From Algoriphagus sp. TR-M9 (GTDB taxonomy: Bacteria > Bacteroidota > Bacteroidia > Cytophagales > Cyclobacteriaceae), in NCBI RefSeq assembly GCF_027594545.1, contig NZ_CP115160.1, positions 4,398,501-4,462,500 of the forward strand: a stretch of 64,000 nt of DNA. Direction: 5' to 3'. Below, piece by piece: positions 1-64,000 of the stretch. Under the pieces are notes generated by a model, which was given only the letters and a program-made list of their open reading frames with translations, did not search any database and was not told the DNA's origin. The position numbers and the translations under genes were made by a program. How positions within the stretch are numbered: position 1 is the first letter of the stretch; each line of letters opens with the position of its first letter.

Positions 1-1
1 A

Positions 2-1369
2 GAAAACACAACTTACGTCTTTAACTTTCAGAAGGCTGTACAAGATCTATCAGAAGGAAATCCAACAGAAAACTTAAAACTGGTATTCTCTACAGGCCCA
101 AGTATAGACAGCCTACAAGTCTCTGGTAATGTCTCCTCCTATTTTCCCGGCAGAAACACCAAGGATGAAGACATTCTTGTTGGCCTTTATCCTTTGGAAG
201 ATACCACAAATGTTTTTACGGCTGCACCATACTACCTGAGTCAGACAGATAGCATAGGTAACTTCAATATCAGTAATATCAAGGAAGGAAAATACCTAGC
301 CTATGCTTGGAAAGATGATAACAACAGTCTCAAAGCAGAATACAAATCTGAGGCCTTTGATTTTATCACTGACACCATCAGTATTGACCAAAATATTGCA
401 GGATTACAGTTCAACCTATCTAAAGGAGATCAGACACCTATAAAATTAACCAGATCCTCGCCACTAGGGACAAATTATACCATTGTCTTCAATAAAAACC
501 CCGCAGAAATTACTTTAGAAAATGAGCAGATTGGAAAAAGTGTATTCTACAGCAAAGGTGATAAGCGTATAAATCTCTATTCCGAATCCATACAAGAAGA
601 CAGTATTGCAATTAATCTAGCTGTATTGGATTCAGTAGGCTATAGCATAGACACACTGATTTATGCCAAATTTGAAGAATCGAGTAGAAATCCAGATAAG
701 CTGACTATCACCCCAAATTCAGGCCTAAGTTTTTATCAACAGATGAATGCGGAGTTAACATTCAATAAACCTGTAAAAGACATATTTTTTGATTCCCTAT
801 ACCTAGCCTATGATACAGCATCCATGATCCAAATAACCCCACAAATGCTCAGCTGGAAGGATTCATTGACCAGAGACGTATTAAATATAAAACTGGAATT
901 AGCTGATTCGATTCCTTTCGAAATATTTACCTTAAAAGCAGCCGATTCAACCTTCAGAGATATTGAAGGCCAGTACAATGAAGCAGCATTGGCTGCAAAT
1001 TATAAAAAGTTGTCTAGAGAGACTTTAGCAGATGCCATAAGTGGATCCATAGCAGGTGCTGAGCCTCCTTTTATCATTCAACTCCTGGACAGCAAAGGAA
1101 ATCTGAAGAAAGAAACCTACCTAGACAACAGTACCACATTCTCATTCAAACTCATTGAGGCAGGCAACTACCAGATACGGGTAATCGAAGATCTCAATGG
1201 CAACAGACGATGGGATCCAGCAAACTTTGAGAGAAAGAAGCACGCAGAACGCACTTTCTATCTACTAAATCCAGAAACAGGGGACAAAAATATTACCATT
1301 AGAGGGGGATGGACACTCGAAGAACAGGTGATTCAAGCGAGTCCAAAAACAGGCTTAAACACTCCCTAA
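2..1369 (+). CDS. Ig-like (SbsA-type) domain surface protein, 3' part
   Basis: The reading frame is open from the first bases of the window, so the gene starts upstream; 455 residues are visible. The opening segment has the NTTYVFNF...LVFSTG...IDSL pattern found at the edge of the SbsA-type bacterial Ig-like domain of Bacteroidota lipoproteins. The rest is beta-rich, with a prealbumin-like segment near the end (residues about 360-430) that carries an EDLNGNRRWD loop resembling a calcium-binding turn. It is probably exported and anchored at the cell surface, but the signal peptide lies outside the window. Function is unknown. It ends just before the candidate replication origin. The family call is from pattern recognition; a specific role cannot be given. 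Confidence 0.75.
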   Translation, partial: ENTTYVFNFQKAVQDLSEGNPTENLKLVFSTGPSIDSLQVSGNVSSYFPGRNTKDEDILVGLYPLEDTTNVFTAAPYYLSQTDSIGNFNISNIKEGKYLAYAWKDDNNSLKAEYKSEAFDFITDTISIDQNIAGLQFNLSKGDQTPIKLTRSSPLGTNYTIVFNKNPAEITLENEQIGKSVFYSKGDKRINLYSESIQEDSIAINLAVLDSVGYSIDTLIYAKFEESSRNPDKLTITPNSGLSFYQQMNAELTFNKPVKDIFFDSLYLAYDTASMIQITPQMLSWKDSLTRDVLNIKLELADSIPFEIFTLKAADSTFRDIEGQYNEAALAANYKKLSRETLADAISGSIAGAEPPFIIQLLDSKGNLKKETYLDNSTTFSFKLIEAGNYQIRVIEDLNGNRRWDPANFERKKHAERTFYLLNPETGDKNITIRGGWTLEEQVIQASPKTGLNTP

Positions 1370-1370
1370 A

Positions 1371-1779
1371 ATACCGTGGATAAGTACCAATATAACTGTG
1401 GATAAACGTGGACATCATTAGGACAAAGGCACACTTACCCACACAGTGCAAATCAGGAAAAACTCCCAAGCTCGTATTTGGGGAAAAGCGTACAGTTATC
1501 CACCACCTAAAATCAGGTAATCCACATCAAAATTTCCCACGCTGTAAAGAAGTCCTTTAATCCACAAAAAGCACAGAATTACTCTAAGTGAATCAATACT
1601 AATAAGTTTCATGTGGAAAAACAGGGGATAACCCGTGGACAAAGCCAATTCAACTTCATTAAAAAAGTGGAGAAGAAAAAAAGTACACTTTATCCCCAAA
1701 TCCACAGCCTTAATAACCCTAATAAAGAATTTTTTAAAAAATCTATTTTACAATTACTATAAAAAGAGAGCGTGGATAA
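1371..1779. other. oriC: candidate chromosomal replication origin (oriC)
   Basis: This gene-free stretch is packed with DnaA-box-like 9-mers (consensus TTATNCACA, either strand). There is one perfect TGTGGATAA at 1397-1405. One-mismatch copies lie at 1375-1383, 1435-1443, 1496-1504, 1518-1526, 1558-1566, 1612-1620, 1690-1698 and 1771-1779. Weaker copies lie at 1407-1415, 1623-1631, 1634-1642 and 1698-1706. Between the last two strong boxes, 1707-1770 is very AT-rich with runs of A and T, as expected of a duplex-unwinding element. No dnaA gene is seen in the window. Genes from 1837 to 12434 are all on the plus strand, which fits a fork moving rightward. Box clustering is seen directly; origin function is inferred. 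Confidence 0.72.
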
Positions 1780-1836
1780 GTCTTTGTATTCGCCTCACAT
1801 TTTGGTAATATTATAGGAACCCAAAATCTAAACCTG

Positions 1837-3585
1837 ATGGAGCTTTCTAGACTTTTTGATTTGATACCCGAGCAAATCACCATTTACGATAAGCCTATTG
1901 CCTTATCTAAAAAGGAAAACGGTACTTGGAAAAATTTCTCATCAAGGGATGTCAAAGAAATAGTCGATAATCTCAGCCTTGCATTTTTGAAAATTGGCAT
2001 AAAAGAGCAAGATAAAGTTGCGATTATTTCAGAAAACTGTCCAGAGTGGAATTTTGTAGACGTAGCACTGCAGCAAATCGGTGCGATTTCTGTCCCCATG
2101 TATCCTACCATAAGTGCTGAGGACTATCAGTATATTTTCGATCATGCCGAGGTGAAAATGGTTTTCGTGGACAATCAGGAGATTTTGGAAAAAGCCCAAG
2201 TAGCAGCTGCTGAGCGCAAGATCTATTCCTTTCAGAAATTGGAAGGAGCGCTTTTCTGGGAGGATTTTTTGGCTACAGGTTATAATGAGAACTTTGCTGA
2301 TTTGGAGCAAAGTAAAGCTAAGGTCAAGGCAGAAGATACTTTTACCATAATCTATACCTCAGGTACCACTGGAAGACCAAAAGGGGTGATGCTTTCCCAC
2401 CAAAATGTACTGTCTAATGTACTGGGAATCGCCAATATCATGATACCTGCTCGTGGTGAATCCCGGGTGTTGAGCTTTCTTCCTTTGTGCCATATCTATG
2501 AGCGCACAGGTTTTTTCTGCTTCATGCACTTAGGCTATTCTATCTACTATGCAAAAAGTATGGATACCATAGGCGAAAACCTAAAAGAAATCCAACCCCA
2601 TGCTTTTAATACCGTGCCGCGCCTTTTAGAAAAAATATATGATAAAATAGTCGCGAAAGGTTATGAGCTAAAAGGGCTGAAAAAATCACTTTTTTTCTGG
2701 GCTTTGAATCTAGGCCTGAAATACGATCCGAATATAGATCAGGGCATTTTTTACAATATGCAGTTGAAGCTGGCCAATAAGCTGATTTTCTCTAAGTGGA
2801 GAGCAGCTTTAGGTGGACAAGTCCTGCAGATCAATTCTGGAGCTTCAGCCTTACAACCCCGTTTGGCGCGGGTGTTTTGGGCAGCAGGTATCAAAGTCTG
2901 CGAGGGATATGGTTTAACCGAAACCTCTCCTGTGATCACGGTGTCTATCTGTACCGAAGAAGAGATCCGTATTGGTTCGGTGGGAAAACTCATCCAGGAT
3001 GTGGAATTGAAAATCGCTGAAGACGGTGAAATTCTCGTCAAAGGACCAAATGTCATGCAAGGATACTACAAGCAGCCCGAACTCACCGCAGAGGTGCTTC
3101 AAAATGGCTGGTTCCATACCGGTGATATAGGCGAGATGGATGGAGAATACTTGAAAATCACAGATAGGAAAAAAGAGATGTTCAAGACATCGGGTGGTAA
3201 ATACATCGCTCCACAGGCTATGGAGAATAAATTCAAAGAATCCAGCTTAATTGATCAGTTATTTGTCACAGGAGAAAACAAAAATTATCCAGGTGCATTG
3301 ATCGTTCCGAGTTTTGATGGGCTGAAAGATTACTGCCAGCACAAGGGGATCCCTTATACTTCAGACCGGGAAATGATAGCCCGACCAGATATAGTGGATA
3401 AATTTAAGCGTGAAGTGGATGAGCTGAATAAATACTTCGGAAAATGGGAGCAAATCAAACGTTTTAAATTGCTTTCTGACTCATGGAGTATAGAGACAGG
3501 AGAACTCACCCCGACTATGAAGTTGAAGCGAAAAGTCATCGAAGAGAAATATGCGAAGGAGCTCGCTGCCCTTTATGAAGAGTAA
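1837..3585 (+). CDS. long-chain fatty acid--CoA ligase (AMP-forming)
   Basis: This 582-residue enzyme would activate free fatty acids to acyl-CoA through an acyl-adenylate, the entry step for the beta-oxidation genes that follow. ANL-superfamily motifs appear in order: the P-loop YTSGTTGRPKG (173-183), GYGLTETSP (357-365), GWFHTGD (424-430) and the hinge region DRKKEMFKTSGGKY (443-456). Length is normal for the FadD/FACL family. No signal peptide is present, so it is cytosolic or membrane-associated. It lies between the candidate origin and a MarR-type regulator. Substrate chain length cannot be read from the sequence, so no firm gene symbol is given. The ATG at 1837 has no Shine-Dalgarno, which is usual in this phylum. 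Confidence 0.92.
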   Translation: MELSRLFDLIPEQITIYDKPIALSKKENGTWKNFSSRDVKEIVDNLSLAFLKIGIKEQDKVAIISENCPEWNFVDVALQQIGAISVPMYPTISAEDYQYIFDHAEVKMVFVDNQEILEKAQVAAAERKIYSFQKLEGALFWEDFLATGYNENFADLEQSKAKVKAEDTFTIIYTSGTTGRPKGVMLSHQNVLSNVLGIANIMIPARGESRVLSFLPLCHIYERTGFFCFMHLGYSIYYAKSMDTIGENLKEIQPHAFNTVPRLLEKIYDKIVAKGYELKGLKKSLFFWALNLGLKYDPNIDQGIFYNMQLKLANKLIFSKWRAALGGQVLQINSGASALQPRLARVFWAAGIKVCEGYGLTETSPVITVSICTEEEIRIGSVGKLIQDVELKIAEDGEILVKGPNVMQGYYKQPELTAEVLQNGWFHTGDIGEMDGEYLKITDRKKEMFKTSGGKYIAPQAMENKFKESSLIDQLFVTGENKNYPGALIVPSFDGLKDYCQHKGIPYTSDREMIARPDIVDKFKREVDELNKYFGKWEQIKRFKLLSDSWSIETGELTPTMKLKRKVIEEKYAKELAALYEE

Positions 3586-3629
3586 ATCATATTATTACCT
3601 AACAGTCAAGTACTACTTTTCCCATAATA

Positions 3630-3690
3630 ATTGAGCTAGATCAATTATATGATGCATGCATAACTTTTTTACTATTTAGTATGCATGCAT
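3630..3690. promoter_or_regulatory. palindromic repeats upstream of the MarR gene, possible operator
   Basis: The self-complementary 10-mer ATGCATGCAT occurs twice, at 3652-3661 and 3681-3690, 29 bp apart or close to three helical turns. A third dyad, ATTGA-N6-TCAAT, lies at 3630-3645. All sit in the 157-bp gap before the MarR-type gene. Autoregulated MarR proteins usually bind such palindromes, so these are plausible operator half-sites. Binding is inferred. Confidence 0.45.
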
Positions 3691-3742
3691 ACAATATTTT
3701 TAGTATTTTAGATTCCCTCAAAACTAGAAGAATTCCGAAGAG

Positions 3743-4213
3743 ATGAAGAGAGAAGAAACGGTCGATTACCATATCAAAAGTGCCTGGCATGCGATTTCCA
3801 GAATGTACAATCAACAGGCAGCTGAGGAGGGGTTTACCACGGCGATAGGCTTTGTGCTGATCAATATCAATTCCACTGAGGGAACTCCAGCCACCAAAAT
3901 CGCCCCAAAACTGGGTCTAGAGACCAGAAGTCTGACCCGCATGCTCAAAACTATGGAGGAAAAAGGCCTGATTTACAAAAAGCCCGATCTGGTGGATAAG
4001 CGTTCGGTACGCATTTTTCTTTCCGAAGAAGGAAAGCGAAAAAAAGCCATCTCTATCAATACCATCCGGGAATTCAACGAGCAGGTGCGTGAAGTAGTGA
4101 GCGAGGATGACCTCGATCGTTTCTTTACCGTATTTGAAAAGATCCAACTTGTGATAGATCAGATCCAAACGGATAAAGGAGTAGATATTCACAAACCAAT
4201 ATTTGAATTATAA
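3743..4213 (+). CDS. MarR family transcriptional regulator
   Basis: This 156-residue winged-helix protein has the MarR layout. An N-terminal dimerisation helix is followed by the helix-turn-helix (about 47-77, with KLGLETRSLTRML as recognition region) and a wing with DKRSVRIFLSEEG (about 84-97). C-terminal helices complete the dimer. It sits between the acyl-CoA ligase and the hydroxyacyl-CoA dehydrogenase gene, 43 bp ahead of the latter and on the same strand. The simplest reading is a local repressor of the fatty-acid degradation genes that responds to acyl-CoA or a related ligand. Family assignment is firm; target and ligand are inferred from position. Palindromes just upstream suggest autoregulation. 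Confidence 0.88.
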   Translation: MKREETVDYHIKSAWHAISRMYNQQAAEEGFTTAIGFVLININSTEGTPATKIAPKLGLETRSLTRMLKTMEEKGLIYKKPDLVDKRSVRIFLSEEGKRKKAISINTIREFNEQVREVVSEDDLDRFFTVFEKIQLVIDQIQTDKGVDIHKPIFEL

Positions 4214-4256
4214 ACCAACACAACCACGAGGTTAATATGACCAAAAGCCCAAAATT

Positions 4257-6662
4257 ATGAACAGAACCATTAAAAAAGTAGCCATTTTAGGTTCGGGAGT
4301 TATGGGGTCTAGAATTGCCTGCCACTTTGCCAATATAGGGGTGCAGGTACTTTTGCTAGACATAGTGCCTTTCGAACTGACAGAACAGGAAAAGAACAAA
4401 GGACTGAGCAAAGAGGATCCAGTGGTGCGAAACCGCATGGTTAATTCAGCTTTGCAGAGCACCTTGAAGTCCAATCCCTCGCCTATTTACGACAAAGCAT
4501 TTGCGGAGCGGATTTCGACCGGGAATTTTGACGACGACTTGCACAAAATCAAAGATTACGATTGGGTAATGGAGGTGATTGTTGAAAGACTCGATATCAA
4601 GCAATCACTTTTTGATAAAGTAGAAAAGTATAGAAAACCGGGAACACTGATTACCTCAAATACTTCGGGAATACCTATGCATATGATGTGCGAGGGAAGA
4701 TCAGAAGATTTTCAGGAGAATTTCGCTGGAACTCACTTTTTCAATCCACCGAGATATCTGCGCTTATTGGAAATCATACCAGGCCCGAACACAAAGCCGG
4801 AAATCATTGATTTTCTGATGGAATATGGAGATAAATTCCTCGGCAAAGAGACCGTACTTTGTAAAGATACGCCCGCCTTTATAGCCAATAGAATCGGGGT
4901 TTATGCGATTATTTCTGCAATGCATACCATAGAAAAAATGGGTCTAGGCGTTTCAGAAGTGGATAAATTGACCGGCACGGTGATAGGACGAGCCAAGTCC
5001 GCGACCTTCCGAACCATGGACGTGGTAGGCTTAGATACTACGGTCAATGTGGCCAATAATCTATACAAGGTTTTACCAAATGACGAGTCACGGGAAAAAT
5101 TCAAACTTCCAAAAATCATGGAAGTGCTCTATGAGAAGAAATGGCTAGGTGATAAGACTGGATCCGGATATTTCAATATGATCCGCCATAAAGATGGCTC
5201 TAAGGAATTAAAGGAAATAGACTTTGAGACCTTTGAATATAAGGATGTAGAAAAACCCAAGTTTAAAGCCTTAGAATCTGCCAAGGAATTTGAGGATCTG
5301 AAAAAGCGAATCAAACATCTGGTTAATTTCGATGATAAAGCAGGTGAATTCTACCGTGCAACTTTTTATGATCTCTTTAGATACTGTTCATTCAGAATTC
5401 CAGAAATCGCAGACGAACTATTCAGAATAGATCAGGCGGTCAGCGCAGGATTTGGCTGGGAACTCGGACCTTTCGAAAACTGGGATTTACTCGGTGTGAA
5501 GGAGACTGCGGAGAAAATGGAAGCTGCTGGAGAAAAACCGGCTGCTTGGGTTTATGAAATGCTCGAAGCCGGAAATGAAGCCTTTTACAAAGTAGAAAAT
5601 GGCAAGAAACACTTCTACGACATTGCGAGCAAAAGCTACAAGGAAGTTCCTGGAATGGATGATTTTATCATTTTGGACACGCTGAAATCTGCCGGAAAGG
5701 AAATCTGGAGCAATGCTGGTGCCTCCATCTATGATATGGGTGATGAGGTGATCGGATTGGAATTCCATAGCAAAATGAACTCCATGGGCCAGGAAGTGAT
5801 CGAAGGAATCAATACTGCAATCGGAATGGCTGAGAAATCCTACAAGGGACTGGTAATCGGAAACGAAGGTGCTAATTTCTCTGCCGGAGCCAATCTGGCC
5901 ATGTTATTTATGTTTGCTGGAGATCAGGATTTTGATGAAATCAATCTGATGATTGCCCAGTTCCAAAATACCATGATGCGGGCGAGATTTTCGGCTGTAC
6001 CGGTGGTAGTGGCTCCTCACAACATGGCACTTGGAGGCGGATGTGAGCTTTCCCTTCACTCTGACCACGTGCAGGCACATGCAGAATTATACATGGGTTT
6101 GGTGGAAGTTGGCGTCGGTTTGATTCCAGCTGGAGGAGGTACTAAGGAGATGACCTTGAGATTTTCCAATGCTGTGAAATCCGGTGATGTAGAGCTGAAT
6201 CGCTTGCAGGATACCTTCATGAATATTGCCATGGCCAAAGTGTCCACCTCTGCAGAGGAAGCGAGGAATTTGGGTTATTTGAGAAAGTCAGATGGGATCA
6301 CCCTGAATAGAAAGCGTCAGTTGGCAGAAGCTAAGTCTAAGGTCCTTTCCTTGCATGAAGCGGGCTATACCCAGCCGATTGAGCAAACGGATATTCGTGT
6401 ACTTGGCAAGGAATCGTTAGCACTCTTTGAAGCGGGAATCACCGGGATGAGGTATGGGGCATATATCTCAGAGCACGACGCTCTGATCGCTAAAAAACTA
6501 GCCTATGTAATGTCTGGTGGGGATTTGTCCTCGCCAACTGAAGTTTCTGAGCGATACTTATTGGACTTGGAGCGTGAGGCATTCTTGAGCTTGACTGGAG
6601 AGAAGAAAACGCTGGAGAGAATTCACAGTATTTTATTCAAAGGAAAACCATTAAGGAATTAG
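4257..6662 (+). CDS. 3-hydroxyacyl-CoA dehydrogenase / enoyl-CoA hydratase fusion (FadN type)
   Basis: This 801-residue bifunctional enzyme covers the hydration and NAD-dependent oxidation steps of beta-oxidation. The N-terminal dehydrogenase has a Rossmann GSGVMG (12-17) and the THFFNPP segment with the catalytic histidine near 160. A second 3HCDH-type helical region follows. The crotonase domain is C-terminal, with GANFSAGANL (about 536), ALGGGCELSLH (about 590) and GVGLIPAGGG (about 617). Dehydrogenase first and hydratase second is the order of Bacillus FadN rather than E. coli FadB. The downstream order thiolase then acyl-CoA dehydrogenase also matches the fadN-fadA-fadE operon, except that a four-helix-bundle gene separates each pair. 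Confidence 0.93.
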   Translation: MNRTIKKVAILGSGVMGSRIACHFANIGVQVLLLDIVPFELTEQEKNKGLSKEDPVVRNRMVNSALQSTLKSNPSPIYDKAFAERISTGNFDDDLHKIKDYDWVMEVIVERLDIKQSLFDKVEKYRKPGTLITSNTSGIPMHMMCEGRSEDFQENFAGTHFFNPPRYLRLLEIIPGPNTKPEIIDFLMEYGDKFLGKETVLCKDTPAFIANRIGVYAIISAMHTIEKMGLGVSEVDKLTGTVIGRAKSATFRTMDVVGLDTTVNVANNLYKVLPNDESREKFKLPKIMEVLYEKKWLGDKTGSGYFNMIRHKDGSKELKEIDFETFEYKDVEKPKFKALESAKEFEDLKKRIKHLVNFDDKAGEFYRATFYDLFRYCSFRIPEIADELFRIDQAVSAGFGWELGPFENWDLLGVKETAEKMEAAGEKPAAWVYEMLEAGNEAFYKVENGKKHFYDIASKSYKEVPGMDDFIILDTLKSAGKEIWSNAGASIYDMGDEVIGLEFHSKMNSMGQEVIEGINTAIGMAEKSYKGLVIGNEGANFSAGANLAMLFMFAGDQDFDEINLMIAQFQNTMMRARFSAVPVVVAPHNMALGGGCELSLHSDHVQAHAELYMGLVEVGVGLIPAGGGTKEMTLRFSNAVKSGDVELNRLQDTFMNIAMAKVSTSAEEARNLGYLRKSDGITLNRKRQLAEAKSKVLSLHEAGYTQPIEQTDIRVLGKESLALFEAGITGMRYGAYISEHDALIAKKLAYVMSGGDLSSPTEVSERYLLDLEREAFLSLTGEKKTLERIHSILFKGKPLRN

Positions 6663-6702
6663 TAGCAAGCTATAAGTATCAAGTATCTAGACACAAGTAT
6701 CA

Positions 6703-7095
6703 AGAACCAAGAATCAAGATTTAACCTAAAATTAATTGTCATGCATAATTTCAAGAATTTAAAAGTTTGGCAAAAGTCGGTAGATCTGGCTGTTAAAATC
6801 TATAAGATTACTTCTGAATTTCCTGTTTCAGAGAAATTTGGAATGACTTCTCAGATGCGTAGAGCAGGCGTTTCTATTCCTTCAAATATAGCTGAAGGAA
6901 CAGCAAAATCATTTTCTAATTCGCTAGAAATCAGTTTGGGAGAAAGCTTTGAATTAGAAACTCAAATGATTATAGCAGAAAGGGTTAATCTAATTTCAAA
7001 TGAAACAGCTCAACAATTAGAAGCTGATATTTCTGAAGTTCAACGAATGATCCTAGGCTTTAAAGCAACACTCACTACTTAGAATTCTTGGTTCT
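6703..7095. repeat. IVP cassette A: CAAG-rich flanks with 12-bp inverted repeat around a four-helix-bundle gene
   Basis: The 12-mer AGAACCAAGAAT at 6703-6714 reappears as its reverse complement at 7084-7095, bracketing the small ORF at 6741-7082. The left flank from 6663 is low-complexity, built of words such as AAGTATCAAG, TAGACACAAG and CAAGAATCAAGATT. The right flank contains the opposite-strand words. A second cassette with the same design lies after the next operon gene. The arrangement is visible in the sequence; that it is a transposable or RNA-processed unit is inference. Confidence 0.55.
6741..7082 (+). CDS. four-helix bundle protein (23S rRNA intervening-sequence protein family)
   Basis: This 113-residue, mostly helical protein carries the family signature SQMRRAGVSIPSNIAEG (about 37-53) followed by a FELETQM-type helix. 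Members were first seen encoded inside intervening sequences of 23S rRNA genes, and the same fold is used by Avd, the accessory protein of diversity-generating retroelements. Neither rRNA nor a reverse transcriptase is nearby here. The gene is wedged between two beta-oxidation genes on the same strand. It has its own repeat-rich flanks, which suggests a later insertion. Its molecular role is not established. A paralogue lies at 8397-8759. Confidence 0.9.
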   Translation: MHNFKNLKVWQKSVDLAVKIYKITSEFPVSEKFGMTSQMRRAGVSIPSNIAEGTAKSFSNSLEISLGESFELETQMIIAERVNLISNETAQQLEADISEVQRMILGFKATLTT

Positions 7096-7132
7096 GAAAT
7101 CTTGGCTCTAACAATCTAAAAAATAATAATCA

Positions 7133-8308
7133 ATGGAAGCATATATAGTAAATGGATATAGATCGGCGGTCGGAAAAGCCAAAAAAGGTGGATTCAGGTT
7201 TTATCGCCCAGATGATTTGGCAGCGGATGTAATCAAACACCTGGTGGCCAACACCCCAGGTTTGGAAACCAAAATGGTGGATGACCTCATCGTGGGAAAT
7301 GCTGTTCCAGAAGCGGAACAGGGAATGCAAATGGGACGGATGATTTCTCTGCTAGCACTCGGAGTGGAAAATCCTGGATTTATCGTGAACCGGTATTGTG
7401 GTTCAGGGATCGAAGCAATTGCATTGGCAGTGGGAAAAGTAAAGGCCGGAATGGCAGACTGCATTATTGCCGGAGGTACAGAATCCATGTCTATGGTACC
7501 CATGATGGGCTATAAAACCGTTTTGAATTACAAAATCGCTACCGAGCACCCTTCCTATTACATCAGTATGGGATTGACTGCTGAAGAATTGGCTGCAGAA
7601 TACAGCATCACCAGAGAGGATTCAGATGCTTTTTCTGTGAAATCTCATGAGAAAGCTATTGAAGCGATTAAGTCTGGCAAATTCAAAGATGAGATCGTTC
7701 CTGTAGAAGTCGAAGAGACTTATCTGGATGAAAAGGGCAAAAAGAAAACCAGAACCCAAATCATCGATACAGATGAAGGGCCTAGACCTGGGACTACTAT
7801 GGAGGTGCTGTCTGGCCTTAAGCCGGCTTTCAAAAATAAAGGCCAGGTGACAGCCGGAAATTCATCTCAAACATCAGACGGGGCAGCATTTGTAGTGGTG
7901 ATGTCAGAGCGACTGATGAAATCACTAAATCTAGAGCCTGTGGCCCGAATGATGTCTTACAGTGCGGCGGGAGTGGATCCTAGGATTATGGGAATCGGTC
8001 CAAAAGAAGCTGTGCCAAAAGCATTGAAGCAGGCAGGGTTGAGCTTGAATGATATAGACTTGATCGAGCTGAATGAGGCTTTTGCTGCACAAAGTCTAGC
8101 CGTAATCAAAGCCCTGGACCTCAATCCAGAGATAGTCAATGTCAATGGTGGAGCAGTAGCACTAGGACACCCACTTGGATGTACCGGAGCGAAGCTTTCC
8201 GTTCAAATGTTCAATGAACTCCGACGCCAGAACAAGAAATATGGCCTTGTCACTGCATGTGTAGGCGGTGGTCAGGGTGTTGCTGGAGTTTATGAATTGT
8301 TGAAATAA
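7133..8308 (+). CDS. acetyl-CoA C-acyltransferase (thiolase, FadA type)
   Basis: This 391-residue thiolase cleaves 3-ketoacyl-CoA to acetyl-CoA and a shortened acyl-CoA. The nucleophile Cys89 lies in NRYCGSGIEAI. His346 lies in GGAVALGHPLGCTGA and Cys376 in CVGGGQG, completing the catalytic set. Length is typical of the degradative class. It is the third step of the pathway encoded by this block. An acetyl-CoA acetyltransferase acting only on C4 substrate would look similar, but the company of a FadN-type enzyme and an acyl-CoA dehydrogenase favours beta-oxidation. The gap to the upstream four-helix-bundle gene is 50 bp. Confidence 0.92.
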   Translation: MEAYIVNGYRSAVGKAKKGGFRFYRPDDLAADVIKHLVANTPGLETKMVDDLIVGNAVPEAEQGMQMGRMISLLALGVENPGFIVNRYCGSGIEAIALAVGKVKAGMADCIIAGGTESMSMVPMMGYKTVLNYKIATEHPSYYISMGLTAEELAAEYSITREDSDAFSVKSHEKAIEAIKSGKFKDEIVPVEVEETYLDEKGKKKTRTQIIDTDEGPRPGTTMEVLSGLKPAFKNKGQVTAGNSSQTSDGAAFVVVMSERLMKSLNLEPVARMMSYSAAGVDPRIMGIGPKEAVPKALKQAGLSLNDIDLIELNEAFAAQSLAVIKALDLNPEIVNVNGGAVALGHPLGCTGAKLSVQMFNELRRQNKKYGLVTACVGGGQGVAGVYELLK

Positions 8309-8327
8309 GTATAAAGACATAAGACGC

Positions 8328-8778
8328 TAGACATAAGACAATAGAGTCTAGCGCAAGTCTAACCTTTATGATTGTTCCATTTTAACTATATCAATCATGC
8401 ACAATTACAAAGAACTATTCGTCTGGAAAAGAGCAATTAAATTATGTGTTCACATTTATAAGCTAACCGCAGATTTTCCCAATGAGGAAAGATTTGGCTT
8501 GATTTCTCAGATGCGAAGAGCTTCGGTTTCTGTTCCTTCAAACATTGCTGAAGGTGGAGGAAGAAGGACAGATAAGGAATTTGTGCATTTTCTTGGAATA
8601 GCCCATGGTTCAATTTGCGAACTGGAAACCCAACTCTATGTAAGTGTAGAATTAGAGTTTACTGATTTCGATAAAATTGATTTCGTCACAAACGAAATCA
8701 CTGAAATACAAAAAATGCTTTATGCTTTGATACTAAAGTTCGATTCGAAATTGAGTTAATTCTAGTGTCTTATGTCTA
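8328..8778. repeat. IVP cassette B: 20-bp inverted repeat (18/20) around a four-helix-bundle gene
   Basis: The 20 bases at 8328-8347 and the reverse complement of 8759-8778 agree at 18 positions, including the unbroken 13-mer TAGACATAAGACA. The right arm begins at the last base of the small gene's stop codon. The left flank also holds a second AGACATAAGAC-like copy at 8315-8325 and GTCTAGCG at 8346-8353. The word family matches the flanks of cassette A and short stretches near 38781-38818 and 57608-57632. Pairing of the two arms would loop out the small ORF, as in rRNA intervening sequences. Confidence 0.6.
8397..8759 (+). CDS. four-helix bundle protein (23S rRNA intervening-sequence protein family), second copy
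   Basis: This 120-residue paralogue of the 6741-7082 product has the signature SQMRRASVSVPSNIAEG and a matching CELETQLY helix. Outside these motifs the two proteins differ widely, so they are not a recent tandem duplication; they look like two independent arrivals of the same kind of cassette. The gene sits between the thiolase and acyl-CoA dehydrogenase genes, on the same strand, with an inverted repeat at its borders. Family assignment is firm and function unknown. Expression would presumably come from read-through of the fad transcript unless the flanks carry a promoter, which I could not identify. Confidence 0.9.
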   Translation: MHNYKELFVWKRAIKLCVHIYKLTADFPNEERFGLISQMRRASVSVPSNIAEGGGRRTDKEFVHFLGIAHGSICELETQLYVSVELEFTDFDKIDFVTNEITEIQKMLYALILKFDSKLS

Positions 8779-8796
8779 AAGTCTAACTTCTAAAAT

Positions 8797-10584
8797 ATGG
8801 CTACAAAATCAACCCAAGGAGGAGAATTCCTCATCAAGGAGACAGATGCGCAAGACATCTTTATCCCAGCAGAATTTACTGAAGAACAGCGAATGATGGC
8901 TCAGGCCTGTCAGGATTTTATCGACACCGAAATTACGCCTTATGCGCAAGAGATCGATAGCATGAAAGACCCAGACCTTGTTCCTCGCATTTTCAAAAAA
9001 GCCGGAGATCTGGGGCTTTTGGGAATTACCGTTCCAGAAGAATATGGGGGAATGGGAATGAGTTTCAATACTTCCATGCTGATTGCAGATATCATCGGTG
9101 CAGCAGGTTCATTTTCCACTACCTACGGAGCTCACACAGGAATCGGTACCCTGCCGATTTTGTATTATGGAACAGAAGATCAAAAGAAAAAATACCTCCC
9201 AAAGCTCGCCACAGGTGAATGGGCGGCATGTTATTGCCTTACTGAACCAGACGCAGGTTCGGATGCCAATAGCGGAAAAACCAAAGCTAGACTGTCTGAA
9301 GATGGAAAAACCTACCTTCTTAACGGGCAGAAAATGTGGATTTCCAATGCAGGATTCGCAGATCTATTTATAGTTTTTGCCAAAATCGAAGACGATAAAA
9401 ACCTGACTGCCTTTATCGTAGAAAAATCTTTTGGTGGCATCACCATGAATGAGGAAGAGAAAAAGATGGGTATAAAAGGATCTTCTACCCGTCAGGTTTT
9501 CTTTAATGATTGCCCGGTTCCTGTGGAAAACATGCTTTCTGATCGTCAGAATGGTTTCAAAATCGCCGTGAATATCCTCAATATAGGAAGGGTAAAACTC
9601 GGCGCCGGTGTACTCGGAGGCGTACGTACCGTTACTACAAATGCCATCAAATATTCCACAGAACGCAAGCAGTTCGGTGTTAGCATCAATTCCTTCGGTG
9701 CGATCAAGTCCAAACTGGCCGAAATGGCGACCCAGTCCTATGTGTCTGAAGCACTTTGCTACAGAGCTGGACAGGATATTGAGAATAAAATCTCTGCCCT
9801 CGAAGCTGATGGAATGGATCCATCTGAAGCCAAATTAAAAGGGGTTGAGGCTTTTGCCATAGAGTGTGCTATCGCAAAAGTGCAGTGCTCGGAGGTGCTG
9901 GATTACGTGGTCGATCAGGGCGTTCAGATTTATGGAGGAATGGGCTATTCTGCAGATGCACCAATGGAACGCGCTTATCGTGATGCCAGAATATCCAGAA
10001 TCTACGAAGGCACCAATGAAATCAACCGCATGCTGATGGTGGGAATGCTTTTGAAGCGTGCCATGAAAGGGGAGATCAATATTTTCGATCCAGCGATGGC
10101 CGTATCCAAAGAACTTACTTCTGTTCCTTCCTTTGAGACCATAGATACTTCTGAGCTCTTTGCAGCGGAAAAAGAGGTGCTGAAAAAACTGAAGAAAGTA
10201 TTCCTGATGGTAGGTGGAAAAGCTGCGATGGCACTTCAGGATAAAATCGAGGATGAGCAGGAAATCATGATGAACCTCGCTGATGTGATGATAGAAATCT
10301 ACGCGAGCGAATCTGCGATTCTCCGTACAGAAAAACTGGTGTCCATGAAAGGGGAAGATGCCTGCAAAAATCAAATAGCAATGGCTCAGATTTACCTCTC
10401 TGAAGCAGTGGACAAAATCAATGTCGCAGCTAAAGAGGCGATAGGTAGTTTCACCAAAGGTGATGAGCAGAAGGTAATGCTTATGGGCCTAAAGCGATTT
10501 ACCAAATCGGAGCTTTATAACACCAAGGAATTGAGAAGGCAAATCGCTGATTATATGATTGATCAGGGAAAATATCCATTCTGA
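8797..10584 (+). CDS. acyl-CoA dehydrogenase (FadE type, long form)
   Basis: This 595-residue flavoenzyme performs the first oxidation of acyl-CoA to trans-2-enoyl-CoA. Acyl-CoA dehydrogenase blocks appear in order: YGGMGMSF near 85, the FAD/substrate strand CYCLTEPDAGSDANS near 145, MWISNAGFADLF near 180, and the C-terminal IYEGTNEINRM, whose Glu404 is the expected catalytic base. About 170 extra C-terminal residues form a further helical domain, as in Bacillus FadE and VLCAD-like enzymes. It is the last gene of the fad block, and no terminator directly follows it. An electron-transfer flavoprotein partner is not encoded in this window. Confidence 0.93.
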   Translation: MATKSTQGGEFLIKETDAQDIFIPAEFTEEQRMMAQACQDFIDTEITPYAQEIDSMKDPDLVPRIFKKAGDLGLLGITVPEEYGGMGMSFNTSMLIADIIGAAGSFSTTYGAHTGIGTLPILYYGTEDQKKKYLPKLATGEWAACYCLTEPDAGSDANSGKTKARLSEDGKTYLLNGQKMWISNAGFADLFIVFAKIEDDKNLTAFIVEKSFGGITMNEEEKKMGIKGSSTRQVFFNDCPVPVENMLSDRQNGFKIAVNILNIGRVKLGAGVLGGVRTVTTNAIKYSTERKQFGVSINSFGAIKSKLAEMATQSYVSEALCYRAGQDIENKISALEADGMDPSEAKLKGVEAFAIECAIAKVQCSEVLDYVVDQGVQIYGGMGYSADAPMERAYRDARISRIYEGTNEINRMLMVGMLLKRAMKGEINIFDPAMAVSKELTSVPSFETIDTSELFAAEKEVLKKLKKVFLMVGGKAAMALQDKIEDEQEIMMNLADVMIEIYASESAILRTEKLVSMKGEDACKNQIAMAQIYLSEAVDKINVAAKEAIGSFTKGDEQKVMLMGLKRFTKSELYNTKELRRQIADYMIDQGKYPF

Positions 10585-10710
10585 TTTATAGCTGATCGAT
10601 TGCAACATCTTCGCTCAGTCATCAAAAATAAATAGCCTTGATTCGGTTGAGACCAAAGGAAATCCAGCTACATTGACGGTATTCAGTTTCACCTTTTCCC
10701 ATTTCGAATC

Positions 10711-10824
10711 ATGGCTAAGCAACCAGAAGGAAAACCTAAAAATGACAAGTCTCAGCCGACCAAAACGCTGAAGGAAAAGCGAGCCGCCAAAGCCGCAAAA
10801 AAGGAAAGTAAAAAAAGAGATTAA
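10711..10824 (+). CDS. small highly basic protein, 37 residues
   Basis: This short ORF has an ATG start and a good intrinsic terminator 8 bp after its stop. The product is almost entirely charged, with many Lys/Arg/Ala and a KTLKEKRAAKAAKKE segment predicted to be helical. It has no signal peptide or hydrophobic stretch. Such short basic proteins recur in Bacteroidota genomes without assigned function; a nucleic-acid or ribosome partner is possible but unproven. It sits alone in a 473-bp gap, and the remaining bases of the gap (10585-10710 and 10862-11040) hold nothing else I can recognise. The dedicated terminator supports it as a real gene. Confidence 0.6.
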   Translation: MAKQPEGKPKNDKSQPTKTLKEKRAAKAAKKESKKRD

Positions 10825-10832
10825 CCATCAAG

Positions 10833-10861
10833 CAGGAGCCAAAAGCTCCTGTTTTTTTTTT
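10833..10861 (+). terminator. intrinsic terminator after the small basic protein gene
   Basis: A stem CAGGAGC / GCTCCTG (10833-10839 and 10845-10851) with a 5-nt loop is followed by ten T residues. This is a textbook rho-independent terminator on the plus strand. Confidence 0.88.
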
Positions 10862-11044
10862 AATCTAGTTGAGCCTATGCTTATCTACCTTCAGCTTTTA
10901 TAGACTAGGTTGGAGAGGCATTTCTTTAGAGTGGGGCTAACTAGGCAGGGACTATAATTGCTCACCACCACTTCATATACAGTAAGTTTCAAAACCAAAA
11001 AACGGACCTAATGGTAAGATAAAGCATCTTTTTCTCAAAAAACA

Positions 11045-11052
11045 TATCTTTG
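11045..11052 (+). promoter_or_regulatory. Bacteroidota -7 box TATCTTTG
   Basis: TATCTTTG matches the Bacteroidota -7 consensus TAnnTTTG and ends 5 bases before the ATG at 11058. No clear -33 TTTG is seen at the expected distance. If used, the transcript would begin at or very near the start codon, giving a leaderless mRNA. Confidence 0.5.
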
Positions 11053-11057
11053 CGTCC

Positions 11058-12434
11058 ATGCCAGAAACTAAACTTCCTAAGGACTTCGAGTCTCAGATGC
11101 TCGAACTACTCGGTCATGCCGAATTTGAGCATTTTGAAAAAGCAATCAATAAATCTTCCCGGACTTCAATTAGATTAAATCCGGCCAAGTGCTTCACCCC
11201 CTACCCACTTAAGGCTCCCATTCCCTGGGCGAAGCAAGGATATTTTTTAGAGCAGCGGCCTACTTTCACGCTGGATCCAGCCTTTCATGCCGGAGCGTAT
11301 TATGTGCAGGAAGCCTCCTCTCAGTTTATAGAGCATATCTTAGATTCCCTGCAAATCCCTAAGGGGATTTACCTGGATTTGGCTGCAGCGCCAGGAGGAA
11401 AATCCACTTTACTTTCATCTTATTTAGCGGATGAAGGTATGCTGCTTGCCAATGAAGTGATCCAGACCAGAGCCCAGGTCTTGAAGGAAAATATCATCAA
11501 ATGGGGATGGGGCAATACCCTAGTGACCAATAATGACCCGGAGCATTTTACACCCTTGGAAGGCTTTTTTGACCTGGTATTGGTGGATGCGCCCTGTTCT
11601 GGGGAAGGGATGTTTAGGAAGGATATGCAGGCAAGGGAAGAATGGTCTCCAGATCATGTCCAGTTTTGTGCTGCCAGACAGAAAAGGATCATGGATCAGG
11701 CTGGGGCTTTGGTGAAAGCCGAAGGCTATTTGCTGTATAGCACCTGTACTTTTAATGTGCAGGAAAATGAGGAGATGATCCGCTTTTTGACATCCGAATT
11801 TTCGTATGAGCCAGTTCGGATTCCGCTAGAAGAAAGTTGGAACATCAAGGAGACCGAGGTAGAAGCAGATGGCAAAACCTACTATGGCTATAGGTTTTTG
11901 CCGCACATGGTGCAGGGAGAAGGCTTTTTTGTCTCGGTATTAAAGCGTACTGCGGGTGCCAATACACAAGTACCCAAGCGGATTAAAGACTTCAAGCACC
12001 CATACTTGAAAGAAGTTTCAAAACAGGACTCCAAGGCTTTGGATGTGGAGTTAGATTTCAACGGAAACGGTAAATATTACTTACTAAAGGACTCTTATTT
12101 CCGTATGAATAAGAATTGGAACTTACATTTCCAAAAGGTTTCCCAACACCTGAATTTGAAATATTTCGGAGTAGAGATAGGAAAAAAGCAACAAAATAAA
12201 TGGATCCCTACGCATGAATGGGCTCTTTCTATTTTGCCCAATAATAAGTTTCCTTCCCTGGATCTGCCTGAAAATCAAGCCATAGCATATCTGAGGAAAA
12301 ACGAGCTAAAAATCGCAGACCTGCCGAAGGGCTGGGTGTTGATCACCTATCATAATCTTCCGCTAGGCTGGGTCAAAAATATAGGCAACCGGGTCAATAA
12401 CTATTACCCTAAGGAATGGAGAATTAGGATATAA
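11058..12434 (+). CDS. rRNA cytosine-C5 methyltransferase (RsmF/NOL1-NOP2-Sun family)
   Basis: This 458-residue SAM-dependent enzyme is predicted to make 5-methylcytosine in rRNA. An N-terminal RNA-recognition region precedes a Rossmann core with LDLAAAPGGKST near 110. The two conserved cysteines are present: Cys180 in DAPCSGEGMF (product release) and Cys230 in STCTFNVQENE (nucleophile). The C-terminal 140 residues match the PUA-like RsmF tail and end with a GNRVNNYYP-type motif, which separates it from RsmB. The exact modified position (C1407 in E. coli RsmF) is inferred from family only. It is preceded by a -7 box very close to the ATG and appears monocistronic. Confidence 0.88.
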   Translation: MPETKLPKDFESQMLELLGHAEFEHFEKAINKSSRTSIRLNPAKCFTPYPLKAPIPWAKQGYFLEQRPTFTLDPAFHAGAYYVQEASSQFIEHILDSLQIPKGIYLDLAAAPGGKSTLLSSYLADEGMLLANEVIQTRAQVLKENIIKWGWGNTLVTNNDPEHFTPLEGFFDLVLVDAPCSGEGMFRKDMQAREEWSPDHVQFCAARQKRIMDQAGALVKAEGYLLYSTCTFNVQENEEMIRFLTSEFSYEPVRIPLEESWNIKETEVEADGKTYYGYRFLPHMVQGEGFFVSVLKRTAGANTQVPKRIKDFKHPYLKEVSKQDSKALDVELDFNGNGKYYLLKDSYFRMNKNWNLHFQKVSQHLNLKYFGVEIGKKQQNKWIPTHEWALSILPNNKFPSLDLPENQAIAYLRKNELKIADLPKGWVLITYHNLPLGWVKNIGNRVNNYYPKEWRIRI

Positions 12435-12532
12435 AGTTTAAAATATCAGGTCAGAATTATGACAAATGGCGCAGCAAGAATTCTGTCAAAAAACCGGTCT
12501 ATGGGGATCCTTTACCTACCATTTAATCAAAT

Positions 12533-12640
12533 ATGTATATCCACTTTTCTACCAGTAAGGAGGCTAAAGTAATAGAGCACATGTTAAACTTTAGAATTGA
12601 GGACACTTCGGTCTTCCGACCAGATAAGCGAAGGATTTAA
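12533..12640 (+). CDS. possible 35-residue ORF in a 238-bp gap
   Basis: The gap 12435-12672 contains an ATG-initiated 35-codon frame with balanced composition, beginning MYIHFSTSKEAKV. I recognise no family. It could be a small gene, a remnant, or chance. Nothing else is apparent in this gap. Confidence 0.2.
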   Translation: MYIHFSTSKEAKVIEHMLNFRIEDTSVFRPDKRRI

Positions 12641-12672
12641 GGTGACTGGTATCATTGCAGATAATCATATAA

Positions 12673-13035
12673 TCAAATTTCTTCAATCAGGCTTTCCCCA
12701 CTGGATCGATCTCCAGAAGTCCATTCCCAGGTTTCGTGGAGGCGGATTTTACCGTTTTCCTGAATTTCGGGTTTGGAATGACAGATTCCGGTCATGAGTT
12801 CCCCTGCTGTATTCACCTGATGATAGCGCATAGTAATGTTGCCATTTTCATCCACTAAACCTATCAGGTGCCCGAGGGTGATTTTCCCTCCCGAATAATC
12901 TGCTGTTACAATTTTACCTTTTTGTCGATAGTGAAAGACCGTTTCGGAAGAAGTCTCCCCGTTTGCTGAGTTTTGTACTGCACGGAATTTGCGATTGTTA
13001 TAGTTGATCAAAGTTGAATCTTCTTCTTTATTCAT
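12673..13035 (-). CDS. conserved protein of the family often mislabelled N-acetylglutamate synthase
   Basis: This 120-residue protein has short beta repeats: FHYRQKGKIVTADYSGGKI, GLVDENGNITMRYHQVN and a C-terminal LHETWEWTSGD. I recognise this as a compact family widespread in Bacteroidota and Firmicutes that some databases name n-acetylglutamate synthase. It lacks a GNAT or amino-acid-kinase fold, so that label is doubtful. No signal peptide is present. It is divergently oriented from the M1 peptidase gene across 111 bp. The role is unknown. The repeated G-x-I/L-x-G turns recall MORN-like hairpins, but I would not assign that domain. Confidence 0.7.
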   Translation of the reverse strand: MNKEEDSTLINYNNRKFRAVQNSANGETSSETVFHYRQKGKIVTADYSGGKITLGHLIGLVDENGNITMRYHQVNTAGELMTGICHSKPEIQENGKIRLHETWEWTSGDRSSGESLIEEI

Positions 13036-13146
13036 GAATGGAATAGCTTCTTTCGCTAAAATTAATCCCTTTCATGGAAATCTATGGCTTTTCAATTAAT
13101 CCTTCCCAGTATCTTAGGAAATCAAATCCCAAATATTGACTGAGTT

Positions 13147-14799
13147 ATGAGATCTTTATTACTTTCTATTTATCTTTTCGTGTGCCTCAGCGCTCAAGCG
13201 CAGATGTTTCCGCATGGCGAAAAATTTACCCGTCAGGATACGCTACGTGGCAGCATTACACCTGAGCGGGCCTGGTGGGATTTGCAGTATTATCATTTGG
13301 AAGTAAAGGTAGATCCTGACACTAAATCTCTCTCTGGAAAAAATACCGTCAGATACAAGGTTTTGGAATCCCCAAAACGCATGCAAATCGACCTACAAGC
13401 CCCTATGAGGCTGACCAAAGCGGTGCAAGATGGAACTGAGCTAGAAATAGAACATGAGGGAAATGCGCATTTTATTACGCTTACAGCTCCGCAAAATGTC
13501 GGGGATGAAAAAGAAGTGATTTTGACTTTTTCAGGAACTCCAGTGGAGGCGGTTCGTCCCCCTTGGGATGGAGGTTTGACCTGGCAAAAGGACAGTAATG
13601 GCTTACCTTTTATCGCAAATGCCAATCAGGGAATCGGGGCGAGTATCTGGTGGCCAAATAAGGACCATGGCTACGATGAACCGGATCAGGGGATATTGAT
13701 GTCTGTGACCGTACCGGAAAACCTGATGGATATCTCAAACGGGAGACTGATCGGAACAGACCATGACCCTGCAGCCAAGACTAAAACGTACCACTGGGAG
13801 GTAATAAACCCGATTAACAACTACGGAGTCAATATCAACATAGGTGATTATGTGCACTTCAGTGAAAAATACGCTGGAGAGAAAGGTAACCTGGACATGG
13901 ATTATTATGTACTTCGGGAAAATCTGAAAAAGGCGAAAAAGCAGTTTGCTGATGCACCAAAAATGATGGAGGCTTTTGAGTATTGGTTTGGGCCGTACCC
14001 CTTCTATGAAGACAGTTACAAGCTAGTAGAAGCACCCTATCTGGGCATGGAGCATCAGAGTTCGGTTACCTATGGCAATGAATACGAAAATGGCTACTTG
14101 GGGCGTGACCTGAGTGGTACAGGCTGGGGGATGAAGTTTGATTTTATCATCATTCACGAATCTGGGCATGAGTGGTTTGCCAATAACATCAGCTACCGGG
14201 ATGTAGCTGATATGTGGATTCATGAGAGTTTTACGGCTTATTCCGAAAATCTATTTCTGGATTATCACTATGGAAATGAGGCCAGCAAAGAATATGTTTT
14301 GGGCACTAGGATGGCAATCAACAACGACATTCCCATCATAGGCACTTACCATGTCAATTCAGAAGGCTCTGGCGATATGTATTACAAAGGTGCCAATATG
14401 CTCCATACCATTCGTCAAATTGTAAATGACGATGAGAAATGGAGAGCAATTTTGCGAGGATTGAACACGGAGTTTTACCACCAAACAGTCTCTACCCGGC
14501 AGGTCGAAAACTACCTCAGCCAAAAGGCAGGCATTAACCTGAGGCCTGTCTTTGACCAATATCTGAGAGATGTACGAATCCCGATTTTCAGTTATAACAT
14601 CAAAGCTGGTGAGCTTCACTACCGCTGGGAGAATGTAGTTGACGGCTTTGATATGCCTGTGAAAATCTATGTGGAGGGCGAAGAAATGACCTTAAAACCC
14701 ACGCAACGCTGGCAGACTATAGCTGTATCGAAGAAAAACCCACAGGTACGCGTGGATGAAAATTACTATGCGGGTTCCCTGAATATATCCGGTAATTAA
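13147..14799 (+). CDS. M1 family metallopeptidase, secreted, short form
   Basis: This 550-residue zinc aminopeptidase-like protein begins with a signal peptide (LLLSIYLFVCLSAQAQ). The zinc site is complete: HESGH at 337-341 and Glu360 in WIHESF, giving the HExxH-x18-E spacing of family M1. An N-terminal beta-sandwich domain of about 200 residues precedes it. The protein ends soon after the catalytic domain, without the long helical C-terminal domain of PepN-type enzymes. It should act in the periplasm or outside the cell on peptides. Its stop overlaps by 4 bp the stop of the convergent neighbour. Confidence 0.92.
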   Translation: MRSLLLSIYLFVCLSAQAQMFPHGEKFTRQDTLRGSITPERAWWDLQYYHLEVKVDPDTKSLSGKNTVRYKVLESPKRMQIDLQAPMRLTKAVQDGTELEIEHEGNAHFITLTAPQNVGDEKEVILTFSGTPVEAVRPPWDGGLTWQKDSNGLPFIANANQGIGASIWWPNKDHGYDEPDQGILMSVTVPENLMDISNGRLIGTDHDPAAKTKTYHWEVINPINNYGVNINIGDYVHFSEKYAGEKGNLDMDYYVLRENLKKAKKQFADAPKMMEAFEYWFGPYPFYEDSYKLVEAPYLGMEHQSSVTYGNEYENGYLGRDLSGTGWGMKFDFIIIHESGHEWFANNISYRDVADMWIHESFTAYSENLFLDYHYGNEASKEYVLGTRMAINNDIPIIGTYHVNSEGSGDMYYKGANMLHTIRQIVNDDEKWRAILRGLNTEFYHQTVSTRQVENYLSQKAGINLRPVFDQYLRDVRIPIFSYNIKAGELHYRWENVVDGFDMPVKIYVEGEEMTLKPTQRWQTIAVSKKNPQVRVDENYYAGSLNISGN

Positions 14800-15689
14800 T
14801 TCTTGTTGAAAATAGCTTTTAGGGCTGGTTTTAAGTCTGGACATTCATATTCAAAACCGGCCTTTTGGATCTTTTGGGAAGAGACCCGGTTTCCACCAAG
14901 GACCATGGCTGCCATTTCTCCGAGGAATAAACGCAGTGCAAAACCCGGTACTCCTATGCCTATATAAGGTTTTCCTTTCACCTGAGCGGCAGCTTGGGTC
15001 AACTGTTGGTTGGTGGCAGGGTTTGGACCCACAGCATTGAAAATGCCCTGTAGTGTAGTTTTTTCTAGAGCAAAGACAAACATTCTAGCCAGATCACCCT
15101 TAGTAATCCAGCTCATCCATTGGTCCCCTTTGCCGAGAGGCGCTGCTACCGGCGGTTTCATCATTTCTGCCAGTGCACCCCCATTTGGGTCCAGTACTAT
15201 TCCGATTCTCAAAATGACCGTACGAAGATGCAGTTCCTTTATTTTTTTGACTTCACCTTCCCATTCTTTCACCACATGTGCGAGAAAGTCTTTTCCCGCA
15301 TCCTGATTTTCATCTACTAAAGTGGCGCAGGTGTCAAAACCGTAAAATCCCACAGCTGAGGCTGAAATGAAAGCATTTGGTTTTTCTTCCGCATCGTTGA
15401 TGGCTTGGTACAGCAACTGGGTGCTGCGGGTTCTGGACTCGAGGATTATCTTTTTTCGCTCTTCGGTCCATCGCTTATCTGCTACCCCTGCTCCGGCCAG
15501 GTGAATGATAGCGTCTGCCCATGCTATGGCATTTGGGTCAATTTCATTTTTCTCTACATTCCAAATGAATGTTTTTTGGTTTTTATCGGATCTACTTAGC
15601 CATGCCACCTGGTAGCCTTTAAGCTCCAATAGTTCAGTGATTTTTTGCCCAATCATGCCTGAGCCCCCGGAAATCAGAATATTTTTCAT
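14796..15689 (-). CDS. TIGR01777 family NAD-dependent epimerase-like protein
   Basis: This 297-residue SDR-extended protein of the YfcH/SDR39U1 family has an N-terminal dinucleotide motif ISGGSGMIGQKI. WADAIIHLAGAG and SASAVGFYG strands follow, with a C-terminal DUF1731-like segment ending in LKPALKAIF. I place the start at the ATG at 15689, immediately before the glycine-rich motif. An upstream in-frame ATG would add nine residues with no counterpart in the family. Substrate is unknown; cell-division-related roles have been suggested for some homologues. Convergent with the M1 peptidase gene. Confidence 0.88.
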   Translation of the reverse strand: MKNILISGGSGMIGQKITELLELKGYQVAWLSRSDKNQKTFIWNVEKNEIDPNAIAWADAIIHLAGAGVADKRWTEERKKIILESRTRSTQLLYQAINDAEEKPNAFISASAVGFYGFDTCATLVDENQDAGKDFLAHVVKEWEGEVKKIKELHLRTVILRIGIVLDPNGGALAEMMKPPVAAPLGKGDQWMSWITKGDLARMFVFALEKTTLQGIFNAVGPNPATNQQLTQAAAQVKGKPYIGIGVPGFALRLFLGEMAAMVLGGNRVSSQKIQKAGFEYECPDLKPALKAIFNKN

Positions 15690-15796
15690 AAGGAAGGTAT
15701 TTCGATCCATCAACAAGATAAGTCATCCAAATGTTGACCATTGAACTAACTTATTGATTTAATCATGCTTTACAAAATTCAATTTCTATTCCTAAT

Positions 15797-17092
15797 TTGT
15801 GCTATCTATTTCAAAAAGCAGATTTGAACAAGCAAACCATTTTTCGATATCTCCTCCTCTGGATAGTTTTAGGTCTATTAGTCGGATTGTTATCTGGCTC
15901 TGCCTCAGCGATCTTTCTTATTGCGCTCAGCTGGGCCACTACTTTCAGAGAAAATCACCTTTGGATCATCGCTTTGCTTCCGATCGCAGGGCTAATTATT
16001 GGGTGGACGTACTATAAATATGGGGAAAATTCGGTGAAGGGAAACAACCTGCTCCTGGATGAGCTCTACCAAAGTGAAAAGCCAATACCCCTCAGAATGA
16101 CGCCCTTGGTACTTCTGGGGACGGTTTTTACGCATTTATTTGGAGGATCTGCGGGACGGGAAGGCACTGCGGTGCAAATGGGTGGATCCCTAGCGGACCA
16201 GCTGACCAAATGGTTTTACTTGGAAAAATCTGATCGGAGAATTATTTTGATTGCAGGGGTTTCCGGAGGATTTGCATCGGTTTTTGGAACTCCGCTGGCT
16301 GGCGCCATTTTCGCCTTGGAATGGATGCTTCATCGGAAAGTACGTTGGAAATCATTCTTTCCAGCCTTTTGGACGGCATTTGTGGCAGATTATGTCTGCA
16401 AAGATCTATTTGGTGTGGGGCATACGCATTACCTGGTAGAAATGGTACCTCCTCATACTTTCATGAACCTGCTGTGGATTATTCCTGCTGGAATAGCCTT
16501 TGGTTTTTCTGGGAGATTATTTGCCCAATGCAATCATTTTTTTTCCCATCAATTTTCGAAACACATTTCTTATCCCCCGCTTCGTCCGGTCATAGGTGGA
16601 CTATTTATAGCAGTATTTGTATTCATTTCGGACAGTACCACTTATATAGGTCTGGGTGTTCCCCGGATTCTGGAGGCTTTCGAAACACCCTTGCCCTGGT
16701 ACGATTGGTTGGTCAAAACCGGCTTGACCAGCTTTACCTTAGGCGCTGGGTTTAAGGGCGGAGAAGTTACGCCCTTGTTCTTCACCGGAGCTACACTTGG
16801 CAATGCGCTTTCGGCTTGGGTCCCTTTGCCCCTTGCCTTGTTAGCGGGGATGGGTTTTGTGGGAGTTTTCTCAGGAGCTACCAATACCCCTCTGGCCTGC
16901 ACCGTGATGGGGATGGAACTATTTGGTTACGAATCGGGCCTATTTTTGGGAATTGCCTGTGTGATCGCCTACCTTTTCAGTGGTAAATCTAGTATTTATA
17001 CCTCTCAGCATTTAGAGCATAAATTTCATTTAAACCCCTTAGATTGGTTAATGGAATTCAGAAGGAAGCAAAATGGGGGTAATAAAGGCTAA
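15797..17092 (+). CDS. ClC family chloride channel / H+-Cl- antiporter
   Basis: This 431-residue polytopic membrane protein has ClC signatures: GSAGREGTAVQMG near 115-127, with the gating glutamate in GREGT, GFASVFGTPLAGAIFALE near 155-172, and FKGGEVTPLFFTGA near 318. It lacks the C-terminal CBS pair, as bacterial ClcA-type proteins do. No in-frame ATG exists upstream of the first membrane segment. The frame opens after a stop at 15755, and the likely starts are TTG at 15797 or TTG at 15824. It is followed 17 bp later by the TrkH gene, so chloride and potassium movement may be co-expressed. Confidence 0.9.
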   Translation: MCYLFQKADLNKQTIFRYLLLWIVLGLLVGLLSGSASAIFLIALSWATTFRENHLWIIALLPIAGLIIGWTYYKYGENSVKGNNLLLDELYQSEKPIPLRMTPLVLLGTVFTHLFGGSAGREGTAVQMGGSLADQLTKWFYLEKSDRRIILIAGVSGGFASVFGTPLAGAIFALEWMLHRKVRWKSFFPAFWTAFVADYVCKDLFGVGHTHYLVEMVPPHTFMNLLWIIPAGIAFGFSGRLFAQCNHFFSHQFSKHISYPPLRPVIGGLFIAVFVFISDSTTYIGLGVPRILEAFETPLPWYDWLVKTGLTSFTLGAGFKGGEVTPLFFTGATLGNALSAWVPLPLALLAGMGFVGVFSGATNTPLACTVMGMELFGYESGLFLGIACVIAYLFSGKSSIYTSQHLEHKFHLNPLDWLMEFRRKQNGGNKG

Positions 17093-17109
17093 TTGAATAT
17101 TGGGCAACT

Positions 17110-18918
17110 ATGAAGTTAAAGATTTTTTCCAACCCAGATCGAAATATTTATTTTCTGAGGAAGACGGTTCTGCTTCAGGAGATAATTGTTCGGATCAGTG
17201 GATTTTTGGCTTTTGGGATTCTTATGTACCACTGGGGATATTCCATGGAACCCCAGGATGAGGTAGCCGCCTCCTTTTTGTTCAACTTATGTTTGATTTT
17301 GATCGGAGTGGGCTATCTGGTGAGGGTGCTCTTGGTCGAGAATTCCATCTTCCAGGCCAGGGTCATTTTAGAGCTGATGCTTTCAGTTTTGCTGACCTTT
17401 ACGGCGCTTCTCAGGTGGAATGTGTTTGGAAATGATTTCACCACTAAAATTCTTGAAATTTCAGCCCATTACCATCTGATAAACATTTTGGTAGTTGTGC
17501 TTTTTTTCATAGAACTCAGCAAGTACAGTCTGGCTGTCAACAAGCTCAAGCTAAGTCCTACACTGGTGTTTATTTTGTCATTTCTGGTATTGATTCTCAT
17601 CGGGGCAGGCCTTTTGAGTCTCCCGGAGGCCACCACCCATGGGATAAGTCTGATCGATGCACTTTTTACCTCTACCTCTGCAGTATGTGTGACGGGGTTG
17701 ATTGTGCTGGATACGGCACATGATTTCACCTTTTTTGGACAGGTGATTATTATGGTGCTATTTCAGATTGGTGGATTGGGCATCATGGTTTTTACCAGCT
17801 TTTTTGGCTTTTTTTTTAAAGGTAGTTTTTCGATAGAAAACCGACTTTTTCTGCGGGATTATATCAATGAAAACAATGTAGGTGAGATCTATTCTACCCT
17901 GATCAAGATCGTTACTTTCACCATTTTGGTGGAGGGTATCGCTGCGGTTTTGATCTACCATTTTACAGCGGATTCCTTGTTTGAGGCACGTGGAGAACAT
18001 TTGTTTTTCTCCCTTTTCCATGCGATTTCAGCCTTTTGCAACGCCGGATTTTCCAACCTCAGCGCTGGACTCTATCAGCCAGGTTTCCGGGAGGCCTATT
18101 CCATGCATCTGGTTATAGCCGGAGCTATTATTTTAGGTGGAATTGGTTTTCCAGTGGTGATCAATTATTACTCCTACCTCAAGCATTTAATAGTAGGCGG
18201 AATTAAGAGTGCGCTGGGGATTGAAAAGTATAGGCATGCTCCTAGGGTGTCCAGCATCAATTCGCGCTTGGTACTCTATACCACCGGCATACTTCTGGTG
18301 TTTGGAGTGATTGTTTATGCTATAGCCGAGCAAGCCTATACCCTCAAAGGACTAAGTCCTTATGGTAAGTTTGCGACCGTGATTTTCGGTGCAGTCACGC
18401 CGCGTACAGCAGGCTTCAATACCGTGGATATGAGCCAGCTGGCAGTGCCAACCATACTTGCGTATTTCTTGTTGATGTGGATAGGGGCATCGCCTGGATC
18501 CACGGGCGGGGGATTGAAGACCAGTACTTTTGCCGTGGCTTTTTTGAATACTTTCAGTATAGCCACAGGCAAAAATCGCCTGAATGTCTTTCGTAGGCAA
18601 ATTTCCACTTTGACATTGAAAAAGGCTTTTGCCGTAATTTTCCTGTCCATTTTGGTGATTGGAGCAGGAATTTTTTCCATAATGGTGATGGATCCCAATC
18701 AGGAATTGATCAATGTTTCCTTTGAGGTTATCAGTGCATTTTCCACAGTTGGGCTTTCGCTGGGGATCACATCCACCCTGAGTACAGGCAGTAAACTGGT
18801 GCTGATGCTGATCATGTTTATGGGACGTGTGGGTACCCTTACCGTGCTGGTAGCAGTAGTGAGGAAAATCGGCGAACAAAAATTTAAGTATCCGGAAGAA
18901 ACAGTCTTTATCACGTAA
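17110..18918 (+). CDS. TrkH/KtrB family potassium uptake membrane subunit
   Basis: This 602-residue channel-like transporter has four pore repeats, each with the filter glycine in its loop: TSAVCVTGL, FCNAGFS, VTPRTAGFNT and FSTVGLSLG. An N-terminal extension of about 130 residues with extra hydrophobic helices makes it longer than KtrB. It forms the pore through which K+ enters. The TrkA-type regulatory subunit gene begins 11 bp downstream on the same strand, which makes a two-gene K+ uptake system. Nomenclature (TrkH or KtrB) cannot be settled from sequence alone. Confidence 0.93.
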   Translation: MKLKIFSNPDRNIYFLRKTVLLQEIIVRISGFLAFGILMYHWGYSMEPQDEVAASFLFNLCLILIGVGYLVRVLLVENSIFQARVILELMLSVLLTFTALLRWNVFGNDFTTKILEISAHYHLINILVVVLFFIELSKYSLAVNKLKLSPTLVFILSFLVLILIGAGLLSLPEATTHGISLIDALFTSTSAVCVTGLIVLDTAHDFTFFGQVIIMVLFQIGGLGIMVFTSFFGFFFKGSFSIENRLFLRDYINENNVGEIYSTLIKIVTFTILVEGIAAVLIYHFTADSLFEARGEHLFFSLFHAISAFCNAGFSNLSAGLYQPGFREAYSMHLVIAGAIILGGIGFPVVINYYSYLKHLIVGGIKSALGIEKYRHAPRVSSINSRLVLYTTGILLVFGVIVYAIAEQAYTLKGLSPYGKFATVIFGAVTPRTAGFNTVDMSQLAVPTILAYFLLMWIGASPGSTGGGLKTSTFAVAFLNTFSIATGKNRLNVFRRQISTLTLKKAFAVIFLSILVIGAGIFSIMVMDPNQELINVSFEVISAFSTVGLSLGITSTLSTGSKLVLMLIMFMGRVGTLTVLVAVVRKIGEQKFKYPEETVFIT

Positions 18919-18929
18919 TCAGTAAGGAG

Positions 18930-19619
18930 ATGAAATATATAATTGTAGGAATAGGGAACTTTGGGGGATACCTGGCAAAGCGCCTGACCAATATGGGACA
19001 TGAGGTCATCGGCGTGGACTCTAGCGAAAGCAGAATTGACCTGATCAAGGATGAAATCACCCATTCCATAGTCATGGATGCTACGGACCTGTCGGCAGTT
19101 AAAAACTTGCCGCTGAAGGATTTTGACGTAGTCATCATAGCCATAGGTGAAGATGTGGGTGCTTCTATCATGAGTACAGCCATCTTCAAGCAGTTGAAGT
19201 CTAAGCGAATCATCGCCAGGGCTATCAATAAACTGCATGAAACCGTGATACAGGCCATAGGTGTGGATGAAATAATTCATCCGGAGGAAGAGACTGCGGA
19301 TAGGCTATCCAAAAGGCTACAGATGAAAGGAGTCTTGGACTCACTGGAAATCTCTGATGAATATAACATCGTGGAAGTGAAGGTGCCTAAACGCTACGTA
19401 GAGATGTCTGTAGCAGAGGCCAATATCCGTCAGGAATTCTATTTGAATATTCTTACAATCATCAAAATAGAGCAGAAGAAAAACTTATTGGGGATCAATA
19501 CGCCTTACAAAAACGTGATCGGAGTAGTGACTCCTGACCATAAATTTGAGGAGGAAGATATTCTGTTGATTTTCGGGAAAATGAAAAACATACAGCAATT
19601 TCTCGAACTTGGGGATTAA
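18930..19619 (+). CDS. TrkA/KtrA family potassium uptake regulatory subunit
   Basis: This 229-residue cytosolic RCK protein has an N-terminal Rossmann RCK_N domain with GIGNFGGYLAKRL (about 7-19). The acidic residue ending beta-2 (VIGVDSSESR) binds the ribose of a nucleotide ligand. A C-terminal TrkA_C domain spans about 140-225. It would gate the adjacent TrkH-like channel in response to nucleotides. A single RCK unit of this length resembles KtrA rather than the duplicated E. coli TrkA. Its last four bases overlap the end of the convergent channel gene. Confidence 0.93.
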   Translation: MKYIIVGIGNFGGYLAKRLTNMGHEVIGVDSSESRIDLIKDEITHSIVMDATDLSAVKNLPLKDFDVVIIAIGEDVGASIMSTAIFKQLKSKRIIARAINKLHETVIQAIGVDEIIHPEEETADRLSKRLQMKGVLDSLEISDEYNIVEVKVPKRYVEMSVAEANIRQEFYLNILTIIKIEQKKNLLGINTPYKNVIGVVTPDHKFEEEDILLIFGKMKNIQQFLELGD

Positions 19620-20425
19620 GGCATTCTTTCCCCACAATACCTGCAGTAATAATCTGCTTTGCTCAATCCTGTTCGTTCGCAGCTGGGACAATAAGTAGAG
19701 GCCTCATTGTCCATTTTTTTCTTTTGCGAAGCCATTTCTGAAGAAACTATGCCAGTGGGGACGGCAATGATGGCATAGCCCAAAAGCATAATAATAGAGG
19801 AGACAAACTGTCCCAGAGCCGTAACTGGGGTGATGTCACCAAAGCCTACGGTAGTCAGGGTCACGATGGCCCAGTACATGCCCACAGGAATGCTGGTAAA
19901 GCCATGCTGGGGGCCTTCTATGATAAACATCAAGGTGCCCATAATCAATACAATGGTGACCACGAAGCCAATGAATATCATGATTTTGTGTGAGCTAGCT
20001 TTCAAGGATCGAGTCAGGTATTCCGCCTCGGCCACGTACCTTCCCAGCTTCAAAATACGAATTACCCGAAGTAATCTAAGCGCCCTTACTACGGTGAGAA
20101 ACTGGGAATTGACCACGAAAAAACTCACGTATGTCGGTAGAATAGCCAATAAATCCACCATTCCAAAAAAACTGAAAATGTAATTGGAGGGTTTTCTGGA
20201 GAGCCATACCCGCAGGCCGTATTCTATGGAGAATAGAATGGTAAACATCCATTCTAAAATCAGGAAAATCTCTCCGTACTTTACTCTCAGGCTAGCGACT
20301 GAGTCCAAAATCGCCACCAGAATACTTCCAAAAATCAAGAAAAGGAGAACGATATCGAAGGTTTTTGATGCCCAGTCATCTGACTCAAATACGATATGTG
20401 CTAATCTTGCTTTGGTGATTCTCAT
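19616..20425 (-). CDS. voltage-gated potassium channel-like protein with C-terminal zinc ribbon
   Basis: This 269-residue six-helix cation channel has regularly spaced S4 arginines (R114, R117, R120, R123). The pore loop holds the K+ selectivity filter TVGFGD (192-197). A short cytosolic tail ends in an unusual zinc-ribbon-like unit with CPSC (246-249) and CRYC (261-264). The channel architecture is Kv/KvAP-like and marks it as K+ selective. The zinc ribbon is an added feature whose role is unknown. It converges on trkA with a 4-bp overlap, placing K+ entry and potential K+ release genes side by side. Confidence 0.92.
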   Translation of the reverse strand: MRITKARLAHIVFESDDWASKTFDIVLLFLIFGSILVAILDSVASLRVKYGEIFLILEWMFTILFSIEYGLRVWLSRKPSNYIFSFFGMVDLLAILPTYVSFFVVNSQFLTVVRALRLLRVIRILKLGRYVAEAEYLTRSLKASSHKIMIFIGFVVTIVLIMGTLMFIIEGPQHGFTSIPVGMYWAIVTLTTVGFGDITPVTALGQFVSSIIMLLGYAIIAVPTGIVSSEMASQKKKMDNEASTYCPSCERTGLSKADYYCRYCGERMP

Positions 20426-20461
20426 GATCGAATTTAGATAAAATAGGCTTTCAATACCAAG

Positions 20462-22924
20462 CTAATCTAAGTAATAGACACGCTTCACCCTAGTACTGAT
20501 ATTAGTGTGCAGTTCATAGGGAATGGTCCCTATCAGTTTTGCCAATTCTATCAAAGGGATTTTTTCTCCATAAATAACCGCGACATCACCGGTTTTGACA
20601 TCCAGTCCAGTGACATCCACCATACACATATCCATGCATACATTACCTACAAGGGGCGCTTTTTGACCGTGGATCAGCACATATCCTTTGCCGTTACCGA
20701 AGCGCCGGTCGTATCCATCGGCGTAGCCTATAGCCAGAGTGGCGATTTTCCCTCCGGCTTCTAGTTTTCCCATGCGTGAATAGCCCACCGTTTCCCCAGC
20801 TTTGATCTCCTTGACCTGTGATACCGTGGTTTTTAAAGTGCTGATCGTTCTGAGATTGGAATTGTAATTTCCGGTTAGGTCTACCCCGTACAAGCCTATC
20901 CCCATTCTCACCATATCAAATTGCCATTCAGGAAAAGCGACTATTCCGGCAGAATTGAGTGCATGAATAAGGGGACGATAGGAGAGATTCCCTAGGATCT
21001 GGTCCTTCATCCGCTCGAAAGTGTGCAGCTGATGAAGCGTAAACTCCCGGTGGACTTGCTCATCTGCACCTACCAGATGGGTATAGATGGATGCAATTTC
21101 TAACTGGGGATTTTCTGCTATCAGCAGATTCAAAGCTGAAATATGCTTGGGTTCAAAGCCCAGGCGGTGCATGCCGGTATCCAAATCCAAATGGATTTTC
21201 ATCTGTTTCTGATGTGTACTGCACCAGGTGGCTAGATTTTGGAAAAATTCCAAACTAAAGACCACAGGCTCAAGATCATATTCGCTACACAGCGCAAATG
21301 ACTCCATCATCGGGTTTAAGACCATAATCGGCAGCGTAATCCCTTGCTTGCGCAAAGCTATTCCTTCATCTGAAAAGGCCACTCCCAGATAATCTGCCCC
21401 CATGGTTTGTACCAGATTTGCGATTTCTACTGCCCCTCCTCCATAGGCAAAGGCCTTCACCATGATCATGACCTTAGTCTGCGGAGATATGAGCTTTTTG
21501 AAAAAATTGTAGTTATGCGTCAGGGAATTGAGGTTAATTTCCAGGGTGGTGCCATGAACCATTTGCTGTAGGCGGTTCACTACTTCTTCAAAACCAAAAA
21601 CCCTAGCTCCAGTAATCAAGATCAGATCATTTTGAAAGGAATCAGGATTCAGTTGATTCATCAATTGCGCAGTAGTCTCGAATTGCAGAAACTTTGCATT
21701 CAGTTGCTTTTCTAACAAGGATATTTGTGTCCCCACTCCTATGACTAAGTCAATGGCATAGCGATCAGCTAGCTCTGCTACTTCTCTGTAGAGCGGATTG
21801 GGGTCACCTTGCTGCAAGAAATCAGACAGAATCAGGACCCTTCTTTTCTTTGGGCGCTGCTGCTGCATGAAGTCCAAAGCGACTTTCAGTCCAGCCAGAT
21901 CATTGTTATACGTGTCATCGATGAGTAGGGAATCATTTACACCAGCCTTCAGTGTAAGCCTCATCTCCACAGGCTTTAAGTTCTGGATGCCCGCTTGAAT
22001 CGCCTCCGTGGGTTGACCCAGTGTAATGGCCGCTATGATCACATGTGTGATGTTTTCTAAAGAAGCCAGATCTGTAAATGGAACCTGAAAAGTATAGGTG
22101 CTGAGGTCATTTTTCAATAGAATGATCCTGCTAGAATCCAGCTCTTTTTTGATTGACCTGCAATAGTCAGATCCTGGTAGGTCAGACCAAGCGATCAGTT
22201 TATCTGCTGGATATTCCCGCTCCATCGCCCCTGCAACGTACTCCTGATCCTTGCAGTATATCACTAGTTCTGAATCTTTGAAAAGCGAAACTTTTTCGTT
22301 CAGCTTTTCTTCCAGGCTTGCAAATCCTTCTTGGTGAGCGGTACCAATATTGGTGAAAACCCCCAAACTAGGCTGAATCATTTCTTTCAAAGCGTCCATT
22401 TCTCCTCTTTTGGAAATTCCGGCTTCCAGGATCGCCACCTGGTGATACTCTTCTATACCAAAAATAGAAAGTGGCACACCCACCTGAGAATTGTAGCTTT
22501 TAGGGCTTTTGGCCACAGCATAAGTTTGGGTCAGAATCTGCCCTAGCCACTCCTTGACTATGGTTTTTCCATTGCTTCCGGTCACACTCACCACTGGTTT
22601 TTGGAATTGATTTCTCTCAAATCTTGCCAAATCTTGAAGGGCTTTTCTGGTATCGGGTACTTTGATCATCCAGGTTCCGGGGGCTATTTCGGAAGAAAAG
22701 TCTGCAGGAACCACAAAAACCTTTACGCCTGAAGCGATCAGCTCGGGAATAAATGCCGCACCGTCAGCTTTGGCACCCCTAAGCGCAATAAATAGTGTAG
22801 AGCTTGGATTCAAGACCTGCCTAGAATCAATGGCAATCTGAGAAATCAAGACTTCCGGGCAACTATTCTCACATGAGCCTTTGGTGATTTCTAAGATTTG
22901 GGAAAGGCTAAGCTTCTGAAGCAT
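20462..22924 (-). CDS. murF-alr: MurF - alanine racemase fusion protein
   Basis: This 820-residue bifunctional cell-wall enzyme joins two activities. The N-terminal half is UDP-MurNAc-tripeptide:D-Ala-D-Ala ligase, with the ATP loop GSNGKT near 116-121. The C-terminal half is a PLP alanine racemase with the lysine near 490 in VKAFAYGGG and a GNVCMDMCMVDV segment. It would therefore both supply D-alanine and use the dipeptide made from it. This fusion is known from many Bacteroidota. The 5' end lies within the upstream gene: the two reading frames overlap by 17 bp, pointing to translational coupling with the membrane protein gene. Confidence 0.95.
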   Translation of the reverse strand: MLQKLSLSQILEITKGSCENSCPEVLISQIAIDSRQVLNPSSTLFIALRGAKADGAAFIPELIASGVKVFVVPADFSSEIAPGTWMIKVPDTRKALQDLARFERNQFQKPVVSVTGSNGKTIVKEWLGQILTQTYAVAKSPKSYNSQVGVPLSIFGIEEYHQVAILEAGISKRGEMDALKEMIQPSLGVFTNIGTAHQEGFASLEEKLNEKVSLFKDSELVIYCKDQEYVAGAMEREYPADKLIAWSDLPGSDYCRSIKKELDSSRIILLKNDLSTYTFQVPFTDLASLENITHVIIAAITLGQPTEAIQAGIQNLKPVEMRLTLKAGVNDSLLIDDTYNNDLAGLKVALDFMQQQRPKKRRVLILSDFLQQGDPNPLYREVAELADRYAIDLVIGVGTQISLLEKQLNAKFLQFETTAQLMNQLNPDSFQNDLILITGARVFGFEEVVNRLQQMVHGTTLEINLNSLTHNYNFFKKLISPQTKVMIMVKAFAYGGGAVEIANLVQTMGADYLGVAFSDEGIALRKQGITLPIMVLNPMMESFALCSEYDLEPVVFSLEFFQNLATWCSTHQKQMKIHLDLDTGMHRLGFEPKHISALNLLIAENPQLEIASIYTHLVGADEQVHREFTLHQLHTFERMKDQILGNLSYRPLIHALNSAGIVAFPEWQFDMVRMGIGLYGVDLTGNYNSNLRTISTLKTTVSQVKEIKAGETVGYSRMGKLEAGGKIATLAIGYADGYDRRFGNGKGYVLIHGQKAPLVGNVCMDMCMVDVTGLDVKTGDVAVIYGEKIPLIELAKLIGTIPYELHTNISTRVKRVYYLD

Positions 22925-23990
22925 TTTGATCTAAATTGGATTTCTTTTTTTGGAAAAACACCTGTCTGATCCATCTAGGCAGAAAAATCGCGCCAAAAAT
23001 CAGATAAGGATAATAGCTCAAAAGCCTCCATAGTATGCTGGTCACGAAGGTGTAATTACCCAAAAATTCAGTGAAGAACTGACCAAAAAAGAACTCAGCA
23101 GTACCACTGCTTCCGGGTGTAGGTGAGATCATCATGACGATCCACATGATCACTTGTCTGGCAAATACAATGACATGCTCATAAATTTCCAGTGGTACAA
23201 ATGCAGAAATCAAGGCATTGAGCATCAGGTATCTGGAGCTCCAGATAAAGATGGTGGCCAAAATGATGGGTATCCAGTAGCTGGCTTTTTTGCCGGTCAT
23301 TTCTTTAGAGGCATCGATAATTTGATTGCCATATTCCTGGGCATCGTGCTTCCACTTTCTGAGCCATTTGATGGAAAATAATTTGATCAACACCCACTTG
23401 AATACTCTAGGCCTATAAAATAAAGCCAGTGCCATGACCAAACTATAAGCTGCGTAAAGCCCATAACTCACCCAGAAAATAGCTTCCAGGCTTTTTCCTA
23501 GTTGGGATTCTAGGACCTGGCTTTCTGGGAAAATATTTCCCTTGGCAAAAAACAGAATAATCGGAGCCCCTATGACAAAGAATAAATTGTCCAAAATGGC
23601 AGTTACCATTACATAGGCAATGGCTCTACCCAGCTTGATTCCTTCCTTGTTTAGGATAAAAATCGCCACTGCTGTACCTCCTACTACGGAGGGAGTCACT
23701 GCGGATGCAAATTCCCAGAGAATAATCACATAGACAGCTCTTAACCAGCTGAGTTCCCGGTTGGTGATTTCCCGGATTCTATACACATAACCGGCATCGC
23801 GGAAGATAATGACCAAAATCGCCACCAAGATCCAAGGCATAGATGCATCGAATACCGCACGCAGGGAATCTTTATTCACTGAGGGATCAAAATAGAACAT
23901 GGCAAAAACTATCGCCAGGCCAATGATGACAGGTACCCAGACTTTGTTGGGATTAAGTGTTTGGAAAATTTTTTTATTGTCCAGTTTCAT
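22908..23990 (-). CDS. lysylphosphatidylglycerol synthase transmembrane-domain family protein (UPF0104)
   Basis: This 360-residue membrane protein has roughly eight hydrophobic segments. It contains family motifs resembling the flippase half of MprF, including FASAVTPSVVGGTA and SPTPGSSGTAEFFFG. There is no C-terminal aminoacyl-transfer domain, so it cannot by itself make lysyl-PG; lipid flipping or another transport role is the usual guess. It lies between scpA (4 bp apart) and murF-alr (17-bp overlap) on the minus strand, so the three appear to form one operon. Confidence 0.87.
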   Translation of the reverse strand: MKLDNKKIFQTLNPNKVWVPVIIGLAIVFAMFYFDPSVNKDSLRAVFDASMPWILVAILVIIFRDAGYVYRIREITNRELSWLRAVYVIILWEFASAVTPSVVGGTAVAIFILNKEGIKLGRAIAYVMVTAILDNLFFVIGAPIILFFAKGNIFPESQVLESQLGKSLEAIFWVSYGLYAAYSLVMALALFYRPRVFKWVLIKLFSIKWLRKWKHDAQEYGNQIIDASKEMTGKKASYWIPIILATIFIWSSRYLMLNALISAFVPLEIYEHVIVFARQVIMWIVMMISPTPGSSGTAEFFFGQFFTEFLGNYTFVTSILWRLLSYYPYLIFGAIFLPRWIRQVFFQKKKSNLDQNASEA

Positions 23991-23994
23991 AGCC

Positions 23995-24744
23995 CTAGGC
24001 TGTAGCGATTGGCTCAGTCTTTTCTACCCAAAAATTATTGAATCCTTCTCCGATGATAATGGTAACCATTTCCAGTTGAAGTAGTTCCAGAATGGCCAAA
24101 AAGGTGTAAATCACAAAAATCTTATCAGGCTTATAGTTGATAAATTCTTCAAAAGGTACTTGTTTTTTGAAACTGATTTTTTCCAAGACAAAGTCTTTTT
24201 GTTGGGTAATAGTATAGGGATACTGGATTACAGTGTGTTTTGTTTCATCGACACGAGCAGCCATTTTGGCCATGGATCGCTGGAACACCTTGAGCAGTTT
24301 GTAGAGGTCTACGTGCTGCATTTCTGCATCCACATCGTCTACCTTGCTCAATGCCTGCAGTTCCTTGGCTATATTTCCCCGCTTTTCCTTCGAAAGTTCC
24401 TCTCCCTCCATGGTCGCGAGCTCTTCGATGACGGATTTATATTTTTTATATTCCAGTAGATTTTTGATCAATTCCTCACGTGGGTCGATTTCTTCGCCCT
24501 CCTCGTTCAGCTCCGGTCTGGGCAGGAGCATTCTGGATTTAATCTTCATCAGGGTGGCTGCAAAAAGTATAAAATCACTGGCCACTTCCATTTCCATGCG
24601 TTCCATTTGATGGATATAGTCTAGGAAGTCATTGGTAATCTTAGAGATAGGAATGTCATAAATATCCAGCTCATCCCGCTCGATGAAAAAGAGCATCAGG
24701 TCGAACGGACCTTCGAAGAGTGGTAATTTGATTTCGAAACTCAA
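23995..24744 (-). CDS. scpA: segregation and condensation protein A
   Basis: This 249-residue kleisin-like subunit of the SMC-ScpAB condensin helps compact and segregate the chromosome. The N-terminal EIKLPLFEGPFDLMLFFIERDELDIYDIPI-type region (residues 4-33) is diagnostic and binds the SMC neck. The C-terminal helical part fits the SMC-head-binding winged helix. The start codon is TTG at 24744: an in-frame stop lies a few codons upstream and no ATG is available. It heads the minus-strand group scpA, UPF0104 gene, murF-alr. ScpB and SMC genes are not in this window. Confidence 0.93.
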   Translation of the reverse strand: MSFEIKLPLFEGPFDLMLFFIERDELDIYDIPISKITNDFLDYIHQMERMEMEVASDFILFAATLMKIKSRMLLPRPELNEEGEEIDPREELIKNLLEYKKYKSVIEELATMEGEELSKEKRGNIAKELQALSKVDDVDAEMQHVDLYKLLKVFQRSMAKMAARVDETKHTVIQYPYTITQQKDFVLEKISFKKQVPFEEFINYKPDKIFVIYTFLAILELLQLEMVTIIIGEGFNNFWVEKTEPIATA

Positions 24745-24874
24745 AGGATATTTAAATTATTGGTTAATTTTGCAACCTTGTACTAGCCAAAGATATTCAA
24801 TTAAGCTAAATTAATTGGAACCGGCAGGAGAAAGAGCGTATAGCTTTTGCTCACAAAATGTTAGATTAAAAAAA

Positions 24875-24906
24875 CAAAGAAGCATAGTTGTTGTTATACT
24901 TCTTTG
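24875..24906. other. inverted repeat in the dxs leader
   Basis: CAAAGAAG at 24875-24882 pairs with CTTCTTTG at 24899-24906, and the stem extends to 11 of 13 pairs. On the minus strand the stem is followed by seven T residues, so it would read as an intrinsic terminator there, although no minus-strand gene is seen to end here. On the plus strand it would be a hairpin 19 bases before the dxs start codon. Confidence 0.45.
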
Positions 24907-24925
24907 ATCACATGACCGCTGAAAA

Positions 24926-26839
24926 ATGCTCATTCAACCAGGAGAATTATTAGCTCAAATAAATAGTCCCGCTGACCTGAAGAAATTTCCCAAGGAAAAA
25001 CTGGTACAGATCTGCGATGAACTGCGCCAGTATATAGTGGATAATGTATCCGTTTACGGTGGGCATTTTGGAGCTAGCCTAGGTGTGGTGGAGCTTACCG
25101 TTGCCTTGCACTACGTGCTGAATACACCTGAAGATCAATTGGTGTGGGATGTAGGCCATCAGGCTTATGGACATAAAATCCTTACCGGTAGAAGAGATAG
25201 GTTTCATACCAACCGTATTTATGGAGGATTATCCGGTTTCCCAAAACGAAAAGAAAGCGAATACGATACCTTTGGCGTAGGCCATTCTAGTACCTCGATT
25301 TCGGCGGCTTTGGGGATGGCTGTAGCTTCTAAATACAGAGACCTTCCCAAAAAACAACATGTAGCCGTGATCGGAGATGGGTCAATGACTGGCGGAATGG
25401 CTTTTGAAGCCATGAATCATGCCGGTGTCAGTGATACTAATCTCATCATAATCTTGAATGATAACTGCATGTCCATAGATCCAAATGTGGGTGCACTGAA
25501 GGATTACCTGACAGATATCACTACATCGCGTACGTACAATAAAGCGAAAGATGAGGTCTGGAAAATACTGGGTAAGCTGAGCAAATTCGGGTCAAGCGCC
25601 CAAGAAGTGATCTCAAAAGTAGAAGGAGGAATAAAGTCAGCTTTGCTCAATCAAAGTAACCTTTTTGAATCCTTAAATCTTCGGTACTTTGGTCCAGTGG
25701 ACGGCCATGATGTCAATCATTTGGCAGAAGTACTCAATGATCTCAAAGATATTCCAGGGCCTAAAATCCTACACTGTGTGACAGTGAAAGGCAAGGGCTA
25801 TGCTCCGGCAGAAAATGGAAACCAGACTACCTGGCATGCCCCAGGGACTTTTGATAAAGTCACCGGTGAAATATATAAAAAGACACCTAGCACCCCCCAA
25901 GCACCAAAATACCAGGAGGTTTTTGGTCATACACTGGTAGAGCTGGCTGAGCAGAATGATAAAATCATGGGAGTGACCCCTGCGATGCCATCGGGTTCGT
26001 CCATGAATATCATGATGAAGGCCATGCCAGATCGTGCATTTGATGTGGGAATAGCCGAACAGCATGCAGTGACTTTCTCTGCTGGATTGGCTACCCAAGG
26101 TTTGGTGCCTTTCTGTAACATTTATTCTACCTTCATGCAGCGTGCTTACGATCAGGTTTTACACGATGTATGTTTACAAAACTTACCTGTAGTACTTTGC
26201 TTGGATAGAGCAGGTTTTGCAGGTGCAGATGGTCCTACTCACCATGGGGCTTACGATATCGCGTTTTTCCGCTGCATACCAAATCTGGTGGTTTCTGCAC
26301 CAATGAACGAAGAGGAGCTCCGCAACATGATGTATTCGGCTTCTACGCACAATGGGCCATACTCCATCCGATATCCACGTGGTAAGGGTGTGATGCCAGA
26401 GTGGAGGACAGCATTTGAGCAGATCCCTGTGGGTCAAGGAAGAATCATCAAAGAAGGCGAAGAAATAGCCATTTTATCCATTGGTCATATAGGAAACTAT
26501 GCGGTGGAGGCCTGTGAAAAGCTGACCAAGGAAGGCTTAAATCCTGCTCACTATGATATGCGTTTTGTGAAGCCACTAGACGAAGAGTTGCTTCATGAGA
26601 TTTTTAGCAAGTTCAAAAAAGTGATCACAGTAGAGGACGGCTGTCTGATGGGAGGCTTTGGATCGGCTGTGATCGAGTGGATGATGGATCATGAGTATCA
26701 AGCTCAAGTGAAGCGTCTCGGGATTCCTGATGAAGTCATAGAGCATGGAGAGCAGATCGAGCTGCACAGAGAATGCGGGTTTGATCCAGAGGGCATAGCT
26801 GCCGCGGTGAGAAGCATGACTGCTGTCACTAAAATCTAA
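24926..26839 (+). CDS. dxs: 1-deoxy-D-xylulose-5-phosphate synthase
   Basis: This 637-residue thiamine-diphosphate enzyme makes DXP from pyruvate and glyceraldehyde 3-phosphate, the first step of the MEP isoprenoid pathway. The TPP/Mg2+ motif GDGSMTGG near 150 is followed by LNDNCMSI. The glutamate that activates the cofactor is Glu378 in GIAEQHAV, and DRAGFAGADGPTHHG follows in the pyrimidine-binding domain. Length is standard. The gene is divergent from scpA across 181 bp that carry a hairpin. An alpha/beta hydrolase gene follows after 5 bp and is likely co-transcribed. I see no TPP riboswitch in the leader. Confidence 0.96.
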   Translation: MLIQPGELLAQINSPADLKKFPKEKLVQICDELRQYIVDNVSVYGGHFGASLGVVELTVALHYVLNTPEDQLVWDVGHQAYGHKILTGRRDRFHTNRIYGGLSGFPKRKESEYDTFGVGHSSTSISAALGMAVASKYRDLPKKQHVAVIGDGSMTGGMAFEAMNHAGVSDTNLIIILNDNCMSIDPNVGALKDYLTDITTSRTYNKAKDEVWKILGKLSKFGSSAQEVISKVEGGIKSALLNQSNLFESLNLRYFGPVDGHDVNHLAEVLNDLKDIPGPKILHCVTVKGKGYAPAENGNQTTWHAPGTFDKVTGEIYKKTPSTPQAPKYQEVFGHTLVELAEQNDKIMGVTPAMPSGSSMNIMMKAMPDRAFDVGIAEQHAVTFSAGLATQGLVPFCNIYSTFMQRAYDQVLHDVCLQNLPVVLCLDRAGFAGADGPTHHGAYDIAFFRCIPNLVVSAPMNEEELRNMMYSASTHNGPYSIRYPRGKGVMPEWRTAFEQIPVGQGRIIKEGEEIAILSIGHIGNYAVEACEKLTKEGLNPAHYDMRFVKPLDEELLHEIFSKFKKVITVEDGCLMGGFGSAVIEWMMDHEYQAQVKRLGIPDEVIEHGEQIELHRECGFDPEGIAAAVRSMTAVTKI

Positions 26840-26844
26840 TAAGT

Positions 26845-27615
26845 ATGTCCAGTATCAATTTTTTTGAAAAAGGCTCAGGGCAGCCAGTAATTCTTATTCA
26901 TGGCTTTTGCGAAGTATCCCAAATGTGGGAGGATATTGCGGATGAACTTTCTGACCAATTTAGGGTGATCTGTCCAGATCTGCCCGGCTGTGGAAAGACA
27001 GTATTAAACCTTTCCCAAAACAAGCTAGAAGAAGTGGCCGTACAGCTGGAAGAATGGATGGAATCCCAAAACATCCAAAACCCTATCATCATTGGCCATT
27101 CTTTGGGTGGTTACGTCACCTTGGCATTACTGGAGTTGATGGGGTCTAAACTTAAAGCTGTGGGATTGTTTCACTCTACCGCATTTGCAGATGATGAGGA
27201 AAAGGTCGGGATGCGAAACCGAACTATCACTTTTTTGAAAAAACATGGCGTGGACACCTTTGTGACTTCATTTGTCCCACCTTTGATACCGGAACACAGA
27301 CGGGAGGAATTACAGTCTGAGATTAATGATGCGATCCATCAGGCTAAACAATCCACGCTAGAAGGATTAATCTATTATACTAAAGCAATGCGTGACCGAA
27401 AGGACCGTATTGAGGTGTTAAAAAGTTTTGCAGGCCCCAAATTAATGATTGCAGGTACTGAGGACGGTGCTGTTAAAATCCAAGCCAGCAGAGCTCACAA
27501 GCCAACAGTTTCCGATTATTTCGAATTGGAAGGCGTGGGGCATCTCGGTATGATCGAGCAAAAAAGCGCCTGTATTGAGATTTTGAAGGGGTTTTGTGAA
27601 AAAGCCAATGGATAG
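26845..27615 (+). CDS. alpha/beta hydrolase
   Basis: This 256-residue serine hydrolase fold has the oxyanion-hole segment LIHGFCEVSQMW (18-29), the nucleophile elbow GHSLGG (84-89, Ser86), an acidic residue in the AGTEDGAV strand and a C-terminal GVGHLGM histidine. The family is broad (esterases, lipases, C-C hydrolases) and the substrate cannot be read. It begins 5 bp after dxs on the same strand, so the two are probably one transcript, though no isoprenoid role follows from that. No signal peptide, so cytosolic. The 96-bp gap downstream separates it from the convergent methionine sulfoxide reductase gene and shows no clear terminator. Confidence 0.9.
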   Translation: MSSINFFEKGSGQPVILIHGFCEVSQMWEDIADELSDQFRVICPDLPGCGKTVLNLSQNKLEEVAVQLEEWMESQNIQNPIIIGHSLGGYVTLALLELMGSKLKAVGLFHSTAFADDEEKVGMRNRTITFLKKHGVDTFVTSFVPPLIPEHRREELQSEINDAIHQAKQSTLEGLIYYTKAMRDRKDRIEVLKSFAGPKLMIAGTEDGAVKIQASRAHKPTVSDYFELEGVGHLGMIEQKSACIEILKGFCEKANG

Positions 27616-27711
27616 TTTCTCAACTTCGGAAATGAACTACAGCTAATTCTCTTGGCAAATCATCTGCCTACGAGCCGAAAAGGCACAATTCAGAATCTGG
27701 ATCTGATTTCG

Positions 27712-28194
27712 CTAGATCTTCTGACCCAACATTCCCATTAACTTTTCCAGGTATTTCTGATCGACTTCATCAAAATCATCCAACTGATCTGAATCCACAT
27801 CCAAAACCATGGCCACCAGGCCTCCTTTGAATACGGGGACCACGATCTCAGACTTTGATGCCGAGCTGCATGCTATATGTCCTGGAAAGGCATCCACATC
27901 AGAAACCAAAACTGTTTTTCCTTCCTTCCAGGCCGTTCCACACACTCCTTTTCCCATAGAAATCCTGGTACAGGCAATGGGTCCCTGAAAAGGACCTAGG
28001 ACAAGCTGATTTTCTTTAGCCAGATAAAATCCTACCCAAAAGAAGTCAAAGGCTTCTTTTAATGCTGCTGAGATATTGGCCAGATTTGCATAGAGATCGG
28101 GTTCTCCGGAAATCAAGGCTTCGATCTGAGGAAAAATGGCTTCGTATTTTTCAGCTTTTGTAGCTTTCTCAGGAATATATAAACTTTCAGACAT
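27712..28194 (-). CDS. GAF-domain free methionine-(R)-sulfoxide reductase (fRMsr/MsrC)
   Basis: This 160-residue stand-alone GAF protein reduces free methionine-(R)-sulfoxide. The three cysteines used by the family are present in matching context: Cys75 in ACTRI, Cys85 in GVCGTAW and Cys109 in HIACSS. A WVGFYL strand typical of the family lies near 53. Those cysteines make a general cyclic-nucleotide-binding GAF protein unlikely. It starts inside the end of ribD (8-bp overlap) on the minus strand and is thus the last gene of a DUF4382-ribD-msrC operon. Cytosolic; role in oxidative-damage repair. Confidence 0.9.
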   Translation of the reverse strand: MSESLYIPEKATKAEKYEAIFPQIEALISGEPDLYANLANISAALKEAFDFFWVGFYLAKENQLVLGPFQGPIACTRISMGKGVCGTAWKEGKTVLVSDVDAFPGHIACSSASKSEIVVPVFKGGLVAMVLDVDSDQLDDFDEVDQKYLEKLMGMLGQKI

Positions 28195-29212
28195 GATGGT
28201 AAATTCTTAAGGTATCTTCCAAGATTTCAATGCTCTCAGAAACTGGTGATGGAGGAAGTGGAGCAGGGATACCACTTCCAAATTTATTTCTACTGGTGAA
28301 CACGCGAGCTTCATCCCAAAGTTCGGATTCCAGAATCCTTTTCAATAAATAGCTACCTCCTTCGATCAGCACACTTTGGACCTTTCTAGCGTGTAGATCA
28401 CTCAGAATATCAGCTATTGTAAACCCTGCAGGTAATTTCACAAACTCCAATGTGCCCCGGACTTCTTGCTTTTTGACGTTGTAGCAAATCGTAGGGACTG
28501 CCTCATCAAAAAGCTTCAAAGAGTTCTGAAGCTCCAGATTACTGTCTATTACAATTCGTAGCGGGTTCTTTCCTACCCAATCTCTGACATTCAAAGCCGG
28601 GTCGTCATATTTTGCTGTATTTTTACCCACCATTATAGCATCCTCTTCAGCCCGCCATTTGTGAACCAGCTGTCGGCTGGAGGCATTGGTGATCCATTTA
28701 GAAGAGAAATCTTCCCTAGCCACAAATCCATCCTGAGTCTGTGCCCATTTCAAAATCACATAAGGCCGTTTTTTCTCTATCTGGGTGAAAAACCGTTTAT
28801 TCTGCCACCTAGCTTCTTGTTCCAGCACACCGGTAATTACTTCTATTCCGGCATCTCTGAGGATTTGTATGCCTTTACCGCCTACCAGAGGGTTGGTATC
28901 AAATGCTGCAATGACCACTTTTTTCACCTGTTTTTCTACCAGTAGATTGGCACAGGGAGGGGTTTTTCCAAAATGAGCGCAAGGCTCCAATGTCACATAT
29001 ACCGTAGCTCCAGCCAGTAAGCTTTGATTCTTAACTGAATGGATTGCGTTGACTTCTGCGTGGGCCTTGCCGTATTCTTGATGGTAGCCCTCTCCGATAA
29101 TCTGGTCGCGGTGAACGATCACGCAACCTACCATGGGGTTTGGACTTACCTTGCCACGGCCCAGTTCTGCCAGCTCAAGTGCTCTTTGCATGTACAAAGT
29201 ACCTGATTCCAT
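28187..29212 (-). CDS. ribD: bifunctional riboflavin biosynthesis deaminase/reductase RibD
   Basis: This 341-residue enzyme performs the second and third steps of riboflavin synthesis from GTP. The N-terminal cytidine-deaminase-like domain has the zinc site HAEVNAI (His51, Glu53) and PCAHFGKTPPC (Cys78, Cys87). The C-terminal reductase domain has KWAQTQDGFVA and LIEGGSYLL segments. It is translationally tied at both ends: its ATG shares one base with the stop of the upstream DUF4382 gene (TAATG), and its end overlaps msrC by 8 bp. No FMN riboswitch could fit directly upstream, and other rib genes are not in the window. Confidence 0.95.
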   Translation of the reverse strand: MESGTLYMQRALELAELGRGKVSPNPMVGCVIVHRDQIIGEGYHQEYGKAHAEVNAIHSVKNQSLLAGATVYVTLEPCAHFGKTPPCANLLVEKQVKKVVIAAFDTNPLVGGKGIQILRDAGIEVITGVLEQEARWQNKRFFTQIEKKRPYVILKWAQTQDGFVAREDFSSKWITNASSRQLVHKWRAEEDAIMVGKNTAKYDDPALNVRDWVGKNPLRIVIDSNLELQNSLKLFDEAVPTICYNVKKQEVRGTLEFVKLPAGFTIADILSDLHARKVQSVLIEGGSYLLKRILESELWDEARVFTSRNKFGSGIPAPLPPSPVSESIEILEDTLRIYHHV

Positions 29213-30003
29213 TAGGGCTTTGGTTTAAAGGTGATTTCATTCAAGACCGAATCCATATCGGCACTGAGATCCAGGGTAAAAGTGGTGTCCTGATAAGCCT
29301 CGTTCTTAGGATCCATATATACCTCATATTGATCCATAGGGACGCGGAAGGTATATCTGCCGGTAGTATTGATATGGGTGGAGAAGGTATCGTTTTCGGT
29401 GCGTAAGAAAATCGCCGGATAAAGCGTAGTAGGCTTTAAGCTTCCGCTTAACTCAATACTACCAATGCCAGGAACCAAGCTGAAAGTGGGCATAAGAGAA
29501 TAACTGGTTTCAGCGTTTTGGATTATGGATTTTTCTAAGTCCATATCTAGCAATAAATCGTAAGCAACTCCTGACTCTATGTCTATGGAAGTTTCGAGTT
29601 CTACCTCATTTTCGGCGTCAGGAGCTAGATCCAGCACGTACTTTTTAGAGCCAATAAACATGGTATGATTCTCTCCAAGTAGCACAGTAGTTTTGGTGAT
29701 CCTTCCTATGGGCAGTTCGTCCCTTCCTAGCAGCAGGGCATTTCCCCCCACTAATTCACTGATTTTGATTCGCTTGTTACCAGATTTATATTCTAGAAAG
29801 AAAGTCTCAAAATCACTTTCACGGCCTTCCACTATCATTTCCACATCTACTCCGTTGATTTCTACAAAAACAGAATCCCACTGAGCAGGACTATCCACCA
29901 AAATCATATTGACCAAAGCTCTTGGACTGGAATCGGAGTCTCTGCAAGCACTGAGGCCCAGTACTATTAGGAATGGGAGTAAGTAAAATGTTAGTTTTTT
30001 CAC
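29212..30003 (-). CDS. DUF4382 domain lipoprotein
   Basis: This 263-residue exported lipoprotein has a signal peptide ending in the lipobox LGLSAC (Cys20). The DUF4382 domain covers about 30-175, recognisable by VNMILVDSPAQWDSVFVEI and the GRDELPIG turn; a C-terminal transthyretin-like beta domain follows. The start is GTG at 30003. It is upstream of and coupled to ribD, and has a paralogue at 30092-30916, from which it is separated by a terminator. Function of DUF4382 is unknown; a surface or periplasmic binding role is only a guess. Confidence 0.9.
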   Translation of the reverse strand: MKKLTFYLLPFLIVLGLSACRDSDSSPRALVNMILVDSPAQWDSVFVEINGVDVEMIVEGRESDFETFFLEYKSGNKRIKISELVGGNALLLGRDELPIGRITKTTVLLGENHTMFIGSKKYVLDLAPDAENEVELETSIDIESGVAYDLLLDMDLEKSIIQNAETSYSLMPTFSLVPGIGSIELSGSLKPTTLYPAIFLRTENDTFSTHINTTGRYTFRVPMDQYEVYMDPKNEAYQDTTFTLDLSADMDSVLNEITFKPKP

Positions 30004-30057
30004 ATGGTAAATTTAGTCCAAAACTTTGCAATTCCTGAATCTCTAAAGAAGCGGCAT

Positions 30058-30080
30058 AAAAAAACCGGGCGAAGCCGGTT
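30058..30080 (-). terminator. intrinsic terminator between the two DUF4382 genes
   Basis: Read on the minus strand, AACCGG pairs with CCGGTT around a CTTCGC loop, followed by a run of seven T residues. It lies 12 bp after the stop of the 30092-30916 gene and should end that transcript before the second DUF4382 gene. Confidence 0.82.
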
Positions 30081-30091
30081 ATTGTGCATTG

Positions 30092-30916
30092 TTATTTTAG
30101 AACTAATGTGACAGGTTCTACAGTAGTAATTTTTTCATCTTCCACTACTACTCCTTCTAAGACAATGGGCAGATAAAATTCATTTGGGGTGATGGTGATG
30201 GAGTAGATTCCGTCGTCCATTCCTGTGATTTTATAGTTACCATTTTCATTTACGAAGGTGTTATACTGATCTTCTCCATCATTGGCAGTGACTTGTATAG
30301 CTTGCGCATCCACTGGGTTTACCTGACCCATTATGCCTTGGGAGATCTCATCCAAAAAAGCACGGAGCACAGGTTTTAGGATGATATTACCTGAATTCCC
30401 GGCTTCCACTATTGATTTTGCCACATCAAAATCAATGACTAAATCATAGGTCATTCCCCCTTCGATTTCTTCGTCAATTTTGATTTTCAATCCACTTTGC
30501 TGGGCACTAGGAGTTTTCAGATCAAATCGCTCTCCATTTTTGATGACATAATTGTTTTCTCCGAGAATCAATCTCAATTGATCTATATCTCCCTCGGGAA
30601 AATCGGCTGTTCCCAATAATTCACTATTTCCACCGGTCAGGTCAAGTAGGTTAATAGGTTTACTTTCATCATAGGCGATTTCTATCCATTCTGATTCATC
30701 GTCCTCCTCATCTTCATCCTCATCTATCCCTTCTTCATCTATTTTTATTCGCAATGCCAAAACTTCTACCCAGACTTCATCATAGCTTGCAGGCGCATCC
30801 ACCAGGTAGAAATTCACTTTAGCTGAGCCAGCTGTAGGATTCTCATCGTCTGAGGAGCATGACATTCCTGCTAATATTAAAAGAGATATCAAGAAGTAAG
30901 AAATGATGTTTTTCAT
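30092..30916 (-). CDS. DUF4382 domain lipoprotein, acidic variant
   Basis: This 274-residue paralogue of the following gene has lipobox AGMSC (Cys20). Its DUF4382 domain starts at KVNFYLVDAPASYDEVWVEV and is interrupted near residues 65-90 by a very acidic insert (EGIDEDEDEEDDESEW) that may bind cations or simply be disordered. A C-terminal carboxypeptidase-regulatory-like beta domain follows. I start at the ATG at 30916, which begins a proper signal peptide; an upstream in-frame ATG would add 14 residues translated from a repeated leader sequence. Function unknown. It has its own terminator and so is probably a single-gene transcript. Confidence 0.9.
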   Translation of the reverse strand: MKNIISYFLISLLILAGMSCSSDDENPTAGSAKVNFYLVDAPASYDEVWVEVLALRIKIDEEGIDEDEDEEDDESEWIEIAYDESKPINLLDLTGGNSELLGTADFPEGDIDQLRLILGENNYVIKNGERFDLKTPSAQQSGLKIKIDEEIEGGMTYDLVIDFDVAKSIVEAGNSGNIILKPVLRAFLDEISQGIMGQVNPVDAQAIQVTANDGEDQYNTFVNENGNYKITGMDDGIYSITITPNEFYLPIVLEGVVVEDEKITTVEPVTLVLK

Positions 30917-31010
30917 GTGTTTATAATTTTTTTTTAAGGTCACATGGAATCTTCGCATGAATTATAATCATCCCTCTGTGTGTCGCTTCGGGTCATGCTT
31001 GATTTCATAA
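30911..31010. repeat. 100-bp leader repeat, copy 1 (upstream of the DUF4382 gene)
   Basis: The 100 bases spanning the DUF4382 start codon and its upstream region are nearly identical to 40401-40498, differing mainly in the length of an A/T run and one or two bases near the start codon. In both places the repeat ends with the start codon of a minus-strand gene for an exported protein. It contains ACCCGAAGCGACAC and an ATTATAATTCATGCGAAG stretch. It may be a shared promoter or leader; no -7 box matching TAnnTTTG was found in it. Confidence 0.8.
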
Positions 31011-31095
31011 GGGGAATAATTAAAGATGCCAAAGAAATCCAAGGACTATGCCAAGACTTGGGGCCAAAAAACTTATTCCTTGTGGGAATCCTTCT

Positions 31096-31103
31096 TATTT
31101 TTG
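31096..31103 (+). promoter_or_regulatory. -7 box TATTTTTG ahead of the dGTPase start
   Basis: TATTTTTG fits TAnnTTTG and ends 3 bases before the ATG at 31107. This supports 31107 rather than the upstream ATG at 31026 as the start, because the box would otherwise lie inside the gene. The sequence TATTTTTGGGCATG is repeated exactly ahead of nadC on the other strand. Confidence 0.5.
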
Positions 31104-31106
31104 GGC

Positions 31107-32456
31107 ATGATGAAATGGGAGCGCCTTTTATCCCGGGGCAGATTTGGAGACAAACCGGGATTTATACCTACTCAGGTGGTTAGAAGTGAATTTGAAGTCG
31201 ATTACGATCGGATTATTTTTTCGGCACCTTTTCGGAATCTCCAGGACAAAACCCAGGTTTTTCCACTGCCGGAACAAGCATTTGTGCATACTCGGCTTAC
31301 CCATAGTCTGGAAGTATCCAGTGTAGGACGCTCTCTGGGCAAAGCCGCTGGTGAATTTCTCCTTGGAAAATATCCACAACTTTCCACAAATGGAATTACA
31401 GCATTTGAAATAGGGGCTATAGTGGCTGCAGCTGCTTTGACCCATGATATAGGAAACCCACCTTTTGGGCACGCAGGAGAAGAAGCAATTTCAGATTTTT
31501 TCAAGTTTCATCCCGCAGGCAAATGCTGGGAACCCCATGTACGGACCGAACAACTGGCCGATTTGCATAATTTCGAAGGAAATGCTCAAGGGTTTCGCAT
31601 GCTGGTTTCAAAGCAATTTGGGCTGAAGCTTACCTACGCCACTTTGGCGGCTTTTACCAAGTATCCTAGGCCTAGTATGATTGCGCAGCGGGATATAGCG
31701 CGTAGAAGCCAAAAGAAATTTGGTTTTTTCATCAATCAACTGGCGGATTTTGAGCAAATGGGAGCCGTCCTGGGAATGGAAAAGTCCAGCCCTGAATGCT
31801 GGTATAGGCACCCACTCGCATTTTTGGTAGAAGCAGCAGATGATATTTGCTATAGCATTATTGATCTGGAGGATGGCTGTACCATGGGACTGGTGAGTTT
31901 TGAAGATACGGTGAAGCTTCTGGCGCCTATTCTGAAGGACAAGTTTGATCCCAAAAAACTCAAGGAGCCTCGCACTGTTGCTCAAAACCTGGGTGCTCTT
32001 CGGGCATTGGCTATAGGTGAGCTGATCAAGGAATGTGTTGATGTCTTTGCCCAATATGAGGAAAGCATGTGTAAGGGGAATTTTGATAAAGCTCTCACCG
32101 ATATCATTCCATCTGCCAAAGCATTAAAAGCGATCACGGATCTTTCTGTCCAGAAAATCTACCGTTCGCAGGTAGTCTTGGAAAAAGAAGCCGCAGGATT
32201 CCAGGTTATAGAGGGACTTTTGGAAGTCTTTTCTAAAGCCCTTTATCATCAATTTTATGACCCTGCCCAATTCTCCGGACAGGATAAAAGCATCTTAAGG
32301 CTACTTCCGGAAGATTTTCCGCTCAAAGGCTGGGGTGCAGAGGTCAATCCCTATCCCCTGCTGCGTGCACTCGTGGATTTTATTTCTGGAATGACAGACA
32401 AATATGCGCTCAACCTGTACAGGAGGGTCAAAGGAATCTCTTTTCCGGGAAGCTGA
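31107..32456 (+). CDS. dgt: deoxyguanosinetriphosphate triphosphohydrolase (HD domain)
   Basis: This 449-residue HD-superfamily enzyme splits dGTP (or other dNTPs) to the nucleoside and tripolyphosphate, helping control dNTP pools. The metal-binding histidines and aspartates are visible: HTRLTHSLEV with His66, LTHDIGNPPFGH with His113, Asp114 and His122, and the later AADDICYSI aspartates. The start is taken at 31107 (MMKWERLLS), giving the usual family N-terminus. A frame from 31026 would add 27 residues containing the putative -7 box. It is divergent from the DUF4382 gene across the 100-bp leader repeat. Confidence 0.9.
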   Translation: MMKWERLLSRGRFGDKPGFIPTQVVRSEFEVDYDRIIFSAPFRNLQDKTQVFPLPEQAFVHTRLTHSLEVSSVGRSLGKAAGEFLLGKYPQLSTNGITAFEIGAIVAAAALTHDIGNPPFGHAGEEAISDFFKFHPAGKCWEPHVRTEQLADLHNFEGNAQGFRMLVSKQFGLKLTYATLAAFTKYPRPSMIAQRDIARRSQKKFGFFINQLADFEQMGAVLGMEKSSPECWYRHPLAFLVEAADDICYSIIDLEDGCTMGLVSFEDTVKLLAPILKDKFDPKKLKEPRTVAQNLGALRALAIGELIKECVDVFAQYEESMCKGNFDKALTDIIPSAKALKAITDLSVQKIYRSQVVLEKEAAGFQVIEGLLEVFSKALYHQFYDPAQFSGQDKSILRLLPEDFPLKGWGAEVNPYPLLRALVDFISGMTDKYALNLYRRVKGISFPGS

Positions 32457-32599
32457 GCAATAGCTGTTTTATTTTCATAGATCAGGCTTAAATCTTGTTA
32501 CTATTTCACCCCCTAAAGGCATGAGCTACGTACTTACGCTAGCATTGCCCGAATTTGAATTTAGCGGAATTTCGCTATTAAAAGACTGATGAGCTTACT

Positions 32600-35500
32600 A
32601 TGAAAAAGACACTTCTTATTATCCTTGGTGTATTTATATTTCTAATTGCAGTGGCTGGTTCAATTCCATTGTTGTTTAAAGACAAAATCGCCGCGAGGAT
32701 AGACAATGAGATCGCACAATCCATCAATGCCAAAGTGATCTACGATGTGGATAAGGTGAGCTTGAGCATTTTTAGGAGGTTTCCCAATATCTCCGCAACC
32801 ATTCAGGATTTTGACATAGTAGGAAATGCGCCTTTCGAAAATGACACCTTAGTTTCGCTTCAAGAGTTAGGGATTGATTTCGATCTTAGGTCAGTGCTTT
32901 TTGACGAATATCCTACACTTACCGGCGTAAAACTCAGGGGCGGAGATCTATACATCAAGGTCCTGGAGGATGGTACCGCTAACTATGACATTACTTTTCC
33001 TTCAGAGGATGCGGGTCAAGATACCACAGCAAGCAATTTTCAAATCGGTGTGGACCGGATCGAAATAGCCGAGGTAAATGTGGTATATGACGATAGGCAA
33101 CTGGATTATTTCATGGCACTGGGAGGAATCAATGTTACTGGAGCTGGGGAGTTTACGGCTGAAGTGTATGACCTGCCTATACAGCTGGAAGCCCTGATAG
33201 CAGACATTACTTACGAAGATGTAAGCTACATCAGCAACAAGACCTTCAGGGGAGAAACGCTACTGAACATAGATTTGGAAAACATGAAGTTTACCCTGGG
33301 AGATGGGGGTTTTCAGCTGAATGATTTTCTATTTGGACTGGATGGATATCTGGCGATGCCCGGAGATGACATGGAAGTGGATGTTGAAATGGAAGGGAAG
33401 GATAATGATTTCAAAAGCATACTCTCCCTGGTTCCGGGGATTTATACAGAAAGTTTCTCCAGTTTAAATACCTCCGGTACGATGGACTTTCATGGCAGGA
33501 TCAAGGGAATTTACAATGAGGAGAAAATCCCTTCCTTCGATATTTCTCTTAAAATAGTCGATGGAATGTTACAGTACCCGGACCTTCCACAGCCAGTAAA
33601 AAATGTGAACCTGGACCTTCAGGTCAAAAATGAAACAGATAACCTGGTTTATACTGCTGTGGCTATCCCGTCTTTCAATTTGGATTTTGGAAGCAATCCG
33701 ATTTCAGGGAAACTTTTCCTTTCCGATTTGCTGAGCTATGACATAGACGCCGCATTGAAAGGTAAGCTAAACCTGGAAGAATTAACTTCAATATTCCCAA
33801 TCGAAGGAATGGATTTGAAAGGAAATTTGGATCTGGATGCTACCGCAAAAGGCCGTTATGATTCTGTGGCTGGTGTGATTCCGGCGATTAATGCCAAGCT
33901 TCATTTGGCAAATGGGTATGTAAAGAGCTCGGATTACCCTGCTCCTATAGAACAACTGAATGTCAGAGCCTCTATCCAAAACGCTAGTGGTGATTTGAAG
34001 GACTTCCTGGTGGACCTAAGCCAATTTGGTTTCGAACTCGAAGGTGAGGCCATCAACGGAAACATGAAAATCCGTGATTTTGACAAGTTAATCTGGGATG
34101 GTCAGGTCAGAGGTGGAGTGGACCTGAAGAAAGTTCTGGCTATTTTTCCGGTGGAAGACATGGTAATGGAAGGTAAAATCCAAGCTGACCTCAGCACCAA
34201 AGGCTCTTACGCAGCGGTGCAAGCTGAGCGCTATAATCAGCTGGAAACCCGTGGTAGCATGGACATCAGGGATTTTATGTATTCCTCCATTGATTTGCCA
34301 CAAGTGGTTCAAATCGCTAGTGCAAAAGCTGTATTCACTCCCGATCGTATTAATTTGACAGAGTTTGATTCTAAAGTGGGAGAAAGTCCAGTTTTGGCTA
34401 CGGGCTACCTATCGAATTATATGAATTACTTTTTGGGAGAAGAGGGTACGCTAAGTGGACAATTAGCCATTAACAGCACAAGATTCAATGTCAATGAGTG
34501 GATGAGCGATAAAGTAAGCGCTGACACGACGGATACAGCGCTTACAGTTATAGAATTGCCCAAAAACATAGATTTCACCATGAAGGTGGTCGCCAATGAG
34601 GTGATTTATGATAACATGAACCTCAAGCAGGTAAAGGGCAATATGTATTTAAAAGAAGGAATCTTGAGCTTTTCTGATGCTTCCATGAATACATTGGGAG
34701 GTACTATTGCGCTGGAGGGTAACTATGATCCGAGAGACCTTACCTCCCCTCTTTTTGATTTCAAACTGAACATAGCTGATCTCAGCATAGGCGAAGCTTT
34801 TAGATCTTTTAATGCTGTAAAAGCCTTTGCGCCGATTGCTCAAAACCTGACCGGAACATTCAATTCCGACCTCAATTTCTCCGGAAAACTAGGTCAGGAT
34901 ATGATGCCAATCCTAGCTAGCCTAGATGGAGAGGGATTACTAAAAGTGGCCGAAACAGCCTTGAAAGACAGCAAAATACTGGAAGGAATCACCAGTCTCA
35001 CCCGATTGAAAGACGTGAATACCCTGCAGTTGAAAAATATCACGATCCCTATTTCTATAGATAACGGGGTCATGGATGTGCAGCCTTTTGATGTGAAACT
35101 TTGGGACTATCAAGCTAAAGTGCAGGGTACAGCTGGCTTTGATGGATCGATTAATTATTTGGTCAATATGCAGATCCCTGCTGGAAAATTTGGCGCTCAG
35201 GCCAACTCCTTGTTGGCAACCCTTTCTGGCGCCACTGTGGATGAAAACACCGCGATTCCGCTGGCGCTGAATCTCTCCGGAACTTACAATTCCCCCAAAG
35301 TGAGTTTGGCAGGAGGAAATAGCATAGAATCTTTGGTGGCAGATGCGCTTAAATCCAGGGTGACAGGAGAGGCCCAGGGGCTTCAAAACCAAGCCAATGA
35401 GCAGTTTAACGCAGCACAGGATAGCATGAAGCAAGTGCTAAAAGTCAGGTCCGAAGCGGCTCAAGATAGCGCAAAAATGGAATTAGAAAAGCAGGTGGAT

Positions 35501-35605
35501 GTGGCCAAAGAAAAAGCGGTGGAGGAAGCCAAAAAGTTACTAAAGGGTTTTTTCCCAAAAACTGATGCTAAAACAAAGCCGGACAGTACCACCGTAAGGA
35601 ACTGA
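32600..35605 (+). CDS. AsmA-like family protein
   Basis: This 1001-residue protein has one N-terminal membrane helix (about 6-26) followed by a long periplasmic beta-rich region. Repeated LKG.LDLDA-type strands and the C-terminal AsmA_2 region (about 790-890, with DLNFSGKLGQDM) place it in the AsmA/TamB-like group. Recent work links these to phospholipid transport between inner and outer membranes. The tail (about 905-1001) is a charged coiled-coil-like stretch rich in Gln, Ala and Lys. Length is typical for Bacteroidota members. It appears to be a single-gene unit; the specific lipid role is inferred from family. Confidence 0.88.
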   Translation: MKKTLLIILGVFIFLIAVAGSIPLLFKDKIAARIDNEIAQSINAKVIYDVDKVSLSIFRRFPNISATIQDFDIVGNAPFENDTLVSLQELGIDFDLRSVLFDEYPTLTGVKLRGGDLYIKVLEDGTANYDITFPSEDAGQDTTASNFQIGVDRIEIAEVNVVYDDRQLDYFMALGGINVTGAGEFTAEVYDLPIQLEALIADITYEDVSYISNKTFRGETLLNIDLENMKFTLGDGGFQLNDFLFGLDGYLAMPGDDMEVDVEMEGKDNDFKSILSLVPGIYTESFSSLNTSGTMDFHGRIKGIYNEEKIPSFDISLKIVDGMLQYPDLPQPVKNVNLDLQVKNETDNLVYTAVAIPSFNLDFGSNPISGKLFLSDLLSYDIDAALKGKLNLEELTSIFPIEGMDLKGNLDLDATAKGRYDSVAGVIPAINAKLHLANGYVKSSDYPAPIEQLNVRASIQNASGDLKDFLVDLSQFGFELEGEAINGNMKIRDFDKLIWDGQVRGGVDLKKVLAIFPVEDMVMEGKIQADLSTKGSYAAVQAERYNQLETRGSMDIRDFMYSSIDLPQVVQIASAKAVFTPDRINLTEFDSKVGESPVLATGYLSNYMNYFLGEEGTLSGQLAINSTRFNVNEWMSDKVSADTTDTALTVIELPKNIDFTMKVVANEVIYDNMNLKQVKGNMYLKEGILSFSDASMNTLGGTIALEGNYDPRDLTSPLFDFKLNIADLSIGEAFRSFNAVKAFAPIAQNLTGTFNSDLNFSGKLGQDMMPILASLDGEGLLKVAETALKDSKILEGITSLTRLKDVNTLQLKNITIPISIDNGVMDVQPFDVKLWDYQAKVQGTAGFDGSINYLVNMQIPAGKFGAQANSLLATLSGATVDENTAIPLALNLSGTYNSPKVSLAGGNSIESLVADALKSRVTGEAQGLQNQANEQFNAAQDSMKQVLKVRSEAAQDSAKMELEKQVDVAKEKAVEEAKKLLKGFFPKTDAKTKPDSTTVRN

Positions 35606-35670
35606 ATGGATATCTCTTTATTCTTAGACGGGGAAGCGCTTTAATTACTAAATTCCGTAAACTTTACTTT

Positions 35671-36033
35671 ATGGAAATCTTTGCTAAAATTCTTATCGGA
35701 GCTATAGCCGCTCTGCACCTCTATTTTCTTTACTTCGAAATGTTCGCCTGGGAGACTATAGGGCGAAAAACATTCAAATCATTACCTCCTGAATTATTTC
35801 CAAAAACCAAGGGATTAGCTGCCAATCAGGGGCTTTACAATGGTTTTTTGGTAGCGGGTTTAGTTTGGTCTTTACTGATTGATGATCCGAAATGGGCCTT
35901 TTATGTGGCTGTATTTTTCCTGAGTTGTGTATTGGTCGCAGGAGTTTTCGGAGCTCTCACGGCCAGTAAAAAAATCTTCTGGGTTCAGGGGTTACCAGCT
36001 TTAATTGCACTCATTTTACTTCATTTGATATAA
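35671..36033 (+). CDS. DUF1304 family membrane protein
   Basis: This 120-residue protein has four predicted membrane helices with the DUF1304 pattern: an HLYFLYFEMFAW first helix, then ANQGLYNGFLVAGL and a FGALTASKKIFWVQGLPAL segment. Function is unknown across the family. It follows the AsmA-like gene after 65 bp, and a large palindromic repeat follows it at 36051-36141, which may act as its transcript end. Length agrees with the family norm. Confident at family level only. Confidence 0.88.
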   Translation: MEIFAKILIGAIAALHLYFLYFEMFAWETIGRKTFKSLPPELFPKTKGLAANQGLYNGFLVAGLVWSLLIDDPKWAFYVAVFFLSCVLVAGVFGALTASKKIFWVQGLPALIALILLHLI

Positions 36034-36050
36034 AAATAAGGAATGCTTTT

Positions 36051-36141
36051 CCCGCAGATTTACGCTAATCATTTCGCAGATAATCGCTGACTGTTTCAAA
36101 TCAGCGATTATCTGCGACTTTTATCTGCGCTGATCTGCGGG
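36051..36141. repeat. nested palindromic repeat (REP/BIME-like)
   Basis: A perfect 16-bp inverted repeat (36075-36090 and 36101-36116) with a 10-nt loop is nested inside a second 9-bp inverted repeat, CCCGCAGAT at 36051-36059 and ATCTGCGGG at 36133-36141. The core words are CGCAGATAATCGCTGA and its complement. It fills the 115-bp gap between two convergent genes and could fold into a strong cruciform or serve as a bidirectional terminator without a T run. Confidence 0.85.
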
Positions 36142-36148
36142 AATTCAA

Positions 36149-37672
36149 TTACAAATCATCCTCCTCGAAATCATCCTCATCTCCAGGCCCCATATCAAAC
36201 ATGGAGCTAAACAAATCCTTGAATTGCAATCCGGTGTCCAGTACTTTTTTGCTGAGTTGAGAGAATTCTGCCAATCCGTGAAGTGCAAATTCCATAAAGA
36301 ATTCCTTCTCTTTTTCCGGTAAATCCTTCACCAACTGCGTAACCACTTCCTCTAATCCAGGTACTGAATGAAGTGCCGTTTTATATTCCTTATCTGCTTG
36401 AGAGGCTAGAATATCCAACTCATTTCCTTCTCCAAACCATGCCAAAGGGATGACGTATGGATTCCCGTTTTTGTCTTTTTTCTTCTGCTCCGGTGATGGG
36501 AAATAATTTACAAACTGTGTACGAATAGCTTTTCCTATCAAATTATATGCAACTAATCCTGCACCTTCCTGCTCGCCTTCATAGACCAGTTCTACCTTTC
36601 CAGTTATCGCAGGGATGACTCCGATCAGATCAGCAATCCGAATAGTAGTATTGCCTTCTCCATTCCTATACATTCTACGCTCAGCTGCGGAAATCAAGTT
36701 TTCGTAAGCCGAAATCGTCAACCTCGCCGACACACCACTTTTCTCATCTACAAACTCTGAACCTCTGGCCTCGATAGCAATCTGCTCGATCAAGTCCTTC
36801 ATCAGTTCCGGCACATAGATATTATCCACAGGCTTGCCTTTCAGATTGGCTTCCTGAGCAGTAATTCTCCTACCTATTTCAATTGACTTAGGATAATGCG
36901 TGATGATCTGACTTTCGATCCTATCCTTTAGCGGCGTAACAATGCTACCACGATTGGTATAATCTTCTGGGTTTGCTGTAAAAACAAATTGGATATCCAA
37001 TGGCAATCTCAATTTGAAACCACGAATTTGAATGTCGCCTTCCTGCAGGATATTGAACAAGGCAACCTGAATTCTGGCTTGTAAATCCGGTAATTCATTG
37101 ATCACGAAAATAGAGCGGTGAGACCTTGGCACCAATCCGTAGTGGATTACTCGCTCATCATTATAACTCAATTTCATTGTGGCTGCCTTGATCGGGTCAA
37201 CATCACCAATCAAATCGGCCACAGATACATCAGGCGTTGCCAACTTCTCCGTGTAGCGATCATTTCTATGCCACCAAATGATTGGGGTATCGTCCCCTTT
37301 TTCCTCGATTTTGTCTTTGGCATAAGTGCTCAAGGGAGCTAGCGGATCATCATTCAGCTCTGAACCGAAAACCACCGGAACATATTCATCCAGCAATTGA
37401 GTCATCATTCTGGCAATCCTCGTTTTGGCCTGTCCTCTCAGACCAAGTAAGTTAATGTTGTGCCGGGAAAGGATCGCCCGTTCAATATCAGGAATTACGG
37501 TATCCTCGTAACCCCAAATTCCTTCAAAAACATTCTCCTTTCGCTTGATCTTCAAGATCAAATTGTCGCGAAGTTCCTCTTTGATGGATTTGGATTGGTA
37601 GCCAGCAGCTTTGAGTTGGCCGAGGGTTTTTATCTGTGTGAGTTCCTGTGGTGTCAGTTTTTGGTAGTCCAT
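36149..37672 (-). CDS. MoxR/magnesium-chelatase-like AAA+ ATPase
   Basis: This 507-residue AAA+ protein has Walker A GLRGQAKT (77-84) and a Walker B-like strand IFVINE (188-193), where Asn stands in the usual Asp position. FVFTANPEDYTNRG is the sensor-1 region near 250. The overall pattern matches the ChlI-like ATPases encoded beside VWA proteins. The VWA gene lies 5 bp upstream on the same strand. Such pairs resemble the I and D subunits of metal chelatases and act as chaperone or metal-insertion systems. The client here is unknown, and no porphyrin pathway genes are nearby. Confidence 0.87.
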   Translation of the reverse strand: MDYQKLTPQELTQIKTLGQLKAAGYQSKSIKEELRDNLILKIKRKENVFEGIWGYEDTVIPDIERAILSRHNINLLGLRGQAKTRIARMMTQLLDEYVPVVFGSELNDDPLAPLSTYAKDKIEEKGDDTPIIWWHRNDRYTEKLATPDVSVADLIGDVDPIKAATMKLSYNDERVIHYGLVPRSHRSIFVINELPDLQARIQVALFNILQEGDIQIRGFKLRLPLDIQFVFTANPEDYTNRGSIVTPLKDRIESQIITHYPKSIEIGRRITAQEANLKGKPVDNIYVPELMKDLIEQIAIEARGSEFVDEKSGVSARLTISAYENLISAAERRMYRNGEGNTTIRIADLIGVIPAITGKVELVYEGEQEGAGLVAYNLIGKAIRTQFVNYFPSPEQKKKDKNGNPYVIPLAWFGEGNELDILASQADKEYKTALHSVPGLEEVVTQLVKDLPEKEKEFFMEFALHGLAEFSQLSKKVLDTGLQFKDLFSSMFDMGPGDEDDFEEDDL

Positions 37673-37677
37673 ATGGC

Positions 37678-38778
37678 TTAAAAGCGTTTCGTTCTGTTTC
37701 GTCTATAATCTTCAAAAATCAGGTCGCCGAGCCCTTTCAGGCTGCTGTAGTAGGCATTCCCGTTATTTACTTTGGTAAATTCCTTTACAAATTCCTTCAA
37801 ATACGGATCTGAAGCGATCATAAAGGTAGTCACCGGTATTTTCAATTTTCGGCATTGTGCAGCCAGCTTCAGCGTTTCGCTGAGGATCTTGCTGTCTATC
37901 CCAAAAGCATTTTTGTAGTACTTGATTCCCACTTTCAGGCAAGTCGGTTTCCCATCCGTGATCATGAAAATCTGTTTGTTTGGATTCTTCCTTCTTCGCA
38001 GTAAATCCATCGCCAGTTCAAGCCCAGCAACTGTATTCGTATGATAAGGCCCAACTTGCAGGTAAGGCAAATCTTTGATTTCTATCTGCCAGGCATCATT
38101 TCCGAATACTATAATATCGAGTGTGTCCTTAGGGTAGCGGGTTTTGATGAGTTCTGCCAAAGCCATGGCAACTTTCTTCGCGGGTGTAATTCTATCTTCT
38201 CCATAGAGAATCATGGAATGCGAAATATCAATCATCAGCACAGTGGAAGTTTGGGATCTGAACTCATTTTCCACCACTTCCAGATCATCTTCAGTCAATA
38301 GGTAATCTCCTCCAAATCCATGATTTGCCTGGGCATTACGCAAGGAATCTGTCAAAGCAATCTGATCCAGATTATCTCCAAATTCATAAGCCCGTCGGTC
38401 GGTTCCCCGCTCTTCTCCCTGTCCGGAATGAGTGGTTTTATGCTGGCCCGATTTTCCTCTTTTCAGTTTGCCGAAAATCTCTTCTAAAGCTGATTTTCTG
38501 ATAGTCTGTTCCGCTTTACCGGTGATTTTAAATTCTCCTTTTTGGTTTTCCTCGGTCAGATATCCTTTTGATTTCAAATCCTCGATAAAGTCCCCGATGC
38601 CATAGTTGGGATCGGTCATTCCATAGCGATTGTCCAGATTGGTCAGCCAACTCAATGCTTCAGCTACATCACCGCCGGTCATGGTGACGAGTTGCAAAAA
38701 TATATTCAGCAGATTCTCGAACGAATTCTTCTCAGGATCCTGAGTGGGTACGAACTGAGTAAATCGAAATCCTTTCAT
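37678..38778 (-). CDS. VWA domain protein, partner of the MoxR-like ATPase
   Basis: This 366-residue protein has a helical N-terminal half and a C-terminal von Willebrand A domain. The metal-ion adhesion site DISHS spans Asp184, Ser186 and Ser188, with FMITDGKPT further on. No signal peptide, so cytosolic. I start at the ATG at 38778 (MKGFRFTQF). A longer frame from 38847 would add 23 residues translated from a CAAG-rich dispersed repeat, which is unlikely to be coding. It would supply the client-binding arm to the adjacent ATPase. Confidence 0.87.
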   Translation of the reverse strand: MKGFRFTQFVPTQDPEKNSFENLLNIFLQLVTMTGGDVAEALSWLTNLDNRYGMTDPNYGIGDFIEDLKSKGYLTEENQKGEFKITGKAEQTIRKSALEEIFGKLKRGKSGQHKTTHSGQGEERGTDRRAYEFGDNLDQIALTDSLRNAQANHGFGGDYLLTEDDLEVVENEFRSQTSTVLMIDISHSMILYGEDRITPAKKVAMALAELIKTRYPKDTLDIIVFGNDAWQIEIKDLPYLQVGPYHTNTVAGLELAMDLLRRRKNPNKQIFMITDGKPTCLKVGIKYYKNAFGIDSKILSETLKLAAQCRKLKIPVTTFMIASDPYLKEFVKEFTKVNNGNAYYSSLKGLGDLIFEDYRRNRTKRF

Positions 38779-38780
38779 TT

Positions 38781-38818
38781 TGTAGATATTAGAAGCAAGA
38801 TTCAAGACACAAGACTTT
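38781..38818. repeat. CAAG-rich dispersed repeat fragment
   Basis: The stretch contains AGCAAGATTCAAGACACAAGAC, built from the same words as the flanks of the four-helix-bundle cassettes at 6663-6725 and 8311-8353. No small ORF accompanies it here. The rest of the gap up to 38987 shows nothing recognisable. Confidence 0.45.
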
Positions 38819-38987
38819 GTCAACGATCTTGGTGAAGTAAAGTACATAGAGAAAAGGCCTGGTTCAACTTATAGTCATCCTTTACGCTCCAACCAGGGAC
38901 ATAACAAGAAGACAGGTGTGGTAGTTTAATAATCGGGGGAAAAAGGCAAAAAAGATGAAATCGAGCTTGAAAAGCAGAAAAATAATC

Positions 38988-39401
38988 TCAGGGTTTGAAA
39001 AATTCTTTTGGCGTCATAACTGGAATTTCGCCGTTTGCATAGTTAAAGTCTTTTTTAACCCGTGTGATTAAAAAATCCATTTTATTGTCGACAGCGGTAA
39101 AATATTGAAGCCCATCCTCTTTGTCTTTAAAATCTGAATTCATAGCATTTAAAAATGCTTCTTTCCCCCCTGAAATCACTCGACAAAACTCCATAAACTG
39201 CAGCAATTTTTCCTTCGCATCAACTAGTTTGTACCGGTCAATTGACATGTAAATCAGCAGACCTAAAGAAACTTCAGAAATAAAAAGTTGGGCTTCTCCT
39301 TCAGCTAACAGAGAAAGAAATGGCTTAGAGTCCTCAACAAATGGCTCCCGGTTTGCCACCAAATCGAGTGCAACATTCGAATCCAAAAATATCCTATACA
39401 T
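38988..39401 (-). CDS. PIN domain protein (VapC-like toxin)
   Basis: This 137-residue PIN-fold RNase has the expected acidic residues: Asp7 in FLDSNVALDL, Glu43 in ISEVSL and Asp96 in KEDGLQYF. Members of this length encoded beside a small antitoxin are type II toxins that cleave tRNA or rRNA. The partner antitoxin gene overlaps its start by 8 bp upstream but carries an in-frame stop. The toxin itself looks intact. If active, it must be neutralised by the truncated antitoxin, by read-through, by a paralogue elsewhere, or be unexpressed. Confidence 0.88.
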   Translation of the reverse strand: MYRIFLDSNVALDLVANREPFVEDSKPFLSLLAEGEAQLFISEVSLGLLIYMSIDRYKLVDAKEKLLQFMEFCRVISGGKEAFLNAMNSDFKDKEDGLQYFTAVDNKMDFLITRVKKDFNYANGEIPVMTPKEFFKP

Positions 39402-39651
39402 ACTTTTTATTTCGGTGTTCCCGGATTAATTCTTTGTCAGACTTTTCAAGGGCTTTGATTGGAGCCTCTCTTTTTAATCTTTCTAAAAATCGTGCAGCAG
39501 CAAACTGTTCCGGGGTTTTCTCTACTTCCGGATTTTCCTTTTCAAAAATCTACTCAAACATTTTTGAAAGCGATATACCCCTACTGGCAGCTTTAAGCTT
39601 GGCTTTCTCTACAATTTCCTTTTCTACAGTGAGCGTGAGTTTGGTTTTCAT
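39394..39651 (-). pseudogene. DUF6364-like antitoxin gene with in-frame TAG at codon 34
   Basis: Read on the minus strand from the ATG at 39651, the frame gives MKTKLTLTVEKEIVEKAKLK and continues to a TAG at 39552-39550. Beyond it the same frame stays open for 51 more codons, with sensible antitoxin-like sequence (KTPEQFAAARFLERLK), to a stop that overlaps the PIN gene start. The N-terminus is a ribbon-helix-helix-like DUF6364 start. Only the first 33 residues would be made without suppression, so the toxin-binding part is lost. A CAG-to-TAG change would explain it. Sequencing error is possible. Confidence 0.8.
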
Positions 39652-39655
39652 GATT

Positions 39656-39690
39656 ACACGTGTTATGGTTAAATATACGTGTGTTTTATG
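39656..39690. promoter_or_regulatory. repeated ACGTGT motifs upstream of the antitoxin, possible operator
   Basis: ACACGTGT (39656-39663) is a perfect 8-bp palindrome just ahead of the antitoxin ATG. A related ATACGTGT lies at 39675-39682, and each is followed by a TTATGG word. Type II antitoxins usually bind such repeats to autoregulate. Confidence 0.4.
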
Positions 39691-39752
39691 GAAATAAGTT
39701 CCACAATGGTTTAAGATTCTTCCTTAAAACCAAACTCCCCTATCTTTACCCC

Positions 39753-39854
39753 ATGACTCCCGCAGAGAATAATGCCTCCATCATCAAATCCACTGCCAAG
39801 CGGCTGAAGTCTAACAAAACCACGGGGGGCGCCAAAACGATGGATTCAAAATAG
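39753..39854 (+). pseudogene. degenerate queG 5' fragment, copy 1
   Basis: The 33-codon frame MTPAENNASIIKSTAKRLK matches the QueG N-terminus encoded at 45926 ([19 protein letters not shown]). It then jumps to NKTTGGAKTMD, resembling [10 protein letters not shown] of QueG about 50 residues later, and stops. The promoter-like TATCTTTACCCC precedes it as in queG. It shares the same internal junction with the second copy at 41706-41810, so the two derive from one deleted ancestor. Confidence 0.75.
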
Positions 39855-39911
39855 AAAATAATCTAAGCGCCAATGGGCGAGTGAAAACCCTCCAAATATT
39901 CAATCCATTAA

Positions 39912-40406
39912 CTATCGCTTTGGAGGATAAATCTTAACAAGAATTGGTTTATTGAACAAAACTTCATTATTATGAATCATCTCTGGCTCGGGAATCATGT
40001 TTTCCAATTCACTTTCCAGATTGTTTTGTAGCTCTTTTTTAGGTATAGTGATCATCTCGCAGATGACTGGAAAAACATGCATTCCATCTGGAATATTACT
40101 CAACTTAGCTTCTAAAATGTAACTACTTAATTTTTGATTGAGCTCCTCATTACGTTGAACTACTATAAGCGGTGTTTCTTTAGAAAATTCAGCTTCAATG
40201 ACCTTGTTCTCTTTTAAGGTCAATTTTAAGTAGTAACCCAAATATTGATTAGTATTCTTTTCCCAGTCATCAAAGATTAGCGGATACCAACTGACATGTC
40301 TCTGGACAAGACTTCTAAAATCAGTTTCACTCTTTTGATCTTGCGCATATATGTTTGAAAACAGCATCAGGCAAATAATAAGGAAGAATGATTTTATCTT
40401 TTTCAT
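39912..40406 (-). CDS. exported protein of unknown family
   Basis: This 164-residue protein has a clear signal peptide (MKKIKSFFLIICLMLFSNIYA, cleavage after Ala21). The mature part has no motif I recognise; it is mixed alpha/beta with an FPVICEMITI strand. It shares a loose plan (QxxxDFRSLVQRH..., then L.FSKETP.../SFSENTP...) with the 156-residue product at 40646-41116, so the two are probably distant paralogues. Its upstream 98 bases are a near copy of the DUF4382 leader at 30911-31010. It belongs to the repeat-rich zone upstream of queG, and a role related to the metallopeptidase-like lipoproteins is only a positional guess. Confidence 0.65.
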   Translation of the reverse strand: MKKIKSFFLIICLMLFSNIYAQDQKSETDFRSLVQRHVSWYPLIFDDWEKNTNQYLGYYLKLTLKENKVIEAEFSKETPLIVVQRNEELNQKLSSYILEAKLSNIPDGMHVFPVICEMITIPKKELQNNLESELENMIPEPEMIHNNEVLFNKPILVKIYPPKR

Positions 40407-40498
40407 GGGTTTATAATTTTTTTATGGTCACATGGAATCTTCGCATGAATTATAATCATCCCTCTGTGTGTCGCTTCGGGTCATGCTTGATTTCATAA
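40401..40498. repeat. leader repeat, copy 2 (upstream of the 164-residue exported protein)
   Basis: Near-identical to 30911-31010, in the same orientation relative to the downstream minus-strand gene. It includes the shared TTTCAT start-codon end, the A/T run and the block with ACCCGAAGCGACAC. About 9.4 kb separate the two copies. Its far end also forms the last codons of a small remnant ORF. Confidence 0.8.
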
Positions 40499-40629
40499 TA
40501 TTTAGTTGCATTTAGTCCCTTTTGAACCTGATCTGTATTGTTGATTATTTGAGTAGAAGATAAATCATCCAAATCAGTAGATTGCGAGTTTAATTCCATC
40601 GACAAATAGTTTTGGGGCTTCCTGATCAT
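40456..40629 (-). pseudogene. remnant ORF resembling a metallopeptidase-like lipoprotein tail
   Basis: A 57-codon frame whose middle, STQIINNTDQVQKGLNATK, resembles the tail QEIINTNLQHRSGLKGTKC of the product at 41134-41502. The last dozen codons run into the copied leader repeat and are probably not native. The 239-bp gap 40407-40645 is accounted for by the leader repeat and this remnant. Confidence 0.35.
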
Positions 40630-40645
40630 TGTTATACCCTCTCAG

Positions 40646-41116
40646 CTAATGGGCTGAACCAAGTAGTTCATTCACAATCGGTCTTTCTATCCTAATTTTT
40701 TCTTGACCGATATATTTACGTCCGCCAATCAAAAAACCAAGCTCTTCATCTAAGTTGTCAGTTCTTTCATTTTTATCATTCCAAATTAGAAACACCGGAT
40801 AAACAATGCGCCAAGGCTCATTAAACTCTATCCCCTTTTCAACTAAAATTGCCTCTATTCGTTCTTCTGATAGCTTCTTTCGTCTTTTAATATTTTCCGG
40901 CGTATTTTCCGAAAAGGAAACCCTCACTTTTTCACCATAATAGACTTCGAATGAAAATGCTATATATTTTTTCTCATCAAGATCCTTCGGGTGATGTAAT
41001 ACAATAGGTTGTAAACTTTTTCGCAACTGCATAAAATCGTTCTCCTGTTTATTAGAAGTTGATTGTGCAGTCGTAACAATTGGAACAGCAAACAAAACAA
41101 GGAATACTAAAATCAT
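40646..41116 (-). CDS. exported protein of unknown family, second member
   Basis: This 156-residue product begins with a hydrophobic stretch MILVFLVLFAVPIVTTAQ, a likely signal peptide but without the usual positive n-region. Ten bases upstream (41126) is ATGAAAAAAG in another frame. A one-base change in that A run would restore an MKK-type start, so the annotated start may reflect a recent frameshift. The mature part has no domain I recognise. It is a distant relative of the 39912-40406 product and lies 17 bp downstream of a truncated lipoprotein gene on the same strand. Confidence 0.6.
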   Translation of the reverse strand: MILVFLVLFAVPIVTTAQSTSNKQENDFMQLRKSLQPIVLHHPKDLDEKKYIAFSFEVYYGEKVRVSFSENTPENIKRRKKLSEERIEAILVEKGIEFNEPWRIVYPVFLIWNDKNERTDNLDEELGFLIGGRKYIGQEKIRIERPIVNELLGSAH

Positions 41117-41133
41117 CTTTTTTCATAGGTATT

Positions 41134-41502
41134 TCAATTACATTTTGTTCCCTTTAGCCCCGATCTGTGTTGCAAGTTTGTATTTATTATTTCCTGTTGT
41201 TCAGTAATCGACAGGCTATCCCAAGAGCTTGTTTTGTGGAGTCCACCCCAAGATAGGTCCAAGGCGTCAGCTTCACTTATATTATATCTCTCAGTCAAAG
41301 ATTCGGATAGTCTATCCAGATATTCATAATGTTCTTTTGTAACCACAGCATTTTCCCAATCCATCTCCAGAGGCTGATTATCAAAGGTGGTTTTCTCTGC
41401 CAATTCCCCTTCCATGAAAGTCCGGATCAGCTGAAGCTCATCTTGGGAGATCTTCAGATCCTGTTCCTTCGTACAGGAAAAAACTATCGTGGTAAATAGC
41501 AA
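41134..41502 (-). CDS. internally deleted metallopeptidase-like lipoprotein
   Basis: The first 60 residues (lipobox region IVFSC, then EQDLKISQDELQL...) are the same as those of the 422-residue protein at 44455-45723. After TKEHYE the sequence jumps to a tail with ALDLSWGGLHKT that matches only the C-terminal end of the larger protein (DLSWGGLTHY). The central region with the HEAVH zinc motif is missing, so it cannot be an active peptidase. The frame is open and may still be expressed. The annotated start is TTG; see the note on the 44455-45723 gene about the real start. Confidence 0.6.
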   Translation of the reverse strand: MLFTTIVFSCTKEQDLKISQDELQLIRTFMEGELAEKTTFDNQPLEMDWENAVVTKEHYEYLDRLSESLTERYNISEADALDLSWGGLHKTSSWDSLSITEQQEIINTNLQHRSGLKGTKCN

Positions 41503-41705
41503 GGCCGAAAATAATCGACCAAGCGATTTATTCAGATAAATGCATTTGGGGGAGTAAAATTGGTTTTCATAGAATTTGATTGGCTAAATGTCTAAAAACT
41601 TCTTTAGTTTATTGATTTGCAGGGATAAATCAAAATCTGAAATTGTAATTTTCAATAATCCACTTTAAAAAAAACTGATAATTATAAGTCCTGTATCTTT
41701 ACCCC
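41323..41705. repeat. 383-bp direct repeat, copy 1
   Basis: Near-identical to 45544-45925, with only a small number of differences by eye. It spans the first 60 codons of the lipoprotein gene, its upstream region and the TATCTTTACCCC promoter-like site of queG. It therefore includes two divergent gene starts. Together with copy 2 it could support recombination deleting or amplifying the 4.2 kb between them. Confidence 0.88.
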
Positions 41706-41810
41706 ATCACTCCCGCTGAGAAAAACGCTTTTCTGATCAAATCCACCGCTAAGCGGCTGAAGTCTAACAAAGCCATGGGGGGTGCCAAAACGATGGATAG
41801 CCCAAGCTAG
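41706..41810 (+). pseudogene. degenerate queG 5' fragment, copy 2
   Basis: The former start codon is ATC. The frame ITPAEKNAFLIKSTAKRLK is followed by the same deletion junction as copy 1 (NKAMGGAKTMD) and stops after 34 codons. It lies at the end of the 383-bp repeat exactly where intact queG lies after the second repeat copy. It is not translatable from its original start. Confidence 0.78.
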
Positions 41811-41875
41811 CGAACATCCCCAAAATTTTTAGACTGAATGTTCCTCAAGCCAAATATTAATGGTCAGACCTTACC

Positions 41876-42055
41876 TTATTTAGCTGGTACAAAATCTACA
41901 TGAATTGCAGTGTCTTGATCTAATTTGATTTTCAGAGGGTAGTCGATTGAGGAAAGATTCTTGAGTGTCTGAGGAAAATAGCCTAGCTTAGCGATGGATA
42001 AAGCATAATCATTTATACCTCCCTTATAATTAATAAAAATTAATCCTTTGCGCAT
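41876..42055 (-). pseudogene. truncated copy of the regulatory-domain lipoprotein gene
   Basis: A 59-codon frame whose sequence from INYKG to DFVPAK matches the C-terminal half of the 44085-44471 product with few changes. The signal peptide and N-terminal half are absent, and the first codons (MRKGLIF) come from the junction. It lacks an export signal, so function is doubtful. Confidence 0.75.
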
Positions 42056-42086
42056 AACTATTTTATCTAACCAAAAAGAAATTCCC

Positions 42087-42537
42087 TTATTTAATAATTC
42101 GAGAACTATTTTCGCTATACATGAATAACAAAATCCTTTTTTTTAGAAAAAAACACGAAAAATAATAAAACATACTTATTCTATATAAAAATATTCCCTC
42201 AATCCAACCTACTTTCTGGATATCTAATACTAGAGAATCCGGAACGGGATAATAAAGCAGTATAGATGAAATAGTATGGTCAGTTTTTCCAAACTCAACA
42301 ATAAATTTTTCTCCATTTTTCGCCGAATATAAGCCTTTCCAACTCGATCCCTCCATTTTTTCTCCATCTTTGTAAAAAAACAAACTGAACCGAAGAGTCT
42401 GACTTTAGCCCTACACTTGAACCTGTAACTTCTCCAACAGTATATAACTTTTCATAAGAATCATAATAAAGGTTGCACAAAACCAAACATAATAACCTCA
42501 ATACAAACCCTAAAATTAATTTTTGCTTATCACTCAT
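42087..42537 (-). pseudogene. frameshifted DUF3592-like small membrane protein gene
   Basis: The N-terminal half (from the ATG at 42537, MSDKQKLILGF, one membrane helix, then SYEKLYTVGEV) and the C-terminal half (FFYKDGEKMEGSSWKG to the stop at 42087) are in different frames. Together they parallel the intact 138-residue protein at 42644-43060. The frames meet at a run of seven A residues on the plus strand (42374-42380); removing one base would join them. This may be a true pseudogene, a phase-variable tract, or a sequencing error in the homopolymer. Confidence 0.7.
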
Positions 42538-42643
42538 ATTCTGCCTCATTCTTAATCCCTGTATTACGGTGTTTCTCATAATATTCATCTAAGAATGAAA
42601 TTATAGGAAGGATTTCACCTTAAATGCGCAGATTCTTAAAGTT

Positions 42644-43060
42644 CTAATTCTTAAATATATTATCATATAGCCCAAATAATTCCATCCTCTTTCTTTTGAA
42701 CTGTGTAAGTTTTGGAGGAGGTTCTTTCCACCCGTCCAAAGGGACCACAATTCTTATAGAATCTGGAATTGGGTAATAAAATAATGCTTTTGACAATTCC
42801 ACTTTATCCTTTGCAAATTCGACAATATACCTATCACCTCTTTTAATTTTATAATCTCCAATTCCGGTTCCCCCTTCATATACATGCCCTTTATATTTGA
42901 AGGTAAATTTGGCAACAGTTCCTGATTTTAGCCCAGTTTTCATCCTCTCTACAGTTCCAATAGTATATAATTTCTCATAACAATTATAGTAGATGTTCCA
43001 AAAGATGATACCAATAATACAAACTACAACCACAGTAAAAAGCTCTTTTCTATTACTCAT
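42644..43060 (-). CDS. small membrane protein, DUF3592-like
   Basis: This 138-residue protein has one N-terminal membrane helix (about 8-25). A beta-rich extracytoplasmic part follows, with EKLYTIGTVERM, FTFKYKGHVYEGG and GDRYIVEFAKD, a plan typical of DUF3592-like proteins. Similar small proteins often occur in strings beside secreted toxins and may act as immunity proteins. Here that idea rests only on the neighbouring lipoproteins and on the presence of a broken paralogue next door. It lies 60 bp from the insertion sequence border. Function unknown. Confidence 0.6.
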   Translation of the reverse strand: MSNRKELFTVVVVCIIGIIFWNIYYNCYEKLYTIGTVERMKTGLKSGTVAKFTFKYKGHVYEGGTGIGDYKIKRGDRYIVEFAKDKVELSKALFYYPIPDSIRIVVPLDGWKEPPPKLTQFKRKRMELFGLYDNIFKN

Positions 43061-43120
43061 CTTTAACCCCTTCCTTTATTCCTGTTCATAAAGTGTTTCT
43101 TAAATTATTATTAAACCTAT

Positions 43121-44077
43121 AGAGGTGACCAGTTAATATCATATCAAGTCAGCAATGTAGATTTTCTCCTTACTGACCATTCTGGTGATCAAATTATGGA
43201 AGATCGTCTCCTTGTTCTGTGAGCGGTTGATTCTGTAGGAAAACTCACATAGGTAGCGGTCAATGTGCCTTTTGCTTACCCAGGAAAACGTTGTCCTTAA
43301 CCACGATTTCAGCTGATGGATCATGGTATGAATAGTTTTAAAATTTAACCCCAATTCACTGGGGACTTGTTTGATGGCAAAGTCCTTTTTGATAGTACGA
43401 TATCCTTTCCACTCGTCTGTCTGAACTTGGGCATTTCTGTCGATGTGGCTCTCAAAGATGGGACGCAGCGATTTGGCCGAAAAATCCTTGATCTGTAATG
43501 CATAAAACCGTTTGACTTTTCCATCCCCAGTAAGTTCTACCGCGCATACCACCTTCTTTTTCTTGCCCCCATAGCTTCTACCTGTATGTCCAGCCTCCTG
43601 GCCCCCTACGACGAATTCATCCACATGAACTTCTCCCTTCATGGGATGATTTCCGCTCGATTTCATGGCCTCACGCACCTTGTGCATGAAACTCATGGCT
43701 GTTTTACGATTAATCTCATACCGCTTGGCCATATACATCGCAGAGAGACTTTTGGTACTTGTGCTCATCTCAAAGCAGATATAAAAGGCCTTTACAAGAC
43801 CAAATTTGACTTTATGGAAAAGGGTGCCTGCGCCAGCACTTTCTGTATCGCTACATTTATTGCAGGTACGAGCGTAATCTTTCCGGGTTTGACTGCCAAG
43901 GTGGCCACACTTCCGGCACGTAAACCCGTCTTTCCACTTGAGTTCCGCCAAATACTTTTTACAGTCTAGTTCGCTTTGGAACCTTTTACTAAACTCTATA
44001 AGTCCTTGCCCTTTAAAAATATCCATTATCTGCTTGTTTGAAAGCATAAATATATGAAATTAAACGGTCACCTCTAT
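43121..44077 (-). mobile_element. IS1595-family insertion sequence, 957 bp, complete
   Basis: The ends carry imperfect inverted repeats: AGAGGTGACC at 43121-43130 and its complement at 44066-44075, agreeing at 15 of 17 positions when extended inward. AAACCTAT flanks both sides (43113-43120 and 44078-44085), consistent with the 8-bp target duplication of this family. The exact right border is uncertain by two bases. It encloses one intact transposase gene on the minus strand. It landed between a DUF3592-like gene and the end of a lipoprotein gene. Confidence 0.85.
43139..44047 (-). CDS. IS1595-family transposase (ISXO2-like DDE domain)
   Basis: This 302-residue transposase has an N-terminal zinc ribbon, CRKC (44-47) and CNKC (62-65). 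The ISXO2-like catalytic domain follows, with Asp143 in HVDEF, Asp211 in QTDEWKGY and Glu268 in LCEFSYRIN as the likely acidic triad. The YGGKKKKVV block between the first two acids is typical. Length and layout are complete, with no frameshift, so the element may be mobile. It is the only transposase in the window. Confidence 0.93.
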   Translation of the reverse strand: MLSNKQIMDIFKGQGLIEFSKRFQSELDCKKYLAELKWKDGFTCRKCGHLGSQTRKDYARTCNKCSDTESAGAGTLFHKVKFGLVKAFYICFEMSTSTKSLSAMYMAKRYEINRKTAMSFMHKVREAMKSSGNHPMKGEVHVDEFVVGGQEAGHTGRSYGGKKKKVVCAVELTGDGKVKRFYALQIKDFSAKSLRPIFESHIDRNAQVQTDEWKGYRTIKKDFAIKQVPSELGLNFKTIHTMIHQLKSWLRTTFSWVSKRHIDRYLCEFSYRINRSQNKETIFHNLITRMVSKEKIYIADLI

Positions 44078-44084
44078 AAACCTA

Positions 44085-44471
44085 TTATAAAAATTTAGCT
44101 GGTACAAAATCTACATGAATTGTAGTGTCTTGATCTAATTTGATTTCCAGAGGGTAGTCGATTGAGGAAAGATTCTTGAGTGTCTGAGGAAAATAGCCTA
44201 GCTTAGCGATGTATAAAGCATAGTCATTTATATCTCCCTTATAATTAATAGAAAATTTTCCTTTAGCATCAGATATTTTTCCTGATACATAATGATCTTT
44301 ATAAAGTAGAGAATCTTTATGCTTTAATAATAACGTTACCTGATCAATTGAGTTATTATTCTTTGCATCAACAATACTCCCTGATAAAGTACCATTATAA
44401 TATTTAGAACTACAGGAAAGTATATTTGTGATTAATATGAAAATAATAATTGTTTTAACAGCCTGCATCAT
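44085..44471 (-). CDS. lipoprotein with carboxypeptidase-regulatory-like domain
   Basis: About 128 residues from the ATG at 44471 (a second ATG follows at 44468). The signal peptide MQAVKTIIIFILITNILSC ends in a lipobox cysteine. A single beta-sandwich domain follows (GSIVDAKNNNSIDQVTLLL... GKFSINYKG...), typical of CarboxypepD_reg-like modules in Bacteroidota. The start overlaps the end of the upstream metallopeptidase-like gene by 17 bp, so translation is probably coupled. An upstream in-frame ATG at 44507 would bury the signal peptide and is unlikely. The IS1595 insertion lies just past its stop. A truncated copy is at 41876-42055. Confidence 0.75.
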   Translation of the reverse strand: MMQAVKTIIIFILITNILSCSSKYYNGTLSGSIVDAKNNNSIDQVTLLLKHKDSLLYKDHYVSGKISDAKGKFSINYKGDINDYALYIAKLGYFPQTLKNLSSIDYPLEIKLDQDTTIHVDFVPAKFL

Positions 44472-45723
44472 CCCCTTTTTTATTTGATCCGCCAATTTGT
44501 TCAACATTAATAACGTTTAATATTCTAGACCTATCTGAGGAATTTAGAAAGTTTTCAACAAACCATGGACTTATTGTATAGTTTCCGCTTCCATTTGAAT
44601 CATAATGAGTAAGTCCGCCCCAAGAAAGATCTTTGCAATATTGCATTGAGATATTTAACCCTTTTAGTTGACTATAGTCGTATAAGCCTTTGGCGATCTG
44701 ATCTGCAAAATTTGATGCTATTAATGCATGCCCTTGGTTCGGAACTAATTCTTGTACTATACTAAACCAATTATTACCCATAAGTTTAGATTTTTCCTCA
44801 ACTGTTAAAGTTAAATTTTGTACTGTTACAAAGTAGGCATGAACTGCTTCATGCAATATAGTTCGAACTATAGATAAGTTTGTGGCATTTGACAGATTTG
44901 TATTGCTTATTGTAGTTGTTACTCCGTTATTATAAAACGGACTTGTAGATGCGTTTGATAATCCGGTATTTCCACTTTTTAATGTCCAATTGAACCCTCC
45001 ACTTTGTTGTGAAAAGCTTGATACAATTGTTCCCGGTCCACTATCAAGAGTTGTTAATTCAATCAAAATATTATTAATGCAAGAATCTAATTGTTTGCTT
45101 TCAATTTCAAAAACTTTGTGGTAATTTCTACCCCCAATTATCCCTTCATTTCCACAAACCTTTACCTCCTGCCTGCTAACCTCTCTCCAATCAGAACAAG
45201 TATATAATGTCCCACCTATCCAATAACAATCTTTTTCTAGATACCTAATGGTTACAGTTTCACATTCCACTGGCATATAAGCTTTTGGATCAGATAATGC
45301 CAGTCTTTTAAAATGCAAATCCCCGGGCTGGAACTCCTTATTAAAACTCATATACAGATAAGCCTCCAAAGATGTTTTATCCGGTACGGAAGTCAATTCA
45401 GTAAAGCTGAATTCCTCTCTGATCTCTTCCGTATCCAAAGTCATAAAGGAATATTCCCCGATTTTTGAACGGGGTACCAAGAGCCGGGTTTCCACCTCTT
45501 GGTATTTCGATACAAAGCCGTTCAATGGGTAATGGAGAGGTATTTCATAATGTTCTTTTGTAACCACAGCATTTTCCCAATCCATCTCCAGAGGCTGATT
45601 ATCAAAGGTGGTTTTCTCTGCCAATTCCCCTTCCATGAAAGTCCGGATCAGCTGAAGCTCATCTTGGGAGATCTTCAGATCCTGTTCCTTCGTACAGGAA
45701 AAAACTATCGTGGTAAATAGCAA
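44455..45723 (-). CDS. lipoprotein with zincin-like HEAVH motif
   Basis: From TTG at 45723 the product has 422 residues and begins LLFTTIVFSC, a lipobox. The frame remains open upstream with no ATG or GTG, and CTG (45756) or ATT (45762) starts would give a proper signal peptide with K and R in the n-region; the true start is uncertain. HEAVHAYF at 291-298 is a zinc-peptidase-type motif. GHALIASNFADQIAKGL and YCKDLSWGGL follow, as in secreted zincin-like proteins of Bacteroidota. A related deleted copy is at 41134-41502. It may be a surface peptidase or toxin-like effector; substrate unknown. Confidence 0.7.
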   Translation of the reverse strand: MLFTTIVFSCTKEQDLKISQDELQLIRTFMEGELAEKTTFDNQPLEMDWENAVVTKEHYEIPLHYPLNGFVSKYQEVETRLLVPRSKIGEYSFMTLDTEEIREEFSFTELTSVPDKTSLEAYLYMSFNKEFQPGDLHFKRLALSDPKAYMPVECETVTIRYLEKDCYWIGGTLYTCSDWREVSRQEVKVCGNEGIIGGRNYHKVFEIESKQLDSCINNILIELTTLDSGPGTIVSSFSQQSGGFNWTLKSGNTGLSNASTSPFYNNGVTTTISNTNLSNATNLSIVRTILHEAVHAYFVTVQNLTLTVEEKSKLMGNNWFSIVQELVPNQGHALIASNFADQIAKGLYDYSQLKGLNISMQYCKDLSWGGLTHYDSNGSGNYTISPWFVENFLNSSDRSRILNVINVEQIGGSNKKGDDAGC

Positions 45724-45925
45724 GGGCGAAAATAATCGACCAAGCGATTTATTCAGATAAATGCATTTGGGGGAGTAAAATTGTTTTTCATAAAATTTGA
45801 TTGGTTAATTGTCTAAAACTTCTTTAGTTTATTGATTTCCAGGGATAAATCAAAATCTGAAATTGTAATTTTCCATAATCCACTTTAAAAAAAACTGATA
45901 ATTATAAGTCCTGTATCTTTACCCC
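45544..45925. repeat. 383-bp direct repeat, copy 2
   Basis: Partner of 41323-41705. It covers the 5' part of the lipoprotein gene and the divergent queG promoter region and ends at the intact queG start codon. Confidence 0.88.
45914..45921 (+). promoter_or_regulatory. -7-like box TATCTTTA ahead of queG
   Basis: TATCTTTA differs from TAnnTTTG only in the last base and ends 4 bases before the queG ATG. The string TATCTTTACCCCAT is conserved before all three queG start regions in this window, including the two degenerate copies. Confidence 0.45.
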
Positions 45926-46861
45926 ATGAATCCTGCCGAGAAAAATGCATCCATCCTCAAATCCACGGCCAAGCGGCTGGGATTTGACTTTTGTGGGATA
46001 GCGAAAGCAGGATTTCTGGAAGAGGAAGCTCCCAAATTAGAAGAATGGCTGAACCGGAATTACAACGGGCAAATGGGCTATTTGGCCAATCATTTTGACA
46101 AGCGCCTTGATCCTACCAAACTCGTGGAAGGTGCCAAAACAGTGGTGTCGTTAATTTACAATTATTACCCCGAACAGAAACTTCCCGAAGCCCCAGATTC
46201 CATTAAACTCGCCAAATACGCCTATGGAGAGGATTATCATTTTGTGATCCGGGAGAAGCTTAATGAGTTTCTTGAAATCCTCAGAGAAGAAATTGGAGAA
46301 ATTGACGGTCGAGGCTTTGTCGATTCCGCACCTGTCATGGAGCGGCAGTGGGCACAAAAAGCAGGTTTGGGTTGGCTTGGGAAAAATAGTCTGCTGCTGA
46401 ATAGGGAAATGGGAAGTTTCTTTTTTCTGGCAGAATTGATCATTAACTTGGAAGTGACACCGGACATTCCATTGGCAAAAGATTACTGTGGCACTTGCAC
46501 AGCCTGCATCGATGCTTGTCCTACGGATGCCATTGTGGATAATGGTGTGATCGACGGGTCCCGCTGCATTTCTTATCTGACGATTGAGCTGAAAGATGCC
46601 ATCCCTAGTGAGTTTAAAGGCAAAATGGAAAACTGGGCTTTTGGATGTGATATCTGTCAGGACGTCTGCCCTTGGAATAGATTTTCCAAACCCCACCAAG
46701 AACCCAGGTTTCAACCACATCCTGAACTAGCGGGATTTTCCAATAGGGACTGGGAGGAAATCACCGAGGAAACTTTCCGAAAGGTTTTCAAAAAATCAGC
46801 AGTAAAGCGCACTAAACTTGCTGGACTGAAAAGAAATGTCGATTTTCTGAAATCAGAATAA
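45926..46861 (+). CDS. queG: epoxyqueuosine reductase QueG
   Basis: This 311-residue iron-sulfur, cobalamin-dependent enzyme carries out the last step of queuosine synthesis on tRNA, reducing epoxyqueuosine to queuosine. Two 4Fe-4S clusters are indicated by [11 protein letters not shown] (Cys188, 191, 194, 198) and CDICQDVC (Cys241, 244, 248). The N-terminal domain has [11 protein letters not shown], typical of the family. It lacks the long C-terminal HEAT-repeat tail of some homologues, as usual in Bacteroidota. Its 5' end has been duplicated twice in the array to its left. corA follows 16 bp downstream and may be co-transcribed. Confidence 0.95.
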
Positions 46862-46877
46862 CCACATCAGAGATCTT

Positions 46878-47987
46878 ATGAGTCCTAAAGCTCCAAATCT
46901 TAAATCAGTACAGCGGCTTTTCAAGCCCAAGAGAAAGAAAAGAAAGAATATCAAGGTGGGTTTGGCTCCTGGGACACTTGTTTATACGGGCGAAAAGGAG
47001 CTGCAGCAAGTGAATATCAACCTCATCACCTATGATGATTTTGAGTTGCTGGAAGAATCCATTCAGCTTAGTGAGTTGGAGCAACGAGTGAGTGAGAAGA
47101 AAAGGGTGCTTTGGATAGATGTAGTGGGGCTACATGATGTGGATATACTGGAGAAGATAGGTTTGCTGTTTAATATCCATAAATTGACGATGGAGGACAT
47201 TCTGAATGTGGATCAGCGACCGAAATTAGAGGCATTTGATGACTATATTTTTGCTGCTCTCAAGATGATCCAGTGCCAAAGCCCAGAATCCCCTATAGAT
47301 GATGAGCAGATCAGCTTTGTCTTAAAAGATGGGATTCTGCTGACCTTTCAGGAGAAAAAGGGAGATGTATTTCAGTCCGTTCGAAATCGACTGGCAGATC
47401 AAAAACGTGCAATCAGGCAGCGCAAGGCGGATTATTTGCTTTACGCTCTGCTGGATGCGGTGATCGATAATTACTTTATCGTCATGGAAAACGTAGGTGA
47501 GCGCATAGAGAATCTGGAATCCCAAGCCATGCTCGCACCGGATAACCAAACACTGAATGCGCTTTATGTACAAAGAAGAGAGATGATGGATCTCCGCCGG
47601 ACAGTCTATCCACTTCGTGAAGTAATCGGATCTTTTGACAAATACGCGGATGACAAAATCAGCGCGGAAACCAGGCCTTTTATCCGGGATTTGTATGAAA
47701 ATACTATCCAGGTAATTGAAACTATGGAAGTCTTCCGTGATATGTCATCGGGTGTGCTGGATCTATATATGAATAGCCTATCGAACCGCATGAATAACAT
47801 CATGAAGGTGCTGACCATCATCTCCACAATCTTTATTCCACTGAGTTTTGTGGCGGGGGTGTATGGGATGAACTTTGACCATATGCCCGAACTGCATTTT
47901 AGGTATGGGTATTTTTATGTGATCGGGGGAATGGCTCTAGCAGTGCTGGGAATGCTCTATTTTTTCAGGAGAAAGGACTGGATCTAA
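46878..47987 (+). CDS. corA: magnesium/cobalt transporter CorA
   Basis: This 369-residue CorA-family channel has a large N-terminal cytosolic funnel, a long helix, and two C-terminal membrane helices. The signature YGMNF is at 329-333 at the end of the first helix, followed by an external loop with MPELHFRYGY that serves as the ion-entry site. The very N-terminus is Lys/Arg-rich. It would import Mg2+ (or Co2+/Ni2+). It is on the same strand as queG, 16 bp downstream; no functional link is evident beyond cobalamin or metal need, which I would not press. Confidence 0.94.
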   Translation: MSPKAPNLKSVQRLFKPKRKKRKNIKVGLAPGTLVYTGEKELQQVNINLITYDDFELLEESIQLSELEQRVSEKKRVLWIDVVGLHDVDILEKIGLLFNIHKLTMEDILNVDQRPKLEAFDDYIFAALKMIQCQSPESPIDDEQISFVLKDGILLTFQEKKGDVFQSVRNRLADQKRAIRQRKADYLLYALLDAVIDNYFIVMENVGERIENLESQAMLAPDNQTLNALYVQRREMMDLRRTVYPLREVIGSFDKYADDKISAETRPFIRDLYENTIQVIETMEVFRDMSSGVLDLYMNSLSNRMNNIMKVLTIISTIFIPLSFVAGVYGMNFDHMPELHFRYGYFYVIGGMALAVLGMLYFFRRKDWI

Positions 47988-47989
47988 AT

Positions 47990-48394
47990 TTATTTTAACT
48001 TTAAAATCGTTTCCTTTCTTCCATTTTGAAGCAGCATTGTTTCTTCATCAAAGTCGTAATATCTCACTTGATCCAGAAGATCTAAAAATCTGGATTCAAA
48101 GTTCATGTTTTGACAGGCCATTCGTGTTGCACTGACTTTAGAAAAGCGAATTGCTTTATCCTTATCAATCTCGTATTCTCCGGTAATACGATTACAGCCA
48201 CCACTGCCATTGATTAAGCTATTTTCTGAATTGAATATCAAATGTGCATCATTGGGTGATCCTGAAGTCTGGACTGGTGTGCCCATCATTTCGACCAGCG
48301 TAAGGTGTTTTCCATACCAGTTTTTATTCGGAAAAGTATCTGAGCTACAGCTGGCCAAAGTGAAAATAGAAAGGATGATCAGTAATTTTCTCAT
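47990..48394 (-). CDS. META domain lipoprotein (HslJ-like)
   Basis: This 134-residue exported lipoprotein starts at the ATG at 48394 (RKLLIILSIFTLASC, lipobox). An upstream frame would prefix 53 non-family residues. The META domain is recognised by the GSGGCNRITGEYEI strand (GCN being diagnostic) and KVSATRMACQNM. E. coli HslJ of this family is linked to stress and novobiocin resistance, but the biochemical role is unknown. It ends 3 bp from the convergent corA stop. Read on the minus strand, nadC lies upstream, 77 bp away. Confidence 0.88.
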   Translation of the reverse strand: MRKLLIILSIFTLASCSSDTFPNKNWYGKHLTLVEMMGTPVQTSGSPNDAHLIFNSENSLINGSGGCNRITGEYEIDKDKAIRFSKVSATRMACQNMNFESRFLDLLDQVRYYDFDEETMLLQNGRKETILKLK

Positions 48395-48471
48395 AGTTGC
48401 TTGGTTTTGCGTTCCTGCTTTTGTTCCAGCAGTAAACTGCCAAATCCAGTACAAAGACCCTGCTAGAAAGT

Positions 48472-49332
48472 TTACCCAAATGCTTTCAGGCTGATGTCCA
48501 GACTTTTCACAGAGTGTGTCAAAGCGCCCATTGAAATAAAATCCATGCCGCATTCGGCTACATCTACCAGCGTTTCCTCAGTTATTCCCCCGGATGCTTC
48601 AGTTTTGAATTTGGTGCCGATCATTTCTACTGCTTTTCGCATGGTATCATAGTCCATATTGTCCAGCATGATAAAATCTATTCCTCCTACTGCTAGCACT
48701 TCTGCTACTTCATCCAGATTTCTGGTTTCCACTTCTATCTTCAGATCCAGCTTATTGGCTGCCAGATAGGCCTTGCAGTTTTCTATAGCCGGTCGTATGC
48801 CACCGGCAAAATCCACGTGATTGTCCTTCAGCATCACCATATCATATAGTGCAAAGCGGTGATTTACACCTCCTCCGATGAGTACCGCCCATTTTTCCAT
48901 CATCCGGAAATTAGGAGTAGTCTTCCGTGTGTCCATGAGTCTGGCTTTGGTATGGAGGATTTTCTGCGTGTATTGATGTGTTAGAGTGGCGATTCCGCTC
49001 ATGCGCTGCATGCAGTTCAGCACTAGCCTTTCCGAAGAAAGTATGGATGCAGAGGCTCCTTTGACGATTAGACCTATATCTCCGTAGCTTACCCGATCAC
49101 CGTCTTTTACCAGGAGATCTACCTGAAGATCAGGATCAAAAGTTCGGAAAATCTGCTCCGCCAGCTCCACACCGGCGATGATTCCATTGTCTTTGATGAG
49201 CAGTTTGGCCTGGCCGGTTTTTCCTTTGGGAATAGAGGATAGTGATGAGAAATCACCGGGCCCGATATCTTCGGCAAGAGCAGCAGCTATGAAGGAAGAA
49301 ATGGCTTCTTCGCTGAGGTAGGAAGGTTTCAT
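48472..49332 (-). CDS. nadC: nicotinate-nucleotide pyrophosphorylase (carboxylating)
   Basis: This 286-residue type II phosphoribosyltransferase makes nicotinate mononucleotide from quinolinate and PRPP in NAD synthesis. Family marks include EDIGPGDFSS at the N-terminus, the DTRKTTPNFRMMEKWAV block with the substrate-binding Arg/Lys, and HRFALYDMVMLKDNH; the barrel end has EASGGITEETL. I take the ATG at 49332. A TTG two codons upstream is possible, but the -7 box TATTTTTG overlaps it. nadA and nadB are not in the window. Confidence 0.94.
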   Translation of the reverse strand: MKPSYLSEEAISSFIAAALAEDIGPGDFSSLSSIPKGKTGQAKLLIKDNGIIAGVELAEQIFRTFDPDLQVDLLVKDGDRVSYGDIGLIVKGASASILSSERLVLNCMQRMSGIATLTHQYTQKILHTKARLMDTRKTTPNFRMMEKWAVLIGGGVNHRFALYDMVMLKDNHVDFAGGIRPAIENCKAYLAANKLDLKIEVETRNLDEVAEVLAVGGIDFIMLDNMDYDTMRKAVEMIGTKFKTEASGGITEETLVDVAECGMDFISMGALTHSVKSLDISLKAFG

Positions 49333-49335
49333 GCC

Positions 49336-49343
49336 CAAAAATA
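49336..49343 (-). promoter_or_regulatory. -7 box TATTTTTG ahead of nadC
   Basis: On the minus strand TATTTTTG lies 3 bases before the ATG at 49332, in the string TATTTTTGGGCATG, the same as ahead of the dGTPase gene at 31096. It suggests a leaderless or nearly leaderless mRNA. Confidence 0.5.
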
Positions 49344-49384
49344 GGCAATCCCAGCAGGTAAATTTCCTTTTTTAAGGAAATGCT

Positions 49385-49783
49385 TTAGCCTTTAACAAAC
49401 TCCAGACTATAAACTCTGGATTCGGAATGCTGAGTGGAGACTTTGATAATGACTTTATATGGGCCGGCATCACTTTGATATTCACCTATATAAGAGCTCA
49501 TGGCTGGATTAGAATCACTTCTGAACAGGATTTGAAATCCCCGCGAAGGATTTTTTCTGAAAAAATCCCTCAAGACTACCTCTGCTTGGCTTTTAGAATA
49601 ATCCCCCTGCTGCCCGTTTACATTTAAAGATATGCTGGAATCAAAATAACTGGCCAGATCACTGCTGGAACTGCTTTCTATGGCCGTAATGATGGAGTCA
49701 ATAGACTGCGGAGCCACCCAATCAACCGAGGGAGAATGGCTGAGTAAAAAGATTGAAAGTATTATGCCTAATGCCGCGTTCAT
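49385..49783 (-). CDS. DUF4783 domain exported protein
   Basis: This 132-residue protein has an N-terminal signal peptide (MNAALGIILSIFLLSHS). The DUF4783 pattern follows: IDSIITAIESSSSSDLASYFDSSI, then SKSQAEVVLRDFFRKNPSRGF. The fold is expected to be NTF2/cystatin-like. Its role is unknown; the domain is common in Bacteroidota and often near nadC. It lies 52 bp upstream of nadC on the minus strand and is divergent from gpmI across 136 bp. Confident at the family level only. Confidence 0.88.
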   Translation of the reverse strand: MNAALGIILSIFLLSHSPSVDWVAPQSIDSIITAIESSSSSDLASYFDSSISLNVNGQQGDYSKSQAEVVLRDFFRKNPSRGFQILFRSDSNPAMSSYIGEYQSDAGPYKVIIKVSTQHSESRVYSLEFVKG

Positions 49784-49907
49784 CGCCCTTGCTAGGCAAA
49801 TACTAAGCCAAAAAAGGAATTATAGGATGCATTTTAAAGTTTATGAATTGCACGCTTCCAAGTTTTGTCTTATCAGGATTTAGGGGCTACTTTGCTCAAG
49901 AAAATAA

Positions 49908-49915
49908 TATATTTG
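49908..49915 (+). promoter_or_regulatory. -7 box TATATTTG ahead of gpmI
   Basis: TATATTTG matches TAnnTTTG and ends 4 bases before the gpmI ATG. A TTTG lies at 49891-49894, but the 13-bp spacing is shorter than the usual 19-21 bp to a -33 box. Confidence 0.5.
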
Positions 49916-49919
49916 CGGA

Positions 49920-51446
49920 ATGGATAAGAAAGTACTTTTAATGATTTTGGATGGTTGGGGAATCGCTACCAACCCGAATGTTTCTGCTATAGATAAGGCT
50001 AAAACTCCTTTTGTCGACGGCCTTTTTACCAAGTATCCTCACTCCAAACTGGAGGCGTCAGGACTTGCTGTGGGGCTTCCTGCCGGACAAATGGGAAATT
50101 CTGAAGTAGGGCACATGAACATAGGTGCAGGAAGGGTGGTCTATCAGGATTTAGTAAAAATCAATCTGGCCGTAGAAAAAGGAGAATTGAATTCGCACCC
50201 TGTGCTAGTAGAAGCTTTTGCCAAAGCCAAAGCTGGGGGAAAGAAAGTTCATTTCATGGGATTGCTTTCCGATGGAGGAGTTCATGCCCATATCACGCAC
50301 CTGAAGGGACTTTGTGATGCGGCTAAAGCGAATGGACTGGAAGATGTCTTTATCCATGCATTTACCGATGGAAGAGATACTGATCCCAAAGGCGGAATAG
50401 GCTATCTTGAAGACCTCAATGAGCACTTGAAAAATTCCTCTGGTCAGGTAGCCTCGGTGGTGGGGAGATACTATGCCATGGACCGTGACAATCGCTGGGA
50501 GCGAGTGAAGCTAGCCTATGACGCGATGGTAAGAGGAGAAGGAGAAAAGTCAAAGGACATCATCGCAGCCATGCGAAAGTCTTATGAAAATAACGTTACA
50601 GATGAGTTTATCAGGCCTATCATCCATGTGGGTGCGGATAATAAACCTATAGCCACCATTGCAGAAGGAGATTTGGTGATTTGCTTCAATTTCCGGACTG
50701 ACCGGGGCAGAGAAATCACCCAGGCACTCACGCAGAAGGATTTTGAGGACTTTAACATGAAAAAGCTGGATGTGGATTACATCACATTCACGAATTATGA
50801 TGCGACTTTTAAAGGGGTAAAGGTGCTTTTTGAAAAGGATAACCTGAACAATACCCTTGGAGAGGTACTGGAGCGAGCAGGTAAAAAGCAGATTCGAATC
50901 GCGGAGACGGAAAAGTACCCGCATGTGACTTTCTTCTTTTCAGGAGGTAGAGAGACTGAGTTCGAGGGAGAAAGCAGGTTGCTTTGCCCATCTCCTAAAG
51001 TGGCTACCTATGACCTGAAACCAGAGATGAGCGCATTCGAAATTGCCTCTAAAATCAATGGAGAGCTCAAAAAGAAAAGTGCAGAATTCATCTGTCTAAA
51101 TTTTGCCAATGCCGATATGGTGGGCCATACCGGAGATTTCGATGCAGCGGTCAAAGCCTGTGAAGCTGTAGATGCTTGTGCAGATAGTGTGATCACCACT
51201 GCGCTGGCAAACGAGTACACCGTAATTGTAATAGCAGATCATGGCAACAGTGACATGATGATCAATGAAGACGGCACACCGAATACTGCCCACACTACCA
51301 ATTTGGTACCCTGTATCATGGTAGACAAAACTGATGTGCTTAAAGTTAAAGACGGTAAATTGGGTGATCTAGCTCCGACTATACTGAAGCTGATGGGCAT
51401 AGCACAGCCGGAGGACATGACAGGAGATATCCTATTGACTGAATGA
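49920..51446 (+). CDS. gpmI: 2,3-bisphosphoglycerate-independent phosphoglycerate mutase
   Basis: This 508-residue, two-domain metalloenzyme of the alkaline phosphatase superfamily interconverts 3- and 2-phosphoglycerate in glycolysis. Asp11 (LDGWG) and the phosphorylated Ser61 in GNSEVGHMNIGAG bind the manganese pair. HAFTDGRDTDP (near 142) and the C-terminal NADMVGHTG and ADHGN segments complete the site. Length is standard and the gene intact. The stop overlaps the start of the next gene by four bases (ATGA), so the lipoprotein gene downstream is probably translationally coupled. Confidence 0.96.
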   Translation: MDKKVLLMILDGWGIATNPNVSAIDKAKTPFVDGLFTKYPHSKLEASGLAVGLPAGQMGNSEVGHMNIGAGRVVYQDLVKINLAVEKGELNSHPVLVEAFAKAKAGGKKVHFMGLLSDGGVHAHITHLKGLCDAAKANGLEDVFIHAFTDGRDTDPKGGIGYLEDLNEHLKNSSGQVASVVGRYYAMDRDNRWERVKLAYDAMVRGEGEKSKDIIAAMRKSYENNVTDEFIRPIIHVGADNKPIATIAEGDLVICFNFRTDRGREITQALTQKDFEDFNMKKLDVDYITFTNYDATFKGVKVLFEKDNLNNTLGEVLERAGKKQIRIAETEKYPHVTFFFSGGRETEFEGESRLLCPSPKVATYDLKPEMSAFEIASKINGELKKKSAEFICLNFANADMVGHTGDFDAAVKACEAVDACADSVITTALANEYTVIVIADHGNSDMMINEDGTPNTAHTTNLVPCIMVDKTDVLKVKDGKLGDLAPTILKLMGIAQPEDMTGDILLTE

Positions 51447-52012
51447 TGCTACGCCTTTGTTCCTCTTTTATGTGGGTGATATGGGGTTTCGCATTGGGGC
51501 TTTCATCCTGTGCCGAGCCACCCAAAACTACCTTGGAGGAAAAGCCATATTTTGACCTAAAAGGATTTTTGGAGATCCAGATTGATGCTTTGGACGGTAC
51601 AGAAGTGCGTAAGCTGTCCAAAATTCAGGATCAGGAGGAAACAGTAAATGTATCCTATGATCGGGAGGACTGGGAGGAAGAGTTTGAAGTGTTTACCCAA
51701 GCGGATATCAATAATCCATCTTCCGTAGATTCCTATCAGACTAGCGAATCAGCATCTAGTCTCAGTCATGAACTCAAGCCCAAAGCCAAGTCTAAAGTGA
51801 AGTATATAAAAGTTTACTTTGCAGGGGATAAGGTGGAGCGGATAGAACTGAGGATAGCAGAGGATAATCTCTTCTACGCTTCGGAAACCCTGGGGGAGCT
51901 AGTGATGAATACCTCTACCAATCTCATCGATCATTATTCTATAGAAACCACCCAGAAGATCTGGTTTCTGGATCCGAATAATATGAGCATAAAAGGAGAT
52001 ATAGAGCAATAA
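51443..52012 (+). CDS. lipoprotein of unknown function coupled to gpmI
   Basis: This 189-residue product begins with a signal sequence ending in a lipobox GLSSC (Cys23). The mature part has no domain I can name. It is mostly charged, with a central Ser-rich stretch (SVDSYQTSESASSLSH) and a C-terminal part with IKVYFAGDKVERIELRI and IETTQKIWFLD. Related sequences occur near gpmI in relatives as I recall them, but I cannot verify this here. It shares ATGA with the gpmI stop and ends at a strong terminator, so the two genes form an operon. Confidence 0.72.
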   Translation: MMLRLCSSFMWVIWGFALGLSSCAEPPKTTLEEKPYFDLKGFLEIQIDALDGTEVRKLSKIQDQEETVNVSYDREDWEEEFEVFTQADINNPSSVDSYQTSESASSLSHELKPKAKSKVKYIKVYFAGDKVERIELRIAEDNLFYASETLGELVMNTSTNLIDHYSIETTQKIWFLDPNNMSIKGDIEQ

Positions 52013-52024
52013 AATCTAAATAAA

Positions 52025-52056
52025 ATAGGCATCCATTACGGATGCCTATTTTTTTA
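52025..52056. terminator. bidirectional intrinsic terminator between convergent genes
   Basis: A perfect 10-bp stem, ATAGGCATCC (52025-52034) with GGATGCCTAT (52040-52049), has a 5-nt loop and is followed by a T run. A-rich sequence precedes it, so it can act for the amidase transcript on the minus strand as well. Confidence 0.9.
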
Positions 52057-53733
52057 TCTATCAAATAGCGGTGGCCTTTTGTCCTGCCAATCGCTGTTTT
52101 TCTGGATATAGTCTCCCATCAGTACCAGTTTTTCTTCATCGAAAAGATTTGCAAGTAAAGTGATGGAAGTGGGGCTACCATTTTCATTAAATCCATTAGG
52201 CAGGCATAGTGCCGGATGTCCAGTAAGGTTGGTGATCTGCAGCTGTTGTCCACCATAGCTTGGCGTGACGATGATGTCAAAGTCCTTCATCAGTGCGTGC
52301 ATTTCCTCGATCAGAACGGTACGCTGACGGGCTGCTTGCACATATTCTACAGCCGGAATGAAGCGTGCTGCCCGGAACAAGTTAGGCCAGGCATTTTTAT
52401 GCTGTGCGACTAGCTGGTCATCCCATCCTAAGCGGGTGAGCTCATCAAAAGCTGCCGCACCCTCTACCATCAGCATGAGCTGAATGGCGCTTGGATTTAC
52501 GGAGGTTTTTAAGGTTACCGGATGCAGCTCAATTCCCTGATTTCTCAATAGATCGAGTATTTCTTCATTGTTTTTGGAGCCTGCATCATCTCCTTTGAAA
52601 AATTCCTGGAAATAGCCCACTTTGAGCTTTTTCGGGTCTGATTTTGCAGAATAGTTGAATGCTGCCTGGATCGAGCTGGCATCCATGGGATCTGCCCCAT
52701 TCAATACCGAAAGTATGATCCCATTGTCTAGTGCTGATCTGGAAATCGGCCCGATTTTATCCATAGACCAGCTCAATGCCATTGCTCCATTTTTGCTTAC
52801 CCGGCCGTAGGTAGGGCGAAGCCCAGTCACTCCATTTCTGGTGGAGGGAGATACGATGGACCCTAGCGTTTCAGTGCCTATGGCAAAAGGAACTAATCCT
52901 GCACTGACTGCCGAAGCAGAGCCGGCTGAAGAACCACTAGACCCTTGTGTAAGGTTCCAAGGGTTTTTGGTGACTCCACCATACCATACATCACCCATCG
53001 CCAGAGCTCCTAGCGTGAATTTTCCGACCAGCACTCCTCCAGCCTCATCTAGTTTTTGTACCACGGTAGCCGTTTGATCAATTTCCTGATCCTTGAATGG
53101 CATAGCTCCCCAGGTGGTTTTGGTACCTTTGACAGCGAGCAGATCCTTGATTCCATAAGGTATTCCGTGAAGGGGCCCTCTGTATTCCCCCTGGGCAAGC
53201 TCTGCATCCATAGCTTTTGCCTTCGCTATAGCAGTTGCTTCCATCAGGGTGATGAGACACTGAAGGGTGTCTGAGTGGGTTTTTATTCTATCCAGATAAA
53301 TTTTGGTTAGCCGTTCACTGCTCAGTTTTTTGGATTTTATGAGGCTGGCTAGTTGATGAATAGGCAAGTAGGCGATATCGGCTTCTCTTTCTGGTAGGGC
53401 CACCTGCTCATCCATACCCCATTCAAGTGGGTTTTGGGTTTGGTCAGGTGTGAACCCTTTAGGTAAGGGGTTGAAAACAAGTGCCGGGGAGACGGAGTTA
53501 TCAAGGGTATACTCCCTCAGCGACTCATAGCGATTGCGTTGATTGTTTAGTGTGCCTATCATGCTGTCTTTTTCCGCTGGAGAAAAAGAGAGCCCGATCA
53601 GGTCTGCGGCATGATCAACGGCAGAAGGGGTGATTTCTCCCATTTTTTTGCCGAAGGTGAAGCCTAGTGCCAGACAGGTGGCTGCGCCTAAAAGCATAAA
53701 AAGGCGAGGACTAACTGTGTTTTTTGATTCCAT
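52054..53733 (-). CDS. amidase (amidase-signature family)
   Basis: This 559-residue enzyme has an N-terminal hydrophobic anchor or signal (PRLFMLLGAATCLALGF). The amidase-signature core carries the Ser-cisSer-Lys triad: the lysine in GIKDLLAVKGTKT (about 197) and the serines in GSSGSSAGSASAVSAG (about 260), followed by GTETLGSIVSPS. It would hydrolyse amides in the periplasm; the substrate is unknown. It is not GatA, given its membrane anchor and no gatB/C neighbours. I start at the ATG at 53733; a longer frame from 53877 adds 48 residues before the hydrophobic segment and is unlikely. Confidence 0.9.
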   Translation of the reverse strand: MESKNTVSPRLFMLLGAATCLALGFTFGKKMGEITPSAVDHAADLIGLSFSPAEKDSMIGTLNNQRNRYESLREYTLDNSVSPALVFNPLPKGFTPDQTQNPLEWGMDEQVALPEREADIAYLPIHQLASLIKSKKLSSERLTKIYLDRIKTHSDTLQCLITLMEATAIAKAKAMDAELAQGEYRGPLHGIPYGIKDLLAVKGTKTTWGAMPFKDQEIDQTATVVQKLDEAGGVLVGKFTLGALAMGDVWYGGVTKNPWNLTQGSSGSSAGSASAVSAGLVPFAIGTETLGSIVSPSTRNGVTGLRPTYGRVSKNGAMALSWSMDKIGPISRSALDNGIILSVLNGADPMDASSIQAAFNYSAKSDPKKLKVGYFQEFFKGDDAGSKNNEEILDLLRNQGIELHPVTLKTSVNPSAIQLMLMVEGAAAFDELTRLGWDDQLVAQHKNAWPNLFRAARFIPAVEYVQAARQRTVLIEEMHALMKDFDIIVTPSYGGQQLQITNLTGHPALCLPNGFNENGSPTSITLLANLFDEEKLVLMGDYIQKNSDWQDKRPPLFDR

Positions 53734-53803
53734 TGAATAGTTTTGTGTTGGTGGTAGCTTGAAATTGATCTTGTAATTTCTACTACCTAAGATAAATAAC
53801 CTT

Positions 53804-54244
53804 ATGGACCCAAAGTCTCCTTTTCCAGTTTTTCCTATGCATTTTCGTGGAATTCTCCTTCTTGCGGGGATGTACACCTTAGCTTGGTCTGCGATATTTA
53901 ATCTGATGGATCAGTCCATTTTACTATGGCTGGCCGATGGAAACGAGCAAGTGGCGGAGTTAAGCCTGCGCTACTATGGGGGATTTGGGGTGTTGGTAGG
54001 GCTGTTGATATTTTTCAGCGCATTTTATCCGATTAGCTGGGTCTACTTGATTTTAGCTGGAATCACAGGCAAAATCATTTTGGCAATCTGGTTTGCGCTT
54101 GGATACATTCCTGAGTTAGGCTGGAACAAGCGCACCGGCTTTCAATTGATTTTTAATGAAGTGCTCTGGATCATTCCACTGATCACCGTTTTTCTCAGGG
54201 GCTGTCAGGTAAAAAATTATCTGGCGAAAAACCCGGAACAATAA
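53804..54244 (+). CDS. four-helix membrane protein of unknown function
   Basis: This 146-residue protein has about four membrane helices (around 15-35, 55-72, 76-95 and 115-130). The loop with LRYYGGFGVLVGL and the GYIPELGWNKRTGFQLIFNEVLWIIPL end are conserved-looking, but I do not recognise a family. The gene is divergent from the amidase gene across 70 bp and is followed by a hairpin. Composition and start look normal. Function unknown. Confidence 0.7.
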   Translation: MDPKSPFPVFPMHFRGILLLAGMYTLAWSAIFNLMDQSILLWLADGNEQVAELSLRYYGGFGVLVGLLIFFSAFYPISWVYLILAGITGKIILAIWFALGYIPELGWNKRTGFQLIFNEVLWIIPLITVFLRGCQVKNYLAKNPEQ

Positions 54245-54245
54245 A

Positions 54246-54273
54246 AAAGGAAAGCTATGGTGGGCTTTCCTTT
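54246..54273. terminator. hairpin between convergent genes, weak terminator
   Basis: AAAGGAAAGC at 54246-54255 pairs with GCTTTCCTTT at 54264-54273. The 3' arm itself ends in T residues on either strand, but there is no long T run, so terminator activity is uncertain. Confidence 0.45.
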
Positions 54274-54297
54274 AGTAGGGTGACAAAAATGGCCTAA

Positions 54298-54612
54298 TCA
54301 GGTCACCAAAATCAAGATTAACAAAATAATGATGATGGCACCTACAGAGATGTAAACTCCACCTCCGGCTCGCTTAGCTTCCTTTTTCATTTCCTTTAGT
54401 TCCATTCTCACATCTTTGATTTCCTCCTTGCTCATAGTGCTGAAATCCATTGCTTTGATTTCATCTATTCTCGCCTCGATTTCGGCGAGCTGTTCCGTTT
54501 GGGCTTCCGTAAGTTCAGTTTTCTCATTTTTACCCTTAGTATCATTGGCAGGTGCAGCGACCAATACTTGGGTGGAAATAAATAGTGCAAAAACAGCTAA
54601 TAATTTTTTCAT
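54298..54612 (-). CDS. small exported coiled-coil protein with C-terminal membrane helix
   Basis: This 104-residue product has an N-terminal signal (MKKLLAVFALFISTQVLVAA). A Glu/Lys-rich coiled coil (TEAQTEQLAEIEARIDEIK..., about 35-78) follows, then a strongly hydrophobic C-terminal segment (VYISVGAIIIILLILILVT) that should hold it in the membrane. Small proteins with this layout are common in Bacteroidota, but I know no function. It is a single-gene unit between convergent and divergent neighbours. The ATG at 54612 is followed directly by a Lys-rich n-region, supporting the start. Confidence 0.75.
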   Translation of the reverse strand: MKKLLAVFALFISTQVLVAAPANDTKGKNEKTELTEAQTEQLAEIEARIDEIKAMDFSTMSKEEIKDVRMELKEMKKEAKRAGGGVYISVGAIIIILLILILVT

Positions 54613-54692
54613 GGATTAATGGGTTATGGTCCGGTAAGCACCTTGTCCAAAATTGCCGCCAAAGCCTGTCGCTCCCTGTGGGGAATTGGAGG

Positions 54693-54720
54693 AATTTTGG
54701 CTCTCTCCTAGCCAAAAATT
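54693..54720. other. inverted repeat upstream of polA
   Basis: TTTTGGCT (54695-54702) pairs with AGCCAAAA (54710-54717), and flanking AA/TT extends the stem with one bulged base. It lies 54 bases before the polA ATG in a 161-bp divergent gap and could be a leader hairpin or protein-binding dyad. Confidence 0.4.
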
Positions 54721-54773
54721 CGTAACTTACCCGACTAATTTACCAAAGATCTTTTACTGAAAATCATCCTGAA

Positions 54774-57602
54774 ATGTCCCAAAAACAGCCCTGCAAGCTA
54801 TTTTTACTTGATGCTATGGCGCTTATCTACAGAGCCCATTTTGCTTTCAGCAAAAACCCCAGAATAAATTCCAAAGGCTTGAATACAGGCGTCATGTTGG
54901 GCTTTACCAACACCCTGCTTGAGGTCATAGATAAGGAAAAACCTACCCATATTGGGGTGGCTTTTGATACCCACGCCCCCACTTTCAGACATGAGCAGTT
55001 TGAGGCATACAAGGCCAATCGTCAAGAGCAACCCGAAGATATAGGGATCGCCATACCTTGGGTGAAAGAAATAGTCAAAGCTTTCAATATTCCGATTTTG
55101 GAACTGGACGGCTACGAGGCAGATGATATCATTGGTACTTTGGCGAAACAAGCGGAGAAGGAAAACTTCACCGTCTACATGATGACACCGGACAAGGATT
55201 ATGGCCAGTTGGTAGACGATCATATTTTCCTTTATAAACCGGCCTTTATGGGCAATGGAGTAGATATCATGGGGCCAAATGAGATCTGCGCCAAGTGGGA
55301 TATTGAGCAGGTGGATCAGGTCCGGGATATTTTAGGACTGATGGGAGACGCAGTGGATAATATTCCGGGAATACCTGGCATAGGGCAAAAAACAGCTGTG
55401 AAACTGCTTAAGATTTATGGTACAGTGGAGGAATTGGTGAAGAATACTGCCGATCTGAAAGGAAAGCAAAAGGAGAATGTAGAAAACTTTGGGGCACAGG
55501 GAATCCTTTCGAAGGAACTTGCGACGATCAAGTGCGATGTGCCCATAGTTTATGTCAAAGAAGACCTGAAGTACGAGGGAATAGATGAGGAAAAGGTCCG
55601 TGCGATTTTTAGTGAATTGGAATTCAGAACACTGGCAGCCCGGGTTTTCAAGGGGTCTGATCAAAAGGGTGCAATTCAGAAAAATGAACAATTAGGCCTA
55701 TTTGGAGAGGCTCAAGCACCAACTGCAGCGAAGGCAGGGGAATTGGATTTTGAGGAAGAGACTGTAAATGTGGAGATACCTAAAGCTCCAGAGACCATAC
55801 ATAGCAATGCACACCATTATCACAAAATCAAAAGTGACGCTGAGATCAAGGAGTTGGTAGGATACCTCATGCTCCAAAAGGAACTTTGCTTCGATACCGA
55901 AACCACCTCTGTGAATGCCATGGAAGCGGAATTGGTTGGGATTTCCTTTGCCTATGTCTCTGGGGAGGCATATTACATACCTTGCCCTGAAGACCGCAAG
56001 GAGACCATGAGGATTTTAGACTTGCTGAAACCGGTGTTTGCAAGTGAAGGAATAGTGAAAATCGGGCAGAATATTAAGTATGATATTCTGGTTTTGAAAA
56101 ATTATGGGGTGGAAGTAACAGGCATTTTGTATGACACCATGCTGGCCCATTACCTGATCGATGCGGATGGGAAGCACTCCATGGACTGGCTGGCCAAGCA
56201 ATACCTGAATTATGAGCCTGTTTCTATCACAGAGCTGATTGGGAAAAAAGGCAAGAATCAGGGGAATATGCGTGATGTGGATGAGGATAAAGTTACCGCT
56301 TATGCCTCTGAAGATGCGGATATTACCTTAAGATTGAAGGCCGAATTTGATCCGCTTTTGAAAGAAAACAAGCTGGAGAAGCTTTTTCATGAGGTAGAAA
56401 ACCCTTTGATAGAAGTACTGGCCCAGATGGAGTTTGAAGGGGTGCGCATCGATATGGACAGCCTTGCGGACATGTCGGTTTCTCTGGAAAAAGAAAGTAA
56501 GGAAATCGAAAACAAAGTCTATGAAATGGCTGGTGTGCGCTTCAATCTGGCTTCGCCAAAGCAATTGGGTGAGGTGCTTTTTGATAAATTAAAGCTAGAC
56601 CCCAAGGCCAAAAAAACAAAAACCGGTCAGTATGCCACGGGCGAGGAAGTGCTGAGCAAACTCGCCGCAGAGCATGAGATCATCCAAAATATCCTGGATT
56701 ATAGGCAGATGGTCAAGTTGAAATCTACCTATGTAGATGCGCTGCCTACCATGATCAATTCCAAAACCGGAAGAATTCACACCACCTATAATCAGTTTGT
56801 GGCGGCTACAGGACGGCTTTCCTCGATCAATCCAAACCTTCAAAACATTCCTATTCGTACCGATAGAGGGCGTGAGATCCGTAAGGCCTTTGTACCTAGG
56901 GATGAAAACCACATTCTTTTGGCGGCAGATTATTCTCAGGTCGAGTTAAGGATTATGGCTTCTTTTTCAGGAGATGAGTCCATGATCGAGGCATTCAAAA
57001 ACGGACGGGATATCCATGCCACCACAGCGGCAAAGATTTTCCAGGTGCCGCTAGAAGAAGTCACTTCAGATATGCGTAGAAAAGCCAAAACAGCGAATTT
57101 CGGAATTATTTACGGGATTTCCGCCTTTGGGCTATCTCAGAGGCTATCCATACCAAGGGGAGAAGCGAAAGAAATTATCGATGCATATTTCAAGGAATTT
57201 CCTGCGGTAAAAGAATACATGGATGGTGCCATAGAAAAGGCCAAAACAGATGAGTTCGTGGAGACTATTCTTGGTAGAAGAAGGTATCTGCGTGATATCA
57301 ACAGCCGAAATGCCACCATGCGGGGCTTTGCTGAGCGAAATGCCATCAATGCACCCATTCAGGGATCAGCTGCTGATCTGATCAAAGTAGCTATGATCGA
57401 CGTGTATCAATGGATGAAAAAGGAAAACCTCAAGTCCAAAATGATCCTACAGGTTCATGATGAATTGGTTTTTGATGCGCACAAGGACGAAGTGGAAATT
57501 CTAAAAGCCAATGTCCCTGGCCTGATGTCCAACGCCATCAAAATGGCTGTTCCGGTAGAGGTAGAAGTGGGGACTGGAACGGATTGGTTGCAGGCGCACT
57601 AG
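54774..57602 (+). CDS. polA: DNA polymerase I
   Basis: This 942-residue repair and Okazaki-fragment polymerase has three domains. The N-terminal 5'-3' exonuclease (about 1-300) has ELDGYEADDIIGTLA and GDAVDNIPGIPGIG. The proofreading 3'-5' exonuclease is intact, with CFDTETT (Asp374, Glu376). The polymerase domain has motif A DYSQVELRI (Asp719), KTANFGIIYG and motif C VHDELVFD (Asp896). A retained DxE site means proofreading should be active, unlike several Gram-positive PolA proteins. Divergent from the small coiled-coil gene and followed by a 215-bp gap. Confidence 0.97.
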   Translation: MSQKQPCKLFLLDAMALIYRAHFAFSKNPRINSKGLNTGVMLGFTNTLLEVIDKEKPTHIGVAFDTHAPTFRHEQFEAYKANRQEQPEDIGIAIPWVKEIVKAFNIPILELDGYEADDIIGTLAKQAEKENFTVYMMTPDKDYGQLVDDHIFLYKPAFMGNGVDIMGPNEICAKWDIEQVDQVRDILGLMGDAVDNIPGIPGIGQKTAVKLLKIYGTVEELVKNTADLKGKQKENVENFGAQGILSKELATIKCDVPIVYVKEDLKYEGIDEEKVRAIFSELEFRTLAARVFKGSDQKGAIQKNEQLGLFGEAQAPTAAKAGELDFEEETVNVEIPKAPETIHSNAHHYHKIKSDAEIKELVGYLMLQKELCFDTETTSVNAMEAELVGISFAYVSGEAYYIPCPEDRKETMRILDLLKPVFASEGIVKIGQNIKYDILVLKNYGVEVTGILYDTMLAHYLIDADGKHSMDWLAKQYLNYEPVSITELIGKKGKNQGNMRDVDEDKVTAYASEDADITLRLKAEFDPLLKENKLEKLFHEVENPLIEVLAQMEFEGVRIDMDSLADMSVSLEKESKEIENKVYEMAGVRFNLASPKQLGEVLFDKLKLDPKAKKTKTGQYATGEEVLSKLAAEHEIIQNILDYRQMVKLKSTYVDALPTMINSKTGRIHTTYNQFVAATGRLSSINPNLQNIPIRTDRGREIRKAFVPRDENHILLAADYSQVELRIMASFSGDESMIEAFKNGRDIHATTAAKIFQVPLEEVTSDMRRKAKTANFGIIYGISAFGLSQRLSIPRGEAKEIIDAYFKEFPAVKEYMDGAIEKAKTDEFVETILGRRRYLRDINSRNATMRGFAERNAINAPIQGSAADLIKVAMIDVYQWMKKENLKSKMILQVHDELVFDAHKDEVEILKANVPGLMSNAIKMAVPVEVEVGTGTDWLQAH

Positions 57603-57817
57603 GTGGTATCTAGACGTTAGACATAATATCAAGTACTTCAGTACTCGGCGTTCGGTGTTCATCATTTGAAATTGTAAGATTGAAAAAATTTGAAAGAAAT
57701 AAATCCTCCTAGTCCACTAATTAAAGGGGGAGTTGCAAAACCTGAACTTCACAACTTGATTCAACCTCCGAGGATCAGCAAGGCTCGTAAATCAAAAAGC
57801 TTAATTCATACTTCTAA
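57603..57817. repeat. gap with dispersed-repeat-like words
   Basis: The 215-bp gap between polA and radA contains TAGACGTTAGACATAATATCAAG (57611-57633), sharing words with the IVP cassette flanks. A CTCCTAGTCC...AAGGGGGAG pair lies around 57708-57733. No ORF or promoter is evident. I read it as repeat debris. Confidence 0.4.
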
Positions 57818-59191
57818 ATGGCCAAAATAAAAACCACCTTCTTTTGTCAGAACTGCGGAGCTCAAAGTCCAAAATGGATAGGCAAATGCCCCGCCTGTGG
57901 AGAATGGAATACCTATGTGGAAGAAGTAGTTCAAAAGGAGGAATCCGGTAAAGGATCTTGGAAGACGGCTTCATCTGGAACCAAAAAAACCAGCACTCCA
58001 AAGAAAATCCAAGAGGTCAATTACGAGGAAATGCCACGCTATATCACCGCAGACGTAGAGCTCGACCGGGTTTTGGGCGGAGGAATAGTGCCTGGGTCTC
58101 TGGTACTAATCGGAGGTGAACCGGGAATAGGCAAATCAACTTTGATGCTTCAGATAGCCCTGATCCTAAAAGGCAAAAAGATACTCTATGTCTCAGGTGA
58201 AGAAAGCGAAGCGCAAATCAAGATGAGGGCAGACCGGATGGATGCTAAAAATCCGGACTGCTATGTACTCTCTGAAACAAATACTCAGCATATTTTTCAG
58301 CAAATAGAAGTTCTGAAGCCTGATTTGCTGGTGATTGACTCCATTCAGACCTTGCACTCTCAGCATGTAGAATCTGCTGCTGGTTCGGTGTCGCAGGTTC
58401 GGGAGTGCACGGCCGAGTTAATGAAATTTGCCAAAGAAACCGGAACCCCTGTTTTCCTGATCGGTCATATCACCAAAGACGGTTCCATCGCCGGACCTAA
58501 GGTTTTGGAACACATGGTAGATACTGTATTGCAGTTTGAGGGAGATAGGCATTTGACTTATAGGATTTTAAGAACCTCCAAAAACCGGTTTGGATCTACG
58601 CACGAGCTGGGAATCTATGAAATGCGAACAGAAGGGCTGCGGCCGGTTTCCAACCCCTCTGAAATACTACTTACCCAGCGGGAAGAAGTATTAAACGGCG
58701 TAGCGATTGGCGCTATGGTGGAAGGCAATCGCCCTCTGCTGATAGAAATACAGTCATTGGTAAGCCCGGCCACCTATGGGACTCCGCAGCGGAGCAGCAC
58801 CGGACATGATGCCAAGCGTCTTAATATGTTGTTGGCTGTTTTAGAAAAGCGTGGCGGAATGCGGCTGGGGCAGCAGGATGTGTTTTTAAATGTAGCCGGC
58901 GGACTGCGGGTGGATGATCCGGGCTTGGATTTGGCAGTTTGCGCCAGCTTGATCTCCAGCTACGAGGATACGCCGGTTTCGGAGGAGATTTGCTTCGCTG
59001 GAGAGGTGGGCCTGGGCGGAGAAATCCGGGCCGTACATCGTATCGAAAACCGAATAGCAGAAGCTGCTAAATTGGGCTTTAAAAAAATCGTAGTTTCCAA
59101 ATATGCGGTCAAAGGGCTAGACCTGAAGAAATTTCAAATTGAGGTCTTGGCTTTCAGTAAATTAGATGAAATGTATGCTAAGATTTTTTGA
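57818..59191 (+). CDS. radA: DNA repair protein RadA
   Basis: This 457-residue RecA-like helicase assists branch migration in recombination. The N-terminal zinc finger CQNCG...CPACG (about 10-28) is followed by the ATPase with Walker A GEPGIGKST near 100-108. The family-specific KNRFGST motif is near 250, and the C-terminal Lon-protease-like domain has GGLRVDDPGLDLA. All diagnostic parts are present. It follows polA on the same strand, but the 215-bp repeat-bearing gap makes co-transcription doubtful. Confidence 0.96.
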   Translation: MAKIKTTFFCQNCGAQSPKWIGKCPACGEWNTYVEEVVQKEESGKGSWKTASSGTKKTSTPKKIQEVNYEEMPRYITADVELDRVLGGGIVPGSLVLIGGEPGIGKSTLMLQIALILKGKKILYVSGEESEAQIKMRADRMDAKNPDCYVLSETNTQHIFQQIEVLKPDLLVIDSIQTLHSQHVESAAGSVSQVRECTAELMKFAKETGTPVFLIGHITKDGSIAGPKVLEHMVDTVLQFEGDRHLTYRILRTSKNRFGSTHELGIYEMRTEGLRPVSNPSEILLTQREEVLNGVAIGAMVEGNRPLLIEIQSLVSPATYGTPQRSSTGHDAKRLNMLLAVLEKRGGMRLGQQDVFLNVAGGLRVDDPGLDLAVCASLISSYEDTPVSEEICFAGEVGLGGEIRAVHRIENRIAEAAKLGFKKIVVSKYAVKGLDLKKFQIEVLAFSKLDEMYAKIF

Positions 59192-59203
59192 GAAAGGGAT
59201 AGC

Positions 59204-59638
59204 TTACATTTCGATTTTGGCGTAGCCGAAATTCACCGAAAAATCAACACACCAAATTAATACATACTGGTATTTGACTAAATCCACATTCTCTGGAAGA
59301 TCATATTCGTAATCTCCTTCCAGGCCTTTCAAAGCGCCTAGGGAAATAAATTCAGTGGCTTGGGTATCAGTGGCCAAATATACTTCCAAGAGCGGGCCGT
59401 CATCTGATTTGAAATCCGTGAAGGAAAGGATTTTGGTGCTGGTGTCGGCTTTGGCTTTACCAGAGGTGGGATGAGCATCTGCTATAAACTCCCCCATGTA
59501 CATGCTGGTATTTTCTTCCTGCATTTCTGAAGACATTTCCATATCATCCATGTCCATAGGGAGATCCATGTCTTCATTTTTCATGCATGATGAAAGTGCT
59601 GCCAGAGAAAACAGGAGAAGTAAGAGCTTGATATTCAT
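59204..59638 (-). CDS. DM13 domain lipoprotein
   Basis: This 144-residue exported lipoprotein starts at the ATG at 59638 (NIKLLLLLFSLAALSSC, lipobox). An earlier in-frame ATG would add nine polar residues. A Met/Asp/Glu-rich linker (NEDMDLPMDMDDMEMSSEMQEE) precedes a DM13 domain recognised by GKAKADTSTKILSFTDFKSDDGPLLEVYL and YQYVLIWCVDFSVNFGYAKI. DM13 domains have been proposed to act in redox or electron transfer, with one conserved Cys, here in IWCVDF. The Met-rich linker might bind copper, but that is speculation. Convergent with radA, 12 bp apart. Confidence 0.88.
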   Translation of the reverse strand: MNIKLLLLLFSLAALSSCMKNEDMDLPMDMDDMEMSSEMQEENTSMYMGEFIADAHPTSGKAKADTSTKILSFTDFKSDDGPLLEVYLATDTQATEFISLGALKGLEGDYEYDLPENVDLVKYQYVLIWCVDFSVNFGYAKIEM

Positions 59639-59822
59639 AGTTTTATTTGTTTTTCTTTCTCCCAAATAAGGTACTAAATAAAAAGCACTATCGCTTTTAG
59701 AAAACGCATTTATATTGATGATGATTAGGTGAAATGTTTTCTAAATGATTGGTATCCAGGGTTGATTTTGCCTTAATGAATCCAAAAAGATTATCTTGAA
59801 TAGCAAAATCAAATGATAGGCA

Positions 59823-60539
59823 ATGCGCAACCAACTTTTTAAGTCCAGTTATAAAGATCCTAATATTACGTACAGAGGGTTAAGTCCTTCTAGATTGGAC
59901 AATCTCACCGATGCTGTATTTGGAATTGCGGTAACGCTTTTGATATTCAATGTCTCCAGCCCGGACTCTTTGCAGGATCTTATAGTTTTCACCAAAACCC
60001 TTCCTGCTTTTTTGATCAGTATTGGGTTTTTGATCGTAATCTGGCAGGAGCATGTACGGTTTTCTGAAATTTATACACTCAGGGGTTCTTGGTTGATTTT
60101 CCTGAACTCACTCTTTATCGCTCTGATTATTTTCTATGTGTACCCATTGCGATTTTTGACACTTTTTTTGACCAATCTGATCTTTGGGGCTGAGCTTTCT
60201 TTGCAGATTTCGCCAATTGAAATTCCCGATTTGATGATTTACTATGGTGGGGTAGCCTTTGCTTTATATTTCGTGGTTTTTTGGTTCTATTATTTTGCCT
60301 TAAACAATCGGGAATCTTTAGGCTTAAGTAACTACGAAGTCTTTCATACCAAATATCAGCGCTTGAGAATTGTAATCATGTTCACAGTTCCCTTAATTTC
60401 AATCCTGTTAGTTTGGCTGATCCGTTCATACTCTATTACCTGGGCGTCTTTCTTGGGAGGGATGGTTTATGGATTGTACACACCGGCGATTATGCTGTGG
60501 GTGAAATCTTATAAAAAGGCGGCCAAAAGTATTAATTAG
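59823..60539 (+). CDS. TMEM175-like (DUF1211) potassium channel protein
   Basis: This 238-residue membrane protein has about six helices. The first holds the TMEM175 signature RLDNLTDAVFGIAVTLLIFNV (RxxxFTD-type core at about 21-33), and IGFLIVIWQEHVRF follows in the third. Bacterial TMEM175 proteins form K+-selective leak channels through isoleucine or leucine rings rather than a TVGYG filter. One six-helix repeat of this length is usual for bacterial members. This copy adds to the Trk/Kv group at 17110-20425 but is not linked to it. It appears monocistronic. Confidence 0.85.
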   Translation: MRNQLFKSSYKDPNITYRGLSPSRLDNLTDAVFGIAVTLLIFNVSSPDSLQDLIVFTKTLPAFLISIGFLIVIWQEHVRFSEIYTLRGSWLIFLNSLFIALIIFYVYPLRFLTLFLTNLIFGAELSLQISPIEIPDLMIYYGGVAFALYFVVFWFYYFALNNRESLGLSNYEVFHTKYQRLRIVIMFTVPLISILLVWLIRSYSITWASFLGGMVYGLYTPAIMLWVKSYKKAAKSIN

Positions 60540-60655
60540 CAGTGGCGAGGGTACAGTTTTGACTGGCTAAGCAGGACAGCACCTGACGGTATCCCACGCT
60601 GTTTTGCCTTATCTTAAACCTTAGAATTGAATAAACCTATAGAAACCCTATTTCC

Positions 60656-61996
60656 ATGCTTTTTCATCACCTTAAAATCTTATCCTTATTTCTAATCGGT
60701 TTTTTTGCCGTTTCATTTGCTCAGGCCCAAGAGATAAAGCAGGAATTCTGGCCGGATGGATCGCCTATTTCTCCTTGGTTTCATGACTATACCAAAGTGA
60801 AACTAGAAGACCTCGGTAAGCAATATCTGATCACAGCGCATGGAGTCATTGAAGATAGTACCAAGCTCCAAACGGAAAAAATTCAGCAGATAATAGATCA
60901 GGCGAGTGAAAATGGAGGTGGGGTGATCGTCATTCCCAAGGGGACTTTTCTCAGCGGGGCGCTATTCTTTAAGCCAAAAACTCACCTTCATCTCTCAGCA
61001 GGAGCAGTGCTCAAAGGTTCTGATGAGATTGAAAATTATCCCTTGATCCCATCCCGAATGGAAGGCCAAAATCTGGATTATTTTGCAGCACTGGTCAATG
61101 CCTATGGAGTGGATGGCTTTACCATTTCCGGCCATGGAACCATCAATGGCAATGGACTGAAGTTTTGGGAGGCATTTTGGCAGCGAAGAGCAGAAGACCC
61201 AAACTGTACCAATCTGGAAGTTTCCAGACCCAGACTGGTTTTTATTTGGAAAAGTAATGATGTACAGCTTCAAGATGTAAACCTGATCAATGCGGGTTTT
61301 TGGAGTAGCCATTATTACCAGTGTCAAAACATTAAAATTCTGGATTTGACCATTACTTCACCTCATGAACCGGTGAAGGCACCTAGCACTGATGCGATCG
61401 ATTTGGATGTGGTATCCAATGTGCTGATCAAGGGCTGTTACCTCGCTGTAAATGATGACGCCATCGCGCTAAAAGGCGGTAAGGGACCTTGGGCTGATGA
61501 AGATCCCAACAATGGAGAAAATACCAATATCCTGATCGAAGACAGTGAATTTGGGTTTTGTCACGGTGCGCTTACCAATGGCAGCGAGTCTATCCACAAT
61601 AAGAATGTAATCATGCGGAATATCAAAGTTCAGGATGCAGTCCGGCTACTCTGGCTGAAAATGCGTCCCGATACTCCACAGCATTATGAATACATTACCT
61701 TGGAAAATATCAGCGGGAAGGTTCGCAGTTTTATCTATGTCAAGCCTTGGACTCAGTTTTTTGATCTGAAGGGGAAAGAGGAAGTGCCTATCTCTACCTC
61801 TGAACATATCACCATGAGAAACATGGACGTGGAGTGCGAGATCTTTTTTGACGTGGCGATAACGGAACACGATAGACTTTCGGATTTCACCTTTGAAAAC
61901 TTGATTATCCAGGCAAACAATGCGGATTTTAAGCCTGATTTTGTGGAGGGGTTTGAGGTGAAAAATGTGGAGGTGAATGGTAAAAAGTTGGATTGA
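60656..61996 (+). CDS. glycoside hydrolase family 28 (polygalacturonase-like)
   Basis: This 446-residue secreted right-handed beta-helix enzyme starts with a signal peptide (LKILSLFLIGFFAVSFAQA). The GH28 catalytic acids are present: Asp246 in STDAIDLD and Asp267/Asp268 in NDDAIALKGG. His303 in CHGALTNGS and the basic RLLWLKMR follow. It should hydrolyse pectin-type galacturonan or a related side chain (rhamnogalacturonan or xylogalacturonan cannot be excluded). No SusC/SusD pair or other carbohydrate genes are nearby, so it is not in an obvious utilisation locus here. Confidence 0.9.
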   Translation: MLFHHLKILSLFLIGFFAVSFAQAQEIKQEFWPDGSPISPWFHDYTKVKLEDLGKQYLITAHGVIEDSTKLQTEKIQQIIDQASENGGGVIVIPKGTFLSGALFFKPKTHLHLSAGAVLKGSDEIENYPLIPSRMEGQNLDYFAALVNAYGVDGFTISGHGTINGNGLKFWEAFWQRRAEDPNCTNLEVSRPRLVFIWKSNDVQLQDVNLINAGFWSSHYYQCQNIKILDLTITSPHEPVKAPSTDAIDLDVVSNVLIKGCYLAVNDDAIALKGGKGPWADEDPNNGENTNILIEDSEFGFCHGALTNGSESIHNKNVIMRNIKVQDAVRLLWLKMRPDTPQHYEYITLENISGKVRSFIYVKPWTQFFDLKGKEEVPISTSEHITMRNMDVECEIFFDVAITEHDRLSDFTFENLIIQANNADFKPDFVEGFEVKNVEVNGKKLD

Positions 61997-62031
61997 GATT
62001 TAAAACTAAGGTTTCATCTTGATGGGCTTTG

Positions 62032-63075
62032 CTATAATTCATAAATAAGCTGATGAATAAATTTCATTTTAGAAATCACCGTTCTGCTGACTACAAATGG
62101 ATAAGCATCCGGTACGCCCATGCTCCTGTTTAGGCTATTGATGGCAAAAGAGATCGGTGCCCAGCTTTCATATATTTTATTGAAATTCTGCTCGGTGTAA
62201 GGGTCAAATGAAAAAGTTCCTTGCAGAGATTTTTCATTTATTTTTGGACTTACCCCGATGCCATAATAATAGGCAGTCTCGGCCATATCCATGATGTGGA
62301 GGTAATGTGCCCAGGTTTCAGCCCAGTCTTCCCAGGGGTGCGCAGTAGCATATTGACTGATATATTGGTTTTGCCAATTTTGCTTTGGTCCATGCTGGTA
62401 GTAGGTCTGGAGAGCTTGGGAATAATCAGCCTGCTCATTTCCGAAAATTTCCCTATAATCATTCAAAGCACGCTGATTTTGTGCAATCAATTGATCCCAG
62501 TAGTAATGCCCAACTTCGTGCCTAAAATGCCCAATAAGTGTACGATACGGCTCGGACATTTGCTTTCTCATCTGTTCACGGTGGACAGAATCTGCTTCAG
62601 CAAGCAGGATGGTTATCACCCCGTTGGCATGGCCGGTCATGATCTTGTCATCACCCTGTCTGGAAAGAAAGTCAAAGCATAGCCCGCCTTCAGACATCTC
62701 TTCTTTAGGCGAAGCGGATAATTTGAAGCGGTTGAGCTGGTAAACCAAGCGATGTTTTGCCACCTCTAATTTTTGCCATTTTGGGAAATTCTCTGCATCT
62801 GAAAGGTCTGGTATAGTATTATTAAGTGCGCAAGCCTCACAAAATTCATTGCTTTCTTGGGCAGGCACCACCCAATTGCAAACCCCGTATTGGTGATTTG
62901 AGCAATGCTTGAAGGTTAAATTGCTATGGTCAGAAACCAGTTCAGGCTTGGCCGGATCAAAAGTCATTAAATTGATTTCTGTGGGATTATAACCTACTAA
63001 ATGACCACAGTTTTCACAGGTATCATTTTCAAAAAACAAGGGATTTCCACAATTACCACATTCAAAAATTTTCAT
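62032..63075 (-). CDS. putative zinc-binding metallopeptidase (Peptidase_Mx family)
   Basis: This 347-residue protein begins with a zinc ribbon, CGNC (6-9) and CENC (20-23). A second Cys-rich stretch near 60-90 (CSNHQYGVCNW and FCEACALN) follows. The peptidase motif HEVGHYYWDQL places His186, Glu187 and His190 as a zinc site. A conserved AHPWEDWAETWAHYLHI block follows, typical of the family. No signal peptide; cytosolic. Substrate unknown. It is the only gene on the minus strand in this part and is convergent with the GH28 gene. Confidence 0.92.
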   Translation of the reverse strand: MKIFECGNCGNPLFFENDTCENCGHLVGYNPTEINLMTFDPAKPELVSDHSNLTFKHCSNHQYGVCNWVVPAQESNEFCEACALNNTIPDLSDAENFPKWQKLEVAKHRLVYQLNRFKLSASPKEEMSEGGLCFDFLSRQGDDKIMTGHANGVITILLAEADSVHREQMRKQMSEPYRTLIGHFRHEVGHYYWDQLIAQNQRALNDYREIFGNEQADYSQALQTYYQHGPKQNWQNQYISQYATAHPWEDWAETWAHYLHIMDMAETAYYYGIGVSPKINEKSLQGTFSFDPYTEQNFNKIYESWAPISFAINSLNRSMGVPDAYPFVVSRTVISKMKFIHQLIYEL

Positions 63076-63312
63076 AGGTTGCTAGTCGTTTAGAAAGGAA
63101 AAGATAAATAGAAGATACAGCAGCTACAGAAAAGCTGCCAAAAACTTTTTATCCATGACCATATGTCTGAGGATTCGCTCCCGTACCAAAAGGCTAAGGA
63201 AGGATCAAAACATTATTTGTTTATTGGAAAATAACAGAACTATAATTTACACTAACTGTATTATATAAAATTTTATTTTTAAATTCCCTGTAAACAAAAA
63301 CCTCAAATTTTT

Positions 63313-63996
63313 ATGAAAAAGCTTGTAGCAGAATTTATTGGAACCTTCTGGCTGGTGCTGGGAGGTTGCGGAAGTGCCGTTTTGGCGGCAGGTTTCCCAG
63401 AACTGGGAATTGGTTTTGTAGGCGTCTCTTTTGCATTTGGTCTTACTGTTTTGACTATGGCCTATGCAATAGGTCATATTTCAGGATGCCATTTGAACCC
63501 TGCAGTGACGGTAGGGCTATGGATAGGAGGGCGATTTGAAAGCAAGGATGTAGTAGGGTACATCATCGCCCAAGTACTTGGTGGTCTTGCCGGGGCGGCT
63601 GTACTGTATGTAATCGCTACGGGCAAAGCCGGAGTAGAGCTGGGAGGATTTGCAGCAAATGGATATGGAGAAGCCTCTCCCGGAGGATATAACCTTACCT
63701 CGGCCTTGGTTACTGAAGTGGTGATGACCTTCATGTTTTTGATGATAATCTTGGGATCTACTTACCCTGAAGCACCGGCAGGATTTGCAGGTATTGCGAT
63801 AGGATTGGGTTTGGTACTGATACATTTGATCAGTATTCCTGTGACTAATACTTCGGTGAACCCCGCTAGAAGTACCTCTCAAGCCATCTTTGCCGGGGGT
63901 ATTTATTTGCAGCAGTTGTGGCTGTTTTGGCTTGCACCCCTAGTAGGAGCTGTATTAGCTGGGATAGTGTATAAAAATTTGTCTTCTTCTGAATAA
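63313..63996 (+). CDS. aqpZ: aquaporin Z
   Basis: This 227-residue six-helix water channel has both NPA loops: NPA at 62-64 ([10 protein letters not shown]) and at 183-185 (SVNPARS). The ar/R selectivity residues of water-specific channels fit, with His171 and Arg186. [18 protein letters not shown] opens the protein as in AqpZ. Glycerol facilitators have a larger loop and a different selectivity set, so AqpZ is preferred. It is divergent from the metallopeptidase across 237 bp that show only AT-rich sequence and no clear promoter. The gene is complete and stops 4 bases before the window ends. Confidence 0.95.
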
Positions 63997-64000
63997 TTTA

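Follow-up and report, generated by a model that had tools for sequence, protein, structure and literature searches.

Both junctions of the fadN-fadA-fadE operon of Algoriphagus sp. TR-M9 carry a small gene of the IVP family (PF05635) enclosed between two inverted arrays of a seven-nucleotide word, and arrays of the same period flank most of the related genes sampled in relatives, among named loci, and in CPR genomes and viral contigs. The explanation we prefer, with a probability of roughly 0.45, is that each is a hairpin cassette resembling the intervening sequences (IVS) of rRNA but located in operon mRNA, with an IVP ring as the candidate array-binding protein. The window, i.e. the whole stretch of DNA analysed, is 64 kb in length and its relevant features are given in Table 1.

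Anatomy of the two cassettes

Table 1. Host genes, cassette features and TRF rows in the window.
Feature	Position	Strand	Evidence
fadN-like gene (3-hydroxyacyl-CoA dehydrogenase/crotonase), upstream host gene	4257..6662	+	ORF; Pfam 3HCDH_N/3HCDH/ECH_1
Cassette A upstream array, 7-nt period, units AAGTATC, AAGAACC, AAGAATC	6663..6719	+	TRF; lag-7 score 20/28
IVP-A ORF, cassette A, 113 aa, PF05635/TIGR02436	6741..7082	+	ORF, profiles
Cassette A downstream arm, reverse complement of 6688-6714	7084..7110	+	Repeat search; TRF
fadA (acetyl-CoA acyltransferase), host gene separating cassettes A and B	7133..8308	+	ORF, profiles
Cassette B upstream array, units AGACATA AGACGCT AGACATA AGACAAT	8315..8345	+	Repeat search; TRF; lag-7 score 17/28
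IVP-B ORF, cassette B, 120 aa, PF05635/TIGR02436, four-helix bundle	8397..8759	+	ORF, profiles, AF2, Foldseek
Cassette B downstream array, inverted partner of the upstream one	8761..8794	+	Repeat search; lag-7 score 20/28
fadE (acyl-CoA dehydrogenase), downstream host gene	8797..10584	+	ORF, profiles
TRF row, cassette A upstream, period 7	6661-6718		TRF
TRF row, cassette A upstream, period 14	6680-6719		TRF
TRF row, cassette A upstream, period 21	6674-6718		TRF
TRF row, cassette A downstream, period 14	7082-7109		TRF
TRF row, cassette B upstream, period 14	8315-8345		TRF

The first-pass annotation had placed an IVP (four-helix-bundle) gene in both spacers, which was confirmed by the ORFs and by Pfam scores (23S_rRNA_IVP) of 118.4 bits for IVP-A and 132.3 bits for IVP-B at a cut-off of 33.8; TIGR02436 (four helix bundle protein) gave 111.8 and 131.3 bits, respectively, at a cut-off of 24. 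The AF2 model of IVP-B (mean pLDDT 96.4) matches four-helix-bundle structures in Foldseek, with TM scores (query) of 0.86-0.92 for 2gsc and 0.78-0.81 for 2rld, each a structure of 5 chains. Between the arms of each cassette the PF05635 gene is the sole ORF of at least 70 aa, and no transposase gene occurs there.

The inverted repeats reported earlier are present as described, namely a perfect one in cassette A (12/12, 6703-6714 with 7084-7095) and one of 20 nt in cassette B (18/20, 8328-8347 with 8759-8778), where the ORF stop lies at 8757-8759. When extended they reach 27 nt at 78% in A and 31 nt at 81% in B, and both exceed chance in a test of 200 shuffles (p 0.005 at each locus). In computed RNA folds the arms pair to enclose the ORF (z of -3.92 for B and -1.98 for A). 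The proposed layout, with the ORF looped out by a stem of inverted repeats in an mRNA spacer, is supported.

The periodicity of the arms was absent from the first-pass annotation. They are tandem arrays with a period of 7 nt, mostly of 4-5 units with an AG core, and the words 'CAAG' and 'TAGACATAAGAC' noted earlier come from their units. The idea that the flanks have words in common held only loosely: the period and the AG core are common to both cassettes, but the word differs, being CAAGTAT/CAAGAAC in A and AGACATA in B. TRF returned 8 rows over the whole window, of which 5 (3 arrays) are cassette flanks; the downstream arm of cassette A is weak at lag 7 (14/28). One row away from the cassettes, at 15808-15834, also has a period of 14.

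In the preferred explanation each cassette would be one IVS-like hairpin unit, a PF05635 gene with an array of a 7-nt word on either side in opposite orientation, found in operon spacers mainly in the sense direction and co-transcribed with the host genes by read-through. Within the mRNA, base pairing between the arrays would give a stem of ~30 bp enclosing the IVP ORF as its loop, an arrangement shared with rRNA intervening sequences, and this stem would be a likely substrate for cleavage by RNase III. Recognition of the AG-spaced 5' array would probably fall to the IVP pentamer, possibly with one subunit per unit, and such binding would control whether the stem forms, how it is processed or how strongly IVP is expressed. 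TRAP, the trp RNA-binding attenuation protein, is a ring protein on regularly spaced RNA triplets (NAG repeats); as an unrelated protein with another spacing it is a working analogy only, and binding by an IVP ring is our proposal.

Arrays and words across the family

IVP is present in 33 of the 38 genomes of the order, own genome included, and IVP/S23 matches occur in 86 of 145 CPR genomes; no IVP was found anywhere in genome G017, of the same genus. The first sample of 80 loci comprised the 11 copies of the own genome (our reading of 13 profile matches, which were merged) and 69 loci of relatives, 29 of them given and 40 taken in list order among the matches listed, with flanks unseen and two near contig starts skipped. 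The second sample, the named loci, is the best 80 of at least 506 confirmed, ranked by likeness to IVP-B; 37 of these occupy sites already represented in the first sample (29 at fad junctions), so that the two samples are not independent. IVPs on viral contigs contributed 28 loci, including 5 flagged duplicates and three near-identical ones. Site groups were formed by merging loci whose neighbours on one side or the other are homologous, and so tend to be too few.

A period-7 array is present on at least one side of 64/80 IVP copies in the first sample (220-nt flanks), 64/80 named loci, 25/28 viral-contig loci and 21/29 CPR loci, the last sample being ungrouped, so that the suspected recurrence of flanking arrays around other family members is borne out. 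After the own/relatives, named and viral loci were collapsed into 75 site groups, lag 7 was found in 59 and other lags in 0-10, a range that leaves out lag 14, a multiple of 7. Position controls, which cover the first and the named samples, gave period 7 inside the ORF in 0/80 and 0/80 and at 320-540 nt upstream in 2/78 and 0/77, respectively. Median array length is 36/33 nt, a value dependent on the cut-off. With one locus per group, AG occurs in at least 60% of the units in 30/39 upstream arrays (sense strand) and 33/43 downstream arrays (antisense). Counting against the preferred explanation, an array is found on both sides in only 35/80 and 38/80 loci at the chosen cut-off, 16/75 site groups have no period-7 array, and AG is rare in 9/39 upstream and 10/43 downstream arrays.

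The word varies between sites, yet agrees between both sides of one IVP gene. An inverted match of a locus's own flanks at p<=0.01 was obtained for 21/38 and 52/79 loci (79 because one named locus was of insufficient length), compared with 1/37 and 1/76 for outer controls. With one locus per site group the figure is 35/56 at p<=0.01; the remaining 21 fail, and 13/56 groups, L007 strikingly, have direct instead of inverted repeats, which again speaks against the preferred explanation. At the 5 non-AG positions the two-side match is 3.30 vs 1.56.

A shared terminal repeat family, envisaged in the first-pass annotation, was rejected: the words are site-specific, period 7 and the AG core alone are in common, and inverted flank scores are 10-25 within a locus and mostly 8-14 across loci. 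As an exception, L008, with its long AATTAAG array, scores 22 and 26 against two further loci. A strict code of one word per protein clade was likewise discarded (Mantel r 0.24, p 5e-5, 33 sites). For loci of different site groups, words have a similarity of 4.70 out of 7 where the proteins are at least 70% identical (19 pairs), 3.64 at 60-70% (94 pairs) and ~3.4 below 50%; when words were permuted among loci, the 119 pairs with at least 60% identity gave a value as high in 3/5,000 cases.

The two sides of one site also change jointly across species. At fadN-fadA the own score is 17.8 vs 13.0 cross-species (25 loci; 0/20,000 permutations) and at fadA-fadE it is 15.0 vs 11.7 (16 loci; 14/20,000 permutations). 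Within the genus alone the effect is weak, with 2/6 clusters by alignment and 1/6 by duplex energy, a point against the preferred explanation, and the cluster that joins L004 to L134/L136 is possibly a false link. Instead of pairing, joint change could also reflect independent re-insertion events or one arm being copied onto the other. To our knowledge no transposon rule accounts for ends of this kind, which vary by site yet co-change on the two sides.

Site occupancy and competing explanations

Of the 75 site groups, 39 have the IVP gene in the sense direction between co-directional neighbours, 8 have it in antisense and 8 have it between divergent genes, neighbour orientation being judged from the longest open frames and not from annotation; the antisense and divergent placements count against the preferred explanation. 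Before grouping, the 80 named loci gave 67 sense vs 2, a ratio inflated by shared sites. Empty alleles, which bear on the mobile element suggested in the first-pass annotation, do exist: fadN-fadA is occupied in 12/21 same-genus loci and unoccupied in 9, three of which have plain spacers of 25-43 nt. Array-only alleles of 61-67 nt occur in 3/21 loci, and two species retain the 3' end of the IVP ORF with the sequence after it, so that an array lacking the gene can be a remnant. Occupied, empty and relic alleles are all found within the genus. On these indirect grounds the cassette is a candidate mobile element; it may be selfish and spreading, or may serve the host.

The best-surviving alternative, unlikely in our estimate, is a domesticated regulatory module in which IVP and arrays form a post-transcriptional switch of host operons, inherited largely vertically and with little mobility. 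It would explain the site-tied orthologues, all 10 genus copies of IVP-B (at least 77% identity, own included) being at fadA-fadE with no recent hopping of IVP-B found inside the genus, and the occupation of fadN-fadA and fadA-fadE in 13 and 14 named loci, respectively, from many Bacteroidota genera, in a set chosen by IVP-B likeness. Purifying selection on the IVP ORF (dN/dS medians 0.07-0.17) also agrees with such a module, whereas the patchy distribution (IVP-B in 10/72 genus genomes, IVP at 3/20 testable fadA-fadE loci and none in G017) and decay, with an internal stop in 9/80 copies, do not. Because the named loci share fad sites, some weight was moved to this module from a DNA transposon.

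Rather unlikely, and next in rank, is that transposon: a DNA-level element whose arrays would be end sites for IVP or a trans-acting recombinase, RNA pairing being incidental. Arrays on both sides and IVPs on viral contigs are compatible with it, as is the better word match of proteins at least 70% identical at different site groups, although few families supply all 19 pairs, and in some the two members may occupy a single site whose flanks have diverged. The sense bias and AG polarity are unexpected for DNA ends, PF05635 is each cassette's only ORF, joint change at one site is unneeded if the ends are bound separately, and the 11 own copies are mutually at most 52% identical.

Less probable again is that pre-existing host heptamer arrays or hairpins act as insertion hot spots that receive IVP genes, the arrays not being part of the unit. 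Arrays free of IVP (the own genome has 7 in 400 kb), the array-only fadN-fadA alleles and ORF-less heptamer hairpins seen by eye at fadA-fadE favour it, and repeated insertion would likewise yield fad junctions occupied phylum-wide with differing words. However, bare arrays can be relics, array-free empty alleles exist (25-49 nt), and arrays are scarce in the IVP-free G017 (3 in 383 kb), albeit at a density not much below the 7 per 400 kb of the own genome. Absence of arrays from this IVP-free relative was therefore only partly true; its count is no higher than some other lags give, and a stricter cut-off leaves 0 in G017 vs 3 in the own genome. Coincidence of low-complexity spacers and chance inverted repeats beside a common gene has some background at lags 8 and 16 (10 and 11 of 80 named loci; 10 and 8 of 75 groups) but is refuted, as a very improbable reading, by lag 7 in 59/75 site groups and the near-zero position controls.

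Relation to known systems and significance

The preferred hairpin cassette shares with rRNA IVS the protein family, an ORF in the stem loop of terminal inverted repeats and a sporadic distribution. Terminal inverted repeats of 28 bp are described for the Coxiella 23S rRNA IVS (PMC4990558); an abstract on the Coxiella IVS begins to say that the S23 protein is not made there, which counts against our explanation. An rRNA IVS lies in an rRNA gene, whereas these cassettes lie in protein-operon spacers and their arms are site-specific arrays of 7-nt period. Rfam gave no match of any kind, rRNA included, at 4000-11000 of the window, and the case of an IVP inside rRNA was not encountered in 79 fetched loci (20+20+10+15+14, three places counted twice; the scan took in 40/80 named loci and a minority of the others), the sole match there being one tRNA.

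Avd of diversity-generating retroelements has a similar fold (IVP-B model TM 0.83 to 4dwl and 0.79 to 8ube, a retroelement reverse transcriptase complex), but the cassette IVPs reach only 24 and 22.5 bits with Avd profile NF033474 (cut-off 80), and the reverse transcriptase of those retroelements has no corresponding ORF in the cassettes. Insertion sequences and DNA transposons have a transposase and uniform terminal repeats; the cassettes, with site-specific words, have neither.

Intergenic arrays of 7-nt units are described in Nostoc, Xanthomonas, Beggiatoaceae (TAACTGA) and Geobacter, in the last as sets of four and of five units (PMC4692102, PMC4679880, PMC2700814). According to passages of PMC4692102, heptameric tandem repeats are over-represented in bacteria without detailed study, and its own repeats are generally unassociated with insertion sequences or transposable elements. 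Such passages deal with one or a few words per genome, whereas each IVP site has its own word flanking a gene. None of the heptamer-repeat passages mentions an IVP/S23 partner (zero occurrences of the terms in PMC4692102 and PMC4679880), and a literature search, with most subscription journals outside its coverage, returned no paper tying IVP to 7-nt repeats. The IVP/S23 family is called uncharacterised in the papers and structures examined.

The IVP gene is small and widespread in bacteria, and sits in operon gaps between mirror-image arrays of a seven-base word. A broader idea, tentative and doubtful as a whole, is that PF05635 genes of bacteria, CPR and phages would be the protein half of a unit with a self-complementary heptamer code. 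A pentameric ring would read about five AG-spaced units on RNA, and the word, which would evolve more quickly than the protein and alike on both sides, would define the stem; the excess of 7-nt repeats in bacteria would then be in good part debris of such units, and rRNA IVS a special case that landed in rRNA. The link between IVP and arrays gives a candidate partner both to the IVP/S23 family and to heptameric repeats, and the arrays may tie orphan 'intervening sequence' genes to the abundance of seven-base repeats in bacteria.

Cassette anatomy and the IVP protein

The fadN-fadA and fadA-fadE junctions, which the first-pass annotation had described as each interrupted by a four-helix-bundle gene, are both filled by an IVP gene with matches to PF05635 and TIGR02436 (table below). 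The inverted repeats proposed to bracket the cassettes were recovered exactly, at 12/12 for cassette A and 18/20 for cassette B, and extend to 27 nt (78%) and 31 nt (81%), respectively (p = 0.005 each, 200 shuffles). The arms are tandem arrays with 7-nt units; TRF returned 8 rows over the 64-kb window, of which 5 were cassette arms (3 arrays), with periods of 7, 14, 21, 14 and 14.

Open reading frames of the two cassettes, in window coordinates
Feature	Position	Orientation	Family matches
Cassette A ORF (IVP-A)	6741-7082	co-directional with host genes	PF05635 23S_rRNA_IVP, 118.4 bits; TIGR02436
Cassette B ORF (IVP-B)	8397-8759	co-directional with host genes	PF05635 23S_rRNA_IVP, 132.3 bits; TIGR02436

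Computed RNA folds gave -122.9 kcal/mol for cassette B (z -3.92, equalled by 0/100 shuffles) and -100.8 kcal/mol for cassette A (z -1.98, equalled by 3/100), and in the minimum-energy and centroid structures of both cassettes the ORF loop is closed by the arrays. There is also a local 8-bp inverted repeat, CGCTAGAC/GTCTAGCG, within the cassette B upstream flank (8325-8353), a possible competitor of the long-range stem.

The structure model of IVP-B (mean pLDDT 96.4) matches 2gsc (XCC0516, TM up to 0.92), 2rld (0.78-0.81), Avd 4dwl (0.83) and the diversity-generating retroelement reverse transcriptase complex 8ube (0.79). Both 2gsc and 2rld have five chains, and five four-helix bundles are named in the title of the paper on 2gsc. 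Median dN/dS of IVP genes was 0.17 at sucB-lpd (16 pairs), 0.08 at fadN-fadA (8 pairs) and 0.07 for a single further pair; an internal stop was present in 9/80 copies.

Period-7 arrays around IVP genes

The genome of strain TR-M9 (4.82 Mb, one contig) contains 13 PF05635 matches, which we read as 11 copies. Of the repeats sought around other family members, the period recurs and the shared terminal word does not: most copies are flanked, on one or both sides, by an array of period 7 nt, with a unit (word) specific to each copy (AAGTACA, AGACATA, CAAGTAT, CCATAGC, GGTCGAA, TTAACCC, GTTGTCG, AATTAAG, AAGACCG and others). Upstream flanks scored 10-25 against the reverse-complemented downstream flank of their own locus and mostly 8-14 against those of other loci. 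At one copy (L007, G000:C1:2631689-2632003) the GTTGTC-type arrays are direct, not inverted (direct score 48, inverted 10), and in the flanks of L010, a fragment, no array was found. An intergenic repeat of ~90 nt with GACCCGAAGCGACACACAGAGGGATG lies downstream of L010 (near 718.5 kb) and near 8600 at L087, also in this genome, where a 7-nt array adjoins it. The IVP gene of L006 (G000:C1:1360900-1361214) lies directly 5' of a putative type I restriction endonuclease gene.

Arrays were called by a self-match of at least 18/28 at a shift (lag) of 7 nt within a 220-nt flank. In a first sample of 80 copies (the 11 own and 69 from relatives, among at least 69 listed), arrays occurred on at least one side of 64/80 and on both sides of 35/80; other lags, multiples of 7 excluded, gave 0-8, and lag-7 controls gave 0/80 inside the ORF and 2/78 at 320-540 nt upstream. 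Grouped by flank DNA homology, this sample comprises 38 sites, 31 of them with an array. A second set, named loci that are the best 80 of at least 506 ranked by likeness to IVP-B, also had arrays at 64/80 (ORF control 0/80, outer control 0/77), although 37/80 share sites with the first sample and the two are not independent. Among its 14 loci judged by title to lie outside Bacteroidota, 9 had an array and 5 had none; the positive titles include Acidobacteriaceae, Nevskia, Micavibrio, Zobellella, Nostocales, Lacunisphaera and Microgenomates. Arrays were also called at 25/28 IVP loci of viral contigs and 21/29 of CPR genomes; four CPR genomes (G088, G108, G110 and G141) have a very high density of 10-11 PF05635 matches in ~0.8-1.1 Mb. 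The first three samples together (188 loci) were merged by homologous flanking DNA or flanking proteins into 75 site groups, and with one locus per group arrays were present in 59/75 (other lags, multiples of 7 excluded, 0-10).

Outside IVP loci the TR-M9 genome had a background of 7 arrays per 400 kb. The figure was 3 per 383 kb in G017, a 5.0-Mb genome from the same genus, rated as 100% complete, whose zero PF05635 matches at E <= 0.001 make it a natural control without IVP within the genus. Two more IVP-free genomes gave 2 and 0 per 200 kb, and G032 gave 6 per 400 kb, two being IVP flanks by coordinates. At the same cut-off other lags gave 0-3, lag 14 excepted.

Upstream and reverse-complemented downstream arrays have an AG core in common (A 0.83, G 0.86; 82 phased arrays, one locus per site group), with 3.09 bits in total vs 2.33 +- 0.07 for shuffled column order; the ungrouped set has the consensus TNAGWNN. 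At least 60% of the units contain AG in 30/39 upstream arrays (sense strand) and 33/43 downstream arrays (antisense strand). Median array length was 36 nt upstream and 33 nt downstream and 4-5 units were commonest, both cut-off-dependent. At L137 (G025:C63), AAAAAAATC-like spacers interrupt the heptamer array and create a higher-order unit, which is repeated directly on the two sides (direct score 79).

Matching arms, alleles and orientation

Flank similarity was assessed with 200 dinucleotide shuffles per locus. Inverted similarity at p <= 0.01 was found at 21/38 sites and 52/79 named loci (best 80 of at least 506), vs 1/37 and 1/76 in outer flanks and 9/38 and 8/79 for direct similarity; one locus per site group gave 35/56 inverted and 13/56 direct. 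Summed over the 38 sites, own-locus inverted similarity was 765 vs 439 +- 23 permuted (reached by 0/100,000), and the direct sum was raised too (627 vs 405 +- 19). When only the five positions outside AG were compared, the sides of one locus had 3.30 expected matches vs 1.56 for different loci (0/20,000 permutations; 31/118 loci, those with AG-phased arrays both upstream and downstream).

There are 25 loci with an IVP gene at fadN-fadA and 17 with one at fadA-fadE (one being the same place fetched twice), and their words clearly differ. These loci come from Algoriphagus and from named genera such as Pedobacter, Salegentibacter, Epilithonimonas, Belliella, Maribacter, Roseivirga and Raineya. 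At the same junction, own arms scored higher than cross-species arms, at fadN-fadA 17.8 vs 13.0 (25 loci, 0/20,000 permutations) and at fadA-fadE 15.0 vs 11.7 (16 loci, 14/20,000); for named loci alone the values were 16.0 vs 12.1 (13 loci, 4/20,000) and 15.1 vs 11.4 (13 loci, 12/20,000). Both arms have therefore changed together. Within the genus alone joint change was detected in 2/6 clusters (p = 0.020 and 0.017). The simplest explanation is pairing of the arms; recurrent insertions that bring in different words, or copying from one arm to the other, could also produce such joint change.

Empty alleles, sought by the first-pass annotation for its proposed mobile element, do exist. Of 21 readable same-genus fadN-fadA loci, 12 have an IVP gene, 3 plain spacers (25-43 nt), 3 a short heptamer array only (61-67 nt) and 3 ORF-less composites (128-178 nt). 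At fadA-fadE, 20 testable loci include 3 with IVP, 4 plain spacers (33-49 nt), 2 retaining the 3' end of the IVP-B ORF and following sequence and, by eye, 5 short heptamer hairpins without ORF, which are possibly miniature derivatives. These hairpins (L015 in G016, L022 in G022, L023 in G023, L024 in G009 and L028 in G004; also the L011 upstream flank) have an ATTC-type first arm and a GAAT-type second, a polarity opposite to most IVP flanks. In nine loci outside the genus, fadN adjoins fadA in 5, none of these with an IVP. IVP-B at 77% identity or more occurs in 10/72 genus genomes (own included), every time between fadA and fadE. The presence of IVPs at both junctions in many Bacteroidota genera (L153-L226) marks either a hot spot spanning the phylum or a resident of very great age.

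Words from different site groups had a similarity of ~3.4/7 when protein identity was low. The value was 3.64 for the 94 pairs with 60-70% identity and 4.70 for the 19 pairs above 70%, which come from few families and some of which may be a single site. Within a locus, the words of the two flanks reached 5.29/7 (85 loci). For example, GCAGAAG-type units are shared by a viral contig and a Nostocales locus whose IVPs are 83% identical. These comparisons lend modest support to a unit that may carry its own arrays when it moves, by whatever route.

Of the 75 site groups, 39 lie between co-directional genes and 8 between two opposite-direction genes (p = 6e-6); 13 and 8 are in two mixed settings and 7 have no orientation call. 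The ungrouped named set (best 80 of at least 506) gave 67 vs 2, inflated through shared sites. Because of this sense bias, which is not absolute, we suggest that the IVP unit is expressed as part of the host transcript and acts there.

Relation to rRNA intervening sequences and a model

Heptameric arrays have been reported in Nostoc and Xanthomonas (PMC4692102), in Beggiatoaceae, cyanobacteria and some Bacteroidetes (PMC4679880) and, as sets of four and five units, in Geobacter (PMC2700814). The terms 'S23' and 'four helix' have 0 occurrences in the available text of PMC4692102 and PMC4679880, and a search of the open literature found no paper connecting IVP with heptamer arrays. According to the available text of PMC4692102, its repeats generally have no insertion sequences or transposable elements nearby, which counts against the idea that heptamer repeats are in good part the debris of IVP units, as far as those repeats are concerned. 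Mobility of rRNA intervening sequences has already been hypothesized (PMC4990558, available part) and IVP within CPR rRNA insertions already described (PMC11270868, available part). The cassettes have the protein family and layout in common with rRNA intervening sequences but lie outside rRNA; Rfam detected no rRNA in window positions 4000-11000 or in 79 fetched IVP loci.

Taking together everything observed here (anatomy, period, core, arm matching, joint change, orientation bias and occurrence), the simplest and most likely model is that a hairpin like that of rRNA intervening sequences sits in the operon mRNA and that a pentameric ring of the IVP protein reads the AG-spaced 5' array. The arms would pair and be cleaved in vivo, the ring would bind the array, and the unit may control expression and may spread.
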